From the NCBI RefSeq assembly GCF_017968845.1, contig NZ_CP072876.1, forward strand, positions 62,001-126,000: a stretch of DNA of 64,000 nt, in the 5' to 3' direction. This DNA is from Microbacterium sp. NIBRBAC000506063. Lineage in GTDB: Bacteria > Actinomycetota > Actinomycetes > Actinomycetales > Microbacteriaceae. Shown in pieces: positions 1 through 64,000 of this stretch; within the stretch, counting starts at the first letter, position 1; each line of letters begins with the position of its first letter. The position numbers and the translations under genes were made by a program. The notes under the pieces are model-generated. The model did no database searches and had not been told where the DNA came from. It was given only the letters and a program-made list of their open reading frames with translations.

Positions 1-1
1 G

Positions 2-106
2 CGCGACGGCCTGCGCTCCCTGCAGCTGGCCTTCCGCGAGGCCTCGGTCATCCCCGATCCGATCGGCAAGGGTCCGGGCGAGAAGTGGACGGGTCCGGTC
101 ACGTAG
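2..106 (+). CDS. C-terminal end of an unidentified protein (partial)
   Basis: An open frame runs in from the left edge and ends at a TAG. The visible 34 residues finish with KGPGEKWTGPVT. The tail is hydrophilic and rich in Gly and Pro, with no motif I recognise. It converges on the minus-strand sseB gene, and a strong stem-loop lies between them. The coding call rests only on the open frame and GC-rich third positions, so it is moderately sure; the function is unknown. Confidence 0.5.
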   Translation, partial: RDGLRSLQLAFREASVIPDPIGKGPGEKWTGPVT

Positions 107-144
107 GTGCTGGGCAGGCTCCGGACTGCTCTGGTCGGGCTCCA

Positions 145-222
145 GGAGACCCCCGTTTCGCGCAGAGCGGGCTCCTTCCCCGCTGCGCGGGGCCCCTCCC
201 GATGCGCGAAACGGGGGTCTCC
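145..222. terminator. Large inverted repeat between convergent genes, likely bidirectional terminator
   Basis: Arms of 20 bases at 145-164 and 203-222 are perfect inverted complements with core GAGACCCCCGTTTCGCG. The 38-base centre can also fold through its GC-rich parts. It lies between the end of the unknown plus-strand gene and the end of sseB, where a shared terminator is expected. It has no clear T-run, so a repeat element is the other reading. Confidence 0.5.
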
Positions 223-317
223 CTGCGCCCTCGGCAGAACACTCCTGCGCCCTGGTCGTTCCATGAATGCCGGGGAGGGTAAGAGAGCGAGAGGCGTTGC
301 GCGATTCTCGCTGACTC

Positions 318-1101
318 TCACTCGGAGGCGCGGAGCTTCACCGTGAGGGAGTCGACGAGGACGGCGATGCGGTCGTCGGCGGACCATCGCTGAGCGAGGC
401 GGGTCAGGACCGCGTCCAGTGCCTCACGCTCCAGCCCCTGCACGAGCTCGAGTTCGACGATGAGCTCCGGTCCGCGCAAGCGCGCATCGGGATCACCCGG
501 GGCCACGGCGACGTCGATCACGGCGAGCTCGGTCGCCACCGACTCCTGGAGTCCGGTGAACACCTCGTGCGAGAGGAAGCTCGGATCCCACGGCTCCCCC
601 TGCGCGACCGCCCAGACCGCGGGGCGACGCAGGATGAACTCCGTCTCGGATGCCGGGTCCAGCACGATCAGGTCGGTGTCGTCGGCGGATGCCGCCAGCG
701 CCGCACGCACGGCCTCCACCGGGATCGGACGCGCCGTGGCATCCCACCGCCGCATCGCGTCGACCGAGCTGAACACCGGCTGCACGCGGCGCCCGTCGGG
801 AGCGGCGACCGTGACGATCGACAGCTCCTGGGTCTTGTCGACGGACAGGCCGGTCGGGCCGATCCCCTCGTCGCCCTTCTCGGCGATCAGCGGGATGAGC
901 ACTCGGGCGGAGCGGAACGCATCGACGACCTCGCTCTGGGAGCCCTCCCCGCCCGGAACCGCAGGAGTGCGGCCAGCAGCGCGGGATCGGCCGTTCCGTC
1001 ATCGGCCGCGTGCGGATTCTCCTGGAAGCTGCGACCCTCCCACGGGACCCGGCGGAGTCGGCGTGGTTGCAGGAGTCCTGCGGGTCAGTGCCCTGCGACA
1101 T
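318..1101 (-). CDS. SseB family protein
   Basis: About 261 residues after repair. The C-terminal two thirds, from [12 protein letters not shown] on, match the SseB N-terminal-domain family: conserved hydrophobic strands, a [11 protein letters not shown] block and a C-terminal [15 protein letters not shown] segment. Proteins of this family are conserved in actinobacteria next to the his genes, but their role is not established. The chosen ATG overlaps the 3' end of priA by 17 bases, which suggests translational coupling. Two frame breaks, near 1042 (a run of three G) and near 950 (four G), are each fixed by one G and then join the [12 protein letters not shown] segment to the SseB body. Confidence 0.75.
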
Positions 1102-1830
1102 CCAGTGCCTCGACGAGGGTGAAGGCACCGGCGTACAGGGCTTTGCCCACGATCGCGCCCTCGACGCCCAGCGGCACGAGCTCGCGCAGGGCCGCGATGT
1201 CGTCGAGGCTCGAGACGCCGCCCGAGGCGATCACCGGCTTGGGCGTGCGCGAGGCGACCTCGCGCAGCAGGTCGAGGTTCGGACCGCGCAACGTGCCGTC
1301 CTTGGTGACGTCGGTGACGACGTAGCGGCTGCATCCGGCATCCTCGAGACGCTGGAGCACCTCCCAGAGATCCCCGCCGTCCTCGGTCCAGCCGCGGGCG
1401 GCCAAGGTCGTGCCGCGCACATCGAGTCCGACCGCGACGGCCTCGCCGTAGCGGGCGATGACGTCGGCGGCCCACTCGGGTTCTCCAGGGCGGCGGTGCC
1501 GAGGTTGACCCGGGTCGCGCCGCTCTCCAGCGCCGCCTCCAGGCTCGCGTCGTCACGGATGCCGCCGGACAGCTCGATGCTGACGTTGCGGTACTGCTTG
1601 ATGACGCGGCGCAGGATGGCGGTGTTGCTGCCACGCCCGAAGGCGGCGTCGAGATCGACCAGGTGGATCCACTCGGCGCCCTGATCGACCCATTCGCCGG
1701 CGGCGTCGACCGGATCCCCATAACTGGTCTCGGTGCCGGCCTCGCCCTGGGTGAGGCGCACGGCCTGTCCGCCGGCGACGTCCACGGCGGGCAGCAGGAT
1801 GAGTTCGGGCGTGGATGCGAAATCGTTCAT
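1085..1830 (-). CDS. priA: Phosphoribosyl isomerase A (HisA/TrpF bifunctional type)
   Basis: A TIM-barrel isomerase of about 248 residues. Visible motifs are [13 protein letters not shown] at the N-terminus with the first catalytic Asp, ELSGGIRDD on the phosphate-binding side, and [12 protein letters not shown] near the C-terminus. In actinobacteria this enzyme isomerises both ProFAR (histidine pathway) and phosphoribosylanthranilate (tryptophan pathway); dual function here is inferred from lineage. It follows hisH in the operon. One break near 1476 sits at three G on the plus strand, and one added base restores [22 protein letters not shown]. Confidence 0.9.
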
Positions 1831-1870
1831 GGTTCCTCGTTGGTGGCGATCGCCTCGGGTGGGCACGATC

Positions 1871-2519
1871 TCAGAGCGTATCGGCGCGGAGAGAGCCGAT
1901 CCAATTCGACAGGAGCCGGATGCCGGCCTCCCCGACTTCTCGGGATGGAACTGGGTCGCCGACAGCGGCCCGTTCTCGACCGCTGCCAGGAAGGGCGCAC
2001 CGTATTCGGTCCAGGTCAGCCGTGGTTTCGGGAACGGCGGGATGACGTCGAGCTCCCAGGTGTGGGCGGCGTAGGAGTGCACGAAGTAGAAGCGCTCGTC
2101 CTCGATCCCGTGGAAGAGCACGCTGCCGTCATCCGGCGTCACAGTGTTCCAGCCCATGTGCGGCAGGATCGGGGCATCGAGCTCGGTGACGGCCCCCGGC
2201 CATTCGCCGAGCCCCTCGGTCGCGTGTCCGCCTTCGACGCCGTGCGCGAAGAGCACCTGCATGCCGACGCAGATGCCGAGCACCGGTCGGCCCCCGGCCA
2301 GGCGCCGGTCGATGATCTCGTCGCCGCCGCGGGCGCGCAGCGCCTCCCGCACCGCGGCGAAGGCGCCGACGCCGGGCACGACGAGGCCGTCGGACTCGAG
2401 GGCGGTCTTCCGGTCGGAGGTGAGGACGGCATCCGCCCCGCCGCGATGAGCGCCTTGACGGCCGAGTGGACGTTGCCCGACTCGTAGTCGAAGACCGCGA
2501 CGCGAGGACGGCTCGTCAC
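1871..2519 (-). CDS. hisH: Imidazole glycerol phosphate synthase, glutaminase subunit
   Basis: Class I glutamine amidotransferase of about 216 residues. It supplies ammonia to HisF, which is not in the window. [10 protein letters not shown] is at the N-terminus, the nucleophile Cys is in [10 protein letters not shown], and the catalytic His is in QFHPEKSG. The start is a GTG overlapping the hisB stop. Two breaks, near 2445 and 1937, lie in runs of four C/G and are each fixed by one base. The second otherwise hides the C-terminus [15 protein letters not shown]. Operon position is between hisB and priA. Confidence 0.9.
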
Positions 2520-3117
2520 AGAGCACCCTTCGTGGACGGGATACCGACCACGAGCGGGTCGAGACTCTTGGCCTGACGGAACGCGCGGGCGAACGCCTTG
2601 TACTCCGCCTCGGCGATGTGGTGCGGGTCGCGCCCGCCGAGCACGCGCACGTGCACGGTGAGGCCGGCGTGGAAGGTGATCGCCTCGAAGGAGTGGCGCA
2701 CGAGCGAGCCGGTGAAGTGGCCGCCGATGAGGTGGTGCTCGAAGCCGGCGGGTTCGCCGTCGTGCACGAGATAGGGGCGGCCCGAGATGTCGACGACGGC
2801 CTGCGCGAGCGCCTCGTCGAGGGCACGAGCGCGTCGCCGTAGCGGGAGATGCCCGCCTTGTCGCCGAGCGCCTCGGCGATCGCCTGGCCGAGCACGATCG
2901 AGACGTCTTCGACGGTGTGGTGCGCGTCGATGTGCGTGTCGCCGGAGGCGCGGACGGTCAGGTCGGTCAGCGAGTGCTTCGCGAAGGCGGTGAGCATGTG
3001 ATCGAAGAACGGCACCGAGGTGTCGATGTGGCTCGCGCCCGTGCCGTCGAGGTTCAGTTCGAGCTCGACGGTCGATTCGGAGGTCGAACGGGTGCGGCGC
3101 GCGGTGCGATCGGTCAT
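2516..3117 (-). CDS. hisB: Imidazoleglycerol-phosphate dehydratase
   Basis: Single-domain HisB of about 200 residues, without the phosphatase domain found in enteric bacteria. It dehydrates IGP to imidazole acetol-phosphate. The metal-binding repeats are visible as [14 protein letters not shown] in the first half and [17 protein letters not shown] in the second. The ATG overlaps the hisC stop in an ATGA. One break near 2819 (three C in the coding strand) is restored by one base to give [20 protein letters not shown]. Confidence 0.92.
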
Positions 3118-4208
3118 GAGGCCGATTCTATCGACGCCAGGGCGTCGAGGAACGCCGTGGTCTCCTCCTCGGTGCCTGCCGTGACCCGGAGGTGTCCGGG
3201 AATGCCCACGTCGCGGATCAGGATGCCGCGGTCGTGGAGCGCCCGCCAGGTCGCCGCGGGATCGTCGACCCCGCCGAAGAGCACGAAGTTGGCCGCCGAC
3301 TCGTGCGGCTCGTAGCCGAGGGCCTCCAGCGTCGCCGAGATGCGATCGCGCTGTGTGACGATCTCGTCGACCATCGCGAGCATGGTCGGGGCGTACCGCA
3401 GCGCCGCGGTCGCCGCTGCCTGCGTGAGCGCGCTCAGGTGGTAGGGCAGACGCACCAGGCGCAGGGCGTCGGTGAAGGCGGGGTCGGCCGCGAGGTAGCC
3501 GACGCGTGCGCCGGCGAAGGCGAAGGCCTTGCTCATGGTCCGGGAGACGGCCAGGCGCGGGCGTCCGTCGAGCAGCGTCAGCGCGGAGGGAGACTCCTTC
3601 GGCGCGAACTCCTGGTAGGCCTCGTCGACGACGACCACGCCGCGAGCGGCGTCGTACACGGCTTCGACAACGTCGAGGCCGAGCGCGGTGCCGGTCGGGT
3701 TGTTCGGGGAGCAGAGCAGGACGACATCGGGATCGGCCTCGGCGACCTGGCGCGCAGCGCTCTCTGCGGTCACGGTGTAGTCGGGCTCGCGCGTGCCGGC
3801 GACCCACGTGGCACCCGTGCCCTGAGTGAGCAGCGGGTACATCGAGTAGGTCGGCGCGAAGCCGAAGACCGTGCGGCCCGGCCCGGCGAAGGCCTGGAGG
3901 ATCTGCTGGAGCACCTCGTTGGAGCCGTTTCCGGCCCAGATGTTCTCCGGGCGCAGCCCGTGGCCGAGATAGTCGGCGAAGCCCTCGCGGAGCGCGGTGA
4001 ACTCCCGGTCGGGGTAGCGGTTGACCTGCTGCAGCGCGACGGCGATGTCGTCGAGGATGCTGCTTCCGACCTCATCGGGGACCGGATGCGTGTTCTCGTT
4101 GACGTTCAGCGCCACCGGCAGCGCCGCCTGCGGCGCGCCATAAGGGGTGAGTCCGCGCAGATCGTCACGGAGAGGGAGGTCTTCGAGAGAAGCAGTCACA
4201 TGTTCCAT
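3114..4208 (-). CDS. hisC: Histidinol-phosphate aminotransferase
   Basis: Fold type I PLP enzyme of 364 residues, starting at [17 protein letters not shown]. It shows [12 protein letters not shown] for substrate contact, [17 protein letters not shown] and the PLP lysine in [12 protein letters not shown]. It transaminates imidazole acetol-phosphate with glutamate. It is unbroken, but the printed frame runs upstream without a stop into the LysM gene. I judge that to be a lost stop, because normal HisC starts here. It opens the visible hisC-hisB-hisH-priA-sseB operon; hisD is absent from the window. Confidence 0.92.
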
Positions 4209-4284
4209 GCTAGAGCGCGCGCGAGCTGTTGACGCGATGCGGGGAAGGCGAGGTGCGGGCGTCGTCGGGTCACCGACCGAGGGC

Positions 4285-4658
4285 TCAGGGGGCGGGGTCG
4301 CGTACTCCAGCGGGATCGCGAGCTCCTGACCAGCGAAGATCTCGCCCCCGCCAAGCATGTTCAGCCGGATGATCGCGTCGACGACATCGCGGGGGTCGGA
4401 TGCCGGCGCGATCTCGCCCGCGAGGGACCACAGCGTGTCACCGGGAAGCACCGTCACGGTGGTGAAGGTCACCGACTCGGACGCGTCGGAGGAGGCGATC
4501 GCCGCCGCACCATTGAGGGCGGCGACGGCGAGGAACGCGGCCAGCGGCAGCGCGACGAGTGCAGCGAGGGCCCGACGGCCCCGAGCGGTGATGCGCAGGC
4601 GCGTGGCCGGGCCTACGGCGGGGAACGCCGGTGCGGTCGTGACGCTGATGCTGCTCAT
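4285..4658 (-). CDS. LysM-domain membrane-anchored protein
   Basis: About 124 residues. The N-terminus is short and basic, then one membrane segment near residues 28-52 (rich in Ala and Leu), then a LysM-like domain around [17 protein letters not shown] to [18 protein letters not shown]. LysM domains bind peptidoglycan. The gene is divergent from lexA, as often seen in Microbacteriaceae, so it may share SOS control; that is an inference. As printed it reads through into HisC. One extra C in the run at 4288-4292 creates a TGA and an end at ...YATPPP, which I take as the true stop. Confidence 0.7.
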
Positions 4659-4728
4659 CTCTGCCTCCTGTGTGGTGGAGCTTTCGCATCCGGCCCTCGG
4701 CCGGGAGAGCCGAATGCGAAGCTTCGTA

Positions 4729-4744
4729 CCGAAGATATCTTCGA
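4729..4744. promoter_or_regulatory. Candidate LexA (SOS) box
   Basis: CCGAAGATATCTTCGA contains a perfect 14-base palindrome. It keeps the CGAA-N6-TTCG core of the actinobacterial SOS box (TCGAAC-N4-GTTCGA) but swaps the inner C and G. It lies between the divergent LysM gene and lexA, 159 bases upstream of the lexA start. LexA autoregulation is known for the family; binding here is inferred. Confidence 0.5.
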
Positions 4745-4768
4745 TCTCGAATATTTGTCAAGCTTTCT

Positions 4769-4784
4769 TCGAGAACCGATTCGA
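4769..4784. promoter_or_regulatory. Second candidate LexA box, weaker
   Basis: TCGAGAACCGATTCGA matches 9 of the 12 fixed positions of the TCGAAC-N4-GTTCGA consensus. It sits closer to lexA than the palindromic site. A further half-site, TCGAACAAAT, begins at 4802. Two or three boxes before lexA would fit tight autoregulation. Confidence 0.35.
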
Positions 4785-4902
4785 CGCCTTGGGAGACACG
4801 CTCGAACAAATCTTCCGTTTCGCCCTGATTATCGGATACGGTTTCGATATCGGAAGCTCATCATGAACCTCCGACATTCGAAGACGAGAGCCCAGGAGCA
4901 CC

Positions 4903-5587
4903 ATGAGCGACACCGCCGCACCAGAGCCCGAGGCCCCGCGCACCCGGCGTCGGAAGAGCCTGAGTCCCAAGCAGATGGCGATCCTGGAGGTCATCCAGAC
5001 GTCCATCGCACAGCAGGGCTATCCGCCGAGCATGCGCGAGATCGGCGATGCCGTCGGCCTGAAGTCGCTCTCCAGCGTCACCCACCAGCTCGGCCAGCTC
5101 GAGCTCAGCGGCTACCTGCGGCGCGACCCGGGCAAGACCCGGGCGATGGAGGTCCTCATCGACCTCCCGGGCCAGAGCACCGAGAACCCTGCCGACACGC
5201 AGACGCCCGTCGGCGATGCCGCTCTCGTGCCGCTGGTCGGTCAGATCGCCGCCGGTGTGCCGATCACCGCCGATCAGCAGGTGGAGGAGATCTTCCCGCT
5301 CCCCGCCAGCTCGTCGGCAAGGGCGAGCTGTTCATGCTCAAGGTGTCGGGCGACTCCATGATCGATGCGGCCATCTGCGACGGCGACTGGGTCGTCGTGC
5401 GCACGCAGAACACCGCCGAGAACGGCGAGATCGTCGCGGCGATGCTCGACGGCGAGGCGACGGTCAAGACCTTCCGCCAGCGCGACGGTCACACCTGGCT
5501 GCTCCCCGCAACTCCGCCTTCGAGCCGATCCCCGGCGACGACGCCACGGTGCTGGGCAAGGTCGTCGCCGTGCTCCGCGCCGTCTGA
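4903..5587 (+). CDS. lexA: SOS repressor LexA
   Basis: About 228 residues. The N-terminal winged helix-turn-helix ([31 protein letters not shown]) binds SOS boxes. The C-terminal self-cleaving peptidase carries the Ala-Gly cleavage site in GQIAAGVPI, the nucleophile Ser in [11 protein letters not shown] and the catalytic Lys in EATVKTF. DNA damage and RecA trigger cleavage. An AGGAG-type ribosome site precedes the ATG. Two breaks, near 5303 and 5509, lie in runs of four C where codons for Pro-Arg need five. This gene is the clearest case of the base loss seen across the window. Confidence 0.95.
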
Positions 5588-5594
5588 AACACGA

Positions 5595-5648
5595 CGAAAG
5601 CGCCGGTCCTCCCCTTCGACAGGCTCAGGGAGCGGATCGGCGCTTTCG
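5595..5648. terminator. Bidirectional terminator between lexA and metE
   Basis: The arms CGAAAGCGCCGGTCC (5595-5609) and its complement (5634-5648) pair with one mismatch. The gene ends converge here. The loop holds a copy of the short dispersed repeat CCCTTCGACAGGCTCAGGG (5612-5630), so the repeat appears to have entered, or become part of, a terminator. Confidence 0.7.
5612..5630 (+). repeat. Dispersed short repeat, intergenic copy
   Basis: CCCTTCGACAGGCTCAGGG. It matches the core of the repeat found inside three genes at 9446, 31536, 31827 and 38958. This is the only clear intergenic copy and it forms the loop of a terminator. A weaker match is near 28529. Confidence 0.7.
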
Positions 5649-5673
5649 CGTTCTTGGCATCGGGTGAGAAGCC

Positions 5674-7992
5674 TCAGGCGCCGACGGAGATGTCCTCCCG
5701 CACCCGCTGCGTGGCCTCGACGATGTTGCGCAGCGACGCGACCGTCTCGTCGTAGCCGCGGGTCTTCAGACCGCAGTCGGGGTTGACCCACAGCTGTCGG
5801 TTCGGGATCTCCTCCGCGGCGCGGCGCAGGAGGCCCTCGACCTCCGCGGCCGTGGGCACCCGCGGCGAATGGATGTCGTAGACACCCGGGCCGATCCCGT
5901 GATCGAAGCCGGAGGCGGAGATGTCGGCGACGACCTCCATCCGGCTGCGCGCCGCCTCGATCGAGGTGACGTCGGCATCCAGCGCCCGGATCGCATCGAT
6001 GACGACGCCGAACTCCGAGTAACACAGGTGCGTGTGCACCTGCGTGGCGGATGCCGCACCGCCGGTGGCCAGGCGGAAGGAGTTCACCGACCATTCCAAG
6101 TATGCGGGCTGATCGGCCTTCTTGAGCGGGAGGAGTTCCCGCAGCGCCGGCTCGTCGACCTGGATGACGCCGATGCCGGCCGCCTCGAGGTCGGCGATCT
6201 CATCGCGCAGGGCCAGGGCGACCTGGTCGGCCGTCTCGCCCAGCGGCTGGTCATCGCGGACGAACGACCAGGCGAGGATCGTGACGGGACCGGTGAGCAT
6301 GCCCTTGACGGGCTTGACCGTCAGCGACTGCGCATAGGTCGACCAGGGCACCGTGATCGGTGCCGGGCGCGAGACGTCGCCCCAGAGGATCGAGGGGCGC
6401 GTGGCGCGCGAGCCGTAGGATTGCACCCACCCGTGCTCAGTCACCGCGAAACCGTCGAGGTTCTCGGCGAAGTACTGCACCATGTCGTTGCGCTCCGGCT
6501 CGCCGTGCACGAGCACGTCCAGGCCCAGGTCCTCCTGGAGGACGATCACGCGGTCGATCTCGGCGCGGAGGAAGTCCTCGTAGTCGGATGCCGGGATCAC
6601 GCCCTTCGTGAACTGCGCACGGGCGCGACGGATGTCACCGGTCTGCGGGAAGGAGCCGATCGTCGTGAGCGGCAGCGCGGGAAGGCGCAACGCCTCCGCC
6701 TGTGCCGATTCGCGCTCCGCATAGGGCGCGCGGGAGAAGTCGGCCTCGCCGAGGGCTGCGGCGCGGGCGCGCACCGCGCCGTCCTGGACCCCGGGCGCCG
6801 AGAGGCGGTCGGCGAGGGCGTCGGATGCCGCCGACAACTCCTCTTCGATCGCGACGCGTCCTTCGGCGAGGCCGCGGGCGAGGGTCACGATCTGTCCGAC
6901 CTTCTGGTCGGCGAAGGCGAGCCAGGAGACCAGACGCGCGTCGAGCGTCGACTCGTCCTCGACATCGTGCGGCACGTGCAGCAGCGAGGTCGAGGTGGTC
7001 GCGGCGACCGCGCGGGCGCCGAGTCCCCGCAGCGCTTCGAGGTTGGCGAACGCGCCGGCGAGGTCGCCGCGCCAGATGTTGTGGCCGTCGATCACGCCGC
7101 CGACGAGCACCTTGTCCGCGAGACCCGTAGCCGCGGCGGGCACGTCGCCGCGCACGAGATCCACCGCGATCGCCTCGATGGGCGCGGCGGCGAGCACCGG
7201 GAAGGCGGCGCCCAGCGAGGCGTAGGGCGCGGCGACGAGGATCGCGGGGCGATCGGCGGTGTCCCGAGCACCGCGAGGGCCCGCTCCGCGGCGGCGGCGA
7301 GCTCCGCCGCATCCGTCGGCAGCGACTCGCTCACCAGAGCCGGCTCGTCCAGCTGCACCCACTCCGCACCGGCGGACTTCAGCCGAGCGAGCAGGTCGAC
7401 GTAGACGGGCAGCAGATCCTCGAGACGGCTGAGCGGCGAGAAGCCCTCGAGCGCGGCATCCGATGCCTTGGCCAGAGCGAGGAGCGTGACCGGGCCCACG
7501 ATGACCGGGCGCGTGCGGAAGCCGGCGGCGACGGACTCCTCGGTCTCGCGCACGAGCCGGTCGCTCGCGAGCGAGAACGACGTCTCGGGGCCGATCTCGG
7601 GCACGAGGTAGTGATAGTTCGAGTCGAACCACTTGGTCATCTCCAGCGGGGCGCGGTCGCCCTCGCCGCGCGCGATCGTGAAGTAGGCGGGAGCCGCACC
7701 GTGCCATCGGCCTCGCGAAGGTCCTCGAAGCGCTCCGGGATCGCGCCGACCGTGACGGCGGCGTCGAGCACCTGGTCGTAGTAGGAGAAGGACTCGGGGA
7801 TCGAGGAGTCGTCGCGTCCGAGACCGAGCTCCGCGAGACGTTCGCGGTTCGCAGCCCGCAGCGCGGCGGCCGCGGCCTCGAGCTCCGTCTCATCGATGCG
7901 TCCGGCCCAGAACGACTCGACGGCGCGCTTGAGCTCGCGCCGGCGGCCGATGCGGGGTATCCGAGAATCGTGCCCTCGGGGAATGCGGTCAT
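5674..7992 (-). CDS. metE: Cobalamin-independent methionine synthase
   Basis: About 773 residues, the normal MetE length. It transfers a methyl group from methyltetrahydropteroyl-triglutamate to homocysteine. The N-terminal half has [15 protein letters not shown]. The catalytic half has [22 protein letters not shown], the zinc ligands His and Cys in HTHLCYSEF, and the later Cys in [13 protein letters not shown]. It lies directly downstream of metF. Three breaks (near 7955, 7700 and 7262) are each repaired by one C or G. The longest printed frame wrongly joins it to metF, which I reject. Confidence 0.93.
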
Positions 7993-8017
7993 GATCGGTC
8001 CTTTCGTGCGGGTGCGG

Positions 8018-8987
8018 TCAGCCGCGCAGGGACGGCGCGGGAAGGATTCCGGCCTCGGCGAGGACGGAGAGGACGGTGCGGTGCTGGTTGAAGGCGTAGA
8101 GGTGCACGCCGGGCGCACCGCCGGCGACGACCTCACGCGAGAGGCGCGCGGCCCACTCGATGCCGATCTCCTCGCGACCCTCGGGGTCGGCTCGACCTCG
8201 AGCGCCACGGCGAGCTCGTTCGGCAGCTCTTCGCCGGTGAGCTCGAGCACCCGGCGCAGTCGTGCCGGTGAGGTGATGGGCATGATGCCCGGGTGGATCG
8301 GGATCGTCACCCCCGCCTGGCGGGCGCGTTCGACGAAGACGAGATAGTCGTCGGCGTGGAAGAAGAGCTGTGTGAGCGCGAAGGTGGCACCGGCCGCCTG
8401 CTTGGCCAGCAGCGCCTCGATGTCCTGGTTCCGATGCGCCGCGCGGGGGTGCCCCTTGGGGAAGGCCGCGACGGCGATGTTCGTCTTGCGCCGCCGGACG
8501 ACGCGCACGGCACCGGGAATGCCCGGAACCGGCTCCTCCCCGTAGGGTGCCCGCTCGGCCTGGACCCGGTCGATGAGCTGCACGAGCTGGGCCGCGCTCT
8601 CCAGGTCGCCGAGGAACGGCGAGCTGCCGTCTGCGGGAGGGTCGCCGCGGAGGGCGAGGAAGCTCAGGATGCCGGCATCCAGGAACTCCCGGATGAGCGC
8701 GGCCGCGCCGGCATAGGTGTTTCCGACGCAGGTGAGGTGCGCGAGCGGCTCGACATCCGTCTGCTCACGGATGAACCGCAGAACCTCGAGGGAACGGCCT
8801 CCCGTGGAGCCCCGGCTCCGTAGGTGACGGAGAGGAAGCTCGGCCCCGCCGCGGCGAGACGCCGCACGGTCTCGTGCAGGGCGGCCTCCGAGGCCGAGGT
8901 GCGCGGCGGATACAGCTCGAAGGAGAAGGGAACGGCGGGCAGGGCGCGACAGTCCTCGTCCGAGGTCTGAGGAGTGTCGTGGGACAT
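8018..8987 (-). CDS. metF: Methylenetetrahydrofolate reductase
   Basis: About 323 residues. This FAD enzyme makes the methyl donor used by MetE, the next gene 25 bases downstream. Visible are [13 protein letters not shown] at the N-terminus, [22 protein letters not shown] and [14 protein letters not shown] followed by [10 protein letters not shown]. The start ATG gives [10 protein letters not shown]. Two breaks (near 8814 and 8183) need one G and one C. A leader of about 200 bases upstream may control the pair. Confidence 0.92.
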
Positions 8988-9206
8988 CGTGCTCCCTGGT
9001 GGATAGTCGTTCTGCCGGGCATCCGCGCACGACGCACAGGCGTCGTCTGCGGGCGGGTGCCGGGCTCGGCTGTCGCACCACGCCCGGGACGAACCGGGCG
9101 TTCCCTTCACGGTAGGACAGGCCGGCGCCGCATGCCAGAGCCCTCGTCATCCGGTGTCACATTCCCCGGGCTAGGCTCGAAGAGAACCGACCGCAGAAGG
9201 AGACCC
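8988..9206 (-). promoter_or_regulatory. Possible structured leader of metF-metE
   Basis: The gap before metF is long for this window. Read on the minus strand it holds a strong hairpin, GCCCGG-TTCGT-CCCGGGC near 9072-9094, followed by CCGAGCCCGGCACCCGCC, which loosely resembles the end of a cobalamin riboswitch. Actinobacterial metE genes are often under such control. I cannot fold or score it, and the match is weak. The plus-strand promoter of the S9 peptidase gene must also lie here. Confidence 0.3.
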
Positions 9207-11086
9207 ATGCCCCTGCCCTACGGCTCCTGGCCCTCGCCGCTGACCGCCTCGTCGATCGCCTCCGACTCGCCCCGCATCGAGGGGGCGCGCTTCGTCGGCG
9301 ACGAGGTCTGGTGGGGAGAGTCGGTTCCCGCCGAGGGCGGCCGGATCGCGGTCCGCCGCTCGGGCGGCCCCGAGACGCCGGTGCTGCCGGATCCGTGGAA
9401 CGCGCGCTCGCGCGTGCACGAGTACGGCGGAGGGTCCTGGACGACGGACCCTTCGACCGGGCTCAGGGGAACTGCCGCGGGCACGCTGTACTTCGTCGAG
9501 AACGCCGACCAACGCGTCTACCGTCTGAGCCCGGGCGGGCAGCCGCAGCCGCTCACCGCCGAAGGCCCCGGCACGGCGGCCTGACCTTCCAGCATGGGCG
9601 GCTGCTCGCGGTGCGCGAGACGCACGACGGCGACGGCATCACCCGCTCGATCGTGGAGGTGCCGACGGACGGCTCCGCGGCATCCGATCTCGGCGCCGTG
9701 CGCACGCTCGCCGACAGCAGCACCTTCCTCGCCCACCCCGCACTCTCCCCGACGGCGCCCATCTCGCGTGGGTCGCGTGGGATCACCCCCACATGCCCTG
9801 GGAGAAGGCGGCTCTGCGCATCGCGCGGACCGACGGCACCGGCGAGGTCGTCGAGATCGCCACCACCGCCGCGCTGCAGCCCGAGTGGACCGGAACCGGC
9901 GAGCTGCTCTTCGCCGACGATCCGAGCGGCCGCTGGAACCTCTTCCGTCTGCGCCTGGGCGAGGGGAACCCGATTCCGGTGGCCCCGGCCGACGCCGACA
10001 CGGGCGGCGGGCTGTGGGTCCTCGGCAACCGCTGGTACCGCCCGCTCGAGGACGGCCGCATCGTCGCGGTGCGCACGAACGGCACCGATGAGCTCGTCGT
10101 GATCGAACCGGACGGCACGGAGCGCACCCTGGATCTGCCGCTGAGCGCCGGGCTCAGCATCGACGACGCCCGCGGCAGCCGGGTGCTCGTCTCCGGGCCG
10201 GGGCGACGCGCCCGGCCGGCCTGTGGCTCATCGACATCGACGGCGACGCCCAGCTCCTCCGCGGCGGGGTGGCCGCCGCGTCCGGCTGGACGCCGGCCGT
10301 ACGACAGATCACCGTCGACGGCCCGCACGGCCCCGTACACGCCTTCGACTACCCGCCGACGCATCCCGAGGCGGCCGCCCCGACGACGAGCTGCCGCCGT
10401 ACCTCGTCCTCGTCCACGGCGGCCCCACCGCGCATGTCTCGGGACAGGCATCCGCCGCGATCACCTACTTCACGAGCCGCGGCATCGGCGTGCTCGACGT
10501 CAACTACGGCGGTTCCAGCGGCTACGGCCGCGCCTACCGCGAGCGCCTGGCCGGGCAGTGGGGCATCGTCGATGTCGACGACGTGCTCGCGGCGGCCGCG
10601 GGGCTGGCGGATGCCGGACTCGCCGACCCCGCACGCCTCGCGATCCGAGGCGGCTCGGCGGGCGGCTGGACGGTGCTGTCGTGCCTCGTGCGCGGCGGCG
10701 TGTTCGGTGCCGGCATCAGCCGCTACGGCGTGAGCGATCTGCGCGCGCTGGCCGCCGACACGCACGACTTCGAGAAGCACTACCTCGACGGGCTCGTCGG
10801 CCCGCTTCCCGAGACAGAGAGCGTCTACATCCAGCGCTCACCGCTGACGCACGCCGACCGGATCGACGTACCGGTGCTGCTGCTGCAGGGCGCGGAGGAC
10901 GCGGTCGTGCCGCCCTCGCAGTCCGAGAGCATCCGTGACGCTCTCGCCGCCCGCGGCGTACCCCACGAGTACGTCCTCTTCGAGGGCGAGGGGCACGGCT
11001 TCCGGCGCGCCGAGACGATCGTGCAGGCGCTGGAGACCGAGCTCGCCTTCCTCGGACGCGTCTTCGGCTTCGAGCCGCGGTTCTGA
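9207..11086 (+). CDS. S9 family prolyl oligopeptidase-like serine peptidase
   Basis: About 627 residues. An N-terminal beta-propeller is followed by an alpha/beta-hydrolase domain. The propeller shows repeated Trp/Gly-rich blades. The catalytic Ser is in RGGSAGGWTVLSC, Asp in QGAEDAVVPPSQS and His in EGEGHGFRRAE. Such enzymes act as dipeptidyl or acylaminoacyl peptidases. AAGGAG precedes the ATG. Four breaks (near 9578, 9757, 10203 and 10384) all lie in runs of four C/G where five are needed. A copy of the dispersed short repeat sits in frame at 9446-9470 and encodes part of TDPSTGLRGTAA. Confidence 0.85.
9446..9470 (+). repeat. Dispersed short repeat inside the S9 peptidase gene
   Basis: The copy reads GGACCCTTCGACCGGG followed by CTCAGGGGA, then AACTGCC outside the bounds given. 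It is in frame and encodes DPSTGLRG within the N-terminal propeller. It is nearly identical to the copies at 31536, 31827 and 38958. Confidence 0.75.
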
Positions 11087-11087
11087 C

Positions 11088-12582
11088 TCACTGCTCCCAG
11101 GTGTGCACGGGCTCGCCCTCGTGCATGAGCACGAGGTAGTCGCGCATCATGCCCCGCAGCGCCGCGCGACGCCGCTCGCCGGCGCGTTCACGGGCCGCGA
11201 CGGCCTCGCGCTGCCAGGTGGCGCCGTTGCGCCCGGCGAGGCAGCGCGCCTCGATCACTCCGAGGTAGCGATCGCGCACCTCGGCGGCAACGCCGTAGTC
11301 GGCGAGACCTTCCTCCGCCAGCGGCAGCAGGCGGCGCAGCACGAGCTCCCGCGGCCCCACCCAGCCGACCTCCGGCCAGTACAATCGCGCCTCGAGGCCG
11401 TCGCGGGCGGCGGCGTGCAGGTTCTCCTCCGCCGCATCGAAGGTCATCTGCGTCCACAGCGGCCGCTCGGAGCGCGCCAGGGCATGCACGAGCCCGTAGT
11501 AGAACGCGGCATCCGCCAGCACGTCGACGATGCTCGGCCCCGCCGGGAGCACGCGGTTCTCCAGGCGCAGGTGGTATCCGCCGTCGGCGCAGTCGTAGAT
11601 CGGACGATTCCAGCGATACACGGTGCCGTTGTGCATGGTCAGCTCCGAGAGCAGCGGGGGCCGACCGCTCTCCAGCGCCTCTCGCGGATCCTCCTCGGAG
11701 CACACCGGGAGCAGCGAGGGAAGTAGCGGGAGTTCTCCTCGAAGAGATCGAAGATCGAGGTGATCCACCGCTCCCCGAACCAGACCCGGGCCGCACGCCC
11801 TGGTTCTGCATCTCCGGCGATCGCGTGTCGGTCGCCTGCTCGAACAGCGGGATGCGGGTCTCGTGCCAGAGCGCCCGGCCCGCGAAGAACGGCGAGTTCG
11901 CCGCGAGCGCCACCTGCACGCCGGAGATCGTCTGGGCGGCGTTCCAGTAGACGGCGAACTCCTCGGGCACGACCTGCAGATGCAGCTGCACAGAGGTGCA
12001 GGCCGCTTCGGGGAGGATCGTGTCGGTGATGATGCCGAGCCGCTCCCGCCGGATCTTGCCGGGGAGGGCGACGCCGTCGATGCGCAGCTCGATGTCCTCT
12101 CCGCGCGCCGCGAGGATCTGCTGGCTGAGCAGATCGTAGCGGGGATCCTCGGAGAGCCACTTGGCGTCGAAGTGATGCTCGGTGAGGGTCGGCAGCATCC
12201 CGATCATGGCGAGGCCGCTGCCGACCGAGCGGGCCTGCGCATCCGCCTCGTTCAGCGCACTGCGCAGCGCCTCCTCGAGCTCGGCGACATGCGTTCCGCG
12301 CAGCGGCCTCGGTGCGACGTTGATCTCGACGTTGAACTGCCCGAGCTCGGTCTGGAATGCCGGGTCGGCGACGGCGTCGAGCACCTCGGCGTTGGACATC
12401 GCCGGGTCGCCGTTCTCGTCGACGAGGTTCAGTTCGATCTCCAGGCCGAGCCGGGGCTCGGACACCTGGAAGTGGCCGTCGGCCAGGAGCCTGGCCAGCA
12501 CGTCCAGGCAGTCGGTGACCTTGGCACGGAACCGCTGCCGGTCCTGCCGGGTGAACGTGCGCTGTTCGACCTGTGCTCCCAT
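11088..12582 (-). CDS. Glutamate-cysteine ligase-like carboxylate-amine ligase (GCS2/YbdK family)
   Basis: About 498 residues. Family features: [13 protein letters not shown] near the N-terminus with the metal/nucleotide-binding Glu residues, [12 protein letters not shown], and [21 protein letters not shown] in the centre. Members form a gamma-glutamyl or related amide bond with ATP. Because actinobacteria make mycothiol rather than glutathione, the true substrate is uncertain; an ergothioneine-type role is one option. It converges on the S9 peptidase with a one-base gap. Two breaks, near 11798 and 11722, are each fixed by one C in the coding strand. Confidence 0.8.
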
Positions 12583-12617
12583 GGCCAGACGCTACCGCGT
12601 GATGGCCCGGAAGGGAA

Positions 12618-13090
12618 CTACTCCCCAACCGGTTGCGGGTGCGCATGGCGCGCTCGGCCTCGCGCTTGTCCTCGCGCTCGCGGATCGTCTGCCGCTTCTC
12701 GTACTCGCGCTTTCCCTTCGCGACGGCGATCTCGACCTTCGCACGCCCGTCGGAGAAGTAGAGCTTGAGCGGCACGAGCGTGTACCCGCCGGCGGAGATC
12801 GCGTGCGAGAGCTTGACGATCTCGTCCTTGTGCAGGAGGAGCTTGCGGATGCGCTTGGCGGAGTGGTTCGTCCAGTGCCCCTGCGAGTACTCGGGATGTG
12901 CACGGCGTCGAGGAAGGCTTCGCCGTCCTTGATGTAGGCGTAGCCGTCGGAGAGGTTAGCCCGGCCCTGACGGAGCGACTTCACCTCGGTCCCGGTCAGC
13001 ACCAGCCCGCCTCGTACGTCTTCTCGATCGAGTATTCGTGACGAGCGCGTCGGTTGGTCGCGACGACCGTCTCCCGCGTTCCCTGGGCAT
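12618..13090 (-). CDS. smpB: tmRNA-binding protein SmpB
   Basis: About 158 residues. It brings tmRNA to stalled ribosomes. Visible are [44 protein letters not shown] and the basic tail [23 protein letters not shown]. Four single-base losses affect it: near 13067, 13009 and 12899, and at 12621-12624, where one extra base gives RNRLGE and a TAG. Without that stop the frame runs on into the ligase gene. It is the last gene of the prfB-ftsE-ftsX-smpB group. Confidence 0.92.
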
Positions 13091-13150
13091 GGTGCTCTCC
13101 TGTGCGATGAATGCTCGGGGCCGGATGCCGTCGAGCAGCCCGCCAGCTTA

Positions 13151-14063
13151 TCAGGCCCGCAGCCACCGCCGGATCGCGAAGCCGGCCGAGAGCGCGGCCA
13201 GCAGCACGCCGATCCCGATGAGCACGGGACGACCACATAGGCGTCTTCGACGCCCACCCAGGTCACGATGAACGGCACCCGCTGAGCGAGGTACTGCTTG
13301 ACGCCGAAGTGCACGCCGGCGATGACGGCGCCGCTGGCCAGGAGCGAGCCGATGAACGCGGCGAAGACCCCTCCAGCACGAAGGGTGTCTGGATGAACCT
13401 GTTCGACGCGCCCACGAGGCGCATGATGCCGATCTCGCGTCTGCGGGCGTAGGCGGACAGCCGGATGGTCGTGGCGATCAGCAGCACGGCGGCGATGAGC
13501 ATGAGCACCGCGATCCCCACCGCGATGTAGGTGGCGATCGTCAGCGCGGAGAAGAGGGGGTCGAGATACTGCATCTCGTCCTTGACCTGTTCGACTCCGG
13601 CGACCCCGCCGAAGGCCTCGGCGATGACGTCGACGTCGCCCGGGTCGGTGAGACTGACCCAGAACACCTCGTACATCTGGTCGACCGTGAGGATGTCGCC
13701 GAGGTCTTCGCCCGCCACCTCGAGGACCTTGGCGTAGGTCTCCTCCTTGGTGTCGAAGTTCACGTTCGTGATGAGGGGGGAGAGCGTCGGGCCCTCCAGC
13801 TCGGCGCGCACGGCCTCGACCTGATCCTCGGTGGCGGCGCCGTCGGCGCAGGTCTCGGTGACGGCGAGCGCCGAGCACATGTAGATCCCCACCTGGGCGC
13901 GATCGACCCAGAAGGCGCGCATCGTGCTGATCTGCGCCTGCATGAGGATCGCCGCGCCCACGAAGGTGAGCGAGACGAAGGTGACGAGCACGACGGAGAT
14001 GACCATGGAGGCGTTGCGGCGCAGGCCCGTGAGCGCCTCGCCGAGGATGAGGCCGAATCTCAT
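13151..14063 (-). CDS. ftsX: Cell division protein FtsX
   Basis: About 304 residues with four membrane segments: one near residues 20-42, then, after an extracytoplasmic domain of about 130 residues with two Cys (MCSALAV and TCADG), three more in the C-terminal third. FtsEX links septum constriction to peptidoglycan hydrolases. The ATG overlaps the ftsE stop in ATGA. Breaks near 13372 and 13226 are each repaired by one base and restore [15 protein letters not shown] and [16 protein letters not shown]. Confidence 0.92.
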
Positions 14064-15104
14064 GAGGTCGGCCCCACTTCGTCGTCTTCGTCGGTATGGG
14101 ACAGTCCGAGGCTGTCGGCGAGTCCGAGCTCGGCGACGTCCACCTCCGGCAGCACGATCGGATGCGTGCGCGGCGCGGGCGGGTCCGCGGGAACGGATGC
14201 CGGCGCCTCCTGTTCGCCCGGATCGGCCTGCTCGACGACGTCGCCCGGCTCCGCGGCGTCCGCGTCGCCCGGCTCGCTCAGCTGTTCCTGCGCTTCGGGT
14301 GCGTCGGGCTCGCCCGCATCCGCGCTCTCGATCGTCTCGCGGTGCACCTCCTGCACGGCGGTGAGGGCCGCGGCCGCGGCCGCCCCGCGCACCGCCTCGG
14401 GCGTCAGTCGCGGAAGACTCGAGGTGTCGCCGTAGCCGCCGTGCACCTCGTCGCGGACGAGCTCGCCGTCGCGCAGTTCGATCACGCGACGCTGCATCTG
14501 GTCGACGAAGGCGGCCTCGTGCGTGGCCATGACCACGGTCGTGCCGCCCGCGTTGATGCGGGCCAGCAGCTGCATGATGTCGATGGAGGTCGCGGGTCCA
14601 GGTTGCCGGTCGGCTCATCGGCCAGCAGCACCTGCGGGCGGTTGACGAGCGCACGGGCGATCGCGACGCGCTGCTGCTCGCCGCCGGAGAGCTCGTGCGG
14701 CATCCGCTTCTGCTTGCCGTCCAGGCCCACGAGAGCCAGCACCTCGGGCACGGCCTGCTGGATGAACGCCCGTGAGGATCCGGTCACCTGCAGCGTGAAG
14801 GCGACGTTCTGGGAGACGGTCTTCGACGGCAGCAGCCGGAAGTCCTGGAACACCGAGCCGATGTGCCGGCGGAAATAGGGCACCTTGCGGTTCGCGAGGG
14901 TGCGCAGGTCGCGGCCGAGAACGGCGATGCGCCCCGAGGAGGGGACGTCTTCGCGAAGGATCAGCCGGAGGCACGAGGATTTGCCCGAGCCGGACGCCCC
15001 ACGAGGAACACGAACTCACCGCGGGCGATCTCGAAGTCGACACCCGAGAGCGCGGGTCTCTGGGTGCCCCGGTAGCGTTTGGTGACGTTCTCGAACCGAA
15101 TCAT
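14060..15104 (-). CDS. ftsE: Cell division ATP-binding protein FtsE with long acidic tail
   Basis: About 348 residues, against roughly 225 for a standard FtsE. The ABC core shows Walker [10 protein letters not shown], signature [16 protein letters not shown] and Walker [13 protein letters not shown]. After about residue 235 comes a tail of some 110 residues rich in Glu, Asp, Ala and Pro (for example [16 protein letters not shown]). It looks disordered and ends in [12 protein letters not shown]. The partner FtsX follows with an ATGA overlap. Breaks near 14598 and 14998 are each fixed by one base. Confidence 0.92.
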
Positions 15105-15173
15105 GGCGCATCGAGCCTATGCGCGGGCCGCCGCCCTCACGTCGAGCGACACCCAGCGGTCTCTGAATGACGT

Positions 15174-15618
15174 TTACAGGGCGAGCGTGCCGACCGTCTC
15201 GCCGAAGAGCTCGCCGGTCTTCTCGAAGCCCGCCTTGAGATAGAACCCTTCGGGGCCGTCCTCGGCCGGATCCCAGAGCACGGTGATCTGCGAGTATCCG
15301 CGGCGCCGTGCCTCGTGCACCACCTGCTCGACGGCGAAGCGGCCGACCCCTCGTCCCTTCGCCTCGTCGGCGACGTTGAGGCGCCAGATTCCGCCGCGGA
15401 ACTCCGGGATCTCGTTCTCGGGGTCCCAGTTGGCCATCACGAATCCCACGACCTCGTCATCCTCGAGGATGACGCGCGGCCATGCGGTGGGTGTCACATA
15501 CGCCTCGGCGATCGAGACCAGGACCGGGGCGACGTAGGCCTTCTCCCCATCGCCGGCGGGATGCGGATGACCGCGGGCAGGTTCTCGGGGTCAGCTCGGC
15601 CAGTCTGAGTTCGCTCAT
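15174..15618 (-). CDS. GNAT family N-acetyltransferase
   Basis: About 148 residues. The acetyl-CoA binding motif A is visible as [20 protein letters not shown], followed by [26 protein letters not shown], typical of motif B. The substrate cannot be told from sequence. It lies between prfB and ftsE on the same strand. Two breaks near 15590 and 15554 are each repaired by one C in the coding strand, giving the start [17 protein letters not shown]. Confidence 0.8.
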
Positions 15619-15651
15619 GCGGCGAGGTTAGTGCGAGCTTCCGACATCCGC

Positions 15652-16761
15652 TCAGTCCTCGTCGCTGCGCTTGCGCCAGCGGATGCCGGCCGAGATGAAG
15701 CCGTCGAGGTCGCCGTCGAAGACGGACTGCGGGTTGCCGGACTCGTAGCCGGTGCGCAGATCCTTGACGAGCTGCTGGCCGTAGAGGAAGTAGGAGCGCA
15801 TCTGGTCGCCCCAGCTCGCGGTGATGTTGCCGGCGAGCTCCTTCTTCTTCGCGGCCTCCTCCTCCTTCTGCAGCAGGAGGAGGCGGGTCTGGAGGACGCG
15901 CATGGCGGCGGCGCGGTTCTGGATCTGCGACTTCTCGTTCTGCATCGAGACGACGATCCCGGTCGGCAGGTGCGTGATGCGCACGGCCGAGTCGGTCGTG
16001 TTGACCGACTGCCCGCCGGGGCCCGAGGAGCGGAAGACGTCGACGCGGATGTCGTTCTCCGGGATCTCGACCTCGGTGGCCTCCTCCATCAGAGGGATGA
16101 CCTCGACGGCGGCGAAGCTCGTCTGGCGCTTGTCGGCGGAGCCGAAGGGGCTGATGCGGGCGAGGCGGTGCGTGCCCGCCTCGACGCTCAGCGTGCCGAA
16201 GGCGTAGGGGGCGTCGATCTCGAACGTGGCCGACTTGATGCCCGCGCCCTCGGCGTAGGAGGTGTCCATGACCTTGACCGGGTACTTGTGCTGCTCGGCC
16301 CAGCGCAGGTACATGCGCATGAGCATCTCGGCGAAGTCGGTGGCGTCGTCGCCGCCGGCGCCGGAGCGGATGGTGATGATGGCGGGCCGGTCGTCGTACT
16401 CGCCGTCCAGCAGCGTCTGCACCTCGAGCTGGCTGATGACCTCGGTGAGGGCGGCGAGCTCGGCACGGGCCTCGTTCGCGGAATCCTCATCGTCCATCTC
16501 CTGGGCGAGCTCGACGAGCACCTCCAGGTCGTCGAGGCGGCGGGCGACGCCCTCGATGCGGGCGAGCTCGGACTGGCGGTGGCTGAGCGCGCTCGTCACC
16601 TTCTGGGCATTCTCGGTGTCGTCCCACAGGTCGGGGGCGCCGGCGGCCTCGCTGAGGCGGGCGATGTCCGCGCGCACGGCGTCGACGTCGACGACCGCGC
16701 TGATGTCGCCAAAGGTCTGGCGGAGGGCGGCGATTTCTGCGGAGATATCCAGTTCGAGCAT
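15652..16761 (-). CDS. prfB: Peptide chain release factor 2
   Basis: Unbroken, 369 residues. The peptidyl-tRNA hydrolysis motif GGQ is in [18 protein letters not shown]. The stop-codon reading region follows [25 protein letters not shown]. It releases proteins at UGA and UAA. No in-frame TGA near codon 26 and no slippery site are seen, so the programmed frameshift known from enteric prfB is absent here. It heads the prfB, acetyltransferase, ftsE, ftsX, smpB series, an arrangement common in actinobacteria. Confidence 0.96.
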
Positions 16762-16845
16762 GACACTTCAGCCTAACGTGCCCGCCGCTCCCTGCCGACC
16801 GGGTGCGACGCGCTCCCGGCAGGGAGGCAGCGGTAGCGTGGAGGG

Positions 16846-18110
16846 ATGGCAGTGAACGCGGCGACCGTCCTCCGGCAGTTCGGGCCGATGGTGTACGCCC
16901 CACCGTCCTCTTCGCGCTCGGCGAGGGCGCCGTGATCCCGCTCATCCCGGTCATCGCCGTCGGCATGGGGGCGAGCCTGGCCACGGCCGCCCTCGTCGCC
17001 TCGGCGCTCGTGGTCGGGCAACTCTGCGGCAACCTCCCGGCCGGGTGGGCTGTGGCGAGGTTCGGCGAGCGCGCGACGATGATCATCGCCGGATGCGTCG
17101 CACTGCTCTCGGCGGTGGCGATCCTGCTCTCCCCCACGCTCGCGGCGCTGGCGGCATCCGTCTTCCTGCTCGGCTTCTGTGCCGCCGCCTTCGGGCTCGC
17201 CCGTCACGCGTTCATGACCACGCGCGTGCCGCTGGAGATCCGCGCCCGCTCGCTCGCGCTGCTGGGCGGTTCGTTCCGCCTCGGGATCTTCGTAGGCCCC
17301 TTCGTCTCGGCGGCGCTGCTGCAGTTCTTCCACGACGAGAGCGCGGCGATCTGGTTCTTCCTCGGGTGCCTGGTGGCGATGATCCTGCTCGTCGCCTTCG
17401 GACCGGACCCGGAGAAGACGCATCCGATCGTGCGCAACGGCGCGGCTGCACGGTTGGTGGAGGACACGGGTGAGCCGGTCACCGGCTCCATTCCCACGCA
17501 TGAGCGCTTGGGTGTGTTCCGCACGATGTGGCGGTATCGCGACGTCCTCTCGCGCCTGGGACTGGCCGCGGCATCCTTGTCGGCGCTGCGCTCGGCCCGT
17601 CAGGTCGTCCTGCCGCTGTGGGGTGTGTCGCTCGGCCTCGACGCCCAGTCGATCGCGCTGGTCGTCGGCGTCTCGGGCGCGATCGACTTCGCCCTCTTCT
17701 ACGCGAGCGGCCAGGTGATGGACCGCTTCGGCAGGCTCTGGGCAGCGATGCCGGCGATGCTCCTGATGGGCGGGGCCTTCTTCGTGCTCGCCTTCACCCA
17801 CGATGGCGACGCCGCGCTGCTCTGGTACGGGATGCTGGCGGCGGTGCTGGGTGTCGGCAACGGGCTCTCCAGCGGCATCCTGATGACCCTGGGCGCCGAC
17901 ACCGCACCGCAGCATGATCCGGCGCCGTTCCTCGGCTCGTGGCGCACGCTCAACGATGCCGGCGGGGCTGCGGCACCGCTCATCGTCTCGGGCATCGCGG
18001 CGGCCGCCTCGCTCTCGGTGGCGACCGGCGCCCTGGGCGTGATCGGCTTGCTCGGCGCCGCCGCGTTCCTCCGCTGGATCCCGAGATTCGTCCCCCGTCC
18101 CGACAAGTGA
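16846..18110 (+). CDS. Major facilitator superfamily transporter
   Basis: About 421 residues with twelve hydrophobic segments. The loop after the second segment shows GWAVARFGERATM, a form of the MFS A motif, and the equivalent in the second half is SGQVMDRFGRLWA. The long central loop (residues about 195-235) is charged. A drug or metabolite efflux role is usual for such proteins, but the substrate is unknown. The start is ATGGCAGTGAACG after GGAGGG. One break near 16900 (four C, five needed) restores VYAPTVLFALGEGAV. Confidence 0.82.
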
Positions 18111-18135
18111 CCACCCGAGGAAAGGTCTCGCGCCG

Positions 18136-19757
18136 ATGAAGACGCATGAGGTGACCAACCAGCCGCCCGCACGCACCGGGCTCGACGAGTACGGCACGAA
18201 CACCGCCCTCGTCGAGGGCGTGGAGCGGCACGACGCCGCGTGGGCGCACGAGCGCCTGCACGCGACCGGGCAGCGCGTGGGCACCGCGGAGTTCCAGGCG
18301 GATGCCGCGGCGGCGAACACTCGCGAGCCGGTCCTGCGCACACACGACCGCTACGGGAACCGCATCGACGAGGTCGACTACGACGAGTCGTACCACCGCA
18401 TCATCGCCGCGGCGGTCTCCGATGGCGCCCATACCTCCGCCTACGTCGATCCGCGCCCGGGAGCGAACGTCGCGCGGGCGGCGACCTTCATGCTGTACGC
18501 GCAGGTGGAGCCGGGGCACGCCTGCCCGGTATCGATGACGCACTCGGTCGTCCCCGTGCTGCAGCAGCATCCGGATGCCGGTGCCGACTGGCTGCCGCGC
18601 GTGCTCAGCACCTCCTACGACCCCGCGCTGCGTCCCGGAAAGGGCAGCGCCCTGTTCGGCATGGCGATGACCGAGAAGCAGGGCGGCTCGGATGTGCGTG
18701 CGAACACGACGAGCGCCCAGCCCTTGGGCGAGGGCCGCTACGCGCTCACCGGGCACAAGTGGTTCTGCTCGGCGCCGATGTCGGATGCCTTCCTCGTGCT
18801 CGCGCAGGCGCCGGCGGGATTGAGCTGCTTCCTGCTCCCCGGCTGCGCGAGGGCGGTGAACGCAACGGCATCCGCATCCAGCGCCTCAAGGACAAGCTCG
18901 GCAACCGGGCCAACGCCTCCAGCGAGGTCGAGTATGAGGGCGCCGAGGCGGTGCTCGTCGGCGAGGAGGGGCGCGGGGTGCGCACGATCATCGACATGGT
19001 TGCCCGCACGCGCCTGGACTGCATCTACGGCTCGACCGCGGGCATGCGGCAGGCCGTCGCCGAGGCCGCCTGGCATGCCCGGCACCGTTCGGCGTTCGGT
19101 GCGCTGCTGGTCGATCAGCCGGCGATGACCGCCGTGCTCGCCGACCTGCAGTTGGAGACGGAGGCCGCGACCGCCACGGCGCTCAGACTCGCCCGCGCCC
19201 ACGACGACGACGCCTCGGATGCCGACCGCGCCTTCGCGCGCCTGGGCACCGCCGTGGCCAAATACTGGATCTGCAAGCGCGGTCCCGGCCATGCTTACGA
19301 GGCGCTGGAGTGCCTGGGCGGCAACGGGTATACCGAGGCGTTCCCGCTGGCGATGCGCTATTGCGAGCAGCCGGTGATGGCCGTCTGGGAGGGCTCGGGC
19401 AACGTGATCGCGCTCGATGTGCTGCGGGCGCTGCAGCGCGAACCGGACTCGCTGGAGGCCTTCGACGCGGAGATCTCGCGCGCTTTGGGCGCCGACCGGC
19501 ATCTCGATGCGCACTGGGAGCGCACACGCAGGCTCGCCGGCGAGATCCTCAGGTCTCCGGACGCCGCGGCCCGCGCCCGGGAGCTCACGGCCTCCCTCGC
19601 GCTCGCGCTGCAGGCCGCGCTCCTTTTGCAGCATGCTCCGGCATCCGTCGCCGACGCCTTCGCCGCCAGCCGTCTCGGTGACGACTGGCGCGGGGGTGCG
19701 CTCTACGGCGCGCTTCCGGCTGGAACGGATGCCGCGGCGATCGTGGCACGGATCTGA
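18136..19757 (+). CDS. Acyl-CoA dehydrogenase, AidB-like
   Basis: About 540 residues, longer than ordinary acyl-CoA dehydrogenases and like AidB/isovaleryl-CoA dehydrogenase relatives. Features: MAMTEKQGGSDVRANTT (FAD site), YALTGHKWFCSAPMSDAFLV, the helical domain AYEALECLGGNGYTE, and PVMAVWEGSGNVIALDVLRAL with the usual catalytic Glu region. It oxidises an acyl-CoA or, as in AidB, may act in alkylation stress; the sequence does not decide. One break near 18840 in four C is repaired to give LLPRLREGGERNGI. Confidence 0.85.
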
Positions 19758-19948
19758 CTGCAGGGCCTCTGAACGGCGAGGGCTGCTCCTCGTTTCGTGC
19801 CTACTCCGCCTGTTCGGCCTTTTTCGAGCCCGCGACTCGTTCCGCACAGCTGTGGGTTACGGCGATGTTGTTCACAATCGGCCCGTTTGGCCGATACACG
19901 CCTCTCCGCCGCTGGCACCCTGAGTGCACCCCAGGAGACAATGGAGGC

Positions 19949-20257
19949 ATGGAGCCCATGAACGACCCGCAGATCTGGACGCTGATCGGCATCTTCACCG
20001 CGATCATGCTCGGCGGCATGACGCTCATGACCACGCTCACCCAGCGCACGATGAAAGCGGGCTTTGACGGCCTCCGCGGCGAGATGACCGCCCGCTTCGA
20101 GGCCGTCGATGCCCGCTTCGAAGCCGTTGACGCGCGCTTCGAAGTCGTCGATGCCAAGTTCGAGACCCTCGAAGCGCGCCTGGGCGCCAAGATCGAACTC
20201 CTCGACAAAGACGTCCAGGCACTCACCCGCCACGTCTTCGGCCAAGACCGCAGCTGA
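19949..20257 (+). CDS. Small membrane-anchored coiled-coil protein with seven-residue repeats
   Basis: 102 residues, unbroken. Residues about 7-27 form one membrane helix (IWTLIGIFTAIMLGGMTLMT). After it come three tandem repeats RFEAVDA, RFEAVDA, RFEVVDA and a fourth decayed one, KFETLEA, which suits a heptad coiled coil. The ATG at 19949 is preferred, since the ATG at 19941 meets a stop at once. Function unknown; its form suggests a sensor or scaffold under the membrane. The repeats are also tandem at the DNA level (21-base units from 20093). Confidence 0.7.
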   Translation: MEPMNDPQIWTLIGIFTAIMLGGMTLMTTLTQRTMKAGFDGLRGEMTARFEAVDARFEAVDARFEVVDAKFETLEARLGAKIELLDKDVQALTRHVFGQDRS

Positions 20258-20335
20258 ACCCTGCGTCTCCTTGCCGCCGGTCTGATCCGGCGAACAACAG
20301 CTGCGGCTGAGACACCGATCGGCGAGACTAGGCGA

Positions 20336-21138
20336 ATGAGCCGAGACCTCGCGCGTCGCCTGTTCGTCACCCTCAGCCAGGCGCTGTGCCTGTGGGGCTT
20401 CCTCATTGGGTCTGGGTTTCTCGGGGATCCAGTCGAGGAGCAGGCCGGTGGGAGCTTCAGCGCCGAGGCGACGGTGCTCGCGCCGGCGGGGCCCGCCTTC
20501 TCGATCTGGAGCGTCGTCTACCTGGGCCTGCTCGCCTACACCGTCTGGCAGTGGTTCCCCTCGCAGGCGCGACAGCCCCGGCACCGCGCGATCGGCTGGC
20601 TCGCGGGAGCGTCGATGATCCTGAATGCGCTATGGCTGCTGGTCACTCAGCAGGGGTGGGTGTGGGTCAGCGTGCTCGTGATCACGCTGCTGGTCGTCTG
20701 TCTGGGTCTGGTGCTCGTGCGACTCCACGCGACAGCGCCGACCGGCCGCGCCGACATCGTCGTCACGGATGTCACGTTCGGTCTGTATCTGGGCTGGGCG
20801 ACGGTCGCCACGTGCGCGAACGTCGCCGCCGCCGGCGCCGCCACCGGAGGGGATCTGGGCGCGACGGGCAACCGCTGGGTCGCGGTCGCGGTGATCGCCG
20901 TCGCCGCGCTGGTCAATCTCCTCCTCGCGCAGCGATACGGAGCACGGTTGTCGATCGCCCTGGCTGCGGCGTGGGGCCTCGCGTGGATCGCCGTCGGCCG
21001 GCTCACCGGCGAACCTCGGGACGCCGTCGTGGGTGTCGCCGCGATCGTGGCTGCGGCCGCGGTGCTCGCAGGAGCCGTCGTCCTCCGCGTGCGGCGCGGG
21101 CCCTCAGCCCGAACCATCCGACCGCTTCCGGTCGTTGA
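20336..21138 (+). CDS. TspO-like tryptophan-rich membrane protein
   Basis: About 267 residues with seven or eight hydrophobic segments. FSIWSVVYLGLLAYTVWQW and ILNALWLLVTQQGWVW resemble the Trp-rich segments of TspO/MBR-related proteins. The role is unknown; family members bind porphyrins or act in stress. The printed frame runs on past the end. One G added to the three-G run near 21098 gives the tail GALSPNHPTASGR and a TGA that belongs to the dispersed repeat at 21129. Two other genes here also end in Gly-Arg-stop supplied by this repeat, which supports the repair. Confidence 0.7.
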
Positions 21139-21172
21139 GCGAGGACCCGAGACGCGGGACCGAGTCGAAACG
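21129..21172 (+). repeat. Intergenic repeat with stop codon, copy A
   Basis: It starts CGGTCGTTGAGCGAGG and ends GAGTCGAAACG. It fills the gap between the convergent TspO-like and HxlR genes. Its first TGA is the proposed stop of the TspO-like gene. Related copies are at 44437 and 60741. Confidence 0.7.
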
Positions 21173-21180
21173 TGGCGAGA

Positions 21181-21671
21181 TCACCGGGAAAGGGACGTCA
21201 TCGCCACCTGCGTCCGCAGGCGCGCTCCGGGTCCGGGAACGGATGCCGTCTCCCGCACCGCCACCGCATGCCCTTCAGCGCATTCGACGACGGCCCGCAG
21301 CGGCGCGTCGCAGTCACGGTGGACGACCTCGAGCGCCGGCCCGCGGGGTCGGCACGGTGCTTGTCACCCCACTGCAGGAGCGCGATCAGCACCGGGTACA
21401 GGTCGAGGCCCTTCTCGGTGAGCCGGTACTCATACCGGGTGCGCGCGCCCGGCTCCTTATAGGGCACGGCGGCGAGCACCCCCTGATCGACGAGAGTGCG
21501 CAGACGCGCGGAGAGCACGGCATCCGACATCCCGGTGTGATCGCGGATCTGATCGAAGCGGCGCACGCCGTTGAAGGCCTCGCGCAGCACGAGGATCGTC
21601 CACTTCTCGCCGATCACCTCGAGCGTGCGCTGCACCGAGCAGTTGCCGGTGTCGTAGTCGAGCCATTCCAT
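21181..21671 (-). CDS. HxlR family transcriptional regulator
   Basis: About 163 residues. The HxlR winged helix starts with the conserved Cys in TGNCSVQRTLEVIGEKWTIL, followed by the recognition region RFDQIRDHTGMSDAVLSARL and the wing YKEPGARTRYEYRLTEKG. It is divergent from the thioesterase gene at 21760, its likely target; the shared control region is 21672-21759. One break near 21344 (three G in the coding strand) restores the C-terminal ALEVVHRDCDAPLRAVVE. Confidence 0.88.
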
Positions 21672-21759
21672 GGGCCGCTCCCCTGCTTGACGTCTGCGCC
21701 TCTGCGAGCTAGCTTCATCTTACATAGCCAGGTGTCCATGCGCGAGAGATCGGACGACG

Positions 21760-22269
21760 ATGACCACCACCTCCCCGACCACGAGAGAGACCACGGTCCG
21801 CTGGGCCGACCCGCAGCCGGCACTCGCGCAGCTGCCGAAGCTCCCCGGCATCGAGTACCTGCGCAGGATGATGGCCGGCGAGCTGCCGGGCGCGCCGATC
21901 GCCTCGCACGTCAACATGCGCCCGATCGCGGTGGACGAGGGCACCGTGACCTTCGAGAGCCACCCCGACGAGTCGCACTTCAACCCGCTCGGCATGGTGC
22001 ACGGCGGACTCGTCTGCACGCTGCTGGACTCCGCCCTCGGCTGCGCGGCGCACACGCTGCTGCCCGCCGGCGTCGGCTACACCTCGATCGAGCTGAAGGT
22101 GAACTACCTGCGCCCGGTGCATCCCTCCAGCGCTCCCCTGACCGCGGTCGGCCGCGTCGTGAAGGCCGGGCGCCGCGTGAGCTTCGCCGAGGGAGAGGTG
22201 ACGGATGCCGCGGGCAAGACCGTCGCCACGGCATCCGGTTCGCTGCTGATCTTCCCCGTGGGCGAGTGA
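21760..22269 (+). CDS. PaaI family hotdog-fold thioesterase
   Basis: Unbroken, 169 residues. The hotdog core shows HFNPLGMVHGGLVCTLLDSALG, where His-Gly-Gly and the following Asp are the active-site features, then YTSIELKVNYLRPV and GRRVSFAEGEVTDAAGK. Such enzymes hydrolyse aromatic or fatty acyl-CoA. It is divergent from hxlR with an 88-base gap, which suggests control by HxlR. The substrate is unknown. Confidence 0.88.
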   Translation: MTTTSPTTRETTVRWADPQPALAQLPKLPGIEYLRRMMAGELPGAPIASHVNMRPIAVDEGTVTFESHPDESHFNPLGMVHGGLVCTLLDSALGCAAHTLLPAGVGYTSIELKVNYLRPVHPSSAPLTAVGRVVKAGRRVSFAEGEVTDAAGKTVATASGSLLIFPVGE

Positions 22270-22276
22270 CCAGGCG

Positions 22277-22956
22277 CTATCGAGGCGCTGTGCGGCTCGT
22301 CGCCGCCGGGGCCCCTGCTCGCGGGATCGGAGCGCCGCCCGGCGCGTGGAACGCCGCCGAGGTCCGCCACCACCGACCGGGAGTTGCGCCGGTGAGAGCC
22401 TTGCACTCTCGGACGTAGTGGGACTGGTCGGTGAACTCCCCAGCGAACGATGACGCCCCGCCGTGATGTCCGCTGCCAGCTGCGCGGACAATCGCAGCTG
22501 GCGCCGGATGGCCGTGGGAGTCTGGCCGGCATAACGACGACAGAGACGTTCCTCCTGCCGCTGCACGCTGGCCCCTGCGGAGGTCTTCCTGCCCATGAGC
22601 GACTGCCACAGCGCATCGAACTGACTCTCGTCGCCGGTGACATCCACCGACCCGCGGAGGTCGTCCAGCAGCATCGGCCACCGCGACGGAGGGCGTTCCT
22701 CGAAGGTGCGCAGGAGGGGGACGTCGCCGGTCGAGACGAGGTCGCCCACGAAGAGTCGCGGGTGCCCCGCGAAGGCCTTGATCACGCTCGGAGTGCAGGA
22801 CATCAGCGCGTCGACCCCGCGGAGACGACGCATCCCGTTGTGAGGCCCGAGGAGCCGCACCGCGCCGTCGACCCGCAGCAGCGTCGCGTAGGGCGACGGC
22901 AGCAGCAGGCGCTCATCATCCGGCGCGCAGTCGATCAGTCGGTGCAGATAGTTCAT
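22277..22956 (-). CDS. AraC family transcriptional regulator
   Basis: About 226 residues. The N-terminal part (HRLIDCAPDDERLLLPS) is a sensing domain of unknown ligand. The C-terminal AraC helix-turn-helix is seen in TPTAIRRQLRLSAQLAADI and FTDQSHYVRECKALTGATPGRWW. One break near 22456 (four G in the coding strand, five needed) joins the two parts. It converges on the thioesterase with a 7-base gap. The target is not evident. Confidence 0.8.
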
Positions 22957-23100
22957 TCGCGGAGAGAGTGCTGGGGCGGTCGCTTCGGTGTCTCCCGGAG
23001 GTCGAGGACGTGGCGGAAACGTGTCGGCGGCATCCTATCGGGCGCGATCACCGCATGCCTACGCTGGAGCGAGCATATCCCGGATCGGTGAGGAGACGAC

Positions 23101-23663
23101 ATGGCACTGGGGCCGAAGGCGATGGGTGAGGCCATCGCCCACAACCTGAAGACGAAGACCGGCAAGACGCTCGAGGAATGGCTGGCCGCGCTCGACGGCG
23201 CCGGTGCCGCGGACCGCGCCACCTCGCTGGCATGGCTCAAGGAACAGGGACTGGGGCACTTCCAGGCGCAGCTCGTCGTCGACCGACGCGAAGGTCAGCC
23301 GCTCTACGACGATCGAGACGGCCTCGTCGACAGTCTGTTCGCCCGACATCCTGAACAGCGAGCCCTCTACGAGCAGGTCGCCGCCGAAGCACAGGAGCAG
23401 CACGACCTCACCGCGAACCCCTGCAAGGGCTATGTGCCGCTCTACTCGCCCCGCAAACGCATCGTGGTCTCGTTCACCCCACGGACGAGGGGCTCTACAT
23501 CGGCCTCATCGGCGACACCTTCACATTTCCGGTCATCGCCCACAGGAAGGCCCTCGGCGGCTCGGAGCGCATGACCCGCGGCGTCTACGTGCAGGATGCG
23601 CAGACCGCTCTCACCGCCATCTCACAGTCCGCCGCACACGACGCGGAGGTCGCGAAGGCGTGA
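23101..23663 (+). CDS. DUF4287 domain-containing protein
   Basis: About 187 residues. The N-terminal part LKTKTGKTLEEWLAALDG with LAWLKEQGLGHFQAQLVV is typical of DUF4287. The C-terminal half (LYSPRKRIVVSF and IGLIGDTFTFPVIAHRKA) resembles a DUF5655-type segment. The function of the family is unknown. GAGGAGACGAC precedes the ATG. One break near 23481 in four C is repaired to SFTPTDEGLYIGLIGD. Confidence 0.75.
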
Positions 23664-23697
23664 AGATGCGGCGCAGCCGGGGAACCGACACCGGCCG

Positions 23698-24123
23698 CTA
23701 CCGGAACGCCGTCCGGCTCGTGGCGGTCGACTCCAGCCGGACCCCGTCGGGGACGAACGGGGAGAACAGCGGCGGATGCCACGTTGCCGCGACCGTGATT
23801 CGGGCCGAGACACCATCGGGGGTGCGCGCCGAGACCAGCACAGCGGTCGTGCGCGAGGCGTCGATGATCGTCTCCGCCTGTTCAGCGATGGCCACGTCGC
23901 TGAGTTCGGCGCGGACGTTCCCGCCGCTGGCCGAGAGCGTGAACCCGTCGGCCCCGGCGAGCGCTGCGGCATCCGCCAGCGAGTCCAGGCGCTTCTGCGC
24001 GATGTGGAGGTCGGTCGCGCAGACACAGACGAAGATCACCGCGAGCGCGAGCACGGCATAGCCGAGGGTGAGCAGCAGAGTACTGCCGTCCTCGTCGTGC
24101 ATGGATCGGATGCCGCGCCTCAT
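23698..24123 (-). CDS. TadG-like pilus locus protein
   Basis: About 141 residues, unbroken. After a short charged start (MRRGIRSMHDEDGS) comes one membrane helix near residues 16-38 (TLLLTLGYAVLALAVIFVCV) and then AQKRLDSLADAAALAGADG, which is typical of TadG/RskA-like Flp assembly proteins. The rest is an extracytoplasmic domain. It is the last gene of the Tad operon, with its ATG overlapping the previous stop. It probably acts in pilus assembly or as a minor pseudopilin. Confidence 0.75.
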   Translation of the reverse strand: MRRGIRSMHDEDGSTLLLTLGYAVLALAVIFVCVCATDLHIAQKRLDSLADAAALAGADGFTLSASGGNVRAELSDVAIAEQAETIIDASRTTAVLVSARTPDGVSARITVAATWHPPLFSPFVPDGVRLESTATSRTAFR

Positions 24124-24581
24124 CCGTCGCTCCACACCCGGGAGATTTTCTGCACGGCCGCGGCCTCGATGGGGATCGTCGCGAGCTCGTTCAGGCCGAA
24201 CAGCGCGGGCACGAAGGGCAGGGCGACGCGCGTGGTGACCGTGACGTGCACCGTGGCGCCGGCGGCGGGGCAGACCGAGCCCGCCGGCGTGCAGGCGAGG
24301 GCGACGCCGACGGCGTCCGGCGGCATCCGATACTCGCGGACGACCGCGGCGAGCACGGCGTCGGCGCGGGCCGTGGCCGACGCGGCATCCGATGCCTGGG
24401 AGATCGCCCGCGCAGTGTGGCGGGCGGCGGCTTCGGCACCCAGGGTCTGCTGCTGGATCGCGCCGAGGGCGATCACGAGGTAGACGAGCGGGACGAGCAG
24501 GATGAGGCCGACACCGATGAACTCCAGCGGCGCCGAGCCGCGCTCGTCGCGGGCGCTTTCCGACATCATGCGTTCAGTCAT
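24120..24581 (-). CDS. TadE-like pseudopilin
   Basis: About 153 residues, unbroken. ARDERGSAPLEFIGVG followed by a membrane helix (LILLVPLVYLVIALGAI) is the TadE signature: a charged stretch, Gly-Ser, then a Glu five residues into the helix. I chose the ATG at 24581 because GGAG lies just upstream. It overlaps the preceding tadE gene by 8 bases. A minor pilin or pilus-anchoring role is inferred. Confidence 0.78.
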   Translation of the reverse strand: MTERMMSESARDERGSAPLEFIGVGLILLVPLVYLVIALGAIQQQTLGAEAAARHTARAISQASDAASATARADAVLAAVVREYRMPPDAVGVALACTPAGSVCPAAGATVHVTVTTRVALPFVPALFGLNELATIPIEAAAVQKISRVWSDG

Positions 24582-24972
24582 CGAAGGACTCCTGCGGGGC
24601 ATGGGCGCTCACCTCCAGCGCGCCGGGAACTCCGAGAAGACCGAGGAGGGGCAGCGTCGTGCGCACCCGGATCTCGACCGTCGGATGTCCGAGTGCGGTC
24701 GAGGCACGCGCCGTCACGTCCTCGGCGTACTGCGCACCGATCGCGCGGGTGATCACGAGACCTGCGCGTTCCGCGCCATCGGCCAGAGTGGTGTCGGCGA
24801 GCGCCGCATGGTGTGCGCCCTCGACGGCGGCGTCGTGGACGATGTTGCGCACGTACACCACGAACCCGAGCTGCAGCACGCCGAGCGTGAGCGCCGTCAG
24901 GAGCGTGCCGACGAGCACGAAGTCCACCGTGCTCGAGCCTCTCTCCTCGGCGAGCACGCGCGGCCGGCGCAC
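24574..24972 (-). CDS. TadE-like pseudopilin
   Basis: 132 residues, unbroken. LAEERGSSTVDFVLVGTLL is the TadE start, with an acidic residue inside the helix, followed by VLQLGFVVYVRNIVHDAAVEGAHHAAL. It is one of two TadE-like proteins here. It lies one base after the pilin gene and overlaps the next tadE-like gene, so the locus is tightly coupled. Confidence 0.78.
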   Translation of the reverse strand: MRRPRVLAEERGSSTVDFVLVGTLLTALTLGVLQLGFVVYVRNIVHDAAVEGAHHAALADTTLADGAERAGLVITRAIGAQYAEDVTARASTALGHPTVEIRVRTTLPLLGLLGVPGALEVSAHAPQESFDD

Positions 24973-24973
24973 G

Positions 24974-25171
24974 TCAGAGTCCGGTCACGCTCTGCAGGGC
25001 CTGCTCGAACAGGCCCACCAGCGCGGGGCCCGCGAAGGCCCAGAGAACGACGACGAGGCCGGCGGTCATCAAGGTGACGAGCACCCAGCCCGGGACATCG
25101 CCCTGCTCGTCCCGGGCGAGGTCCACGGCGAAGGCGCGGGAGCGCTGGAGTGCGGTGCGAAGGTGATTCAT
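24974..25171 (-). CDS. DUF4244 Flp-type pilin
   Basis: 65 residues, unbroken. A charged leader (ARDEQGDVPGWV) precedes one hydrophobic helix (LVTLMTAGLVVVLWAFAGPALVG), as in Flp/Tad pilins of the DUF4244 type found in actinobacteria. The ATG at 25171 has an AAAGGA ribosome site, so I prefer it to the ATG at 25186. It is the likely main pilus subunit. A prepilin peptidase is not in the window. Confidence 0.78.
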   Translation of the reverse strand: MNHLRTALQRSRAFAVDLARDEQGDVPGWVLVTLMTAGLVVVLWAFAGPALVGLFEQALQSVTGL

Positions 25172-25202
25172 GATGGGTCCTTTCATCGACGGTCAGCTCA
25201 GA

Positions 25203-26140
25203 TCAGCGCAGGCCGACCTGGAGGAGGAAGAGGCCGGGGAAGACGGCGAAGAGCACGGACAGCGGCAGGATCAGGAAGACGAGCGGGAGCATCATCGCGA
25301 TCTCCTTGCGCCCGGCCTGCTCGATCAGCACGCGCTTGGCGTCTTCACGGGCATCGTGCGCCTGCGACTGGAGCACCCCGGCCAGGGGCGCGCCGCGCTC
25401 GAGAGCGGCGACGATCTGGTCGATCGCGCGAGCGACGGCCGGCGACTCCAGGCGGGACGACAGCGCGGTCAGCGCCTGCGCCAGCGGCTCGCCGGTGTTG
25501 ACCGCGAGCACGACGCGCTGGATCTCACGGGTGAGCTCGCCGGAGCCGACGGAGGCCACGCGTCGCAGGCTGTCGAAGAGGCCCTCCCCGCGGACAGGCA
25601 CAGCGCGAGGAACTCGAGCGTCGTCGGCAGCTCGTCATGGAGCCGTTGCACGCGCGCCCGAGCGCGGGCGGTCAGATGCGCATCGACGGCGAGCGCGCCC
25701 CCGACCGCGCCGAGGAAGGGCAGGATCACGACCGGCGCGCTCAGCCGCGAACCCAGCGCGAGCAGAACGACCAGTGCGGCGCCCGCGAGGAGGCCGAGCA
25801 GGGCCGCGAGGAGCTGACGCCCGCGGAACGCCGTCACGTCCGCCTCCTGACCCGCCTGGCTCAGCCGGAGGGCGATCGTGCCATCGCCGCCGAGGATCCG
25901 ACCCAGCAGTTCCGGCATCCGACGCCATCCCGAACGGGCGCGAGCAGGAAGGGTGCCGACCACCGGGAGCACACCGGCCGGAAGCAGCTCGTCCAGCACC
26001 ACCGAACGCACGTACGGCGCGATGCGCACGCTCAGCGAGGCGGTGCGCCAGCGCGGCAGCGACGCCAGGACGAGCAGCATGCCGCCGGAGATGCCACCGC
26101 CGAGCAGGACCGCGATCGCGACATCGGTGAGGGCCGTCAT
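25203..26140 (-). CDS. tadC: Tad pilus inner-membrane protein TadC (type II secretion F family)
   Basis: About 312 residues. It has an N-terminal membrane segment, RSVVLDELLPAG, a middle pair of membrane segments (LLAALLGLLAGAALVVLLAL), the T2SF core LHDELPTTLEFLALCLSAGEGLFDSL and AQALTALSSRLESPAVARAI, and a last hydrophobic stretch (MMLPLVFLILPLSVLFAVFPG). It forms the platform for pilus assembly together with TadB. The ATG overlaps the tadB stop. One break near 25593 in four C of the plus strand is fixed by one base. Confidence 0.85.
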
Positions 26141-26994
26141 CCGAACCACCGCCGCGGCTCCGGAAGTCGCCCGATGCGGAGCATGATGCGGAACGCCACG
26201 ACCGAGACGGCGGCTCCCACGCAGATCACGACGAATCCGCCCGGAGTCGCGTAGGCGTGCGCACCCTCCGGACGCATGGCGAGAAGGGCGAGGATCACCC
26301 AGGGCGCCACGACCCCCAGCACGGCCGCGCCGCGCACCCAGGACTGCCGCGCCTCGACCTCGGCGCGCAGGAGGGCGTCGGCACGCACCGACTGCGACAG
26401 GGCCCGCAGCACCCCGCTGAGCTCGGTGCCCCCGACCTGCCGCGCCATCCGCAGCGTCTCGACGATGCGGTCGGCGATCGGATCGGCGAGCGTGCCCTTG
26501 AGCCGATCGAGACTGTGCTCGAAGCGCCCGGTGGCCCGGACGTCCTGCGCGAACGCGGCGAAGGCCGGACGCACCATCGGCGGCGCCGATCCGCCCAGGC
26601 TCGCCACGGCATCCGGCAACGACATCCCGACGCGGATCGACGCGATCAGCAGCTCGCACACATCCGGCCAGAGCTGGCGACGCTGGGCGCGAAGGCGCAG
26701 CCTCCGTCCGCGCAGCATCGCGATCGGCGCCCATCCCGCGGCGACCGCCGCCAGCACGGCGAGCGTCGGCAACTGTGTGAGGAGCCAGACGAGTGCGGCA
26801 GCCACGAGTGCCGCCGCGACGATGATGCTGCGCAGGGCGCGCGGTGCCACGTGGGCGTACCCCGCCTCCTCCAGGAGCCGCACGAGGACGCCACGGCGCG
26901 ACGGCGTCGACCGCTGCTCACCGGCGGGCCACAACCACGGTGACACGGTCAGGAGCACGCCTGCGGCGAGCATCGCACCGATCAGGAGAGTCAT
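26137..26994 (-). CDS. tadB: Tad pilus inner-membrane protein TadB (type II secretion F family)
   Basis: 285 residues, unbroken. Hydrophobic segments lie at the N-terminus and near residues 55-95. The T2SF domain is LWPDVCELLIASIRVGMSLPDAVASLGG with DRIVETLRMARQVGGTELSGVLRALSQSVR, and two C-terminal membrane segments follow. The ATG overlaps the tadA stop (ATGA). It is the partner of TadC. Confidence 0.85.
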   Translation of the reverse strand: MTLLIGAMLAAGVLLTVSPWLWPAGEQRSTPSRRGVLVRLLEEAGYAHVAPRALRSIIVAAALVAAALVWLLTQLPTLAVLAAVAAGWAPIAMLRGRRLRLRAQRRQLWPDVCELLIASIRVGMSLPDAVASLGGSAPPMVRPAFAAFAQDVRATGRFEHSLDRLKGTLADPIADRIVETLRMARQVGGTELSGVLRALSQSVRADALLRAEVEARQSWVRGAAVLGVVAPWVILALLAMRPEGAHAYATPGGFVVICVGAAVSVVAFRIMLRIGRLPEPRRWFG

Positions 26995-28153
26995 CGGATG
27001 CCGACGCCTCCTCCGCCCGAACCGGCCGCGCGATACACCGGCCGGGTGCTGATCCGGCCGCCGGCGACCTCCCCGGTCGACGCCAGAACCTCCTCGACGC
27101 GACGCGCACCGCCCTGATCGCGCGCGCAATGGACGACATAGGACACGGACATCGCGATCGCGGGGGCGATGAACGCGCGGTCGATGTTGCGCCCCGCCAG
27201 GAGCGGAAGCATGGAGAGCTTGTCGAGCGCCTCGGCCGCGGAGTTGGCGTGGATCGTGGCAGCCCCGGGACGCCGGTGTTCAACGCCAGCACCAGATCGA
27301 GCGCCTCGGCATCGCGCACCTCACCGATGACGAGGCGGTCCGGGCGCATCCGCAGCGCCTCCTTCACCAGCCGGCGCAGGGTGATCTCGCCCGTGCCCTC
27401 CAGGCTCGCCTGGCGCCCTTGCAGCGCGACGAGGTCGGCGGCCTCGAAGGCCAGCTCGAAGGTCTCCTCGGCGGTCACGATGCGCTGCGTCGCCGCACAA
27501 CTGGCCAGAAGTGCGCTCAGCATCGTCGTCTTGCCGGCGTGGGTCGCTCCGGAGACGAGGATGCTCTTCCCTTCTCGCATCGCCTCGGCGAGCGTGTGTG
27601 CGAGATCGGCGGGCAGCGCACCCTGGGCCACGAGGGCGTCGAGGGTTCGATACTGCGGAAGGAACTTCCGGATGTTGACCGCCCACGAGCCACGCACGAC
27701 GTCCGCGATCGCGACGTGCAGACGCGACCCGTCGGGCAAGGACGCGTCGACGAAGGGCTGGCTGAGATCGACGCGACGGCCGGAGGAGTGCAGCATCCGC
27801 TCGACGAGGTCGCGCACCACGGCTTCGGTGAGGCGCAGCCCCGTGCGCTCGGCCACGCCGCCGCGGGCGACGAAGACGTGCTCCGGGGAGTTCAGCCAGA
27901 TCTCCTCGATCGTGGGGTCGTCGAGCAAGGGCTGGAGCGCGCCGAAACCGCTCACGGCGGCGAGCACGTCGCGCACGCAACCGGCTTCGTCGTCGATCAT
28001 CGCGCCGCCCCGTGCGAGCGTCACGTCGTTGTGGCGCCGCACCTCGTCCTGAGCGATGCGCAGCGACTCGCCGGGAGCGGCGGCCGGATCGATCTGCTCG
28101 AGGCGCAGCCGGTGCCGGACGCGCTCTGCGACGAGAAGGGAGGGCTGGGTCAC
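26991..28153 (-). CDS. tadA: Tad pilus assembly ATPase (CpaF/TadA type)
   Basis: About 387 residues. This secretion ATPase powers Flp pilus assembly. Seen are LLDDPTIEEIWLNSPEHVFVA, Walker A SGATHAGKTTMLSAL (an Ala-Thr-His variant of GATGSGKT), the Asp box RIVTAEETFEL, and LRMRPDRLVIGEVRDAEALD with the Walker B and arginine region. It is the first gene of the operon tadA-tadB-tadC-pilin-tadE-tadE-tadG. One break near 27268 in four G is fixed to give TGVPGAATIHANSAAEAL. Confidence 0.88.
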
Positions 28154-28282
28154 GCAACGATCCTGCCAAGGCGCCGCGAAACGGTCCGAAAGTTATCCAC
28201 AACACGACGGATGACCCCCGCCGAGATGTCGGGATAACCCGCATCCGCGGGCCTGTTCCCGGCCGATAGACTGAGACCTCCC

Positions 28283-28362
28283 GCGGGAGTGGTGAAATTG
28301 GCAGACACGCAGGATTTAGGTTCCTGTGCCTTCGGGCGTGGGGTTCAAGTCCCCCTTCCGCA
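28283..28362 (+). tRNA. tRNA-Leu (anticodon UAG)
   Basis: The acceptor stem GCGGGAG pairs with CTTCCGC (one G-U). The D arm is GTGGTGAAATTGGCAGAC, the anticodon loop TTTAGGT has anticodon TAG, the variable arm TGCCTTCGGGCG marks a class II tRNA, and the T arm is GGGGTTCAAGTCCCC. The discriminator is A, as needed for Leu, and CCA is not encoded. The last 19 bases recur at 28496-28514. Confidence 0.95.
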
Positions 28363-28363
28363 C
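28345..28363 (+). repeat. tRNA-Leu 3' end, first copy of a 19-base direct repeat
   Basis: TCAAGTCCCCCTTCCGCAC spans the T loop to one base past the tRNA end. An identical copy lies 151 bases downstream at 28496-28514. Confidence 0.9.
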
Positions 28364-28514
28364 GAGGGACGAGGGGTCGGTCCGTAGGATCGGCCGCGTC
28401 GTCGCTCATCCGGACGGTTGGCCCTTGTACGCCTGGGCCCCACCGGCCAGAGGCTCCATGCGCCGCGCAGCGGCGGGTGGAGGGGCCGGAGGGACTCAAG
28501 TCCCCCTTCCGCAC
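28363..28514 (+). ncRNA. Candidate tRNA-linked RNA element ending in a copy of the tRNA-Leu 3' end
   Basis: A hairpin at 28368-28403 (15 pairs, one bulge, loop GTA) follows the tRNA. Then come CTGGGCCC (28433-28440), AGAGGCTCC (28449-28457) and the copied 19 bases of the tRNA (28496-28514). The same three blocks at the same spacing occur downstream of tRNA-fMet. The end can fold as a small acceptor/T-arm helix (GGGAC-TCAA-GTCCC, with GCGGGTG facing CTTCCGC). A processed RNA cotranscribed with the tRNA is one reading; an integration scar is the other. Confidence 0.4.
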
Positions 28515-28543
28515 ACGGTTCCCGAACCCATCGACAGGCTCAC

Positions 28544-29228
28544 ATGCACCCGCTCAACCTCATCCCCTGGCTGGATCCGCAGAACATCATCGACGCGGCC
28601 GGCCCGTGGGCCCTGCTCGTCGTGTGCGGCATCGTCTTCGCCGAGACGGGTCTGCTCGTGGGCTTCCTCTTCCCCGGAGACACCCTGCTGGTGATCTCGG
28701 GCCTGCTCACCCACACGAGCAACGTTTTCGGGGTGAACGTCTGGATCGTCGCGAGCCTCATCGCCCTCTCCGCGATCGTCGGCGGTGAGGTCGGCTATCA
28801 GATCGGGCACAAGGGCGGCCCGGCGATCTTCGAGCGCAAGGATTCCGGGATCTTCAGCACCGAGAACGTGCGGCGCACGAATGCGTTCTTCGAGCGCTTC
28901 GGCGGCATCACGATCATCCTGGCGCGCTTCGTGCCGATCGTGCGCACCTTCGCTCCGGTCGCGGCGGGCATCGGTCATATGCCTCGTCGCACATACTCCT
29001 TCTACAACATCGTCGGTGCGGTGATCTGGGTTACGGGTTGACCCTGCTCGGTTATGTCATCGCGTACATCCCTGGATCCGCGATCTCGTCACCGCCTACA
29101 TCGACCTCATCCTCCTCGCGGCCGTCGGCGGCACGGCACTGTTCGTGCTGATCCACTACCTGCAGGAGCGCCGCAAGGTCAAGCGCGCCCAGGCAGCGGC
29201 GCACGAGGGCGAAACGCCTCTCGCCTGA
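28544..29228 (+). CDS. DedA family membrane protein
   Basis: About 228 residues with five or six hydrophobic segments. DedA hallmarks: ETGLLVGFLFPGDTLLV, GGEVGYQIGHKGG, FFERFGGITIILARFVPIVRTFAPVAAGIG and MPRRTYSFYNIVGA. DedA proteins are lipid flippase-like and support envelope homeostasis. Two breaks near 29030 and 29073 (three G and three C) restore WGYGLTLLGYVIAYIPWIRD. It converges on ku with a 7-base gap. Confidence 0.88.
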
Positions 29229-29235
29229 CGCCGGC

Positions 29236-30069
29236 TCAGGACGCCGTCTTCTTCGCGGCCTTCTTCTTCGTACCTCCCTCGCGCTGGGCGCGCGATCGTT
29301 CGACGCTGGCGCGGAGCGCCTCCATGAGGTCGATGACCTCGCCGCCGGCATCCGCCTCCTGCTCGCCGAAGGTCTCCACCGTGTCGACCGCATCGCCCTT
29401 CTCGAGCTTCGCCTCGATGAGGGTGCGCAGCTCCTGCTGGTACTCGTCGACGTAGTTCTCGGGGTCGAAGTCGCTCGCGAAACTCTCCACGAGCGCCGCC
29501 GACAGCTCGAGCTCCTTGGCCGAGACCCGCACCGGCTCCTCCAGCGCCGGGAAGGTCGCCTCGCGCACCTCGTCGGCCCACAGCAGCGTCTGCAGCACCA
29601 GCACGTCGTCGCGGACGCGCAGGGCGGCGAGCCTCGTCTTCTGCCGCAGCGAGAACCGCACGATCGCGGTGCGCTCGGTCTGCTCGAGGGTCTTGCGCAG
29701 TAGCACGTAGGCCTTGGGCGAGGTGGAGTCCGGCTCCAGATAGTAGGCGCGGTCGAGGGTGAGCAGATCCACCTGCTCGCTCGGCACGAACTCGACGACC
29801 TCGATCTCTCGGCTGCGCTCGGAGGGCAGCGACTTCAGGTCGTCCTTCGTGAGGATCACGGTCCGTTCGCCGTCGTCGTAGGCCCGATCGATCTCCTTGT
29901 AGGGCACGACCTCGCCGTCGAGCTCGCACACGCGCTGGTAGCGGATGCGGCCGCCGTCCTTCTCGTGCACCTGGTGCAGCGGCACGTCGTGGTCCTCGGT
30001 CGCCGAGTACACCTTCACGGGCACGTTCACGAGACCGAACGTGAGCGCCCCCTTCCAGATCGCTCTCAT
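29236..30069 (-). CDS. ku: Non-homologous end joining protein Ku
   Basis: 277 residues, unbroken. Ku core: MRAIWKGALTFGLVNVPVKVYSAT, HQVHEKDGGRIRYQRVCELDG and TLDRAYYLEPDSTSPKAY. The C-terminus is Lys-rich (GGTKKKAAKKTAS), which in other bacteria helps DNA bridging. Homodimers bind broken ends and recruit LigD, which is encoded divergently 76 bases away. That gap must hold both promoters. Confidence 0.95.
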   Translation of the reverse strand: MRAIWKGALTFGLVNVPVKVYSATEDHDVPLHQVHEKDGGRIRYQRVCELDGEVVPYKEIDRAYDDGERTVILTKDDLKSLPSERSREIEVVEFVPSEQVDLLTLDRAYYLEPDSTSPKAYVLLRKTLEQTERTAIVRFSLRQKTRLAALRVRDDVLVLQTLLWADEVREATFPALEEPVRVSAKELELSAALVESFASDFDPENYVDEYQQELRTLIEAKLEKGDAVDTVETFGEQEADAGGEVIDLMEALRASVERSRAQREGGTKKKAAKKTAS

Positions 30070-30145
30070 AGCGTTAGCAGACACCATTTCGCGCCCGATT
30101 TCCAGGGGGATGTACGGCGCGCGCCCGCCATGGTAGGGATGGGCT

Positions 30146-32623
30146 ATGCCGAAGGAGCAGACGGTGCGGGTCGCGGGCGGATGCTGCGCGTCACGAATCT
30201 CGACAAGGTGCTGTACCCGGCGACCGGCACCACCAAGGGCGAGGTGATCGACTACGTCACCCGCATCGCCTCTGTCATGATCCCTCACCTCACCGGGCGC
30301 CCGGTCACCCGCAAGCGCTGGCCCGACGGCGTCGGCACGGCCGAGAACCCGGGAAAGTCCTTCTTCACGAAGGACCTCGAGCGCGGCACCCCTGAATGGA
30401 TCCATCGGATGCCGATCGAGCACGCCACCGGCGTCAAGGAGTATCCGCTCGCCGATGATCTCCCCACTCTCGTGCACCTCGCGCAGATGGCAGCGCTGGA
30501 GTTGCACGTGCCACAATGGCGTTTCCAGGCCGACGGCGGTAGGCGCCCGCCCGACCGTCTCGTGCTCGACCTCGATCCCGGGCCGGGCGCCGGGCTCACC
30601 GAGTGCGCCGAGGTGGCTCGCCTGGTTCGCGAGATCCTCGCCGGCATGGGCCTGGATCCGGTACCGGTGACCAGCGGCAGCAAGGGCATCCACCTGTACG
30701 CGGCGCTCCCAGGCACGCAGACGAGCGAAGAGGTCGCCGCCGTCGCCAAGGCGCTCGCGCAGGCGCTGGAGGCCGATCACCCCGATCTCGTCGTGAGTTC
30801 GATGAAACGGGCGCTGCGGGAGGGCAAGGTGCTCCTCGACTGGAGCCAGAACAACGGCTCCAAGACGACGGTGGCCCCCTACTCGCTGCGCGGGCGCCTG
30901 GAGCCGTGGGTCGCCGCGCCGCGCACCTGGGAGGAGCTGGACGACCCCGATCTGCGCCAGCTGCTTTTCGCCGAGGTGCTCGAGCGGGTCGAGGACAGCG
31001 GCGACCCCATGGCCGCGCTGGGCTTCCATGCCGGAGGGCGCGGTGCCGACAGCGGACCGCTGGCCGCCTACATCGCCAAGCGCACGGCGGGCAGGACTCC
31101 GGAACCGGTCCCCGCGGATGCCCATCCCGAGGTGGCCCTGCCTCCCGGCGAGCTCCCGCGGTTCGTCGTCCAGGAGCACCACGCGACCCGCCTGCACTGG
31201 GATCTGCGCCTCGAACGCGACGGCGTGCTGGTCAGCTGGGCGGTGCCGCGGGGCATCCCCGAGACCGCGACGCGCAACAACCTCGCGATCATGACCGAGG
31301 ATCACCCCCTGGAGTACGCCGAGTTCGCCGGCACCATCCCGAAGGGCCAGTACGGCGCGGGCACCATGACGATCTGGGACGAGGGCCGCTACGAACTCGA
31401 GAAGTGGCGCGACGACGAGGTCATCTTCACGCTCGAAGGGCAGCCCGGCGGGCCGCTGGGCCGGGTGCGGCTCGCCCTCATCCGCACGCAGGGCGAGGGC
31501 GAGAAGTCGCAGTGGCTGCTGCACCGGATGAAGTCGGACCCTTCGACCCGGCTCAGGGGACTGCCGCGGGCGCCCCCAGCGCGACGGCGGGCCCGTCGCG
31601 GCATCCGTGCAGGCCGATGGACCGCCGCTTCTGCCGATGCTCAGCACACCCGCGACTCCGGGCCTGGCGCGTGCAGCCTCGAAGCGTTGGGCGGACGATG
31701 GCGCGGCCTGGGCGGAGATGAAGTGGGACGGTATGCGTGCGCTCGGCGTCTGGGACGGCTCCCGGCTGCGGTTGCGGGCGCGCACCGGAAGCGACGTCAC
31801 CGCGAAGTACCCTGAGCTGACGGCAGTCCCCCTCAGCCGGGTCGAAGGGTCCGACCCGGGATTCGGTGAGCCCTGCATCGTCGATGGCGAGATCGTCGCG
31901 CTCGACGCCCGCGGGCGGCCGAGCTTCCCGCTGCTGCAGAAACGGATGAACCTCACCAAGAAGGAGGAGATCGCACGCGAGATGCCGCAGACACCCGTGC
32001 GTTATCTCCTCTTCGACGCGCTCTCCCGCAATGGCGAGGATCTCCGCCCGCTCCCCCTTGCCGAGCGGCGCGTGGCCCTGGAGGAGATCGGTGCGCACCT
32101 GGGGCCGCCGTTCGCCGTTCCCCCGGTCTTCGAAGACGTGGACGATGCGATCGAGGAGAGCCGTCGCCTCGGCCTGGAGGGCGTCGTCGTGAAGGATCCG
32201 CGCTCCGCCTATGCCGACGGCGAGCGCAGTGAGAACTGGCTCAAGGTGAAGTTCCTGCAGACGCAGGAGGTCGTCGTGGGCGGAATGCGGCCGGGCAAGG
32301 AGAGCCGGGCGTCGACCTTCGGCTCCCTCCTGCTCGGCATCCCCGACGACGGCGGCCTGCGGTATGTCGGGCGGGTCGGCACCGGTTTCTCCGACCGAGC
32401 GCTCGCCGACCTCCACACACGCCTGGACGCCCGTCGGCGGAAGACGAGCCCCTTCGTCGAGGTGCCGGACGACGTCGCCCGCGACGCGGTGTGGGTCCGT
32501 CCCGATCTCGTCGGCGAGGTCGAGTTCGCCGAGTTCACCCCGGACGGCGTCCTGCGGCACGCCCGCTGGCGCGGCATCCGCTCCGACAAGCGACCCGAGG
32601 ATGTGCGACGCGAGACCACGTGA
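30146..32623 (+). CDS. ligD: Multifunctional ATP-dependent DNA ligase D
   Basis: About 826 residues in the order polymerase, phosphoesterase, ligase, as in mycobacterial LigD. Polymerase: NLDKVLYPATGTTKGEVI, catalytic LVLDLDPGPGAG, SGSKGIHLYAAL. Phosphoesterase: HHATRLHWDLRLE and GTIPKGQYGAGTM. Ligase: adenylated Lys in EMKWDGMRALG, then IVDGEIVALD and GLEGVVVKDPRS. Works with Ku in end joining. Three single-base losses: near 30174 (start region), and near 31557 and 31585 between the phosphoesterase and ligase domains. Two inverted copies of the dispersed short repeat lie in frame at 31536 and 31827; the first falls in the linker. Confidence 0.93.
31536..31560 (+). repeat. Dispersed short repeat in ligD, forward copy
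   Basis: GGACCCTTCGACCCGG followed by CTCAGGGGA. It lies in frame at the junction of the phosphoesterase and ligase domains and encodes DPSTRLRG. The run of four G at its end is the site of one probable base loss, since the inverted partner has five. Confidence 0.75.
31827..31852 (-). repeat. Dispersed short repeat in ligD, inverted copy
   Basis: On the minus strand it reads GGACCCTTCGACCCGG, then CTGAGGGGGA. In the gene it encodes VPLSRVEGSD in the early ligase domain. Together with the copy at 31536 it forms an inverted pair 290 bases apart. Confidence 0.75.
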
Positions 32624-32626
32624 CGA

Positions 32627-33212
32627 TCACACCCGCGTGAGGATCCCCCCGACAGCGTCTCGGAGGATCGCGTCGGCCTCGTCGTGCGTGAGGCGTTCCT
32701 CGCCCGGCGACATGAGACCGATCCCCACACCGTCGATCAGCGCCAGCAGCAGACGGACGTGTCGCGGGACGCGAGCGCGCTCCACGACCCCTCCTCGGCG
32801 AGTTGCTCTAACCAGAGGGTGGCCCGATGCCTTCCGCGACTCACGAGCAGCGCCCAGACATGCAGGACCTCTGGGGAGGCGTCGGGCTGCAGCACGGCCG
32901 TGACTTGGGCGACCCACTGGGCGAGGGAGAGTTCGTCCGCACCGCGCGGGGAAGAAACTGCCACAGGCACTCGACGAGCCGGTCTTCGGCGGAGACCGCG
33001 GTCTCGGCGATGCGCAGGTCACGGAGGTTCGCGTCGAACGTGGCGCCGAGCACCGCATCGTGCAGCTCCTGCTGCGTCGGGAAGTAGTGCCGCAGCGTGC
33101 TCGCCCCGATGCCGGCCCGCGTCGCGACGGATCGCACGCTCACCGCGGCCAGACCCCCGGTTGCGGCGAGCTCACGTGCGGCGGCGAGAATCTGCTTGCG
33201 TCGATCGACCAC
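32627..33212 (-). CDS. TetR family transcriptional regulator
   Basis: About 195 residues, GTG start after AAAGGA. The N-terminal TetR helix-turn-helix is RKQILAAARELAATGGLAAVSVRSVATRAGIGASTLRHYFPTQ with the usual Tyr-Phe end. The C-terminal part is a ligand and dimer domain. It is divergent from the membrane protein gene at 33305, and a 30-base palindrome lies between them. Two breaks near 32950 and 32790 are repaired by one C and one G in the coding strand. Confidence 0.88.
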
Positions 33213-33228
33213 TGCCCCGTCCTTTCGA

Positions 33229-33258
33229 TTAGCACATCGTACTAGTACGGTGTGCTAA
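33229..33258. promoter_or_regulatory. TetR operator, near-perfect 30-base palindrome
   Basis: The half sites TTAGCACA (33229-33236) and TGTGCTAA (33251-33258) flank a centre built on GTACTAGTAC (33239-33248). Only one base pair of the 30 fails to match. It lies 17 bases before the TetR start and 46 before the membrane gene start, so one bound dimer pair could silence both. Confidence 0.85.
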
Positions 33259-33304
33259 CATCAATCCTGCCCATTGGCACAGTGTACGAGAACGTGAGAT
33301 CCAG

Positions 33305-33784
33305 ATGACCGAGGCCCTCCAGAGCTTCACCGAGTCCCTCCCGACAGCGCTCCAGTGGCTGGGGCTCATCCTGCTGGGGGCGATCCCCTTCGTCGAGTCC
33401 TACCTCGGCTCGATCATCGGTGTCTTCGCCGGCGTGCCGCCGGTCATCGCGATCGCCGCGGCGGTCATCGGCAACGTCCTCTCGATGCTCGTCTTCGTGC
33501 TGGCCGCCCACGGCATCCGCTCCCGCGCCACCCGCGACCGCGATCCGCAGGAGCTCTCGCCCCGCCGCCAGAAGCTCAAGCAGCGCTTCGACCGCTACGG
33601 CGTCGCCGGAGTCAGCCTGCTCGGCCAGCTGGTTCTGGCAAGCCAGCTCACCTCGGTGGCCCTCGTGTCCTTCGGCGCTTCGCGCAACGCGGTGATCTTC
33701 TGGCAGACGGTGTCGATCACCCTGTGGGGCATCGCCTGCGGACTGCTCGCGGTCGGCGGCATCAACCTCTTCGCGGGGCGCTGA
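33305..33784 (+). CDS. Small membrane protein, possible small multidrug export family
   Basis: 159 residues, unbroken, four or five hydrophobic segments. LLGAIPFVESYLGSIIGVFAGV near the N-terminus and FDRYGVAGVSLLGQLVLASQLTS resemble proteins annotated as small multidrug exporters (Sm_multidrug_ex), but I am not certain. Under control of the divergent TetR gene, to judge by the palindrome at 33229. Its 3' end overlaps the next minus-strand gene by 23 bases. Confidence 0.7.
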   Translation: MTEALQSFTESLPTALQWLGLILLGAIPFVESYLGSIIGVFAGVPPVIAIAAAVIGNVLSMLVFVLAAHGIRSRATRDRDPQELSPRRQKLKQRFDRYGVAGVSLLGQLVLASQLTSVALVSFGASRNAVIFWQTVSITLWGIACGLLAVGGINLFAGR

Positions 33785-34491
33785 CGTCCGCCTCGGGGGT
33801 GACCGCGGTCTCCCCCGGGGCGATGCCGCGCGCTCTCCCGTACCAGACCACGAGAGCGGCCAACGCCGCGATCAGCACCGCGATTCCGACGATGTAGCCG
33901 GCGACGCCCAGGTACCCGCCCGGCACCTGGTGCGGATCGAGGAACGGATAGGGATACCACCACGGGTCGCCCGTGAGGGCGCTGTGATGAGCGGGCCGCG
34001 GACGAGCGTGTACACAGCCCAGACGATCGGGTAGCCGACGATGATCAGGATCGCTCCCCAGCCCAGCCGCCTGCGGCGAGGAGCGACGAAGAGATCGATC
34101 GCGAGGTAGACGGGCGCGATCACGTGCAAGACCTCGTTCGACCAGGGGACGGTAGCGCCCTGCGGCAGCTCGATCCCGCGCAGCAGGGTGTTGTAGACGA
34201 TCCCCGTCGTGAGCATGTAGGTCGTGGCGGCCGCGAGCAGCACGGCGAACCAGCGCGGCTCGGGCACCGTCAGATCGCGCGTGCGCAGGAGCAGCACGCC
34301 GCCGATCAGCAGCGCCGCGCAGGCGATCAGATTCGACTGGATCGTGAAGAAGCTGAAGAAGTTCGCCGCCGCCGTGGGGACCACGGGGGCCGGTCCGCGT
34401 AGAAGGCCATCGTGACCTGCAGTTGCGCCCCGATGGCTGCGGCGATGAGCACAGCGGTGCCGAGCCTCATCACAATGAAAACCCCGCGCAT
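33762..34491 (-). CDS. Pr6Pr family membrane protein
   Basis: About 243 residues with six hydrophobic segments. NFFSFFTIQSNLIA, YNTLLRGIELPQGATVPWSNEVLHV and the closing PWWYPYPFLDP block are typical of the Pr6Pr family, of unknown function. The start could also be the ATG at 34470. Two breaks near 34388 and 33980 are each repaired by one C. The C-terminus ends inside the convergent gene, an antiparallel overlap of 23 bases that holds only if the second repair is right. Confidence 0.75.
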
Positions 34492-34566
34492 TCGGATCCC
34501 TCTCTCCTCGGACTCGCCGCTCCCTACGCTAGCGGCTCCCCGCCGCGACCGAGAAGTGATGAGGGC

Positions 34567-35483
34567 TCAGGCGTGCGCGTCCTCGCATTCGGCGCGGCCG
34601 GCGGGTTCGAGTTGGAAGGTCGAGTGCTCGACGTCGAAGTGCTCGGCCAGGCACTCCTGCAACTGCTCGAGGAGTCCGGCGGCACCGCCCTGCGCGAGCA
34701 CAGCGGGGTCGACGGCGACATGGGCGGTGAAGACGGGCGCACCGCGGGTGAGCTGCCAGACGTGCACATCGTGGACGCTCTCCACGCCCGCAAGGCCCAG
34801 GATGTGCTCGCGGATCTCGCCGACGTGCGTGCCCTTCGGCGCCGATTCGGCGAGCACGGAGAAGACCTCGCGCAGCAGCGAGAGCGCGCGGGGATGATGA
34901 GCACGGCGATCACGAGCGAGGCGATCGCATCCGCCGGCATCCATCCGGTCGCGACGATGACGACGGCGGCGACGATGACCATCGCCGAGCCGATCAGGTC
35001 GCCCAGCACCTCCAGGTAGGCGCCGCGCACGTTGATGCTGCGCTTCTGCGCCGAACTCAGCAGCCACAGCGCGAAGGCATTGGCGAGCAGACCGATCACG
35101 GCGACCACGAGCATGGGCCCGCCGAGGACCTCGACCTCTTCGGGGCTCACGAGCCGTCCGATGCCCTCGATACCCACCCATGTCGCGAGCGCGAGCAGGA
35201 TCGTGCCGTTGATGAGCGCGCCGAACACCTCCGCGCGCTGGTAGCCGAAGGTGCGCCGGTCATCGGCGGGCCGCGAGGCGACCGTGCTCGCGATGAGGGC
35301 GATCACCAAGGCCGAGGAGTCGGCGAACATATGCGCGGCATCCGCCAGCAGCGCGAGCGACCCCGTGAGGATCGCCCCGACGACCTGCACGACCATGACA
35401 GTCGCCGTGACGGCGAGCGAGATCGCGAGGAGGCGGCGGTTGCCCGCCGATCGGATGCCTGCGGCAGGCGCGTGATCGTGCAT
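34567..35483 (-). CDS. Cation diffusion facilitator (CzcD/ZitB-like metal exporter)
   Basis: About 305 residues with six membrane segments. The metal site in helix 2 is LADAAHMFADSSALVIAL (His and Asp pair), and the matching acidic site in helix 5 is GWMPADAIASLVIAVLI. The cytosolic C-terminal domain (VHDVHVWQLTRGAPVFTAHVAV) has the usual fold with metal-binding His residues. The N-terminus MHDHAPAAG adds two His. It exports Zn or related ions in exchange for protons. One break near 34893 in four G of the plus strand restores LIIPRALSLLREVF. Confidence 0.88.
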
Positions 35484-35561
35484 GCCACCAGGCTAGGCCG
35501 GTTCCGCACGCGAGAGGCCGGTCAGGGGCCGTTTCCGCCTAGTCGGGAAGGGTAACGATTC

Positions 35562-36169
35562 TCAGTAGCGCGGAAGGTCTTCCAGCAACGGCACGAGCGC
35601 CTCGAAAGCGCGGGCGCGGTGCGACTGGGTCTGCTTCTCCTCGGCGGTGAACTCCCCACCGTGCGCTCGGCGGCATCCGTCTGTCCGTCCGGGATGAAGA
35701 TCGGGTCGTAGCCGAAGCCGCCCTCCCCGGAGCGCTCGGTCGCCAGGCGCCCGGGCCACCTTCCCTCCACCGTGTGCTCGGTGCCGTCGGGGGCCACCAG
35801 CGCGATCGTCGAGACGAACTGCGCCGCGCGGTGGGGGTCTGCGATGTCCGAGAGCTGGTCGAGCAGCAGCTCGAGGTTCGCCGTGGCGTCCTTGGCATGG
35901 CCCGCCCAGTACGCCGAGAACACACCGGGTGACCCGCCGAGCACGTCGACGCAGATCCCCGAGTCGTCGGCGAGCGCGGGAAGACCGGTGTGAGCGGATG
36001 CCGCACGCGCCTTGATCAACGCGTTCTCGGCGAAGGTGACGCCGTCTTCGACCGGCTCGGGGCCGTCGTAGCCGACGACCTCCAGGTCCGGGCGCACCCG
36101 TGCGACGATCTGGGCGAACTCGGCGACCTTGTGCGGATTGTGGGTCGCCAGGACGACGCGCGCGCTCAC
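35562..36169 (-). CDS. rdgB: RdgB/HAM1 family non-canonical purine NTP pyrophosphatase
   Basis: About 202 residues. It removes ITP and XTP from the nucleotide pool. Seen are [14 protein letters not shown] at the N-terminus, [52 protein letters not shown] and [10 protein letters not shown]. The ATG overlaps the rph stop. One break near 35656 in four C of the plus strand restores [16 protein letters not shown]. Confidence 0.93.
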
Positions 36170-36905
36170 CGAGCGGCCTCCAGTGCCGCCAGTTGGTGCG
36201 CACGCAGGTCGGCGCAGCCGTTCACGCCGAGCTCCAGCAGCGCATCGAGCTCGCGCTTGTCGAAGGGCGCGCCCTCAGCGGTGCCCTGCACCTCGACGAA
36301 GAGGCCGCGGCCCGTGACGACGACGTTCATGTCGGTCTCGGCGCGCACGTCCTCGACGTAGGCGAGGTCGAGCATGGGCTCGCCGTCGATGATGCCGACC
36401 GAGACGGCGGCGACGGAGTCGTGCAGCACCTGCGCCTTCTGGGGATGAACTTCTTCGCCCGGCCCCACTCGATCGCATCCGCGAGTGCGACGTAGGCGCC
36501 GGTGATCGCCGCGGTGCGCGTGCCGCCGTCGGCCTGCAGCACATCGCAGTCGATCACGATCGTGTTCTCGCCGAGGCTCTTGGTGTCGACGACGGCGCGC
36601 AGCGCGCGGCCGATCAGTCGCGAGATCTCGTGCGTGCGCCCGCCCAGGCGGCCCTTGACGCTCTCGCGGTCGTTGCGGCTGTTCGTGGCCCGCGGCAGCA
36701 TCGCGTACTCGGCCGTCACCCAGCCCTTGCCCTTGCCGGTGAGCCAGCGCGGCACGCCGTTGGTGAACGACGCCGTGCACAGCACCTTCGTGCCGCCGAA
36801 GCTGATGAGCGCCGAGCCCTCGGCGTGCGCGCTCCAGCCGCGCTCGATCGTGATGGGGCGGAGCTGGTCGGTGGTGCGGCCGTCCGCGCGGACGATGTCG
36901 GTCAT
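36166..36905 (-). CDS. rph: Ribonuclease PH
   Basis: About 246 residues. A phosphate-dependent exonuclease that trims tRNA 3' ends. [64 protein letters not shown], and [22 protein letters not shown] are all typical. It lies between murI and rdgB, a usual order. One break near 36444 in four G of the plus strand is fixed to [19 protein letters not shown]. Confidence 0.94.
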
Positions 36906-36924
36906 GGGGATCCTTCGGGTGTGT

Positions 36925-37748
36925 TCAGTCCAGAGCGGGCAGGTCGATGACACCGGTCTGCACGAGCTGCACCTCGCGCACCTCCCCGCCCATGAGGCGG
37001 TTGGCGAGACCGGTGAAGTCCGCGGCGGAGTCGCCGGTGGCTTCGTAGACGATCGTGGGCCGGGCATCCGGCGGCGCGAGCAGGCCACCGCGCACGAGCT
37101 GACGGTAGACGCTGTTCGCCGTCTCGTCGTCGCTGGAGACGAGGGTGACGCCCTCCCCATGACGTAGCTGATGGCGCCGCGCAGGAAGGGGTAGTGCGTG
37201 CAGCCGAGCACGAGCGTGTCGACGCCGGCGTCCTTGAGCGGGGCGAGGTAGCCCTCGGCGGTGGCGAGCACCTCGGGTGTACCGGTGATCCCGGCCTCGA
37301 CGAACTCGACGAAGCGCGGGCAGGCGGCGGTGAACACCTCGAGCCTCTCGTCGACCTCGAGCATGTCCTGATAGGCGCGGGAGGCGATCGTGCCGACCGT
37401 GCCGATGACACCGATGCGGCCGTTGCGGGTCGTGGAGATCGCGCTGCGCACGGCGGGCCCGATCACCTCGACGACGGGAACGCTGTAGCGCTCGCGTGCA
37501 TCGCGCAGAAGAGCGGCGGATGCCGTGTTGCAGGCGATCACGAGCATCTTCACACCCTGATCGACGAGGGTGTCGAGCACCTCGAGCCCGTAGCGGCGGA
37601 CGTCGGCGATGGGCTTGGGACCGTAGGGAGAATGGGCGGTGTCGCCGATGTAGACGATCGACTCTCGCGGCAGCTGGGCGCGGATCGCGCGGGCCACCGT
37701 GAGCCCGCCGACGCCCGAGTCGAAGATGCCGATCGGTGCGTCGTTCAC
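36925..37748 (-). CDS. murI: Glutamate racemase
   Basis: About 274 residues. It makes D-glutamate for peptidoglycan. The two catalytic Cys lie in [12 protein letters not shown] and [14 protein letters not shown], and the N-terminus is [17 protein letters not shown]. One break near 37157 in four C of the plus strand restores [21 protein letters not shown]. It is divergent from pncB, with an 80-base control region. Confidence 0.94.
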
Positions 37749-37828
37749 CTTCCCAGCCTACCCGGCCGGATGCCGGTCGCTCACTAGACTGACGCCATGC
37801 GATGCACTGAGCGACGGCAGGAGTCGAA

Positions 37829-39178
37829 GTGACCGCCTCCACGGCCCTGCTGACCGACCGCTACGAACTGACGATGCTGAGCGCGGCACTGCGCGATGGC
37901 ACGGCGTCCCGCCCCTGCGTCTTCGAGCTCTTCTCCCGCCGACTCTCCGGCGGACGTCGCTTCGGCGTCGTCGCCGGCACCGGCCGCCTGCTCTCGCTGC
38001 TGCGCGACTTTCGCTTCGGCGACGACGAACTGCGGTTCCTGCGCGATGAGGGAGTGGCGGATGCCGAGACCCTCCGCTATCTGGAGGACTACCGCTTCAC
38101 GGGGTCGATCCAGGGCTACCACGAGGGCGAGATCTACTTCCCCGGTTCCCCGATCCTCACCGTCGAGGGCAGCTTCGGCGATGCCGTCGTGCTCGAGACC
38201 CTCGCGCTGAGCGTGCTCAACCACGACTCGGCGGTCGCGACCGCCGCGAGCCGGATGAGCATCGCCGCCGGCGACCGCCCACTGGCCGAGATGGGCTCGC
38301 GCCGGGCCGCCGAGCAGTCCGCCGTCGCCGCCGCCCGCGCCGCCTACATCGCCGGCTTCGACGCGACGAGCAACCTGGAGGCGGGCCGCACCTGGGGCAT
38401 CCCGACCATGGGCACCGCCGCCCACTCCTGGACGCTCCTGCACGACTCCGAGGAAGACGCCTTCCGCGCACAGGTCGCCGAGCTCGGCGTCGACACGACC
38501 CTCCTCGTCGACACCTACGACACCGCCGAAGGCGTGCGCACCGCGATCCGGGTCGCCGGCACCGAGCTGGGCGGCGTGCGCATCGACTCGGGCGACCTGC
38601 CGCTGGTCGCCGCCGAGGTGCGCGAGCTCCTCGACTCGCTGGGCGCCACAAGCACGAAGATCACGGTGACCAGCGATCTCGACGAGTACGCGATCGCAGC
38701 CCTCGCCGCATCCCCCGTCGACTCCTACGGCGTGGGCACCTCGGTCGTCACCGGCTCCGGCTACCCGACCGCCTCGATGGTGTACAAGCTCGTCGCCCGG
38801 CAGGATGCCGCAGGTTCCTGGGTCGGCGTCGCCAAGGCCTCCGCCGACAAGGGATCCCAGGGCGGCCGCAAGGCCGCGTTCCGGTCGCTGTCGAACGGGA
38901 CGGCCACGGCCGAGACGATCACGGTCTCGGACGGCTTCGAGCCGCTGGGCGCGGCAGTTCCCCTGAGCCTGGTCGAAGGGTCCGACTTCCCCGATGCCCG
39001 CCCGCTGCAGGTGACGCTCGTCGAGGCCGGCGAGATCGACACCGCGTACGAGGGCGCAGCCGGCACCGAGCGCGCGCGTGCGCACCACCTGCAGGCGCGC
39101 GAGGAGCTTCCCGTGCGGGCGCTCGCGCTCAGCAAGTCGGATCCGGCGATCCCGACTGTCTTTCTCGACGTCGAGTGA
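37829..39178 (+). CDS. pncB: Nicotinate phosphoribosyltransferase
   Basis: 449 residues, unbroken, GTG start. It joins nicotinate to PRPP for NAD salvage. LLTDRYELTMLSAALRDG, RFTGSIQGYHEGEIYFPGSPIL, TMGTAAHSWTLLHDSEEDAF, RIDSGDLPLVA and GVGTSVVTGSGYPTASMVYKL are family motifs. A copy of the dispersed short repeat sits in frame at 38958-38983 near the C-terminus and encodes VPLSLVEGSDF; this part is outside the catalytic core. Confidence 0.94.
   Translation: MTASTALLTDRYELTMLSAALRDGTASRPCVFELFSRRLSGGRRFGVVAGTGRLLSLLRDFRFGDDELRFLRDEGVADAETLRYLEDYRFTGSIQGYHEGEIYFPGSPILTVEGSFGDAVVLETLALSVLNHDSAVATAASRMSIAAGDRPLAEMGSRRAAEQSAVAAARAAYIAGFDATSNLEAGRTWGIPTMGTAAHSWTLLHDSEEDAFRAQVAELGVDTTLLVDTYDTAEGVRTAIRVAGTELGGVRIDSGDLPLVAAEVRELLDSLGATSTKITVTSDLDEYAIAALAASPVDSYGVGTSVVTGSGYPTASMVYKLVARQDAAGSWVGVAKASADKGSQGGRKAAFRSLSNGTATAETITVSDGFEPLGAAVPLSLVEGSDFPDARPLQVTLVEAGEIDTAYEGAAGTERARAHHLQAREELPVRALALSKSDPAIPTVFLDVE
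38958..38983 (-). repeat. Dispersed short repeat inside pncB
   Basis: On the minus strand it reads GGACCCTTCGACCAGG, then CTCAGGGGAA. It lies in frame and adds about ten residues in a variable part of the protein. It is nearly identical to the copies at 9446, 31536 and 31827. Confidence 0.75.
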
Positions 39179-39187
39179 ATCCGCGCG

Positions 39188-39454
39188 TCACTTCGTGAGC
39201 GACTCGTAGATCTCTTTGCACGTCGGGCACACGGGGAACTTCTCGGGGTCGCGCCCCGGCGTCCACTTCTTGCCGCACAGCGCGCGCACGGGCTTTCCCG
39301 TGATCGCCGATTCGAGGATCTTGTCCTTCTTCACGTAGTGCGAGAACCGCTCGTGGTCACCGGGCTCGATGGTCTCCTCGCGCAGGAGTTCTTCGAGTTC
39401 GCGATCGAGGATGGCGGTGCCGCCCTCTCCGGGGCTGTCCAGCGGAGTACTCAT
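39188..39454 (-). CDS. DUF3039 domain-containing protein
   Basis: 88 residues, unbroken. Family pattern: HERFSHYVKKDKILESAITGKPVRALCGKKWTPGRDPEKFPVCPTCKEIYESL. The Cys in ALCGKKW and the pair in PVCPTCK look like a small zinc site. Conserved in actinobacteria; function unknown. It converges on pncB with a 9-base gap. Confidence 0.88.
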   Translation of the reverse strand: MSTPLDSPGEGGTAILDRELEELLREETIEPGDHERFSHYVKKDKILESAITGKPVRALCGKKWTPGRDPEKFPVCPTCKEIYESLTK

Positions 39455-39494
39455 AGCCCAGATTCTAACCGCGCCCCGGCGCTCGCGGGTGGCG

Positions 39495-41031
39495 TCAGTT
39501 GGTTTCGACGAACTCCATGAGCCGCTCGCCGCGGCGGGAGTAGATGAACGAGCCGAGAAGGAGGCCGATCACGAGCACGCCGCCACCGGTCACGATGCCC
39601 GTCCAGAAGGTCTGAGTGGCGTGTCCGCCCCGGGTGATCTCCAGATACAGGAACCACAGCGTCGGAAGACTCAGCGCCAGCGCCCCCAGCAGAGCCGTGG
39701 CGTGCCCGAAGGCGCCGTGGCCGGAGGAGCGCTGCGGCTGCTGGAAGGGGCTGTCTCCGGGCCGGGAGACCGCATAGGGGGCGCTGACCGACACGATGCT
39801 GGACAGACCGAGCCCGCACAGGAACAGGCAGGCGACCGTGGCGATGAGCGACGGCAGCAGGCTCCAGTCCCCCATGATCGTCAGCGTGACCGAGAGCGCG
39901 ATCGCGAGCGTCGGAACCGAGACCAGCACGATGGGCACGAGCCTGCCCAGCCGATCCGCGACGCCGCCGACGCCGCTGGCGACGTGGATCCAGAAGGCGG
40001 TCGAGTCGTAGGCGACGTCGTTGTGCGGCAGCCATCCGAAGAAGAGCGCCATCACCAGCACCGGCACGACCATCACGAGCCGCTCCGGGAAGCCCGCGAC
40101 CAGAAGGGGCAGCACGGCGAGCACCCCGGCGACTGGGACGACCAACATGTTCACGATGTAGCGACGGTCGCGCAGCCAGTAGATGAGGCTGCGTGCCGCG
40201 ATCGCGCCGAAGGCGTTCGAGGGCAGCACCGCGAACCAGCCGAGACCCGAGCGCTCCTTGACCGTGGTCGGGCGTTCGGTCGAGGTGAGCAGGAACCGTG
40301 CGACCCACGACCACAGCGCCCACAGTGCCCGAGAGTGACGACCGCGATGGTCCCGCTCATCCAGGCGACCACGGGGTCGCCTGCGGCGATGGCGAAGACG
40401 GATGCCGCAGCAGGTGCGAGCGGTGTGAAGCCGAGGGCGAGGGTGGCCGCCGCGACGGCGTCCGGGATCCTGCTGCCCCACTCCTGGGAGGCGAGGAAGA
40501 TCGCGACCGGGAAGGCGATCACCGTCACCCCGAGCGCGAAGAGCGTCGTCAGCTCGCGCGGCCGGCGCTCCGGCAGCAGGATCGCCCCCACGCCCATCCC
40601 GATCCGGGCGGCGAGGAGAACCGACGCGGTGCCGATCGCTCCGAGGAGCGCCGCGAGCGGCCAGGGCGTGCCGTGCGCCACGGCAACGATCGACGCGCAC
40701 ACGGCGGTCGCGAGGAGCGCGGCGGCCGGGACGCTGATCAGCCCGGCGAAGGCGAGGAGCAGCGGCATCCGACGCTCGTCGGCGCCGAAGACGATGAAGC
40801 GGCGCGGGTCGAGGGGATCGCGTGCGCCGGTGAGGATCGGCACGAGGAAGAACGCGAGGAAGAGGACGACCGACCCGAGGACGATGACCGTGCCCGCCAC
40901 GGCGGTGGGCGCATCGCGCAGCGAGAGCACGCCGTGGCAGACCGCGACCGTGCCGGCGACGACGGCGATGAGTCCGAAGATCGTGCGCGTGCGTCGTTCG
41001 CCGTGCAGCGCGCCGATGAGCAGGTCGAACC

Positions 41032-41056
<25 letters not shown>
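39495..41056 (-). CDS. ABC transporter permease
   Basis: About 520 residues with 12-14 hydrophobic segments, for example FGLIAVVAGTVAVCHGVL and ATALLGALALSLPTLWFLYL. No substrate signature. It lies directly downstream of its ATPase, and the GTG start used here overlaps the ATPase end by about 25 bases. One break near 40329 (three G in the coding strand) restores VVTLGALWALWSWVARFLL. Most likely an exporter of the ABC-2 type. Confidence 0.8.
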
Positions 41057-42370
<1,314 letters not shown>

Positions 42371-42615
42371 ACATCCAAAGGTAGCAACGCCCGGCCTGTT
42401 CCTCCCCTGGTCGCCGTGACTATTCGTCATCCTCACAGGAAACGCATTGCGGCATCCGATTCCTGAGTGTTCCCCGTGCACTCGATCACAAAACGGCAAC
42501 GCCGGCACACCTTCTCCCTGCCCTCCCAGCCTGAATCGCTAACATGGCGACGGCACGATGAGGTGTCCCGCTCATGAATGGGCGGTGAATTCCACCTCTT
42601 ACAAGGAGCTTCTTC

Positions 42616-43308
42616 GTGACACTTCAGACCGTGATCCTCGCTGCGGGCATGGGCTCGCGCCTCGGGCGCGCCCTGCCGAAGCCCCTCACCGAACTCAGCG
42701 ACGGCCGCACGATCATGCAGCAGCAGCACGACAACATCCGTGCCGCCTTCGGCACCGATGCGCGCATCACGACGGTGGTCGGCTACCGCGCCGAGACCAT
42801 CATCGACGCCTTCCCCAAGGTCTCGTACGTGCACAACGAGCGCTACGACCAGACGAACACCTCGAAGAGCCTGCTGCGTGCGCTGAGCACGACGGGCCGC
42901 GGCGGCGTGCTCTGGATGAACGGCGACGTCGTCTTCGACCCGATGATCCTCGGCCGCGCGATCGAGCTCATCGAGCGCGACCAGTCGTTCGTGACGGTCA
43001 ACACCGCCAAGGTGAGCGACGAAGAGGTCAAGTACACCGTGACCGCCGAGGGCTTCATCGACGAGCTCTCCAAGACCGTCGAAGGCGGGATCGGGGAGGC
43101 CGTCGGCATCAACTACATCTCCTCGTCCGACAAGCGGGCGTTCATGCGGCAGCTTCAGCGCGTCGACGACCAGGACTACTTCGAGCGCGGCCTGGAGCTC
43201 GCGATCGCCGAGGACGGCCTGCTCGTCGAGCCGATGGACATCTCCGACCTGTACGCGGTCGAGGTCGACTTCGCCGAGGATCTCGAGCGCGCCAACCAGT
43301 TCGTCTGA
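42616..43308 (+). CDS. Sugar-phosphate or choline-phosphate nucleotidyltransferase-like protein
   Basis: 230 residues, unbroken, GTG start with an AAGGAG site. The nucleotide-binding signature is VILAAGMGSRLGRALPKPL, and the metal Asp is in GGVLWMNGDVVFDPMIL, with a second at ISDLYAVEVDFAEDLERA. It belongs to the NTP-transferase fold (LicC-like); the substrate is not clear. A role in wall polymer precursor synthesis would fit the glycerophosphotransferase genes 9-15 kb away. The 245 bases before it hold only its own promoter and that of the ABC ATPase. Confidence 0.8.
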   Translation: MTLQTVILAAGMGSRLGRALPKPLTELSDGRTIMQQQHDNIRAAFGTDARITTVVGYRAETIIDAFPKVSYVHNERYDQTNTSKSLLRALSTTGRGGVLWMNGDVVFDPMILGRAIELIERDQSFVTVNTAKVSDEEVKYTVTAEGFIDELSKTVEGGIGEAVGINYISSSDKRAFMRQLQRVDDQDYFERGLELAIAEDGLLVEPMDISDLYAVEVDFAEDLERANQFV

Positions 43309-43405
43309 GCGACCCGCGTTCACCGGGCGAGTCGAAGGCGAGTCGGCACGCAGCGCAAGCACGCTGTGGGCAACTTTCCGGCATCCGTCTCTAGACTTCC
43401 TCTTG

Positions 43406-44446
43406 ATGGCCAAGAAGGTGCACACGATCCACTCCCTCCCCGGCGACGCGCCGTGGGACAAGGGCGTGCCTCCGCACGGCTCCCCCGAGCATCCGCTGAC
43501 GATCCGCGGACTCGATCGGGTGCTGGCGATCCAGCGACCGCTCGTGCTGGCGCACATCCGCAGCATCCGTCTCCGGCATCCGGATGCGACACCCGCCCAG
43601 ATCGTGCGCATCCTCGAGCGTCGCTATCTGGCCGCGGTGACCACGGGCGGTGCCGCGGTCGGCGCCACGGCGGTGATCCCCGGCATCGGCACGGGCGTGA
43701 CGCTCGCCCTGTCGGGCGTCGAGACGGTCGGCTTCGTCGAATCGACGACGCTGTTCGCGCAGTCGGTCGCCGAGGTGCACGGCATCCCCGTGAACAACCC
43801 CGACCGCGCCCGGGCCCTCGTGATGACCCTCATGCTCGGCAAGGAGGGCGTCGACCTCGTCGCGCAGCTCGCGAAGCAGGCCGCCGGCAAGGGCGCGGTG
43901 CGCTCCTCCTACTGGGGTGAGATCGTCACCTCATCGCTGCCGCGCGCGGCGGTCGGGCCGCTGGCCGATCAGCTCAAGAAGAGCTTCATCCGCCAGTTCG
44001 CCGGCAAGGGCGGGGCCTCCTTCATCGGCAAGGCGCTGCCCTTCGGCGTGGGTGCGGCGATCGGCGGCGCGGGCAACAACATCCTGGGCCGCCGCGTGCT
44101 GACGAGTTCGCGGCGCGCGTTCGGACAGGCGCCGGCCGAGCTTCCCGCCGACCTCGAACCGGTGCCGGGCACCCTGCGTCTGGAGTATCGGATGCTGAAC
44201 GGCGCCCGATTCGTCGGAGGCGCCGTCGCCGGTGCCGCCGGGGTCGCGGCGCGCGGTGTGGGTGCGGCGGCGCGCGGTGTCGGATCCGCAGCGCGGAAGG
44301 TCGGCAGGCGCGGTTCGCACGACGAACTCACCGCGGAGGCCGAGGAACACGGGTCCTTCCGGGTGCCCCGCGACGGCACCGATGACCGGGACTCCTCCCG
44401 GTCGTCGGACGAGACCACCCGCGACCAGACTCTTCCCGGTCGTTGA
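43406..44446 (+). CDS. Conserved hypothetical protein, Gly/Ala-rich, EcsC-like helical type
   Basis: 346 residues, unbroken. The N-terminal 70 residues are polar. Then come hydrophobic Gly-rich stretches (LAAVTTGGAAVGATAVIPGIGTG and FGVGAAIGGAGNNIL), which resemble the membrane-associated helices of EcsC-type proteins. The C-terminus has repeats of GVGAAARGVGSAARKVG and a charged tail. I do not know its function. Its stop codon (Gly-Arg-TGA) comes from the dispersed repeat at 44437. Confidence 0.6.
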   Translation: MAKKVHTIHSLPGDAPWDKGVPPHGSPEHPLTIRGLDRVLAIQRPLVLAHIRSIRLRHPDATPAQIVRILERRYLAAVTTGGAAVGATAVIPGIGTGVTLALSGVETVGFVESTTLFAQSVAEVHGIPVNNPDRARALVMTLMLGKEGVDLVAQLAKQAAGKGAVRSSYWGEIVTSSLPRAAVGPLADQLKKSFIRQFAGKGGASFIGKALPFGVGAAIGGAGNNILGRRVLTSSRRAFGQAPAELPADLEPVPGTLRLEYRMLNGARFVGGAVAGAAGVAARGVGAAARGVGSAARKVGRRGSHDELTAEAEEHGSFRVPRDGTDDRDSSRSSDETTRDQTLPGR

Positions 44447-44512
44447 GCGAGGACGCCGCAGGCGACCGAGCGGTGTACTGAGCAAGCGCAGCGCGTCGAA
44501 GTGACGAAACGC
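44437..44512 (+). repeat. Intergenic repeat with stop codon, copy B
   Basis: It begins CGGTCGTTGAGCGAGG and ends GTGACGAAACG, with a longer middle than copies A and C. The TGA in its first ten bases ends the gene at 43406. The rest of the gap to 44641 shows no other feature. Confidence 0.7.
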
Positions 44513-44641
44513 GGTGAGAACGCCGCGAGAGGTCCCGACGTCCTCTCCACCATCGCGGCTTTCGCCGAGTATTCCCCAGGTCCCGGCGGCGGGTCTCCTC
44601 TCGCTGTAAGAGCTGTCGGTGCCCGCTCATAGCGTCGCGGC

Positions 44642-44947
44642 ATGCTGAGACCTCTTGACCCCTTCGAGTCCCCCGCTCCCCTCGCCTATCGCGTGCCGTG
44701 GCGCGTCGATCGCGGCGACGAAGCGCATCCGATCGTCCACAACGATGGCGCCGAGCCGGCCGATTTCGTGCGCGTCACCTACGACGATGCGCGATGCGTC
44801 GGCGACACCGACCTGCTCGGGCAGCTCGCGCCCGGCGAGTCCTTCGAACTGTGTCTCTGCGGCGCCGACCTCGACTCGATCGTGGTGGCGGTCGCGTGGT
44901 TCCGGCCGTCGGACGGGCTTGAGTATGTGTGGCGGTTCGTGGTGTGA
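44642..44947 (+). CDS. Hypothetical protein
   Basis: 101 residues, unbroken. Mostly beta-strand-like: LAYRVPWRVDRGDEAHPIVHNDG, ADFVRVTYDDARCVG, GESFELCLCGADLD, and the end WFRPSDGLEYVWRFVV. No signal peptide or known motif. The strand pattern suggests a small immunoglobulin-like fold. No clear ribosome site; codon use is like the neighbours. Confidence 0.55.
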   Translation: MLRPLDPFESPAPLAYRVPWRVDRGDEAHPIVHNDGAEPADFVRVTYDDARCVGDTDLLGQLAPGESFELCLCGADLDSIVVAVAWFRPSDGLEYVWRFVV

Positions 44948-45008
44948 GATCCAATTGACTTCGTATTTATCTTCGATGAATGTCGGAGGACCCTGTCATC
45001 ATTGACGC

Positions 45009-46322
45009 ATGGATAAACGAGGCTACTCCGACAGCAGCGGTGGCTGTGCCGCAGAGGTCGAGCGCGACCGGCAGCTGAGCGCGTGGGCCACCAAGCGCGC
45101 CGAGATCGCGCGGCTCGAGGCCGAGTGCGCAGAGATCCTCGCCTCCGCGCTCGACGCCGCGATCGACGAGTCGAGCCAGCTCACCGGCGGGTCGGAAGCC
45201 CGAGAGATCCCGATCCGCTCGATGACGGCGGAGTTCGCCGCGACCGCCCAGATGCCGCAGCGCACGGTCGAGGCGATGGCCTACGAATCGCACCATCTCG
45301 TGAACCGCCTGCCGCAGACGCATCAGGCACTCGCCGACGGCGAGATCTCCATCCAACACGCACGCGAGATCGCGCAGGTGCCCCTGCCGCCTGACGCTCC
45401 CGAGCAGAAGGTCGCCGAGTTCGAGGCCTTGGTGCTCGATCGCGCCTCCCTGACAACTGCGCGCCGCACCCGCGCCCACGCACGCGCGCTCGCACAGAAG
45501 ATGTTCCCCGTCGATCTGCCCACCCGACACCGCAAGGCCCGTGAAGAGCGCGGAGTCCGCATCGTCGACTTCGACGACGGGATGAGCGATCTCACCCTCA
45601 CGCTGCCCACCCTCCTCGCCCACGCGGCCGTCGACCGCGTCACGCAACTCGCCAAGCACGTCCAGAAGGCCGCGGCCGATGCTTTCGGCACGACAGTCGG
45701 CGACGACGGCAACCGCGATCGCGACCGGCGCACGCTCGACCAGATCCGTGCAGACATCGCCGCCGACATCCTGCTCACGGTCGACCCGAGCACGATCGAC
45801 AGCACGGCGATCGAGGCGATCCGTCCTCGCGTGCAGGTGACGATCCCGATCCGCTCCCTCGCCGGCCTCACGGGCGATGACGAGGTCGCTGTCGCCGAGC
45901 TCGACGGCGTGGGGCTCATCGATCCCGAACTCGTCCGCGAACTCGCCGCTCAGGCCACGGGCTGGGATCGGCTCTTCATCGATCCGACCGTGGATGCCGT
46001 GGTCAGCACCGATCGCTATCGTCCGACCGAGGAGATGCGAAGACTCCTCCGCGCCCGCGACCAGCACTGCAGATTCCCCGGATGCCGGTTGGCGGCCGTC
46101 CGCTGCGAAATCGACCACAATCACGACCACGCACGAGGCGGACCGACAGCGGTATGCAATCTCTGTCACCTCTGCAAAGGGCACCACACGCTCAAGCATC
46201 CGGATCTGCCCGACCGACATCGATGGTCGGTTCGACAACTCTCCCACGGCGTGCTCGAGTGGATCAGCCCTGCCGGCAGGATCTACATCGACGAACCGCC
46301 CGCGCGCGTCGTCTTCGCCTGA
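45009..46322 (+). CDS. HNH endonuclease signature protein of the DUF222/13E12 repeat family
   Basis: 437 residues, unbroken. A helical DUF222 domain (TAEFAATAQMPQRTVEAM) is followed by a C-terminal HNH site: RDQHCRFPGCRLAAVRCEID, then HNHDHARGGPTAVCNLCHLCKGHHTLKH. Many copies of this family are spread through actinobacterial genomes, and their role is not settled; mobile-DNA or defence links have been proposed. No intron or repeat boundaries are seen around it. Confidence 0.88.
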   Translation: MDKRGYSDSSGGCAAEVERDRQLSAWATKRAEIARLEAECAEILASALDAAIDESSQLTGGSEAREIPIRSMTAEFAATAQMPQRTVEAMAYESHHLVNRLPQTHQALADGEISIQHAREIAQVPLPPDAPEQKVAEFEALVLDRASLTTARRTRAHARALAQKMFPVDLPTRHRKAREERGVRIVDFDDGMSDLTLTLPTLLAHAAVDRVTQLAKHVQKAAADAFGTTVGDDGNRDRDRRTLDQIRADIAADILLTVDPSTIDSTAIEAIRPRVQVTIPIRSLAGLTGDDEVAVAELDGVGLIDPELVRELAAQATGWDRLFIDPTVDAVVSTDRYRPTEEMRRLLRARDQHCRFPGCRLAAVRCEIDHNHDHARGGPTAVCNLCHLCKGHHTLKHPDLPDRHRWSVRQLSHGVLEWISPAGRIYIDEPPARVVFA

Positions 46323-46412
46323 GAGCCGAAGTCATGCTCCGCGCCGACACGTGATTCTGCGTGCCCGGTGGCGGCTTCCCCGTGGTGCGCGGCGCGATCT
46401 CGGCGCACGGCG

Positions 46413-47213
46413 CTATCCCGGCGCGCGCCGGTACAGCACTTCGGGACGCCCCCGCCTGCCGTAGCGATGCGAGATGTCCACGGCACCGATCTGCACGAGG
46501 TGGTCGAGGTAGCGACGAGCCGTCGCCCGCGACAGACCCGCACGCGCGGCGAGGTCCAGCACCGTGACCGGGCTCACCGGATCCAGCTGCGCGACCACCT
46601 GCGCGAGCGTCACCTCCGACAGTCCCTTCGGCAGCGGGGACCCGGATGCGGCGGACGATTCGGCACCAGACGACGCTGCACCAGACGCCGCCCCAGACCG
46701 CGCAGCACCAGACCGAGATATCGCACCACCGACCGCCGATTCCGGAGCGCGTCCCCCGATCAGCCGATCGATCTCCCCCTGTCCCAGGGCAAGATCCCGC
46801 TCCTCCTCGGCACGCGACCGCCGCGACTCCCGATACTCCTCCAGACGCGCCAGGAGCGCCTCCCGCGTGAACGGCTTCACGAGGTATCCGAAGACATGCG
46901 CCGACGCCACCTGACGTACCGTGACCCGGTCCCGCGCAGAGCTCACCACGATCACGTCCACGGCTCCCCCGCGCACCGCCCGCAGCCTGTTGAGCACCTC
47001 CACGCCGCTGTAGTCGGGCAGCTGGATGTCCAGCAGCACCAGGTCCACGTCCGCCCGGGACGCCTCCCGCACCGCCGTCTCACCGCGCCCGGCGGTGCCC
47101 ACGACCACGAAGCCCTCGGCATCCGACACGAACCGTGAGTGCAGCCGCCGCGCCGCAGGATCGTCGTCGACGATGAGCGTGCGGATCTCCGAGGCATCGT
47201 GGACCGCGCTCAT
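46413..47213 (-). CDS. CitB/DpiA-type response regulator
   Basis: 266 residues, unbroken. Receiver: TLIVDDDPAARRLHSRF, phosphorylated Asp in LVLLDIQLPDYSG, Lys in FGYLVKPFTREALLARL. After a Ser/Ala/Gly-rich linker (SGAARSGAASGAASSG) comes a winged helix (LSEVTLAQVVAQL and AARAGLSRATARRYLDHLVQIG). Its ATG overlaps the kinase stop, so the two are coupled. Divergent tctCBA genes are the likely target, as CitAB-type pairs commonly control carboxylate uptake. Confidence 0.9.
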   Translation of the reverse strand: MSAVHDASEIRTLIVDDDPAARRLHSRFVSDAEGFVVVGTAGRGETAVREASRADVDLVLLDIQLPDYSGVEVLNRLRAVRGGAVDVIVVSSARDRVTVRQVASAHVFGYLVKPFTREALLARLEEYRESRRSRAEEERDLALGQGEIDRLIGGRAPESAVGGAISRSGAARSGAASGAASSGAESSAASGSPLPKGLSEVTLAQVVAQLDPVSPVTVLDLAARAGLSRATARRYLDHLVQIGAVDISHRYGRRGRPEVLYRRAPG

Positions 47214-48451
47214 GCCGCACCCCAGGCGGCGGCAGCTCGACCGTGAAGCGCGCCCCGCCCAGCGACGACCGCCCCACCTCGATCGTGCCGCCACGCGCCG
47301 ACACGGCGCTGTGCACGGCATCCAGCCCCACCCGCGACCCATCCCGGTCGCATCGGCCTTGGTGCTCACGCCCCGCTGGAAGATACTCGTGCCGAGCTCC
47401 GCCGGCACGCCCGGGCCGTTGTCGTCCACGACGACACGCACGCCGCCCACCGCGCGCTCCAGCGTCACCCGCACGCTGGTCGCCCCGGCCTCTCCCGCAT
47501 TGCGGCACAGATTCGCAACGACCACCATCCCGTCGTCACCGAGGTCGGCATGCCCAGATCGTCGGGGACATCCGCCTGCATCCGCGCACCCCACTCGGAC
47601 AGCTCCGTCGCCAACGCCCCGAACAGCGCCCGCAGACGCGCATCCGCGATCGGCAGACTGCGTTCGACGCCGTCATCGATCGGTACAGTAGAGGCGATGT
47701 ACTCCAGCGCCTCCTCCCGCTCACCTGCGGAGACGAGACCGTGCACGATGTGCATGCGGGTGCGGAATTCATGCGTCTGCTCCCGCAGCGCCTCCGCGAT
47801 CCGGCGCTGCACCCCCAGCTCCTGCACCTGCCTCTCCAGGCCCGCGATGCGCCGGTTCAGCACCGCGCTCAGGATGCCGCTGAGCAGCGCTCCGAGCAAC
47901 GCCGAGGCGATCACCCAGGGCATCAGGCTCGACCACGCCTGCGTGAACTGCGCCGCGATCTCCGACTCGAGGATGCCGACGGATGCCGCCCCCACGATCT
48001 CCCCGCCGACGACCACCGGCACCTTCGCACGCAGGGTCGGACCGAGCGTCCCCTCCTCGGTGCCGACGAACACCTCGCCGGCCAGCACCTCGGCAGGGTC
48101 CGTCGAGACGACCTCTCCGCGCTGCGCGGGAACCGGATGCGTGAGGCGCACCCCCTCGACGTCGGCGATCACGACATAGTCGACGCCCGCCGCCTCCTCG
48201 ATGAGCGTCGCCAGCGGTTGCAACTGCGCCGTCGCCTCGGCACGCTCGAGACCGATCGCCTCGTGCACCTGATCGAGCTCGGCAAGGCTGTAGGCCACAT
48301 CGAGCACCCGCTCCGCCGTCGCCGATCGGATGCTGCGCTCCTGCACGTTCACGGCGATCGCGGTCGTGACGCCGACGCAGGCCAGCACGATGAGGCACTG
48401 CAGCAGGACGACGACCGCGCTGCGCGTCCGCCCTCGTCGTCCCGACGTCAT
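47210..48451 (-). CDS. CitA/DcuS-type sensor histidine kinase
   Basis: About 414 residues. A membrane helix (VVVLLQCLIVLACVGVTTAIA), an extracytoplasmic sensing domain of about 130 residues, and a second helix (PWVIASALLGALLSG) come first. The kinase core shows QTHEFRTRMHIVHGL, the family's His site, and ATP boxes NLCRNAGEA, VVDDNGPGVP and GVGLDAVHSAV. It probably senses a di- or tricarboxylate. Three losses, near 47547, 47339 and 47222, are repaired by one base each; the last gives the stop overlapping the regulator. Confidence 0.88.
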
Positions 48452-48566
48452 CGTCTCTCCCGTGAGCATCAAAGAGCACAACTCGGAATCGCATTGCCGC
48501 CCTCCGATGTGACTGCAATCCTACTTCGCACACAAGCGGTCACACCGTCGTCCCGCAAGGAGGATC

Positions 48567-49550
48567 ATGACGCGTCGCAGGGTCATCGCCATCAGCACGG
48601 CAGTCGCCGCCGCTGCCGTCTTCGCGCTCGCCGCCGTGAACGCGAGCACATCCGGCGGCGCGGAGAGCCCGCGCACCAAGCTCACGCTCATCGCCCCGGC
48701 CGCTCCCGGCGGCGGCTGGGACTCCTTCGCGAGAGAGGCCCAGCAGGGTCTCCGTGCGAACGGCATCGTCGGCGGGGCACAGGTCATCAACATCCCCGGC
48801 GCCGCCGGCACGATCGGCCTCGCGCAGCTGGCGACCATGGGCGACCGGCACGACGTGATGATGGTCACCGGCGGCGTGATGGTCGGCGGCGTCATCCTCA
48901 ACGAGTCCGCCGTCACGCTGGACCAGACCGTGCCGATCGCCCGGCTCGCCGACGACTTCAACGTGCTCGTCGTCCCCGGCGACTCTCCGCTCGAGACGCT
49001 CGACGACTTCATGGAGGCACTCGCCACCGATCCGGGCGGCACGGCGATCGCCGGCGGTTCGCTCGGCGGCATCGACCAGCTGCTCTCGGGCATGCTCGCC
49101 CAGGCCGCCGACATCGACGCCCGCCGGCTCAACTACATCGCCTATCCGGGCGGGGGCGAGGTCGTCACCTCGCTCCTCTCCCACACCGCCAAGGCGGGGA
49201 TGTCGGGCTACAACGAGTTCCGCGACCAGATCGACTCGGGCAACCTCCGGGCACTGGCGATCTCCGCCGCCGAACCGATCGACGGGATCGACGTGCCCAC
49301 GTTCATCGAGCAGGGCGTGGATGTGGCCATGTCGAATTGGCGCGGCTACGTCGCCCCTCCCGGGATCAGCGACGAGGTCCGCACCGAGCTCATCGAGATC
49401 GTCACCGAACTGCGCGACACCGAGGAATGGCAGGACACGCTCGAGCGCAACAACTGGGTCGACAGCTTCATGACCGGAGACGAGTTCGCCGCGTTCATCG
49501 ACAGCGAGAACGCCCTCACTGCACAACTGATGAAGGAGCTGGGACTGTGA
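48567..49550 (+). CDS. tctC: Tripartite tricarboxylate transporter, substrate-binding protein
   Basis: 327 residues, unbroken. The basic start (MTRRRVIAIST) and hydrophobic stretch form a signal peptide; no clear lipobox Cys. Binding-protein motifs: LIAPAAPGGGWDSFAREAQ, NIPGAAGTIGLAQLA and YPGGGEVVTSLLSHTAKAG. It binds a carboxylate outside the cell for TctB-TctA. It is divergent from the CitAB-type pair, with 115 bases between the starts. Confidence 0.92.
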   Translation: MTRRRVIAISTAVAAAAVFALAAVNASTSGGAESPRTKLTLIAPAAPGGGWDSFAREAQQGLRANGIVGGAQVINIPGAAGTIGLAQLATMGDRHDVMMVTGGVMVGGVILNESAVTLDQTVPIARLADDFNVLVVPGDSPLETLDDFMEALATDPGGTAIAGGSLGGIDQLLSGMLAQAADIDARRLNYIAYPGGGEVVTSLLSHTAKAGMSGYNEFRDQIDSGNLRALAISAAEPIDGIDVPTFIEQGVDVAMSNWRGYVAPPGISDEVRTELIEIVTELRDTEEWQDTLERNNWVDSFMTGDEFAAFIDSENALTAQLMKELGL

Positions 49551-50196
49551 CCGATACGACAGAGCTCTCGACCTCGGCGCTGCGCGTCCAGCGCATGCCC
49601 CGGTGGTTCACCGGCCGCAGCGAGCTGATCGTCGCCGGCGGCGTCCTCGCCCTCGCCGCGGTGCTCGCCTACGGCACGATCACGATGCAGGTCCCCGAGG
49701 GCACCGCCGCCCCGGGCCCGCAGTTCTTCCCGGCGATCGTGACCGGGTTCCTCGCCCTCGTCGGCATCGCGCTCGTGGTCGAGGTCCTGCGGTCCACACG
49801 GCGAGCGCATGTCGCCGACGACCCGACCGAGATCTCGCATGAGCTGCTCGGCGACCTGGGAGCGCTGGATGCCACCGGCGAACTGCGGGTCGTCGGTCCC
49901 GAGGCCTCGATCGCCGCCGCCGCGCAGCGCGAGACCGACGGCATCGACTGGAAGACCCTCGCCGTCCTGGTCGCGGGGCTCGCCGGATTCATCGTCCTGC
50001 TGCCCTTCCTGGGTGGCTGATCGCCTCGACGGCGCTCTTCTGGGTCGTCGCCCGGGCGTTCGGAAGCACGCGCCCGCTCTTCGACATCGCCGTCTCGGCA
50101 CTCTTCGCCGGTCTCACGCAGCTGGCGTTCTCGGCGGGCCTGGGCCTGACCCTGCCCTCGGGCATCCTGGAAGGAGCGTTCCCGTGGATCAGCTGA
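49547..50196 (+). CDS. tctB: Tripartite tricarboxylate transporter, small membrane subunit
   Basis: About 216 residues with four hydrophobic segments: near residues 30-48, 60-80, 145-175 and the end. [20 protein letters not shown] is typical of TctB. A polar loop of about 60 residues joins the halves. The GTG overlaps the tctC stop. One break near 50014 (three G) restores [20 protein letters not shown] and moves the stop to 50196, inside tctA. Confidence 0.88.
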
Positions 50197-51709
50197 GCAA
50201 CCTGGCCGAGGGCTTCGCCGTCGCGTTCACCCCGTCCAACCTCCTCTTCCTCGTCATCGGCGCCGTCCTCGGCACCGCCGTCGGGTCCTCCCCGGCCTCG
50301 GCTCCGCGATGGCGGTGGCGCTTCTGCTTCCGGTCACCTTCAGCCTCGACCCGACCGGCGCGTTCATCATGTTCGCCAGCATCTACTTCGGCGGCCTGTT
50401 CGGAGACTCCACCGCTGGCATCCTGCTGAACACCCCCGGCAACTCCTCCGCGATCGCCACGACCTTCGAGGGCCATCGCATGGCCAAATCGGGGTACGCG
50501 GCCAAGGCCCTGGGAACCTCGGCGATCGGCGCCTTCATCGGCGGCATGATCGCCTGCACCCTGGTCGTCTTCTTCTCCCCTACATCGTGGAGCTGGCGAA
50601 GATCTTCGGCCCGGCCGAGTACTTCGCCCTCACCGTCTTTGCCTTCGTCGCGATCTCCGCCGTCGTGGCCGAGTCGATCGTGCGCGGCCTCATCGCCCTG
50701 GGCATCGGCTTCGCCCTGGCCCTCGTCGGCATCGACGGGATGAGCGGCGCCGAGCGCTTCACCTTCGGCTCGGTGATCCTGTTCGACGGGATCTCGATCA
50801 TCGTCATCACCGTGGGACTCCTCGCGATCGGCGAGGTGCTGCACGTGGGCACCTACATCCGCCGCCGCGGCGGCGTGGCCGTACCGCTGGACGCGCACGG
50901 CTCGCCCTTCCTCACCCGCAGCGACTGGCGCAAGGCCCTGCCCGCGTTCCTCCGCGGCACCGGATACGGCGTGCCGTTCGGGGCGATCCCGGTCGGCGGC
51001 TCCGAGGTGCCCACCTTCCTCGCCTACGGCACCGAGAAGCGCCTCGCCCAGCGCCGCAAGGACCCCGACTTCGGCGGACGCGGCGCGATCCAGGGGTGGC
51101 CGCCCCAGAAGCGGCCGGCAACGCGACGGCAGGCACGGCGATGGGCGCCCTTCTGGCCCTCGGCCTTCCGACCTCGGCGACCGCGGCCATGATGATCGCC
51201 GCCTTCCAGCAGTACGGCATGCAGCCCGGCCCGCTGCTCTTCGAGCGCGGTGCGCACCTGGTCTGGCCGCTCATGGCGAGCTTCTTCCTGGGGCTGGTGA
51301 TCCTGCTCATCATCAACCTGCCCTTCGCCGCGCTCTGGGCGAAGCTCCTGGTCATCCCGCGCCACTACCTCTACGCGGGGATCACGGTCGTCGCGATGCT
51401 CGGCGTCTACGCGATCGCCTCGCGCATCGCCGATCTGTGGATGGCCCTGATCATCGGCGTGGTCGGGCTCGTCATGCGGCACTTCTCGATCCCGCTCGCC
51501 CCGTGCTGATCGCGGCGATCCTGGGGCCGGTGGCGGAGACCCAGCTGCGCCGCGCCCTGGCCGTCTCCGAGGGGAACCTGTCGATCCTGGTGTCGTCGCC
51601 CGTGCCGGTCGTGCTCTACGTGATCCTCGCGATCGCCGTGACGTTCAGCGTCGTGCAGCACATGCGGCGGGCGCGGGCGAAGCGCCGCGAGCTCGCGCTG
51701 CACGTCTGA
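50184..51709 (+). CDS. tctA: Tripartite tricarboxylate transporter, large membrane subunit
   Basis: About 509 residues and twelve membrane segments, the usual size. [20 protein letters not shown] is the family signature near the N-terminus, with [19 protein letters not shown]-like [20 protein letters not shown]. Later come [20 protein letters not shown] and [24 protein letters not shown] start after GGAAGGAG, overlapping tctB by 13 bases. Four single-base losses, near 50285, 50579, 51103 and 51504, lie in G/C runs. Confidence 0.9.
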
Positions 51710-51736
51710 GGCGGATGACTCAGGGGCGGCGGATGC

Positions 51737-53034
51737 CTACAGCTCCACGATCGGCACGTCGGACTCCTCCGCGGCCGCCTCGGCGTCGTCGTCCTGATCG
51801 ATGACGACGGCGGGCATGAGCGCGTACCACTTGTCCCATTCGGCCAGGAGCTGTTCGATCGCCGCATGGAACTTCTCCGTCGCGACGCCCTGCGTCGTGT
51901 CGCCGAAGTAGTGCTGCGACCAGGTCGCGAGCCGCTCGGTGGCCGCGGCATCCGTCCGCACGCGCTCGATCTCCGCGAGGGAGTCGCGCGCGGCCTCCGC
52001 CGTGAGCCATTCGCACACCGACAGATAGCCGGTCTCGTCGACCGTGGCCTCCGGATCGGCGGGCGGGTCACCATGAGCGGCCTGCCCGTGGCCAGACGGT
52101 CGTAGATCATCGCCGAGATGTCGAGGACCGCGACATCGGCCGCGGCGAGCTGCCAGCCCACCTCCGGGCCGTCGTCGTACACATGGTGCGCCGAGGGGTC
52201 GGCCGCATTCGCCTCCGCGATCGCGCGGATGATGTCCTTGTTCGCCGCACCGTACTCCGGGTCGATCACGCCGCTGCGCGGATGCGGGCGGTAGATCAGG
52301 CGATGACCGGGGCTCGCAAGCACCTGTCGCACGAGCTCGGTGCCGTGCGTGCGGATCGAGCCGTAGCTCATCGAGGCGCGATCGCCCTCCCAGGTCGGCG
52401 CGTACAGCACGACCGTGCGGTCGTCGTCGGGATACGGCACCGTCGCGGAGAAGTGGTCGGCCTGCGGCCGCCCGATCTGGATCGTCCGGGTGTCGACGTC
52501 GTAGTTCCACAGCGCCTTCGAGAGGCGCGCACGCGCCGCCTCCCCGGCGATGAAGGCGTAGTCGTAGGAGCGGAACTGATTGCTGACCATGTAGACCTTG
52601 TCGGACTCGCCATGGTTGATGAAGACGTGCCAGCGATGCCCGTAGCGGAACATCTGGAAGTTGCGGGTGTTCTGGTTCACATACAGGACGATCCGGATGT
52701 CCTGGGTGGCGATGTACGCCTCCAGATCACGGATGGTCGGCAGGTGCACGACCGGCAGTTCGCCGTCATCGAGCAGCGCCTCGGCACCCACCGCGGAGCG
52801 GGCCAGCACGACGACCTCGTGGGTGTGGGAGAGCTCCTGCAACGGCCGGTACCACTGGCGGATCTGGTACATGTTCACCGAGGAATCGGCGAAGTACACC
52901 GCGATCCGGAATCGACCCGGCGCGTGCGGCTCCTGATCGGCGAACCGCTGCCGGATACGCTGCGCCGAAGCCCGCGCTGCGACGGCCCTCTTCAGCAGCC
53001 GATAGCCTTTGCGCGCATCCGACACGAATCCCAT
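51737..53034 (-). CDS. CDP-glycerol glycerophosphotransferase-like protein
   Basis: About 432 residues. The N-terminus is basic. The core shows YQIRQWYRPLQELSHTHEVV, HVFINHGESDKVYMVSNQF, VVLYAPTWEGDRASMSYGS, IYRPHPRSGVIDPEYG and VAVLDISAMIYDRLATGRP, a pattern of the glycerophosphotransferase (TagB/TagF) family. Such enzymes add glycerol- or ribitol-phosphate to wall teichoic acids. The C-terminus is acidic (DQDDDAEAAAEESD). One break near 52070 (three C in the coding strand) is repaired. Confidence 0.78.
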
Positions 53035-53084
53035 CCCTCCAGCCTACTCAGGCTGCGAGGCGCTCCACGTGACATGATCGACGG

Positions 53085-54161
53085 GTGCACGATGGCGAGA
53101 ATCCCCACCCCGGAGGCGTGTCCTTCGTGATGCCCGTGCTCAACGAGCGCGACTACCTGGAGCACGCGGTCGCCTCCGTGCTCTCGCAGGAGGTCGACGG
53201 CCCGACCGAGCTCGTCCTCGCGCTCGGCCCCTCCACCGACGGCACGACCGAGCTCGCCCATGAACTCGCGGAATCGGATGCCCGCATCGTGCTCGTCGAC
53301 AACCCCGCCGCGCACATCCCGGTCGGGCTCAACGCCGCGATCCGCACCAGCCGTCACCCGACGATCATCCGCGTCGACGCGCACTCCGAGCTGTCGCCCG
53401 GCTACGCCCGGCGCGGGCTCGAGACGCTCGCGCGCACGGGCGCCGCCAACGTCGGCGGCATCATGCGCGCCGACGGCAGATCGGCCTTCCAGCGCGCCGT
53501 CGCCCGCGCCTACAACTCCCCGCCGGCCTCGGGGCGGCGCCTATCACGGCGGTGCCCGCGAGGGTGAGGCCGAGTCGGCCTATCTCGGCATCATGCGCCG
53601 GGAGGTTCTCGACGAGGTCGGGCTCTTCGACGAGACGATCCGCCGCGGTGAGGACTGGGAGCTCAACCTTCGCATCCGACAGGCCGGCCACCGCGTCTGG
53701 TTCGACCCGACACTGGCGGTCACCTACTGGCCCGCGAGAGCTGGTGGCGCCTGGCGCGCCAGTTCCGGGCCACCGGCACCTGGCGCGGCGAGCTCGTCCG
53801 CCGCTACGGCCGGCGCAACGGCATCCGGTTCTTCGCACCACCCGCCCTCGTGCTGAACCTCGCCGTCGCCCTCGTCATCGCCGTGCTGCAGATCACCGGC
53901 GTGCTGAGCGGACTGACCGGAATCCTCACGAGCGCCGCCTATATCCCCTCGTGGCATATGTCGCCCTGGTCCTGGTGATGGCGGCCGTGCCCGCCCGTCG
54001 CGGAGACCCGCCGCGCACCCCCTCGAGAGAGCGTGGACACTCGTGGTGCTGCCCACGATGCATCTGGCGTGGGGAGCGGGATTCCTCGTCGGGGTGCTGC
54101 GCGGTGCAGACGACACGGTCGACACCTCGCGCCTGGGCACCCGCAACACACCCCTCCCTGA
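53085..54161 (+). CDS. Family 2 glycosyltransferase with membrane C-terminus
   Basis: About 360 residues. GT2 domain: SFVMPVLNERDYLEHAVASVL, IIRVDAHSELSPGYA (metal-binding Asp), and GLFDETIRRGEDWELNLRIRQAG (catalytic Asp region). Three C-terminal hydrophobic segments follow (LVLNLAVALVIAVLQITG; LVAYVALVLVMAAV; LPTMHLAWGAGFLVGVL), as in ExoA-like enzymes. GTG start; an ATG at 53074 would be in frame if one G were added. Six base losses are needed, including one that restores the TGA at 54159, so the 3' end is less sure. Confidence 0.78.
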
Positions 54162-54164
54162 GCA

Positions 54165-54184
54165 GGTCGGGCGCGTTCCCGACC
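54165..54184. terminator. Hairpin between convergent genes
   Basis: GGTCGGG and CCCGACC form a seven-pair perfect stem around CGCGTT. It lies exactly in the gap between the proposed end of the glycosyltransferase and the end of the GlxA-type gene, which supports both ends. No T-run. Confidence 0.5.
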
Positions 54185-54191
54185 CGCGCTC

Positions 54192-55157
54192 TCACGCGGC
54201 CGATTCGCTCCTCGTGCAGGAGAACGTCATGCGATACGCGGTCGGGTGGTGCCGAGCACGCGCGCGAAGTTCTGCCGGAGCACCGCGGCCGAGCCGAACC
54301 CGCACTCCACCGCGATCGCGTCCAACCCGAGATCGGTCTGCTCCAGCATCCGCTGGGCCTGGATGATGCGCTGACGCGCGAGCCACGCCGCCGGAGTCGC
54401 CCCGTGCTCGGCCTTGAACCGACGCGCGAAGGTTCGCGGGACATGTGGGCATGCGCTGCCAGGCTCTCGACGGTCAGATCCTCGCGCAGGTGCTCGATCG
54501 CCCAATCGGTGACGACCGAGAGAGAGTCGCCCTGCCCCTCCGGAAGGGGCCGGTCGATGTACTGCGCCTGGCCCCGTCGCGCTGCGGCGGCACGACCATG
54601 CGCCGGGCCACACGATTGGTGAGTTCGGCGCCGATCTCCTGGCGCAGCAGGTGCAGGCAGGCGTCGAGGCCGGCCGCCGTACCCGCACTGGTGATGATGC
54701 GCCCGTCCTGCACGAAGAGGACGTCGGGATCGACCGCGATCTGCGGATGCATCCTCGCCATCGCGTCGGCGTACTTCCAGTGGGTCGTCGCCCGCCGTCC
54801 GTTCAGCACGCCCGCGGCGGCGAGGACGAAGGAGCCGCTGCACACGCTGAGCAGCCAGGCGTCGCGGGCGGCCGCATGCCGGACGACATCGAGGACGCGC
54901 GGATCGCTCGACGCCCACTTGGTGCGCGGCAGCGGGCACACCACGACGAGATCGGCCTCGTAGGCGAAGGACAGATCATCCTCGACGTTGACGGAGAAGC
55001 CCACGTTCGACGCTACCGCCCCGGGCTCGGCGGTCACGACGCGGAAGTCGAAGTTCGGCACGCCGTCGTCGGAGCGGTCAAGGCCGAACGCCTCGCAGGC
55101 GACGCCGAACTCGAACGGGGCGAACCCCTCCTGAAGGATGCACGCGACGGTCTTCAT
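54192..55157 (-). CDS. GlxA/FtrA-type regulator (DJ-1/PfpI domain plus AraC helix-turn-helix)
   Basis: About 322 residues. The N-terminal amidotransferase-like domain has ILQEGFAPFEFGVACEAFG and the Cys motif SVCSGSFVLAAAGVL with ATTHWKYADAMA, typical of this regulator family. The C-terminal AraC domain shows VESLAAHAHMSPRTFARRFK, PAAWLARQRIIQAQRML and IAVECGFGSAAVLRQNF. Three breaks, near 54578, 54433 and 54247, are each repaired by one C or G. The target is unknown. Confidence 0.88.
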
Positions 55158-55255
55158 GGTTCCCCGTTCCTCAGTCACCAAGCTGGCAGTTTTCCTACGG
55201 ACTATGTCCAGTCTGCCACTTTTGGCACGATTTGTTCAAGCGTAGCGTTTCTGCC

Positions 55256-55381
55256 ATGTTCATTGTCATCCTCATCGCCGCCCTCGCACTCTGGGGCGCC
55301 ATCGCCACCGTCGTCGAGCTGGGACGCGACGGATTCCGTGCCGTGCCGACCGACTGGTCGCGCGTGGCGGAGAAGAGTTAA
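55256..55381 (+). CDS. Small single-span membrane protein
   Basis: 41 residues: a membrane helix at the N-terminus (MFIVILIAALALWGAIATVV) and a polar tail (ELGRDGFRAVPTDWSRVAEK). The ATG has no strong ribosome site. Its TAA overlaps the TAA of the convergent gene in the four bases TTAA. Codon use is GC-rich in third positions, which supports coding. Function unknown. Confidence 0.6.
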   Translation: MFIVILIAALALWGAIATVVELGRDGFRAVPTDWSRVAEKS

Positions 55382-56826
55382 CCCAGCATCCCCTGGTCGA
55401 TGATCCGATCGACCACGCGCTCCGCCGACCTTCCGTCGTCGTGCGCGTTGAACTGGCGTCGCCAGGCGGCGTAGCGCTCCGCGTACGCGTCTTCCAGCCC
55501 TCTCTGACCCAGCGCCTCGACGAGCTCGGACTGCGAGCGAACGAGCGGACCGGGGGCGCGTTCGGCCAGATCGAAGTAGAACCCGCGCAGCTTCCCGCGG
55601 TAGTGCTCCAGATCGGGAACGAGGAAGTACATGGGCTTGCCCGTCACACTGAAGTCGAACATGACCGAGGAGTAGTCGGTCACGAGCGCATCGGCCGCGA
55701 GCAGCAGCAGGGAGGTCTCGGGGAAGCCGGTCACATCGATCACCCGCGCCCCGTCGCATCCCGCCCGGGCAGGAGCGTCCGCGAGTGCCCGCGCACGAGC
55801 ACGACGGCGTCGGCCTGCTCGGCGAGCTCCTCCGGATCCACGAAGTCGACGATCTCCTCGCGGTCGTCGCGCCAGGTGGGCGCGTACAGGATCACCCGCT
55901 CGTCGGATCGGATGCCGAGAGACGCCCGCACCGCGGCGGCGTCCCCCGTGACGAGCGCATCATTGCGCGGGTACCCTTCGACCCAGATCGGCTTGCTCCC
56001 CACGCCGAGCAGTCCGAGGAACGCGTAGGCCCTGCCCAGCACCCGCGCACCGTAGACGTTCTGCGCGAGCAGCACGTCCCAGCGGCGCGACTCCTTCACG
56101 ACGGCCGCCATCCGGCGCGGATCGAACCCCGGCCGGTGCAGGCCCAGGCGTTTGAGCGGCGTGCCGTGCCAGGTCTGCAGCACCTTCTGGCCGGGCTTGC
56201 GCGTGAAACGGCGCCGCAGCCACTCGTTGACGACGAGAAGGCGTGCCGCCCCCGCGCCCGCCACCACTCCGGCGTCCCCTCGACGATCGCGATCGCCCCT
56301 CGGGCACCGGAACCGACAGGTCCACGACGCTCCAGTAGCGGGTGACCTCCGGCATCCGCCTAGCGATCTCGCGGTCGATCGCCAGCGGATTGCACCCCAC
56401 CGAACGCCCGTAGAACGTCTCGAAGAACACCGCGTTCTCCGTACCCCCGGATGCGGCCGCATAGCGCAGCTCGAGCGTGGACTGCCCTTCGGGCGACTCG
56501 TACTCGACGGCGATCGGCGGCGCGATCATGACGGCGGCACCCTCGACCGCGACGCGCAGGCCCGTCAGGAGCGTCGGCGGCGCCGAGAGCTCATCCAGCG
56601 CCTCGCCCTCGATCGACAGCTCGTAGACGCCTGCCGGCAACGGCAGCTCGGGTCCGCCCCAGCGCGATGCGACGAGAGGGAACGTCGCCTTCCAGGTCTT
56701 TCCGCCGCCGGTCACCCGCGCGGTGACGCGGGCCCGCGGCCCGTCGAGCGCCGCCGAGGCCGGCTTGGGCCCGAGGCCGGAGACGACCAGGGTCTCAGCG
56801 GTCTCGTCGATGTGAACGGCGGTCAT
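55378..56826 (-). CDS. CDP-glycerol glycerophosphotransferase family protein
   Basis: About 483 residues. A beta-rich N-terminal part of some 130 residues precedes the transferase domain. Domain motifs: KVLQTWHGTPLKRLGLHRPG, VILYAPTWRDDREE, VLVRGHSRT, and LVTDYSSVMFDFSVTGKPMYF. It is expected to polymerise or prime glycerol-phosphate wall polymer at the inner membrane face. Its ATG overlaps the stop of the next upstream paralog. Three base losses (near 56295, 56265 and 55750) are repaired. Confidence 0.87.
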
Positions 56827-58079
56827 CGTGCTCCCTCCGGTGCGAGGCCGCTGCGGCGCAGCGCCACCTCGTACACCCGCTCAGCGCCTCGTCCATCACG
56901 ATACGCATGCATCTGTTCGCTGAGCGTACGCGATCGCGCGGAACGGGCCGTGAAGACTTTCGGGTGACCGAGCAGTCGCTCCAGCTCGGCGACGACCTCC
57001 GGCCAGGCCCCGCGGCATCCGACCCCGCGACATCCTCGAAACGGCCGTAGAAGCCGCGTGTCCGCGCGTACTCGGCCGCGTCCGGCGCGAGAAGCACGAC
57101 CGGCATCGCCAGCAGGCCGACATCGAAGACGAGCGAGGAGTAGTCGGTCACGAGCACGTCGATCGCCGGCAGGAGCGGAGCGACATCGGCGACGATGTCC
57201 GAGGTGAGCATGCGCACGCGCCGGGTCGGGAACGGCGGCGTGTACGCCCCGGCACCGAGCGGATGCGGCCGCACGAGGAGCACGGCCTCCCGACGCTCCA
57301 ACAGCGAGACGATCTGCACCCATTCCGCCGCGCTCGGCACCGCCGGATCGGGTGCGCCATCGCGCCAGGTCGGCGCGTACAGGATATGGCGGGTGTTCCT
57401 ACCCGCGGGCCGGTGTCTCCGAGCACAGCGTGCAGGCGATCGGATGCCGCCTTCCGCCGCTGTGCGGGAGCCCCGGCCGAGAGCACGTCCACGCGCGGCT
57501 CCCCGTGACCACGACGCGCCCGGCGGAAGCCCGAACGCCGACTCCAGGCGCCCGCGGGACCGGTGCGAGGCGGCCGGCAGGACCTGGATCCGCTGCGCGG
57601 CGCGGCGGTACAGCGCCCGCAGCAGCCGCTCGCCGAAGCGCGACCCCGGGAAGGCGGGGAGCCGCGTGGTCTCGGGCGAATCCAGTCCGATGCGCTTGAG
57701 CGGGATGCCGTGCCACAGCTGCACGACGAAGGCATCGGCCGTCGCGTAGCGGTTGACGTCTCCGAAGCCGTGCGTGACCACGACGACCCCGGCACGGGCG
57801 GTGGCCCACCAGCCCCGCAGCCCGTTCTTGGGAGGGTCCGGATGCCGAGTGCCGCGGCATCCGACTCCTCCTGATCCGAACCCGTCAACCACACCGCGTC
57901 GTGCCCGTGGGCGCGGACGACGTTCCAGAGCGCGAGCGCACCATCACCGATGCCGGCCCGCAGCCGAAGACCCACACACGCCCTCTCGGGACCAGCAGCA
58001 CACCGATGCGGCCCGCGAGGTACAACGGGATGCGCAGGAGCTTGCCGAGGTTGCCCGCGCCGAAAGAGAAGGACGCCAC
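56823..58079 (-). CDS. CDP-glycerol glycerophosphotransferase family protein
   Basis: About 420 residues. The N-terminus (LGKLLRIPLYLAGRIGVLLVPRGRVWVFG) suggests membrane contact. Motifs: VVQLWHGIPLKRIGLDSPET, HILYAPTWRDGAPD, LLVRPHPLGAGAY and LVTDYSSLVFDVGLLAMPVVL. Paralog of the downstream gene, coupled by an ATGA. About six single-base losses affect it, more than any neighbour of its size, so details between 56900 and 57950 are uncertain. Likely wall teichoic acid synthesis. Confidence 0.85.
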
Positions 58080-58126
58080 CCGCGAGCCTATCGCGGAGGG
58101 CGCCCTTGCTCAGGGAACGCGGGTGC

Positions 58127-59441
58127 TCATAGCTCCAGCGTGCCGAGGGTCACCTCGACCTCGAGGCTGCGGCCATCGCGCACATAGGTCACGGTCGCCT
58201 CGCTGCCCGCGGCGACGGCCCGCACCTGGGCGGTCAGGTCGTTCGCGCTCGTGATCGGCACGCCGTTGAAGTGCGTCACGATGTCGCCCGTGCGCAGGCC
58301 CACCCCTGCCGCAGGACCCTCCGGGTGACATCGGCGATGTAGGCGCCGGCCACGGTCGTGCCGTCGACGGTCGACGCGGACTGCACCACCGCGCCCAGCA
58401 GGCCGTGCGTGGCCTGGCCGGTCTCGATGATCTCGGCGGCGACGCGCTGGGCGATGTCGGAGGGGATCGCGAAGCCGAGGCCGATGGAGCCCGCCTCGGT
58501 CGAGTTTCCGCTCGCCGTCGCGATCGCCACGTTGATGCCGATGAGCCTGCCCTCGCTGTCCACGAGCGCACCGCCGGAGTTCCCGGGGTTGATGGCGGCA
58601 TCCGTCTGGATCACGGCGATCGAGATCCGCTCGCCCGAGCTGCCCTGCTGCCCCGGGAAGCGGAACTCGAAGAGGTCGTCCTCCTCCGTCGCGTCGCTCT
58701 CGTCCTCCGAGGTGCCGCGGTCGGGAAGCGCCGAGGAGGCGATGGAGATGCTGCGGTTCAGGGCGCTGACGATGCCGGTGGTGACCGAATTGGACAGACC
58801 CAGCGGGGCGCCGATGGCCACGGCGGTGGAACCGACGTTGAGCGCGGAGGAGTCGGCGAACTCGATCGGGGTGAGGTCGCTGACGCCCTCGACCTTGATG
58901 ACGGCGAGGTCGTAGACGGGGTCGGTGCCGACGATCGTCGCCTCGAGGATGCGCCCGTCGGAGGTCGTGACGCGGATGCGGGGGTCGGCCGCGGCGCCGT
59001 CGAGGGTCACCACGTGGGTGTTCGTGACGATGTAGCCGTCCTCGCTGAGGATGACGCCCGAACCGCTGCCGCCGGAGGAGCGCCCCGACACCTCGATCGT
59101 CACGACCGAGGGCAGCACCCGCGCGGCGATCGCGGTGGTCTCGTTGACCGAGCCGGGGTTGTTGACGGTGACCGTGCCGGGGCCGCTCACCACGCTCGAG
59201 CCGGGCGTCGGGTTCAGCGCCTGGCCGAGATAGCTGCCGCCGAGGCCGGCGGCACCGCCGACGAGCGCGGCCGCGACGAGCAGCGCCGTCGCCTTGCCCG
59301 CCCGGAGGGCTTCTTCGGCTCGGCCTGAGCAGCAGCGGGCGTGGAGCCGAAGGTCGCCGGGATCCGGTGCCCGGGATACTCGGGATTCAGCGGAACCGTG
59401 GGCTGGCTCTGGAAGTCAGGCTGCGGGCTGGTCTCGTTCAT
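58127..59441 (-). CDS. HtrA/DegP-like serine protease with PDZ domain
   Basis: About 438 residues. A Pro-rich cytosolic start (MNETSPQPDFQSQPTVPL) and a membrane helix (ATALLVAAALVGGAAGLGG) precede the trypsin-like domain: His in IVTNTHVV, Asp in YDLAVIKVEG, Ser in INPGNSGGALVDSEG. A charged insert (DRGTSEDESDATEEDD) sits before the Ser. The PDZ domain (GLLGAVVQSAS, GVGLRTGDIVTHFNG) ends the protein. It acts outside the membrane in protein quality control. Breaks near 59300 and 58323 are each repaired by one base. Confidence 0.92.
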
Positions 59442-59536
59442 GTGTGCTCCTTACGATGCCCTCTCAGACTGACGGGTCAGGCTGTGTGTTTCTTATGCCG
59501 GTGGTGAAATTCTCCTATGGCCATACCCTGGATCGC

Positions 59537-60750
59537 ATGAGTGAGATTCCGGGAGCCTGGCGCCGCACCGCCGCGGGAGCAGGACTGCTTTCCGCCGATG
59601 GCAGCATCGCGCCCACCATCTTCGCAGAGATGTCCGCCCTCGCGGCCCGCACGGGCGCGATCAATCTCGGGCAGGGGTTCCCCGACGAGGACGGCCCGGC
59701 CGAGGTGCTCGAGGCGGCCCGGGAGGCGATCTCACGCGGCGTCAACCAGTACCCGCCCGGGCGCGGCATCCCCGACCTTCTGGACGCCATCAGCGAGCAT
59801 CAGCGGCGCTTCTACGGCCTGGACGTGGATCCGGCCACCGAGGTCATCGTCACGGCCGGGGCGACCGAGGCGCTGACGGCGACGCTCCTCGCCCTCATCG
59901 ACTCCCCGACGATGAGATCGTCGTCTTCGAGCCCTACTACGACTCCTACGCCGCGGCCGTCGCCCTGGCCGGCGCGCGGCTGCGGCCCGTGCCGCTGCGG
60001 CGTCCGGACTTCCAGCCGGACCTGAACGCGCTGGCGGATGCGGTGACCGACCGCACCCGCATCATCCTCGTCAACGACCCGCACAATCCCACCGGCGTGG
60101 TCTTCTCGCCGGAGGCCCGGGCGGAGATCGTGCGCCTGGCCGCGCTCCACGACGCCGTGATCGTCACCGACGAGGTCTACGAGCATCTGACCTTCGCAGA
60201 ACCTCACGTGCCGATCGCGACGATCCCGGGGGCCGCCGAGCGCACGCTGACGATCTCCTCCGGCGGCAAGACCTTCAACACGACGGGGTGGAAGATCGGC
60301 TGGGTGCACGGCCCGGCGGAGCTCATCACCGCGGTGCTGACCGTCAAGCAGTACCTGACCTATGTGAACGGCTCGGCCTTCCAACCGGCCATCGCCGTGG
60401 GCCTGCGGCTGGGCGACGAGTACTTCGCAGAGGCCGCCCAGACCCTCGCCCGCAAGCACGAGGTGCTCGGCGAGGGACTGCGGGCGGCCGGATTCGAGGT
60501 CGTGCCCCCGCGGGGCGGCTACTTCACCGTCGCCGACGCCTCCGCGGTCGGAGGATCGGATGCCGCCGCATTCTGCCGCACCCTCCCCGAACGGGCGGGC
60601 GTCGCGGCCATTCCGCTCACGGCGTTCGTGGGTGCGCCGCGGCAGGCCGAGTACGCCGGACTCGTGCGCTTCGCCGCCTGCAAACGCGTCGAGGTGCTCG
60701 AGGACGCGGCCGAGCGACTCGCCGGGCTCAGGGTCGCCCCCGGTCGTTGA
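59537..60750 (+). CDS. PLP-dependent aminotransferase, class I/II
   Basis: About 404 residues. GAINLGQGFPDEDGP, VNQYPPGRGIPDLLDAIS, VTAGATEAL, LVNDPHNPTGVVF, VTDEVYEHLTF and the PLP lysine in SSGGKTFNTTGWKIGW. It resembles methionine/kynurenine aminotransferases and actinobacterial DapC-like enzymes; I cannot pick the substrate. One break near 59908 in four C restores DSPDDEIVVFEPYYDSY. It ends in Gly-Arg-TGA supplied by the dispersed repeat at 60741. Confidence 0.87.
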
Positions 60751-60780
60751 GCGAAGCCCGAGAGGGCGTCGTCGAAACGC
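60741..60780 (+). repeat. Intergenic repeat with stop codon, copy C
   Basis: It begins CGGTCGTTGAGCGAAG and ends CGTCGAAACGC. It gives the stop of the aminotransferase gene and lies between convergent genes, as copy A does. Confidence 0.7.
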
Positions 60781-60814
60781 ACGGCAAACGGGTCGCGAAG
60801 CGACCTCAAGACCC

Positions 60815-61605
60815 TCAGCCCGGAACGACCTTGTACCGTCTCAGCCTGAGCGCCGGATTGACCTCCCGCACCCGCTCGATCACCGTCCGATCGAGCGCCG
60901 CGACCGCGATCCCCTCCTCGGTCCCCACCGAGGCGGTCTTCACGCCCTGCGGATCCACGACCATCGAGTGCCCCACTCCCACCGGGCCGGGTGATCGGCC
61001 GCGACCGCGTACACGGTGTTCTCGATCGCACGCGCGGTGAGCAGCGTCTCCCAGTGGTGCTCCTTGAGCGGACCGCGCACCCACTCGGCCGGCACGACGA
61101 GGACGTCGACGCCGGCATCCACGAGCGTCCGTGCCACCTCGGGGAAGCGCAGGTCGTAGCAGGTCATGAGCCCGATGCGGAGCCCGTCGAACTCGAACGT
61201 CTCGGGCGCGGTGAGCTCTCCCGGCTCCACCCAGTCCGACTCGGTCTGCCCGAAGGCGTCGTAGAGGTGCTGCTTGCGGTAGGAGGCGCGGATGCCGCTC
61301 GCATCGACGGCGACGACGGTGTTGCGCACGCGGCCGACCGCCGCCTCCTCGACGAGGCCGGCGACGATCGTCACGGAGTGCTCGGCGGCCAGCGCCTGCA
61401 GCGCCTGCGTGAACGGGCCGTCCACCGGCTCGGCGTTCTCGGCGAGCGTCTCGTCCATGGTCGCGACGAAGTAGCTGGAGTACTCGGGGAAGACCAGGAG
61501 CGTCGCCCCACGCGCGGCCGCCTCCGCGGTCAGTTCCGCGATGCGCGCACGGTTCTGGTCCCTCGAGGCGGTGGGCGCGAACTGGCAGACGGCGACGGTG
61601 GGCAT
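60815..61605 (-). CDS. Carbon-nitrogen hydrolase (nitrilase superfamily)
   Basis: About 263 residues. The catalytic triad is visible: Glu in LLVFPEYSSYF, Lys in YRKQHLYDAFG and Cys in GLMTCYDLRFPEVAR. The superfamily cleaves amides or nitriles; Nit1/Nit2-type omega-amidase activity is likely but unproven. Near an aminotransferase it could remove the keto-amide product. One break near 60988 (three C in the coding strand) restores HPAPVGVGHSMVVDPQG. Confidence 0.87.
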
Positions 61606-61618
61606 GGCACCATCCTGC

Positions 61619-61656
61619 CAACAAAAAGACCCGGCCTCATACGAGACCGGGTCTTT
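61619..61656 (-). terminator. Intrinsic terminator downstream of the tRNA-fMet unit
   Basis: AAAGACCCGGTCTC and its complement around GTAT form a 14-pair stem with one wobble on the minus strand, followed by TTTTTGTT. It closes the tRNA-fMet transcript after the second copy of the tRNA end, and may also serve the plus-strand side. Confidence 0.85.
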
Positions 61657-61662
61657 CCCTTG

Positions 61663-61818
61663 GTTGCGGGGCAGGATTTGAAGCACCACAGCGCCCTCCC
61701 CGTGTCGCTTCGCGCCACGCGGAGCCTCTCGGCGCTGCGGGCCCAGCATCCCCAAAGCGACACCCACGAGCCAAAAGGCGAAGGCCCGATCCTTGCGGAC
61801 CGGGCCTTCGCCTTTTCG
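61663..61818 (-). ncRNA. Candidate tRNA-linked RNA element ending in a copy of the tRNA-fMet 3' end
   Basis: Read on the minus strand: the 20-pair hairpin at 61773-61816, CTGGGCCC (61746-61739), AGAGGCTCC (61729-61721) and a copy of the tRNA-fMet 3' end (61682-61663). The copy differs from the tRNA only by one C in a C run, which may be a sequencing loss. The blocks match the element after tRNA-Leu in order and spacing: 46 bases from GGATC to CTGGGCCC, and 47 from AGAGGCTCC to the tRNA copy. A terminator follows at 61619. Confidence 0.42.
61773..61816 (-). terminator. Long hairpin directly after tRNA-fMet
   Basis: A 20-pair stem with one G-U, loop GCAA, bounded by AAAA and TTTT, starts five bases after the tRNA 3' end. 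It could stop transcription right after the tRNA or act as a processing or read-through signal for the element that follows. Confidence 0.75.
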
Positions 61819-61892
61819 TTGCGGGGGCAGGATTTGAACCTACGACCTCCGGGTTATGAGCCCGGCGAGCTACCGAACTGCTCCACCCCGCG
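61819..61892 (-). tRNA. tRNA-fMet (initiator, anticodon CAU)
   Basis: The minus strand begins CGCGGGGTGGAGCAGTTCGG. The anticodon arm is CGGGCTCATAACCCG with three G-C pairs beside the loop, and the first position C faces A at position 72; both are marks of the initiator. The T arm is GTAGGTTCAAATCCTGC. CCA is not encoded. Confidence 0.95.
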
Positions 61893-61967
61893 GCACAAGA
61901 ATTAACTCTAGCATGCGAAACGAGATGCAGCATCTCGGGGCCGCTCTCAGCCGAAGAAACCCCACTC

Positions 61968-62864
61968 TCAGCCGTAGAAGCCGCAGTGCATCCGGATCGG
62001 ATTCTCCGAGTCCGCCATGAGCTCCTCCGTCTGGAATCCGAAGAACCGCTGCCCGCCGGCCGTCAGGAGAGGCGCCTCGGGCAGTTCGTAGAGCCCGACG
62101 GTCTCGCTCGCGTCCACGACCACGGGAGCGGATGCCGCGGCAGCCGCCCGGATGTCGAATCCCTCATCGAGGATGCCGTCGAGCCACTCGCTGCGCGGGC
62201 AGACGCCTCCCCAGGCCTCGAGAGGCGCCACCTGGATCGGGTAGGGATCCCCGTCGATCTCGGAGACGACGACGTCACGCGTCTGCTCCCCCGTTCCCCC
62301 GCTCGCACAGTCGCGGCCGGCGTCGGTGTGCGGCATCCAGAGCGTCTGCTCGATGCGGAAGCCGACGTCCAGCGCGGTGACCTCGTGCACGGTGTCGCCG
62401 CAGCGACTCATGCGTGCGATCGGGTAGACGAGCTGGTCGGCGGGCTGCTCCCCCGAGGCCGCGTCGTCCCGGCCGAGCCAGACGTACCAGAGCACGTGCA
62501 TGGCGTTGCCGTCGAGCTGGGTGATCGGGATCACGACGTCGACCACGCCGTCGCCATCGGCATCGCCTTCCACGGCCTCGCCGAGCGTGTAGGTGCGCAG
62601 GTACTCGTCGTCACCCTCGCCGTCCTGCAGCGCGACCGTCTCGGGCTCCCAGAGGCCGTCGGCGGCGAAAGACCACTCTGCGTTCTCCGCCCATGCGACG
62701 ATCGTCGCCTTCGTCACGACCGGTTCCTCGACGGGTGCCTCCGGTGCCGCAGTGACGGTGGGTTCCTCGATGGGCGTCTCCGGCACGGATCCGCCGGCAC
62801 ATCCCACGAACAGAAGCGCCAGCGCGCACGTGCCGGCGACCACGGGCGCGACGGCGGCCCGCAT
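61968..62864 (-). CDS. Putative lipoprotein
   Basis: 298 residues, unbroken. A signal peptide ends in the lipobox ALLFVGCAGG, so Cys 22 is the likely lipid anchor. A Pro/Glu/Val-rich linker (PETPIEEPTVTAAPEAPVEE) follows, then an extracellular domain with four Cys (MSRCGD, GRDCASG, GGVCPRSE, MHCGFYG). EGDADGDGVVDVVIPITQLDG resembles a calcium-binding FG-GAP loop. Function unknown. Its ATG overlaps by one base the stop of the upstream membrane protein gene. Confidence 0.75.
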   Translation of the reverse strand: MRAAVAPVVAGTCALALLFVGCAGGSVPETPIEEPTVTAAPEAPVEEPVVTKATIVAWAENAEWSFAADGLWEPETVALQDGEGDDEYLRTYTLGEAVEGDADGDGVVDVVIPITQLDGNAMHVLWYVWLGRDDAASGEQPADQLVYPIARMSRCGDTVHEVTALDVGFRIEQTLWMPHTDAGRDCASGGTGEQTRDVVVSEIDGDPYPIQVAPLEAWGGVCPRSEWLDGILDEGFDIRAAAAASAPVVVDASETVGLYELPEAPLLTAGGQRFFGFQTEELMADSENPIRMHCGFYG

Positions 62865-63928
62865 CAGCGCGTCTCCGCGGGACCGATCGCGTGTGCGGCG
62901 ACGGCCGCGCCCACGGCGCCCGCACTCGCCGTCCCCAGCGCCGCGCCCAGCGCCGAGGGGAAGGCCGCCGGCAGAAGCTCCAGAGGCGCCGCCTCCCCGA
63001 TGCGCATGTGCGTGGCGATCATGGCGTTGCGGCCGATCGTCGTCCCGGAAAGCAGGACCTCGTCGCGGTCCTCGTAAGGACGTGCGGCGAGCGCCTTCAG
63101 CCGGTCCGTCGCGTAGGAGACGTCCTGCGGGCCGTAGTTCTGGGTCAGAGTCGGCACCCAGGCGGCCACGACGCCGCCGGAGTGCGTCGCCTGCCCGCCG
63201 TAGTACTCCGAGACGGCGGTGATCATCTCTGCCATCCAGTCGCGTACGCCCGGCGCCGACATGGACACGACCCGATAGGTGTCGTTGCCGTCCACCTCGA
63301 AGACGGCGAAGAGCGCATCACCCATGAGATTGGCGCGGGTCGTCTGACTGAGGGAGAGATTGGCGATCGTCGTCCCGCTGAGACTGCCCGAGGTCGTCGA
63401 CACGCTCGTGCCGAAGCTGCGCGCCGTGTCATCGCCTGTCGCATACGTGCTCGACGACGATGCCCCGAAGGAGGTGGCGAACATCCTCATGCTCGTCTCC
63501 ATCGCTCCGGTGATGGCGCCCTCGGTCTGCTGATCGAAGTGCCGCTCGATCTCGATGATCCGGGCACCGCTGACGCTCACATCATCCGGAACGCTGTACA
63601 TGACCTGACGCGGAGTCTGCGCGAACTCCACGAGCCGGTGGTGCAGCGCGTTCGCCTGAGCGATGTCGCGGCGATTGAACCGGCTCGCCTTGAGCTCGGC
63701 GAAGAACCCGATGAGGAACAGGATGAGCCCGAGCAGGAAGAAGATGAACCCGATCGTCTGACCGAACACGAACCCCGAGAGGAAGTCCGCTCCGGTCTGA
63801 ACCATCAGCGCGGCGAACCCGAGCGAGCACGCCAGCCAGATGAGGAGGATGATGATCCCCCAGACGAGCATTCCGCGTTTGCGCATGGAGCGCGCCGCCG
63901 ACGATACCCCCGAGACGATACTGGACAT
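62864..63928 (-). CDS. Hypothetical membrane protein
   Basis: 354 residues, unbroken. Two membrane segments near residues 20-40 and 50-75 (GMLVWGIIILLIWLACSLGF, FGQTIGFIFFLLGLILFLIG) are followed by a large cytosolic domain of about 270 residues with a Ser/Thr/Gly-rich middle (GASSSSTYATGDDTARS) and a Gly/Ala-rich end. I do not recognise the family. It forms a pair with the downstream lipoprotein gene, so the two may act together at the membrane. Confidence 0.65.
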   Translation of the reverse strand: MSSIVSGVSSAARSMRKRGMLVWGIIILLIWLACSLGFAALMVQTGADFLSGFVFGQTIGFIFFLLGLILFLIGFFAELKASRFNRRDIAQANALHHRLVEFAQTPRQVMYSVPDDVSVSGARIIEIERHFDQQTEGAITGAMETSMRMFATSFGASSSSTYATGDDTARSFGTSVSTTSGSLSGTTIANLSLSQTTRANLMGDALFAVFEVDGNDTYRVVSMSAPGVRDWMAEMITAVSEYYGGQATHSGGVVAAWVPTLTQNYGPQDVSYATDRLKALAARPYEDRDEVLLSGTTIGRNAMIATHMRIGEAAPLELLPAAFPSALGAALGTASAGAVGAAVAAHAIGPAETR

Positions 63929-63945
63929 GCTCTCCCCTAGACAGG

Positions 63946-63988
63946 CTGTCGGCGTTGTCCTTCACACTACAAAAGACACCGCCGACAG
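63946..63988. promoter_or_regulatory. Inverted repeat upstream of the membrane protein-lipoprotein pair
   Basis: CTGTCGGCGTTGTC (63946-63959) and GACACCGCCGACAG (63975-63988) pair at 13 of 14 positions around an A/T-rich centre. It lies 18-60 bases before the start at 63928 and overlaps the expected promoter, so it is a candidate operator. Confidence 0.5.
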
Positions 63989-64000
63989 GGGAAGTACCGT

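Follow-up and report, generated by a model that had tools for sequence, protein, structure and literature searches.

On the minus strand of the window, by which we mean the whole 64,000-nt stretch of the Microbacterium sp. NIBRBAC000506063 genome analysed here, the 3′ end of the tRNA-fMet gene occurs a second time a short distance downstream, which raises the question of what kind of unit this is and how a tRNA gene came to be followed by a copy of its own end. The order of the elements is tRNA gene, first hairpin, linker, core hairpin, copied tRNA end and second hairpin (Table 1), and all coordinates of the original prediction proved correct when they were rechecked on the sequence. What had been described there as conserved blocks between the two copies turned out to be a single 61-nt bulged hairpin (hereafter, the core), composed of an outer stem, a 5′ bulge with GAGG, a CTCC/GGAG inner stem and a CGC-GAA-GCG tip.

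Table 1. Coordinates in the window of the two tRNA-linked units, behind tRNA-fMet and tRNA-Leu(TAG).
Feature	Position	Strand	Basis
tRNA-fMet gene (CAT), intact, CCA not encoded	61818..61892	-	tRNA search and sequence check
First hairpin, 20 pairs, immediately after the tRNA-fMet gene; terminator-like, few Ts after it	61773..61816	-	Fold
Linker between first hairpin and core	61745..61772	-	Sequence
Core, bulged palindromic hairpin	61684..61744	-	60.4 bits against R1 (a model to which this core contributed); fold z-score -3.85
Copy of tRNA-fMet from T loop to 3′ end, one C fewer	61663..61682	-	Sequence comparison
Second hairpin, ending in a T run; probably an intrinsic terminator	61620..61656	-	Fold; absent from consensus scan list
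tRNA-Leu(TAG), second family member in the window	28283..28363	+	tRNA search
Core hairpin behind tRNA-Leu(TAG)	28435..28495	+	72.7 bits (R1)
Copy of tRNA-Leu(TAG) from T loop to 3′ end	28496..28514	+	19/20 counting the preceding base

The 21-base tRNA-fMet end TTCAAATCCTGCCCCCGCAAC reappears as TTCAAATCCTG-CCCCGCAAC, minus one C, so that 20 of 21 positions agree with one gap. The best local alignment score of the copy was 36, and since none of 5000 first-order shuffles of the downstream stretch reached this value (best, 27), the recurrence that had been predicted is beyond chance. The copy continues with CA and thus reads AACCA. With regard to the two hairpins, the segment 61820-61770, which includes the first, folds at -42.8 kcal/mol, and this hairpin may stop most fMet transcripts. 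The predicted strong terminator after the copy was upheld insofar as the hairpin at 61656-61625 ends in T5 and the segment 61668-61620 folds at -28.4 kcal/mol; a consensus terminator scan of the minus strand, however, listed neither of the two hairpins. In the case of the second one, we read this absence as a consequence of the stem consuming part of the T run, and we consider it a likely intrinsic terminator.

Across the family described below, the core is 61-65 nt long (about 63 bp), and its GAGGCTCC, GGAG and tip are nearly invariant, GAGGCTCC also being a selection criterion for many of the loci. In 82 distinct rows, 98.3% of the cells were paired, and both-side changes were found at 11 of 17 pairs, with 108 both-side cells vs. 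23.6 in shuffles, figures that are flattered by the fitting of the alignment to the model. This covariation signal was destroyed by sliding the partner strand.

The same kind of element had also been claimed behind a tRNA-Leu gene of the window, and there too the tRNA, a core and an own-end copy were found in succession, at tRNA-Leu(TAG). In the window's genome (an assembly of 3.04 Mb, 76.8% complete, with 46 tRNA matches), R1 matched nine times: five matches lie behind intact tRNAs (Leu-TAG, Leu-CAA, fMet, Pro-CGG and Pro-TGG), another splits a second copy of tRNA-Leu(CAA), and the other three are at different places. Own-end copies, gaps allowed, were present in three of 44 tRNA contexts (fMet, Leu(TAG) and Leu(CAA)), which is an unbiased figure, and were absent behind the two Pro cores at the gapped threshold. 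The gapped scores of these three copies were 28, 35 and 38, vs. best scores of 18 in the control contexts from the phylum and from same-genus fMet loci.

Beyond this genome, 253 fetched loci yielded 106 distinct cores, of which 58 have a tRNA gene on the same strand within 330 nt upstream. The end of that very tRNA follows the core in 51 of the 58 (at least 13 of 17 nt after GTTC) and with all 17 nt in 44 of them, a proportion that is not a genome-wide rate because most loci were fetched by a match to the core or to tRNA plus core. This count was limited to cores that contain GAGGCTCC and GGAG and whose outer stem has at least five matching bases, and the scored stretch was preset to begin after GTTC. 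The mean score was 15.7 for the own tRNA vs. 9.9 for other isoacceptors, 12% of which also reached 13. The junction between core and copy is near-fixed: for 47 of the 51, the distance from the core's GGAG to the start of the copy is 12-16 nt, and the sequence to the left of this start is core and not tRNA, to within three bases. The succession of tRNA, core and own tRNA end recurs at tRNAs of 13 anticodon labels, Arg weakly, in agreement with the original view of an ordered unit rather than random decay. Where tRNA-Gly(TCC) varies between species, each copy shows the variant of its own tRNA (L194 and L228; L107 and L125; L241 and L246). End copies that are perfect although the linkers next to them have diverged are a hint of conversion or selection, and to that extent a point against the insertion origin favoured below. 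Most of the folds, made for one or two examples per label, showed a hairpin separating tRNA and core. Locus L221 (Protaetiibacter, tRNA-Leu TAA) lacks this first terminator: 37 nt separate the tRNA end from the GAGG of the core, and the end copy follows.

The distribution of the unit is patchy. Absence of the copy in close relatives had been named as a finding that would speak against the predicted unit, and the outcome is mixed: at the fMet loci of 21 same-genus genomes the own-end copy was indeed absent (0 of 22 tRNA contexts, gaps allowed), while other tRNAs widely carry members of the family. Given these contexts and a sole decayed relative in G034 (L032 / L077), the unit at fMet is almost restricted to the window's genome. 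In G034, tRNA-fMet is present as two genes in tandem, of which the second encodes its CCA, and a core with a decayed end copy comes after them. Elsewhere in the phylum, no own-end copy was found in 54 tRNA contexts (29 loci), gaps allowed. R1, with 68 candidates scored per genome, matched in 50 of 79 genomes of the genus (at most 46 matches per genome), and an order-wide scan gave matches in seven of 297 genomes, six within the genus and one in another genus of the family. A pattern derived from the tRNA-linked form of the core retrieved 42 stretches from named genomes, mostly of Microbacterium but also of Protaetiibacter, Pseudolysinimonas and a Curtobacterium MAG, together with three further stretches named only to family or phylum level. 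In phage and plasmid collections the core query was without match; five viral-contig stretches match a loose core pattern. The core was likewise not found by the test queries in the weak-match loci L078 and L079.

The core is not confined to tRNA genes. It lies within the PPK2 gene of G091 (L121:1501-1562), and 29 aligned relatives, including the window's genome, are without this insert of net about +60 nt. Further in-frame cores were found in genes identified by Pfam as coding for a P-type ATPase (L153:1217-1278, G088), a GH95 protein (L154, with the core also in L158) and SURF1 (L149). In L121, L153, L154 and L149, on which Pfam was run, the core is inserted in frame in four unrelated protein genes, with an empty site established for PPK2, and the core-bearing reading frames carry an inserted peptide of the type VPTxPPxAAxASSGASGRVGP(A). 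An apparent fifth case, an in-frame insertion in MurB recognized by eye (L150), obtained no support from Pfam. In G097 (L144, L145 and L147), some core hairpins contain further cores within their loops, as if hairpin loops were the target. Other settings were also observed: in L123, L132 and L133, a core lies between the apparent halves of another palindromic repeat, with CCTGAG(C/T)C to the left and TCGAAGG to the right, and in G026 (L070:508-567 and L071:531-589) it lies in a MITE-like element with inverted ends like CTAGGTCGTGTCTGATAATTCG.

A core inside a tRNA gene was found in the window's genome itself. On the minus strand of G000:C2, at 415554-415413, a copy of tRNA-Leu(CAA) agrees with the intact gene in its first 66 nt (66/66), up to the GGGTTC of the T loop; a core follows (415486-415426) and then CCCACCGCCGGCAC, the last 14 nt of the tRNA, with four T-loop bases (GAGT) either missing or within the insert. 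The intact tRNA-Leu(CAA) gene is the next one downstream (415336-415253). Ahead of it, a portion of the leader (TAAAGTCGATGCGG) is repeated, and behind it come a hairpin, a core that has diverged (415161-415101, 43.1 bits) and an end copy. ARAGORN labels the split copy as a tRNA with a wrong tail (L085:254-801 minus = G000:C2:415600-415053). By BLAST, this is the only one of the 106 cores with a whole tRNA 5′ part to its left; L221 was also matched, on account of the intact tRNA nearby. Tentatively, and as part of the joint reading for two phyla given at the end, the split gene beside its intact twin may represent a primary insertion product.

The tRNA-linked units are also repeated in tandem. 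Of 52 tRNA loci, 21 have a repeat of the terminator after the copy, and two or three distal copies are present in five, the others having one or a decayed one; these distal copies lie mostly 127-150 nt behind the tRNA. Alignment of the units revealed that terminator and linker are duplicated, often together with the beginning of the next core, which is broken off at varying points, and at least eight second units run into such a broken core (L061, L063, L075, L101, L105, L108, L218 and L222). At L239 (tRNA-Tyr), the native sequence CTGCGGGTTCGAACC after the second terminator is also present 7 nt to the left of the core, and of the native sequence behind that terminator, CTGGGGACTGCGGGTTCGAACC, the part GGGTTCGAA is that of the T loop; at L240 (tRNA-Met), CGCGGGT occupies the same roles. 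Both loci suggest an exchange between the T loop and a downstream T-loop-like site, with the core at the junction. In the tRNA-Gly CCC arrays of L122, L155 and L234, two unit types with different terminators succeed each other within one tandem array.

From the sequence comparisons, the unit is probably a tRNA-linked repeat (TLR) built on a mobile palindrome that enters tRNA T loops. This reading is supported by the tRNA-Leu(CAA) gene split in its T loop, the own-end copies with their near-fixed junction, the tandem units, the pairing of the core, and its dispersal, with nesting and the empty PPK2 site. The core, as a palindromic mobile hairpin, would insert into hairpin loops, including those of tRNA T arms, and such an insertion would persist only if one uninterrupted tRNA remained after a duplication. 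The core would thereby be linked to the T loop of an additional tRNA copy, full or partial, with the intact tRNA adjoining, and the resulting unit of tRNA end, terminator, linker and core would then grow and shrink as a tandem repeat, the last core decaying. Should transcription continue past the first hairpin, the product would be a trailer RNA that stops at the second terminator, as with RrB of E. coli.

Several extensions of this origin did not hold as general rules, a point against it. In units other than the split Leu(CAA), the 5′ half of the T stem is complete to the left of the core in 11 of 46 flanks, and it is not visible in the fMet unit. Re-pairing of the T arm around the core, assessed on 46 and 39 distinct flanks with a placeable core start, was matched by 1 of 2000 permutations in the identity test but by 84 of 1000 in the pairing-energy test, and is weak as a rule. 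Neither did the linkers contain a clear match to the 5′ part of the tRNA (200 shuffles per unit; smallest p 0.035, at L124; BLAST, 1 of 106). A reading of the core as scaffold and the tRNA end as guide of a guide RNA was dropped, as the guide would match its own intact tRNA.

The main rival to insertion into T loops is that the whole unit is selected for its RNA: transcripts would read through the first hairpin, the core would fold and the copied tRNA end would act as a 3′ processing or termination signal, as its authors propose for RrB (PMC8144298). The covariation of the core is strong and could equally reflect a selected RNA, the element is flanked by two hairpins, and the end copies are perfect in 44 of 58 cases; by analogy, the E. 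coli RrA, RrB and RrF described there are expressed TLRs between dual terminators. Against this, the same core and fold occur in frame in protein genes, nested within other cores and in the T loop of a tRNA, all settings that leave no room for a trailer function, and the unit is sporadic at any one tRNA, as the same-genus fMet loci illustrate. We regard a selected trailer RNA as rather improbable. Plain unequal recombination between tRNA repeats, with the core as a passenger, would account for the duplication of terminator and linker and for that of the tRNA-Leu(CAA) gene with part of its leader; yet of 42 tRNA contexts that have an ungapped end copy, 41 show a core in front of it (most of these loci having been retrieved through the core), and in the remaining one, L085, R1 still finds the diverged core at 43.1 bits. 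We consider this reading very unlikely.

The flanking of the insert by two copies of a tRNA 3′ end would also be expected of a scar, in which an integrative element used the tRNA end as its attachment site and was then lost, leaving two copies behind. Integrative elements often target tRNA ends. Here, however, one core family is combined with many different tRNA ends, each with its own, the distal copies mostly keep to the short spacing given above and form tandem arrays, and the one long insert examined (1.4 kb, L096) holds a broken ORF, an IS transposase by eye. We give such a scar as little probability as recombination with a passenger. L067 looks like the end of an island; L096, however, has a tRNA-Glu 1.4 kb upstream with the broken IS-like ORF in between (by eye). 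Finally, as a small bulged palindrome with many dispersed copies, the core resembles a REP moved by a Y1 (TnpA-REP) transposase. PF01797, the HUH family searched, was absent in 78 of the 79 genomes of the genus, including that of the window (76.8% complete), and G064, its single carrier, is without a core match; the same search matched in five of 14 control genomes. A REP/RAYT system is thus hardly credible as the source of the family.

Tandem repeats behind tRNA genes that end in the tRNA's own 3′ end are known from E. coli. The available parts of PMC8144298 describe 22 tRNA-linked repeats at ten loci, the last 18-19 bp of which equal the 3′ end of the upstream gene; they were first described in 1978, and no function was known before RrA, RrB and RrF. 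An account of their origin was not found in those parts or in the other literature consulted. For comparison, 13 chosen MG1655 stretches with 47 tRNAs were analysed. They contained 13 distinct end copies, of which three follow Tyr, six Lys, three Arg and one Pro tRNAs, together with a weaker copy (14/19) behind 5S. All 13 start in the T loop (position 58 or 59), directly after a shared hairpin-rich core. The insert has the 5′ half of the T arm on its left side in the units at Tyr (AAGGTTCG) and Pro (GGAGGTTCGA) and in one of those at Arg (GGAGG); in the Lys units this half is partial at best. In L254 (tyrV), L258 (arg cluster) and L266 (proK), the E. coli TLRs look as though a hairpin core had divided a T arm at its loop, a reading not found in the parts of PMC8144298 at hand.

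The Microbacterium units share with the E. coli TLRs (rtT RNA of tyrT/tyrV; RrA/RrB/RrF behind 5S) their position behind tRNA genes (in E. coli also 5S), the copying of the own 3′ end and the occurrence of one to several units per locus, and the fMet unit lies between two hairpins as RrB does between terminators. In terms of the features that describe TLRs, an end of 18-19 bp identical to the upstream gene is paralleled by the fMet copy with its one gap and by the 17/17 copies of the family; the one to five units per locus are paralleled by the one (or one decayed) to three distal copies at the 52 tRNA loci; and the copy starts in the T loop behind a common core, a feature taken from the E. 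coli stretches and, in Microbacterium, scored from a stretch preset after GTTC. The core sequences, in contrast, are unrelated at the limits used, and in Microbacterium the core is also found at places other than tRNA genes, protein genes among them, the comparison covering E. coli tRNA stretches. The Rfam family RtT (RF00391; >45 bits) had no match in the window at 61580-61920 up to E 5, or in L062, L063, L065, L075, L101 and L112 up to E 0.5, and in the same search the E. coli tyrV units scored 134-138 bits; conversely, R1 had no match in six E. coli stretches. With both searches negative, the Microbacterium unit works like a TLR and fits the descriptive class while standing outside the RtT family. 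Judged on these sequence features, it is a second TLR family, of the kind known from E. coli, in an unrelated bacterium, with homology undetected either way. Matches of the E. coli TLR core in a plasmid collection were set aside, the two that were opened lying beside csrA or nadA, i.e., the flanks of chromosomal E. coli TLR loci.

For its dispersal in coding sequences, the core is closest to the Rickettsia palindromic elements (RPE), small palindromes that are inserted in frame in unrelated protein genes (PMC10969869, in the parts available to us). This likeness is one of description, and the two differ in size (about 150 bp vs. about 63 bp for the core) and in phylum; a tRNA-end copy is not mentioned in those parts of PMC10969869. 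On palindromic repeats in Microbacterium or other actinobacteria, nothing on point was found in the literature, an absence that is weak, most subscription journals being outside the scope of the search. The double-hairpin elements of mitochondrial genomes are mobile hairpins that are said to insert into hairpins; they differ from the core in belonging to organelles and in sequence, and to our knowledge no tRNA-end copy is associated with them.

Taken together, a second, unrelated TLR family whose hairpin is dispersed in protein genes and lies inside a tRNA T loop makes the origin of TLRs testable, and points to the T loop of tRNAs as a potential recurrent target for small palindromic elements. 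As to annotation, VPTxPPxAAxASSGASGRVGP-type peptides in Microbacterium proteins are likely insertions. We put forward, as a tentative reading, that the TLRs of the two phyla might have arisen by the same kind of event, in which a palindromic hairpin enters a tRNA T loop and survives only if, through a duplication, an intact tRNA remains next to it. If so, TLRs would be footprints of loop-targeting hairpin mobility, in E. coli as in Microbacterium, and the Microbacterium family would be a system in which to catch it.
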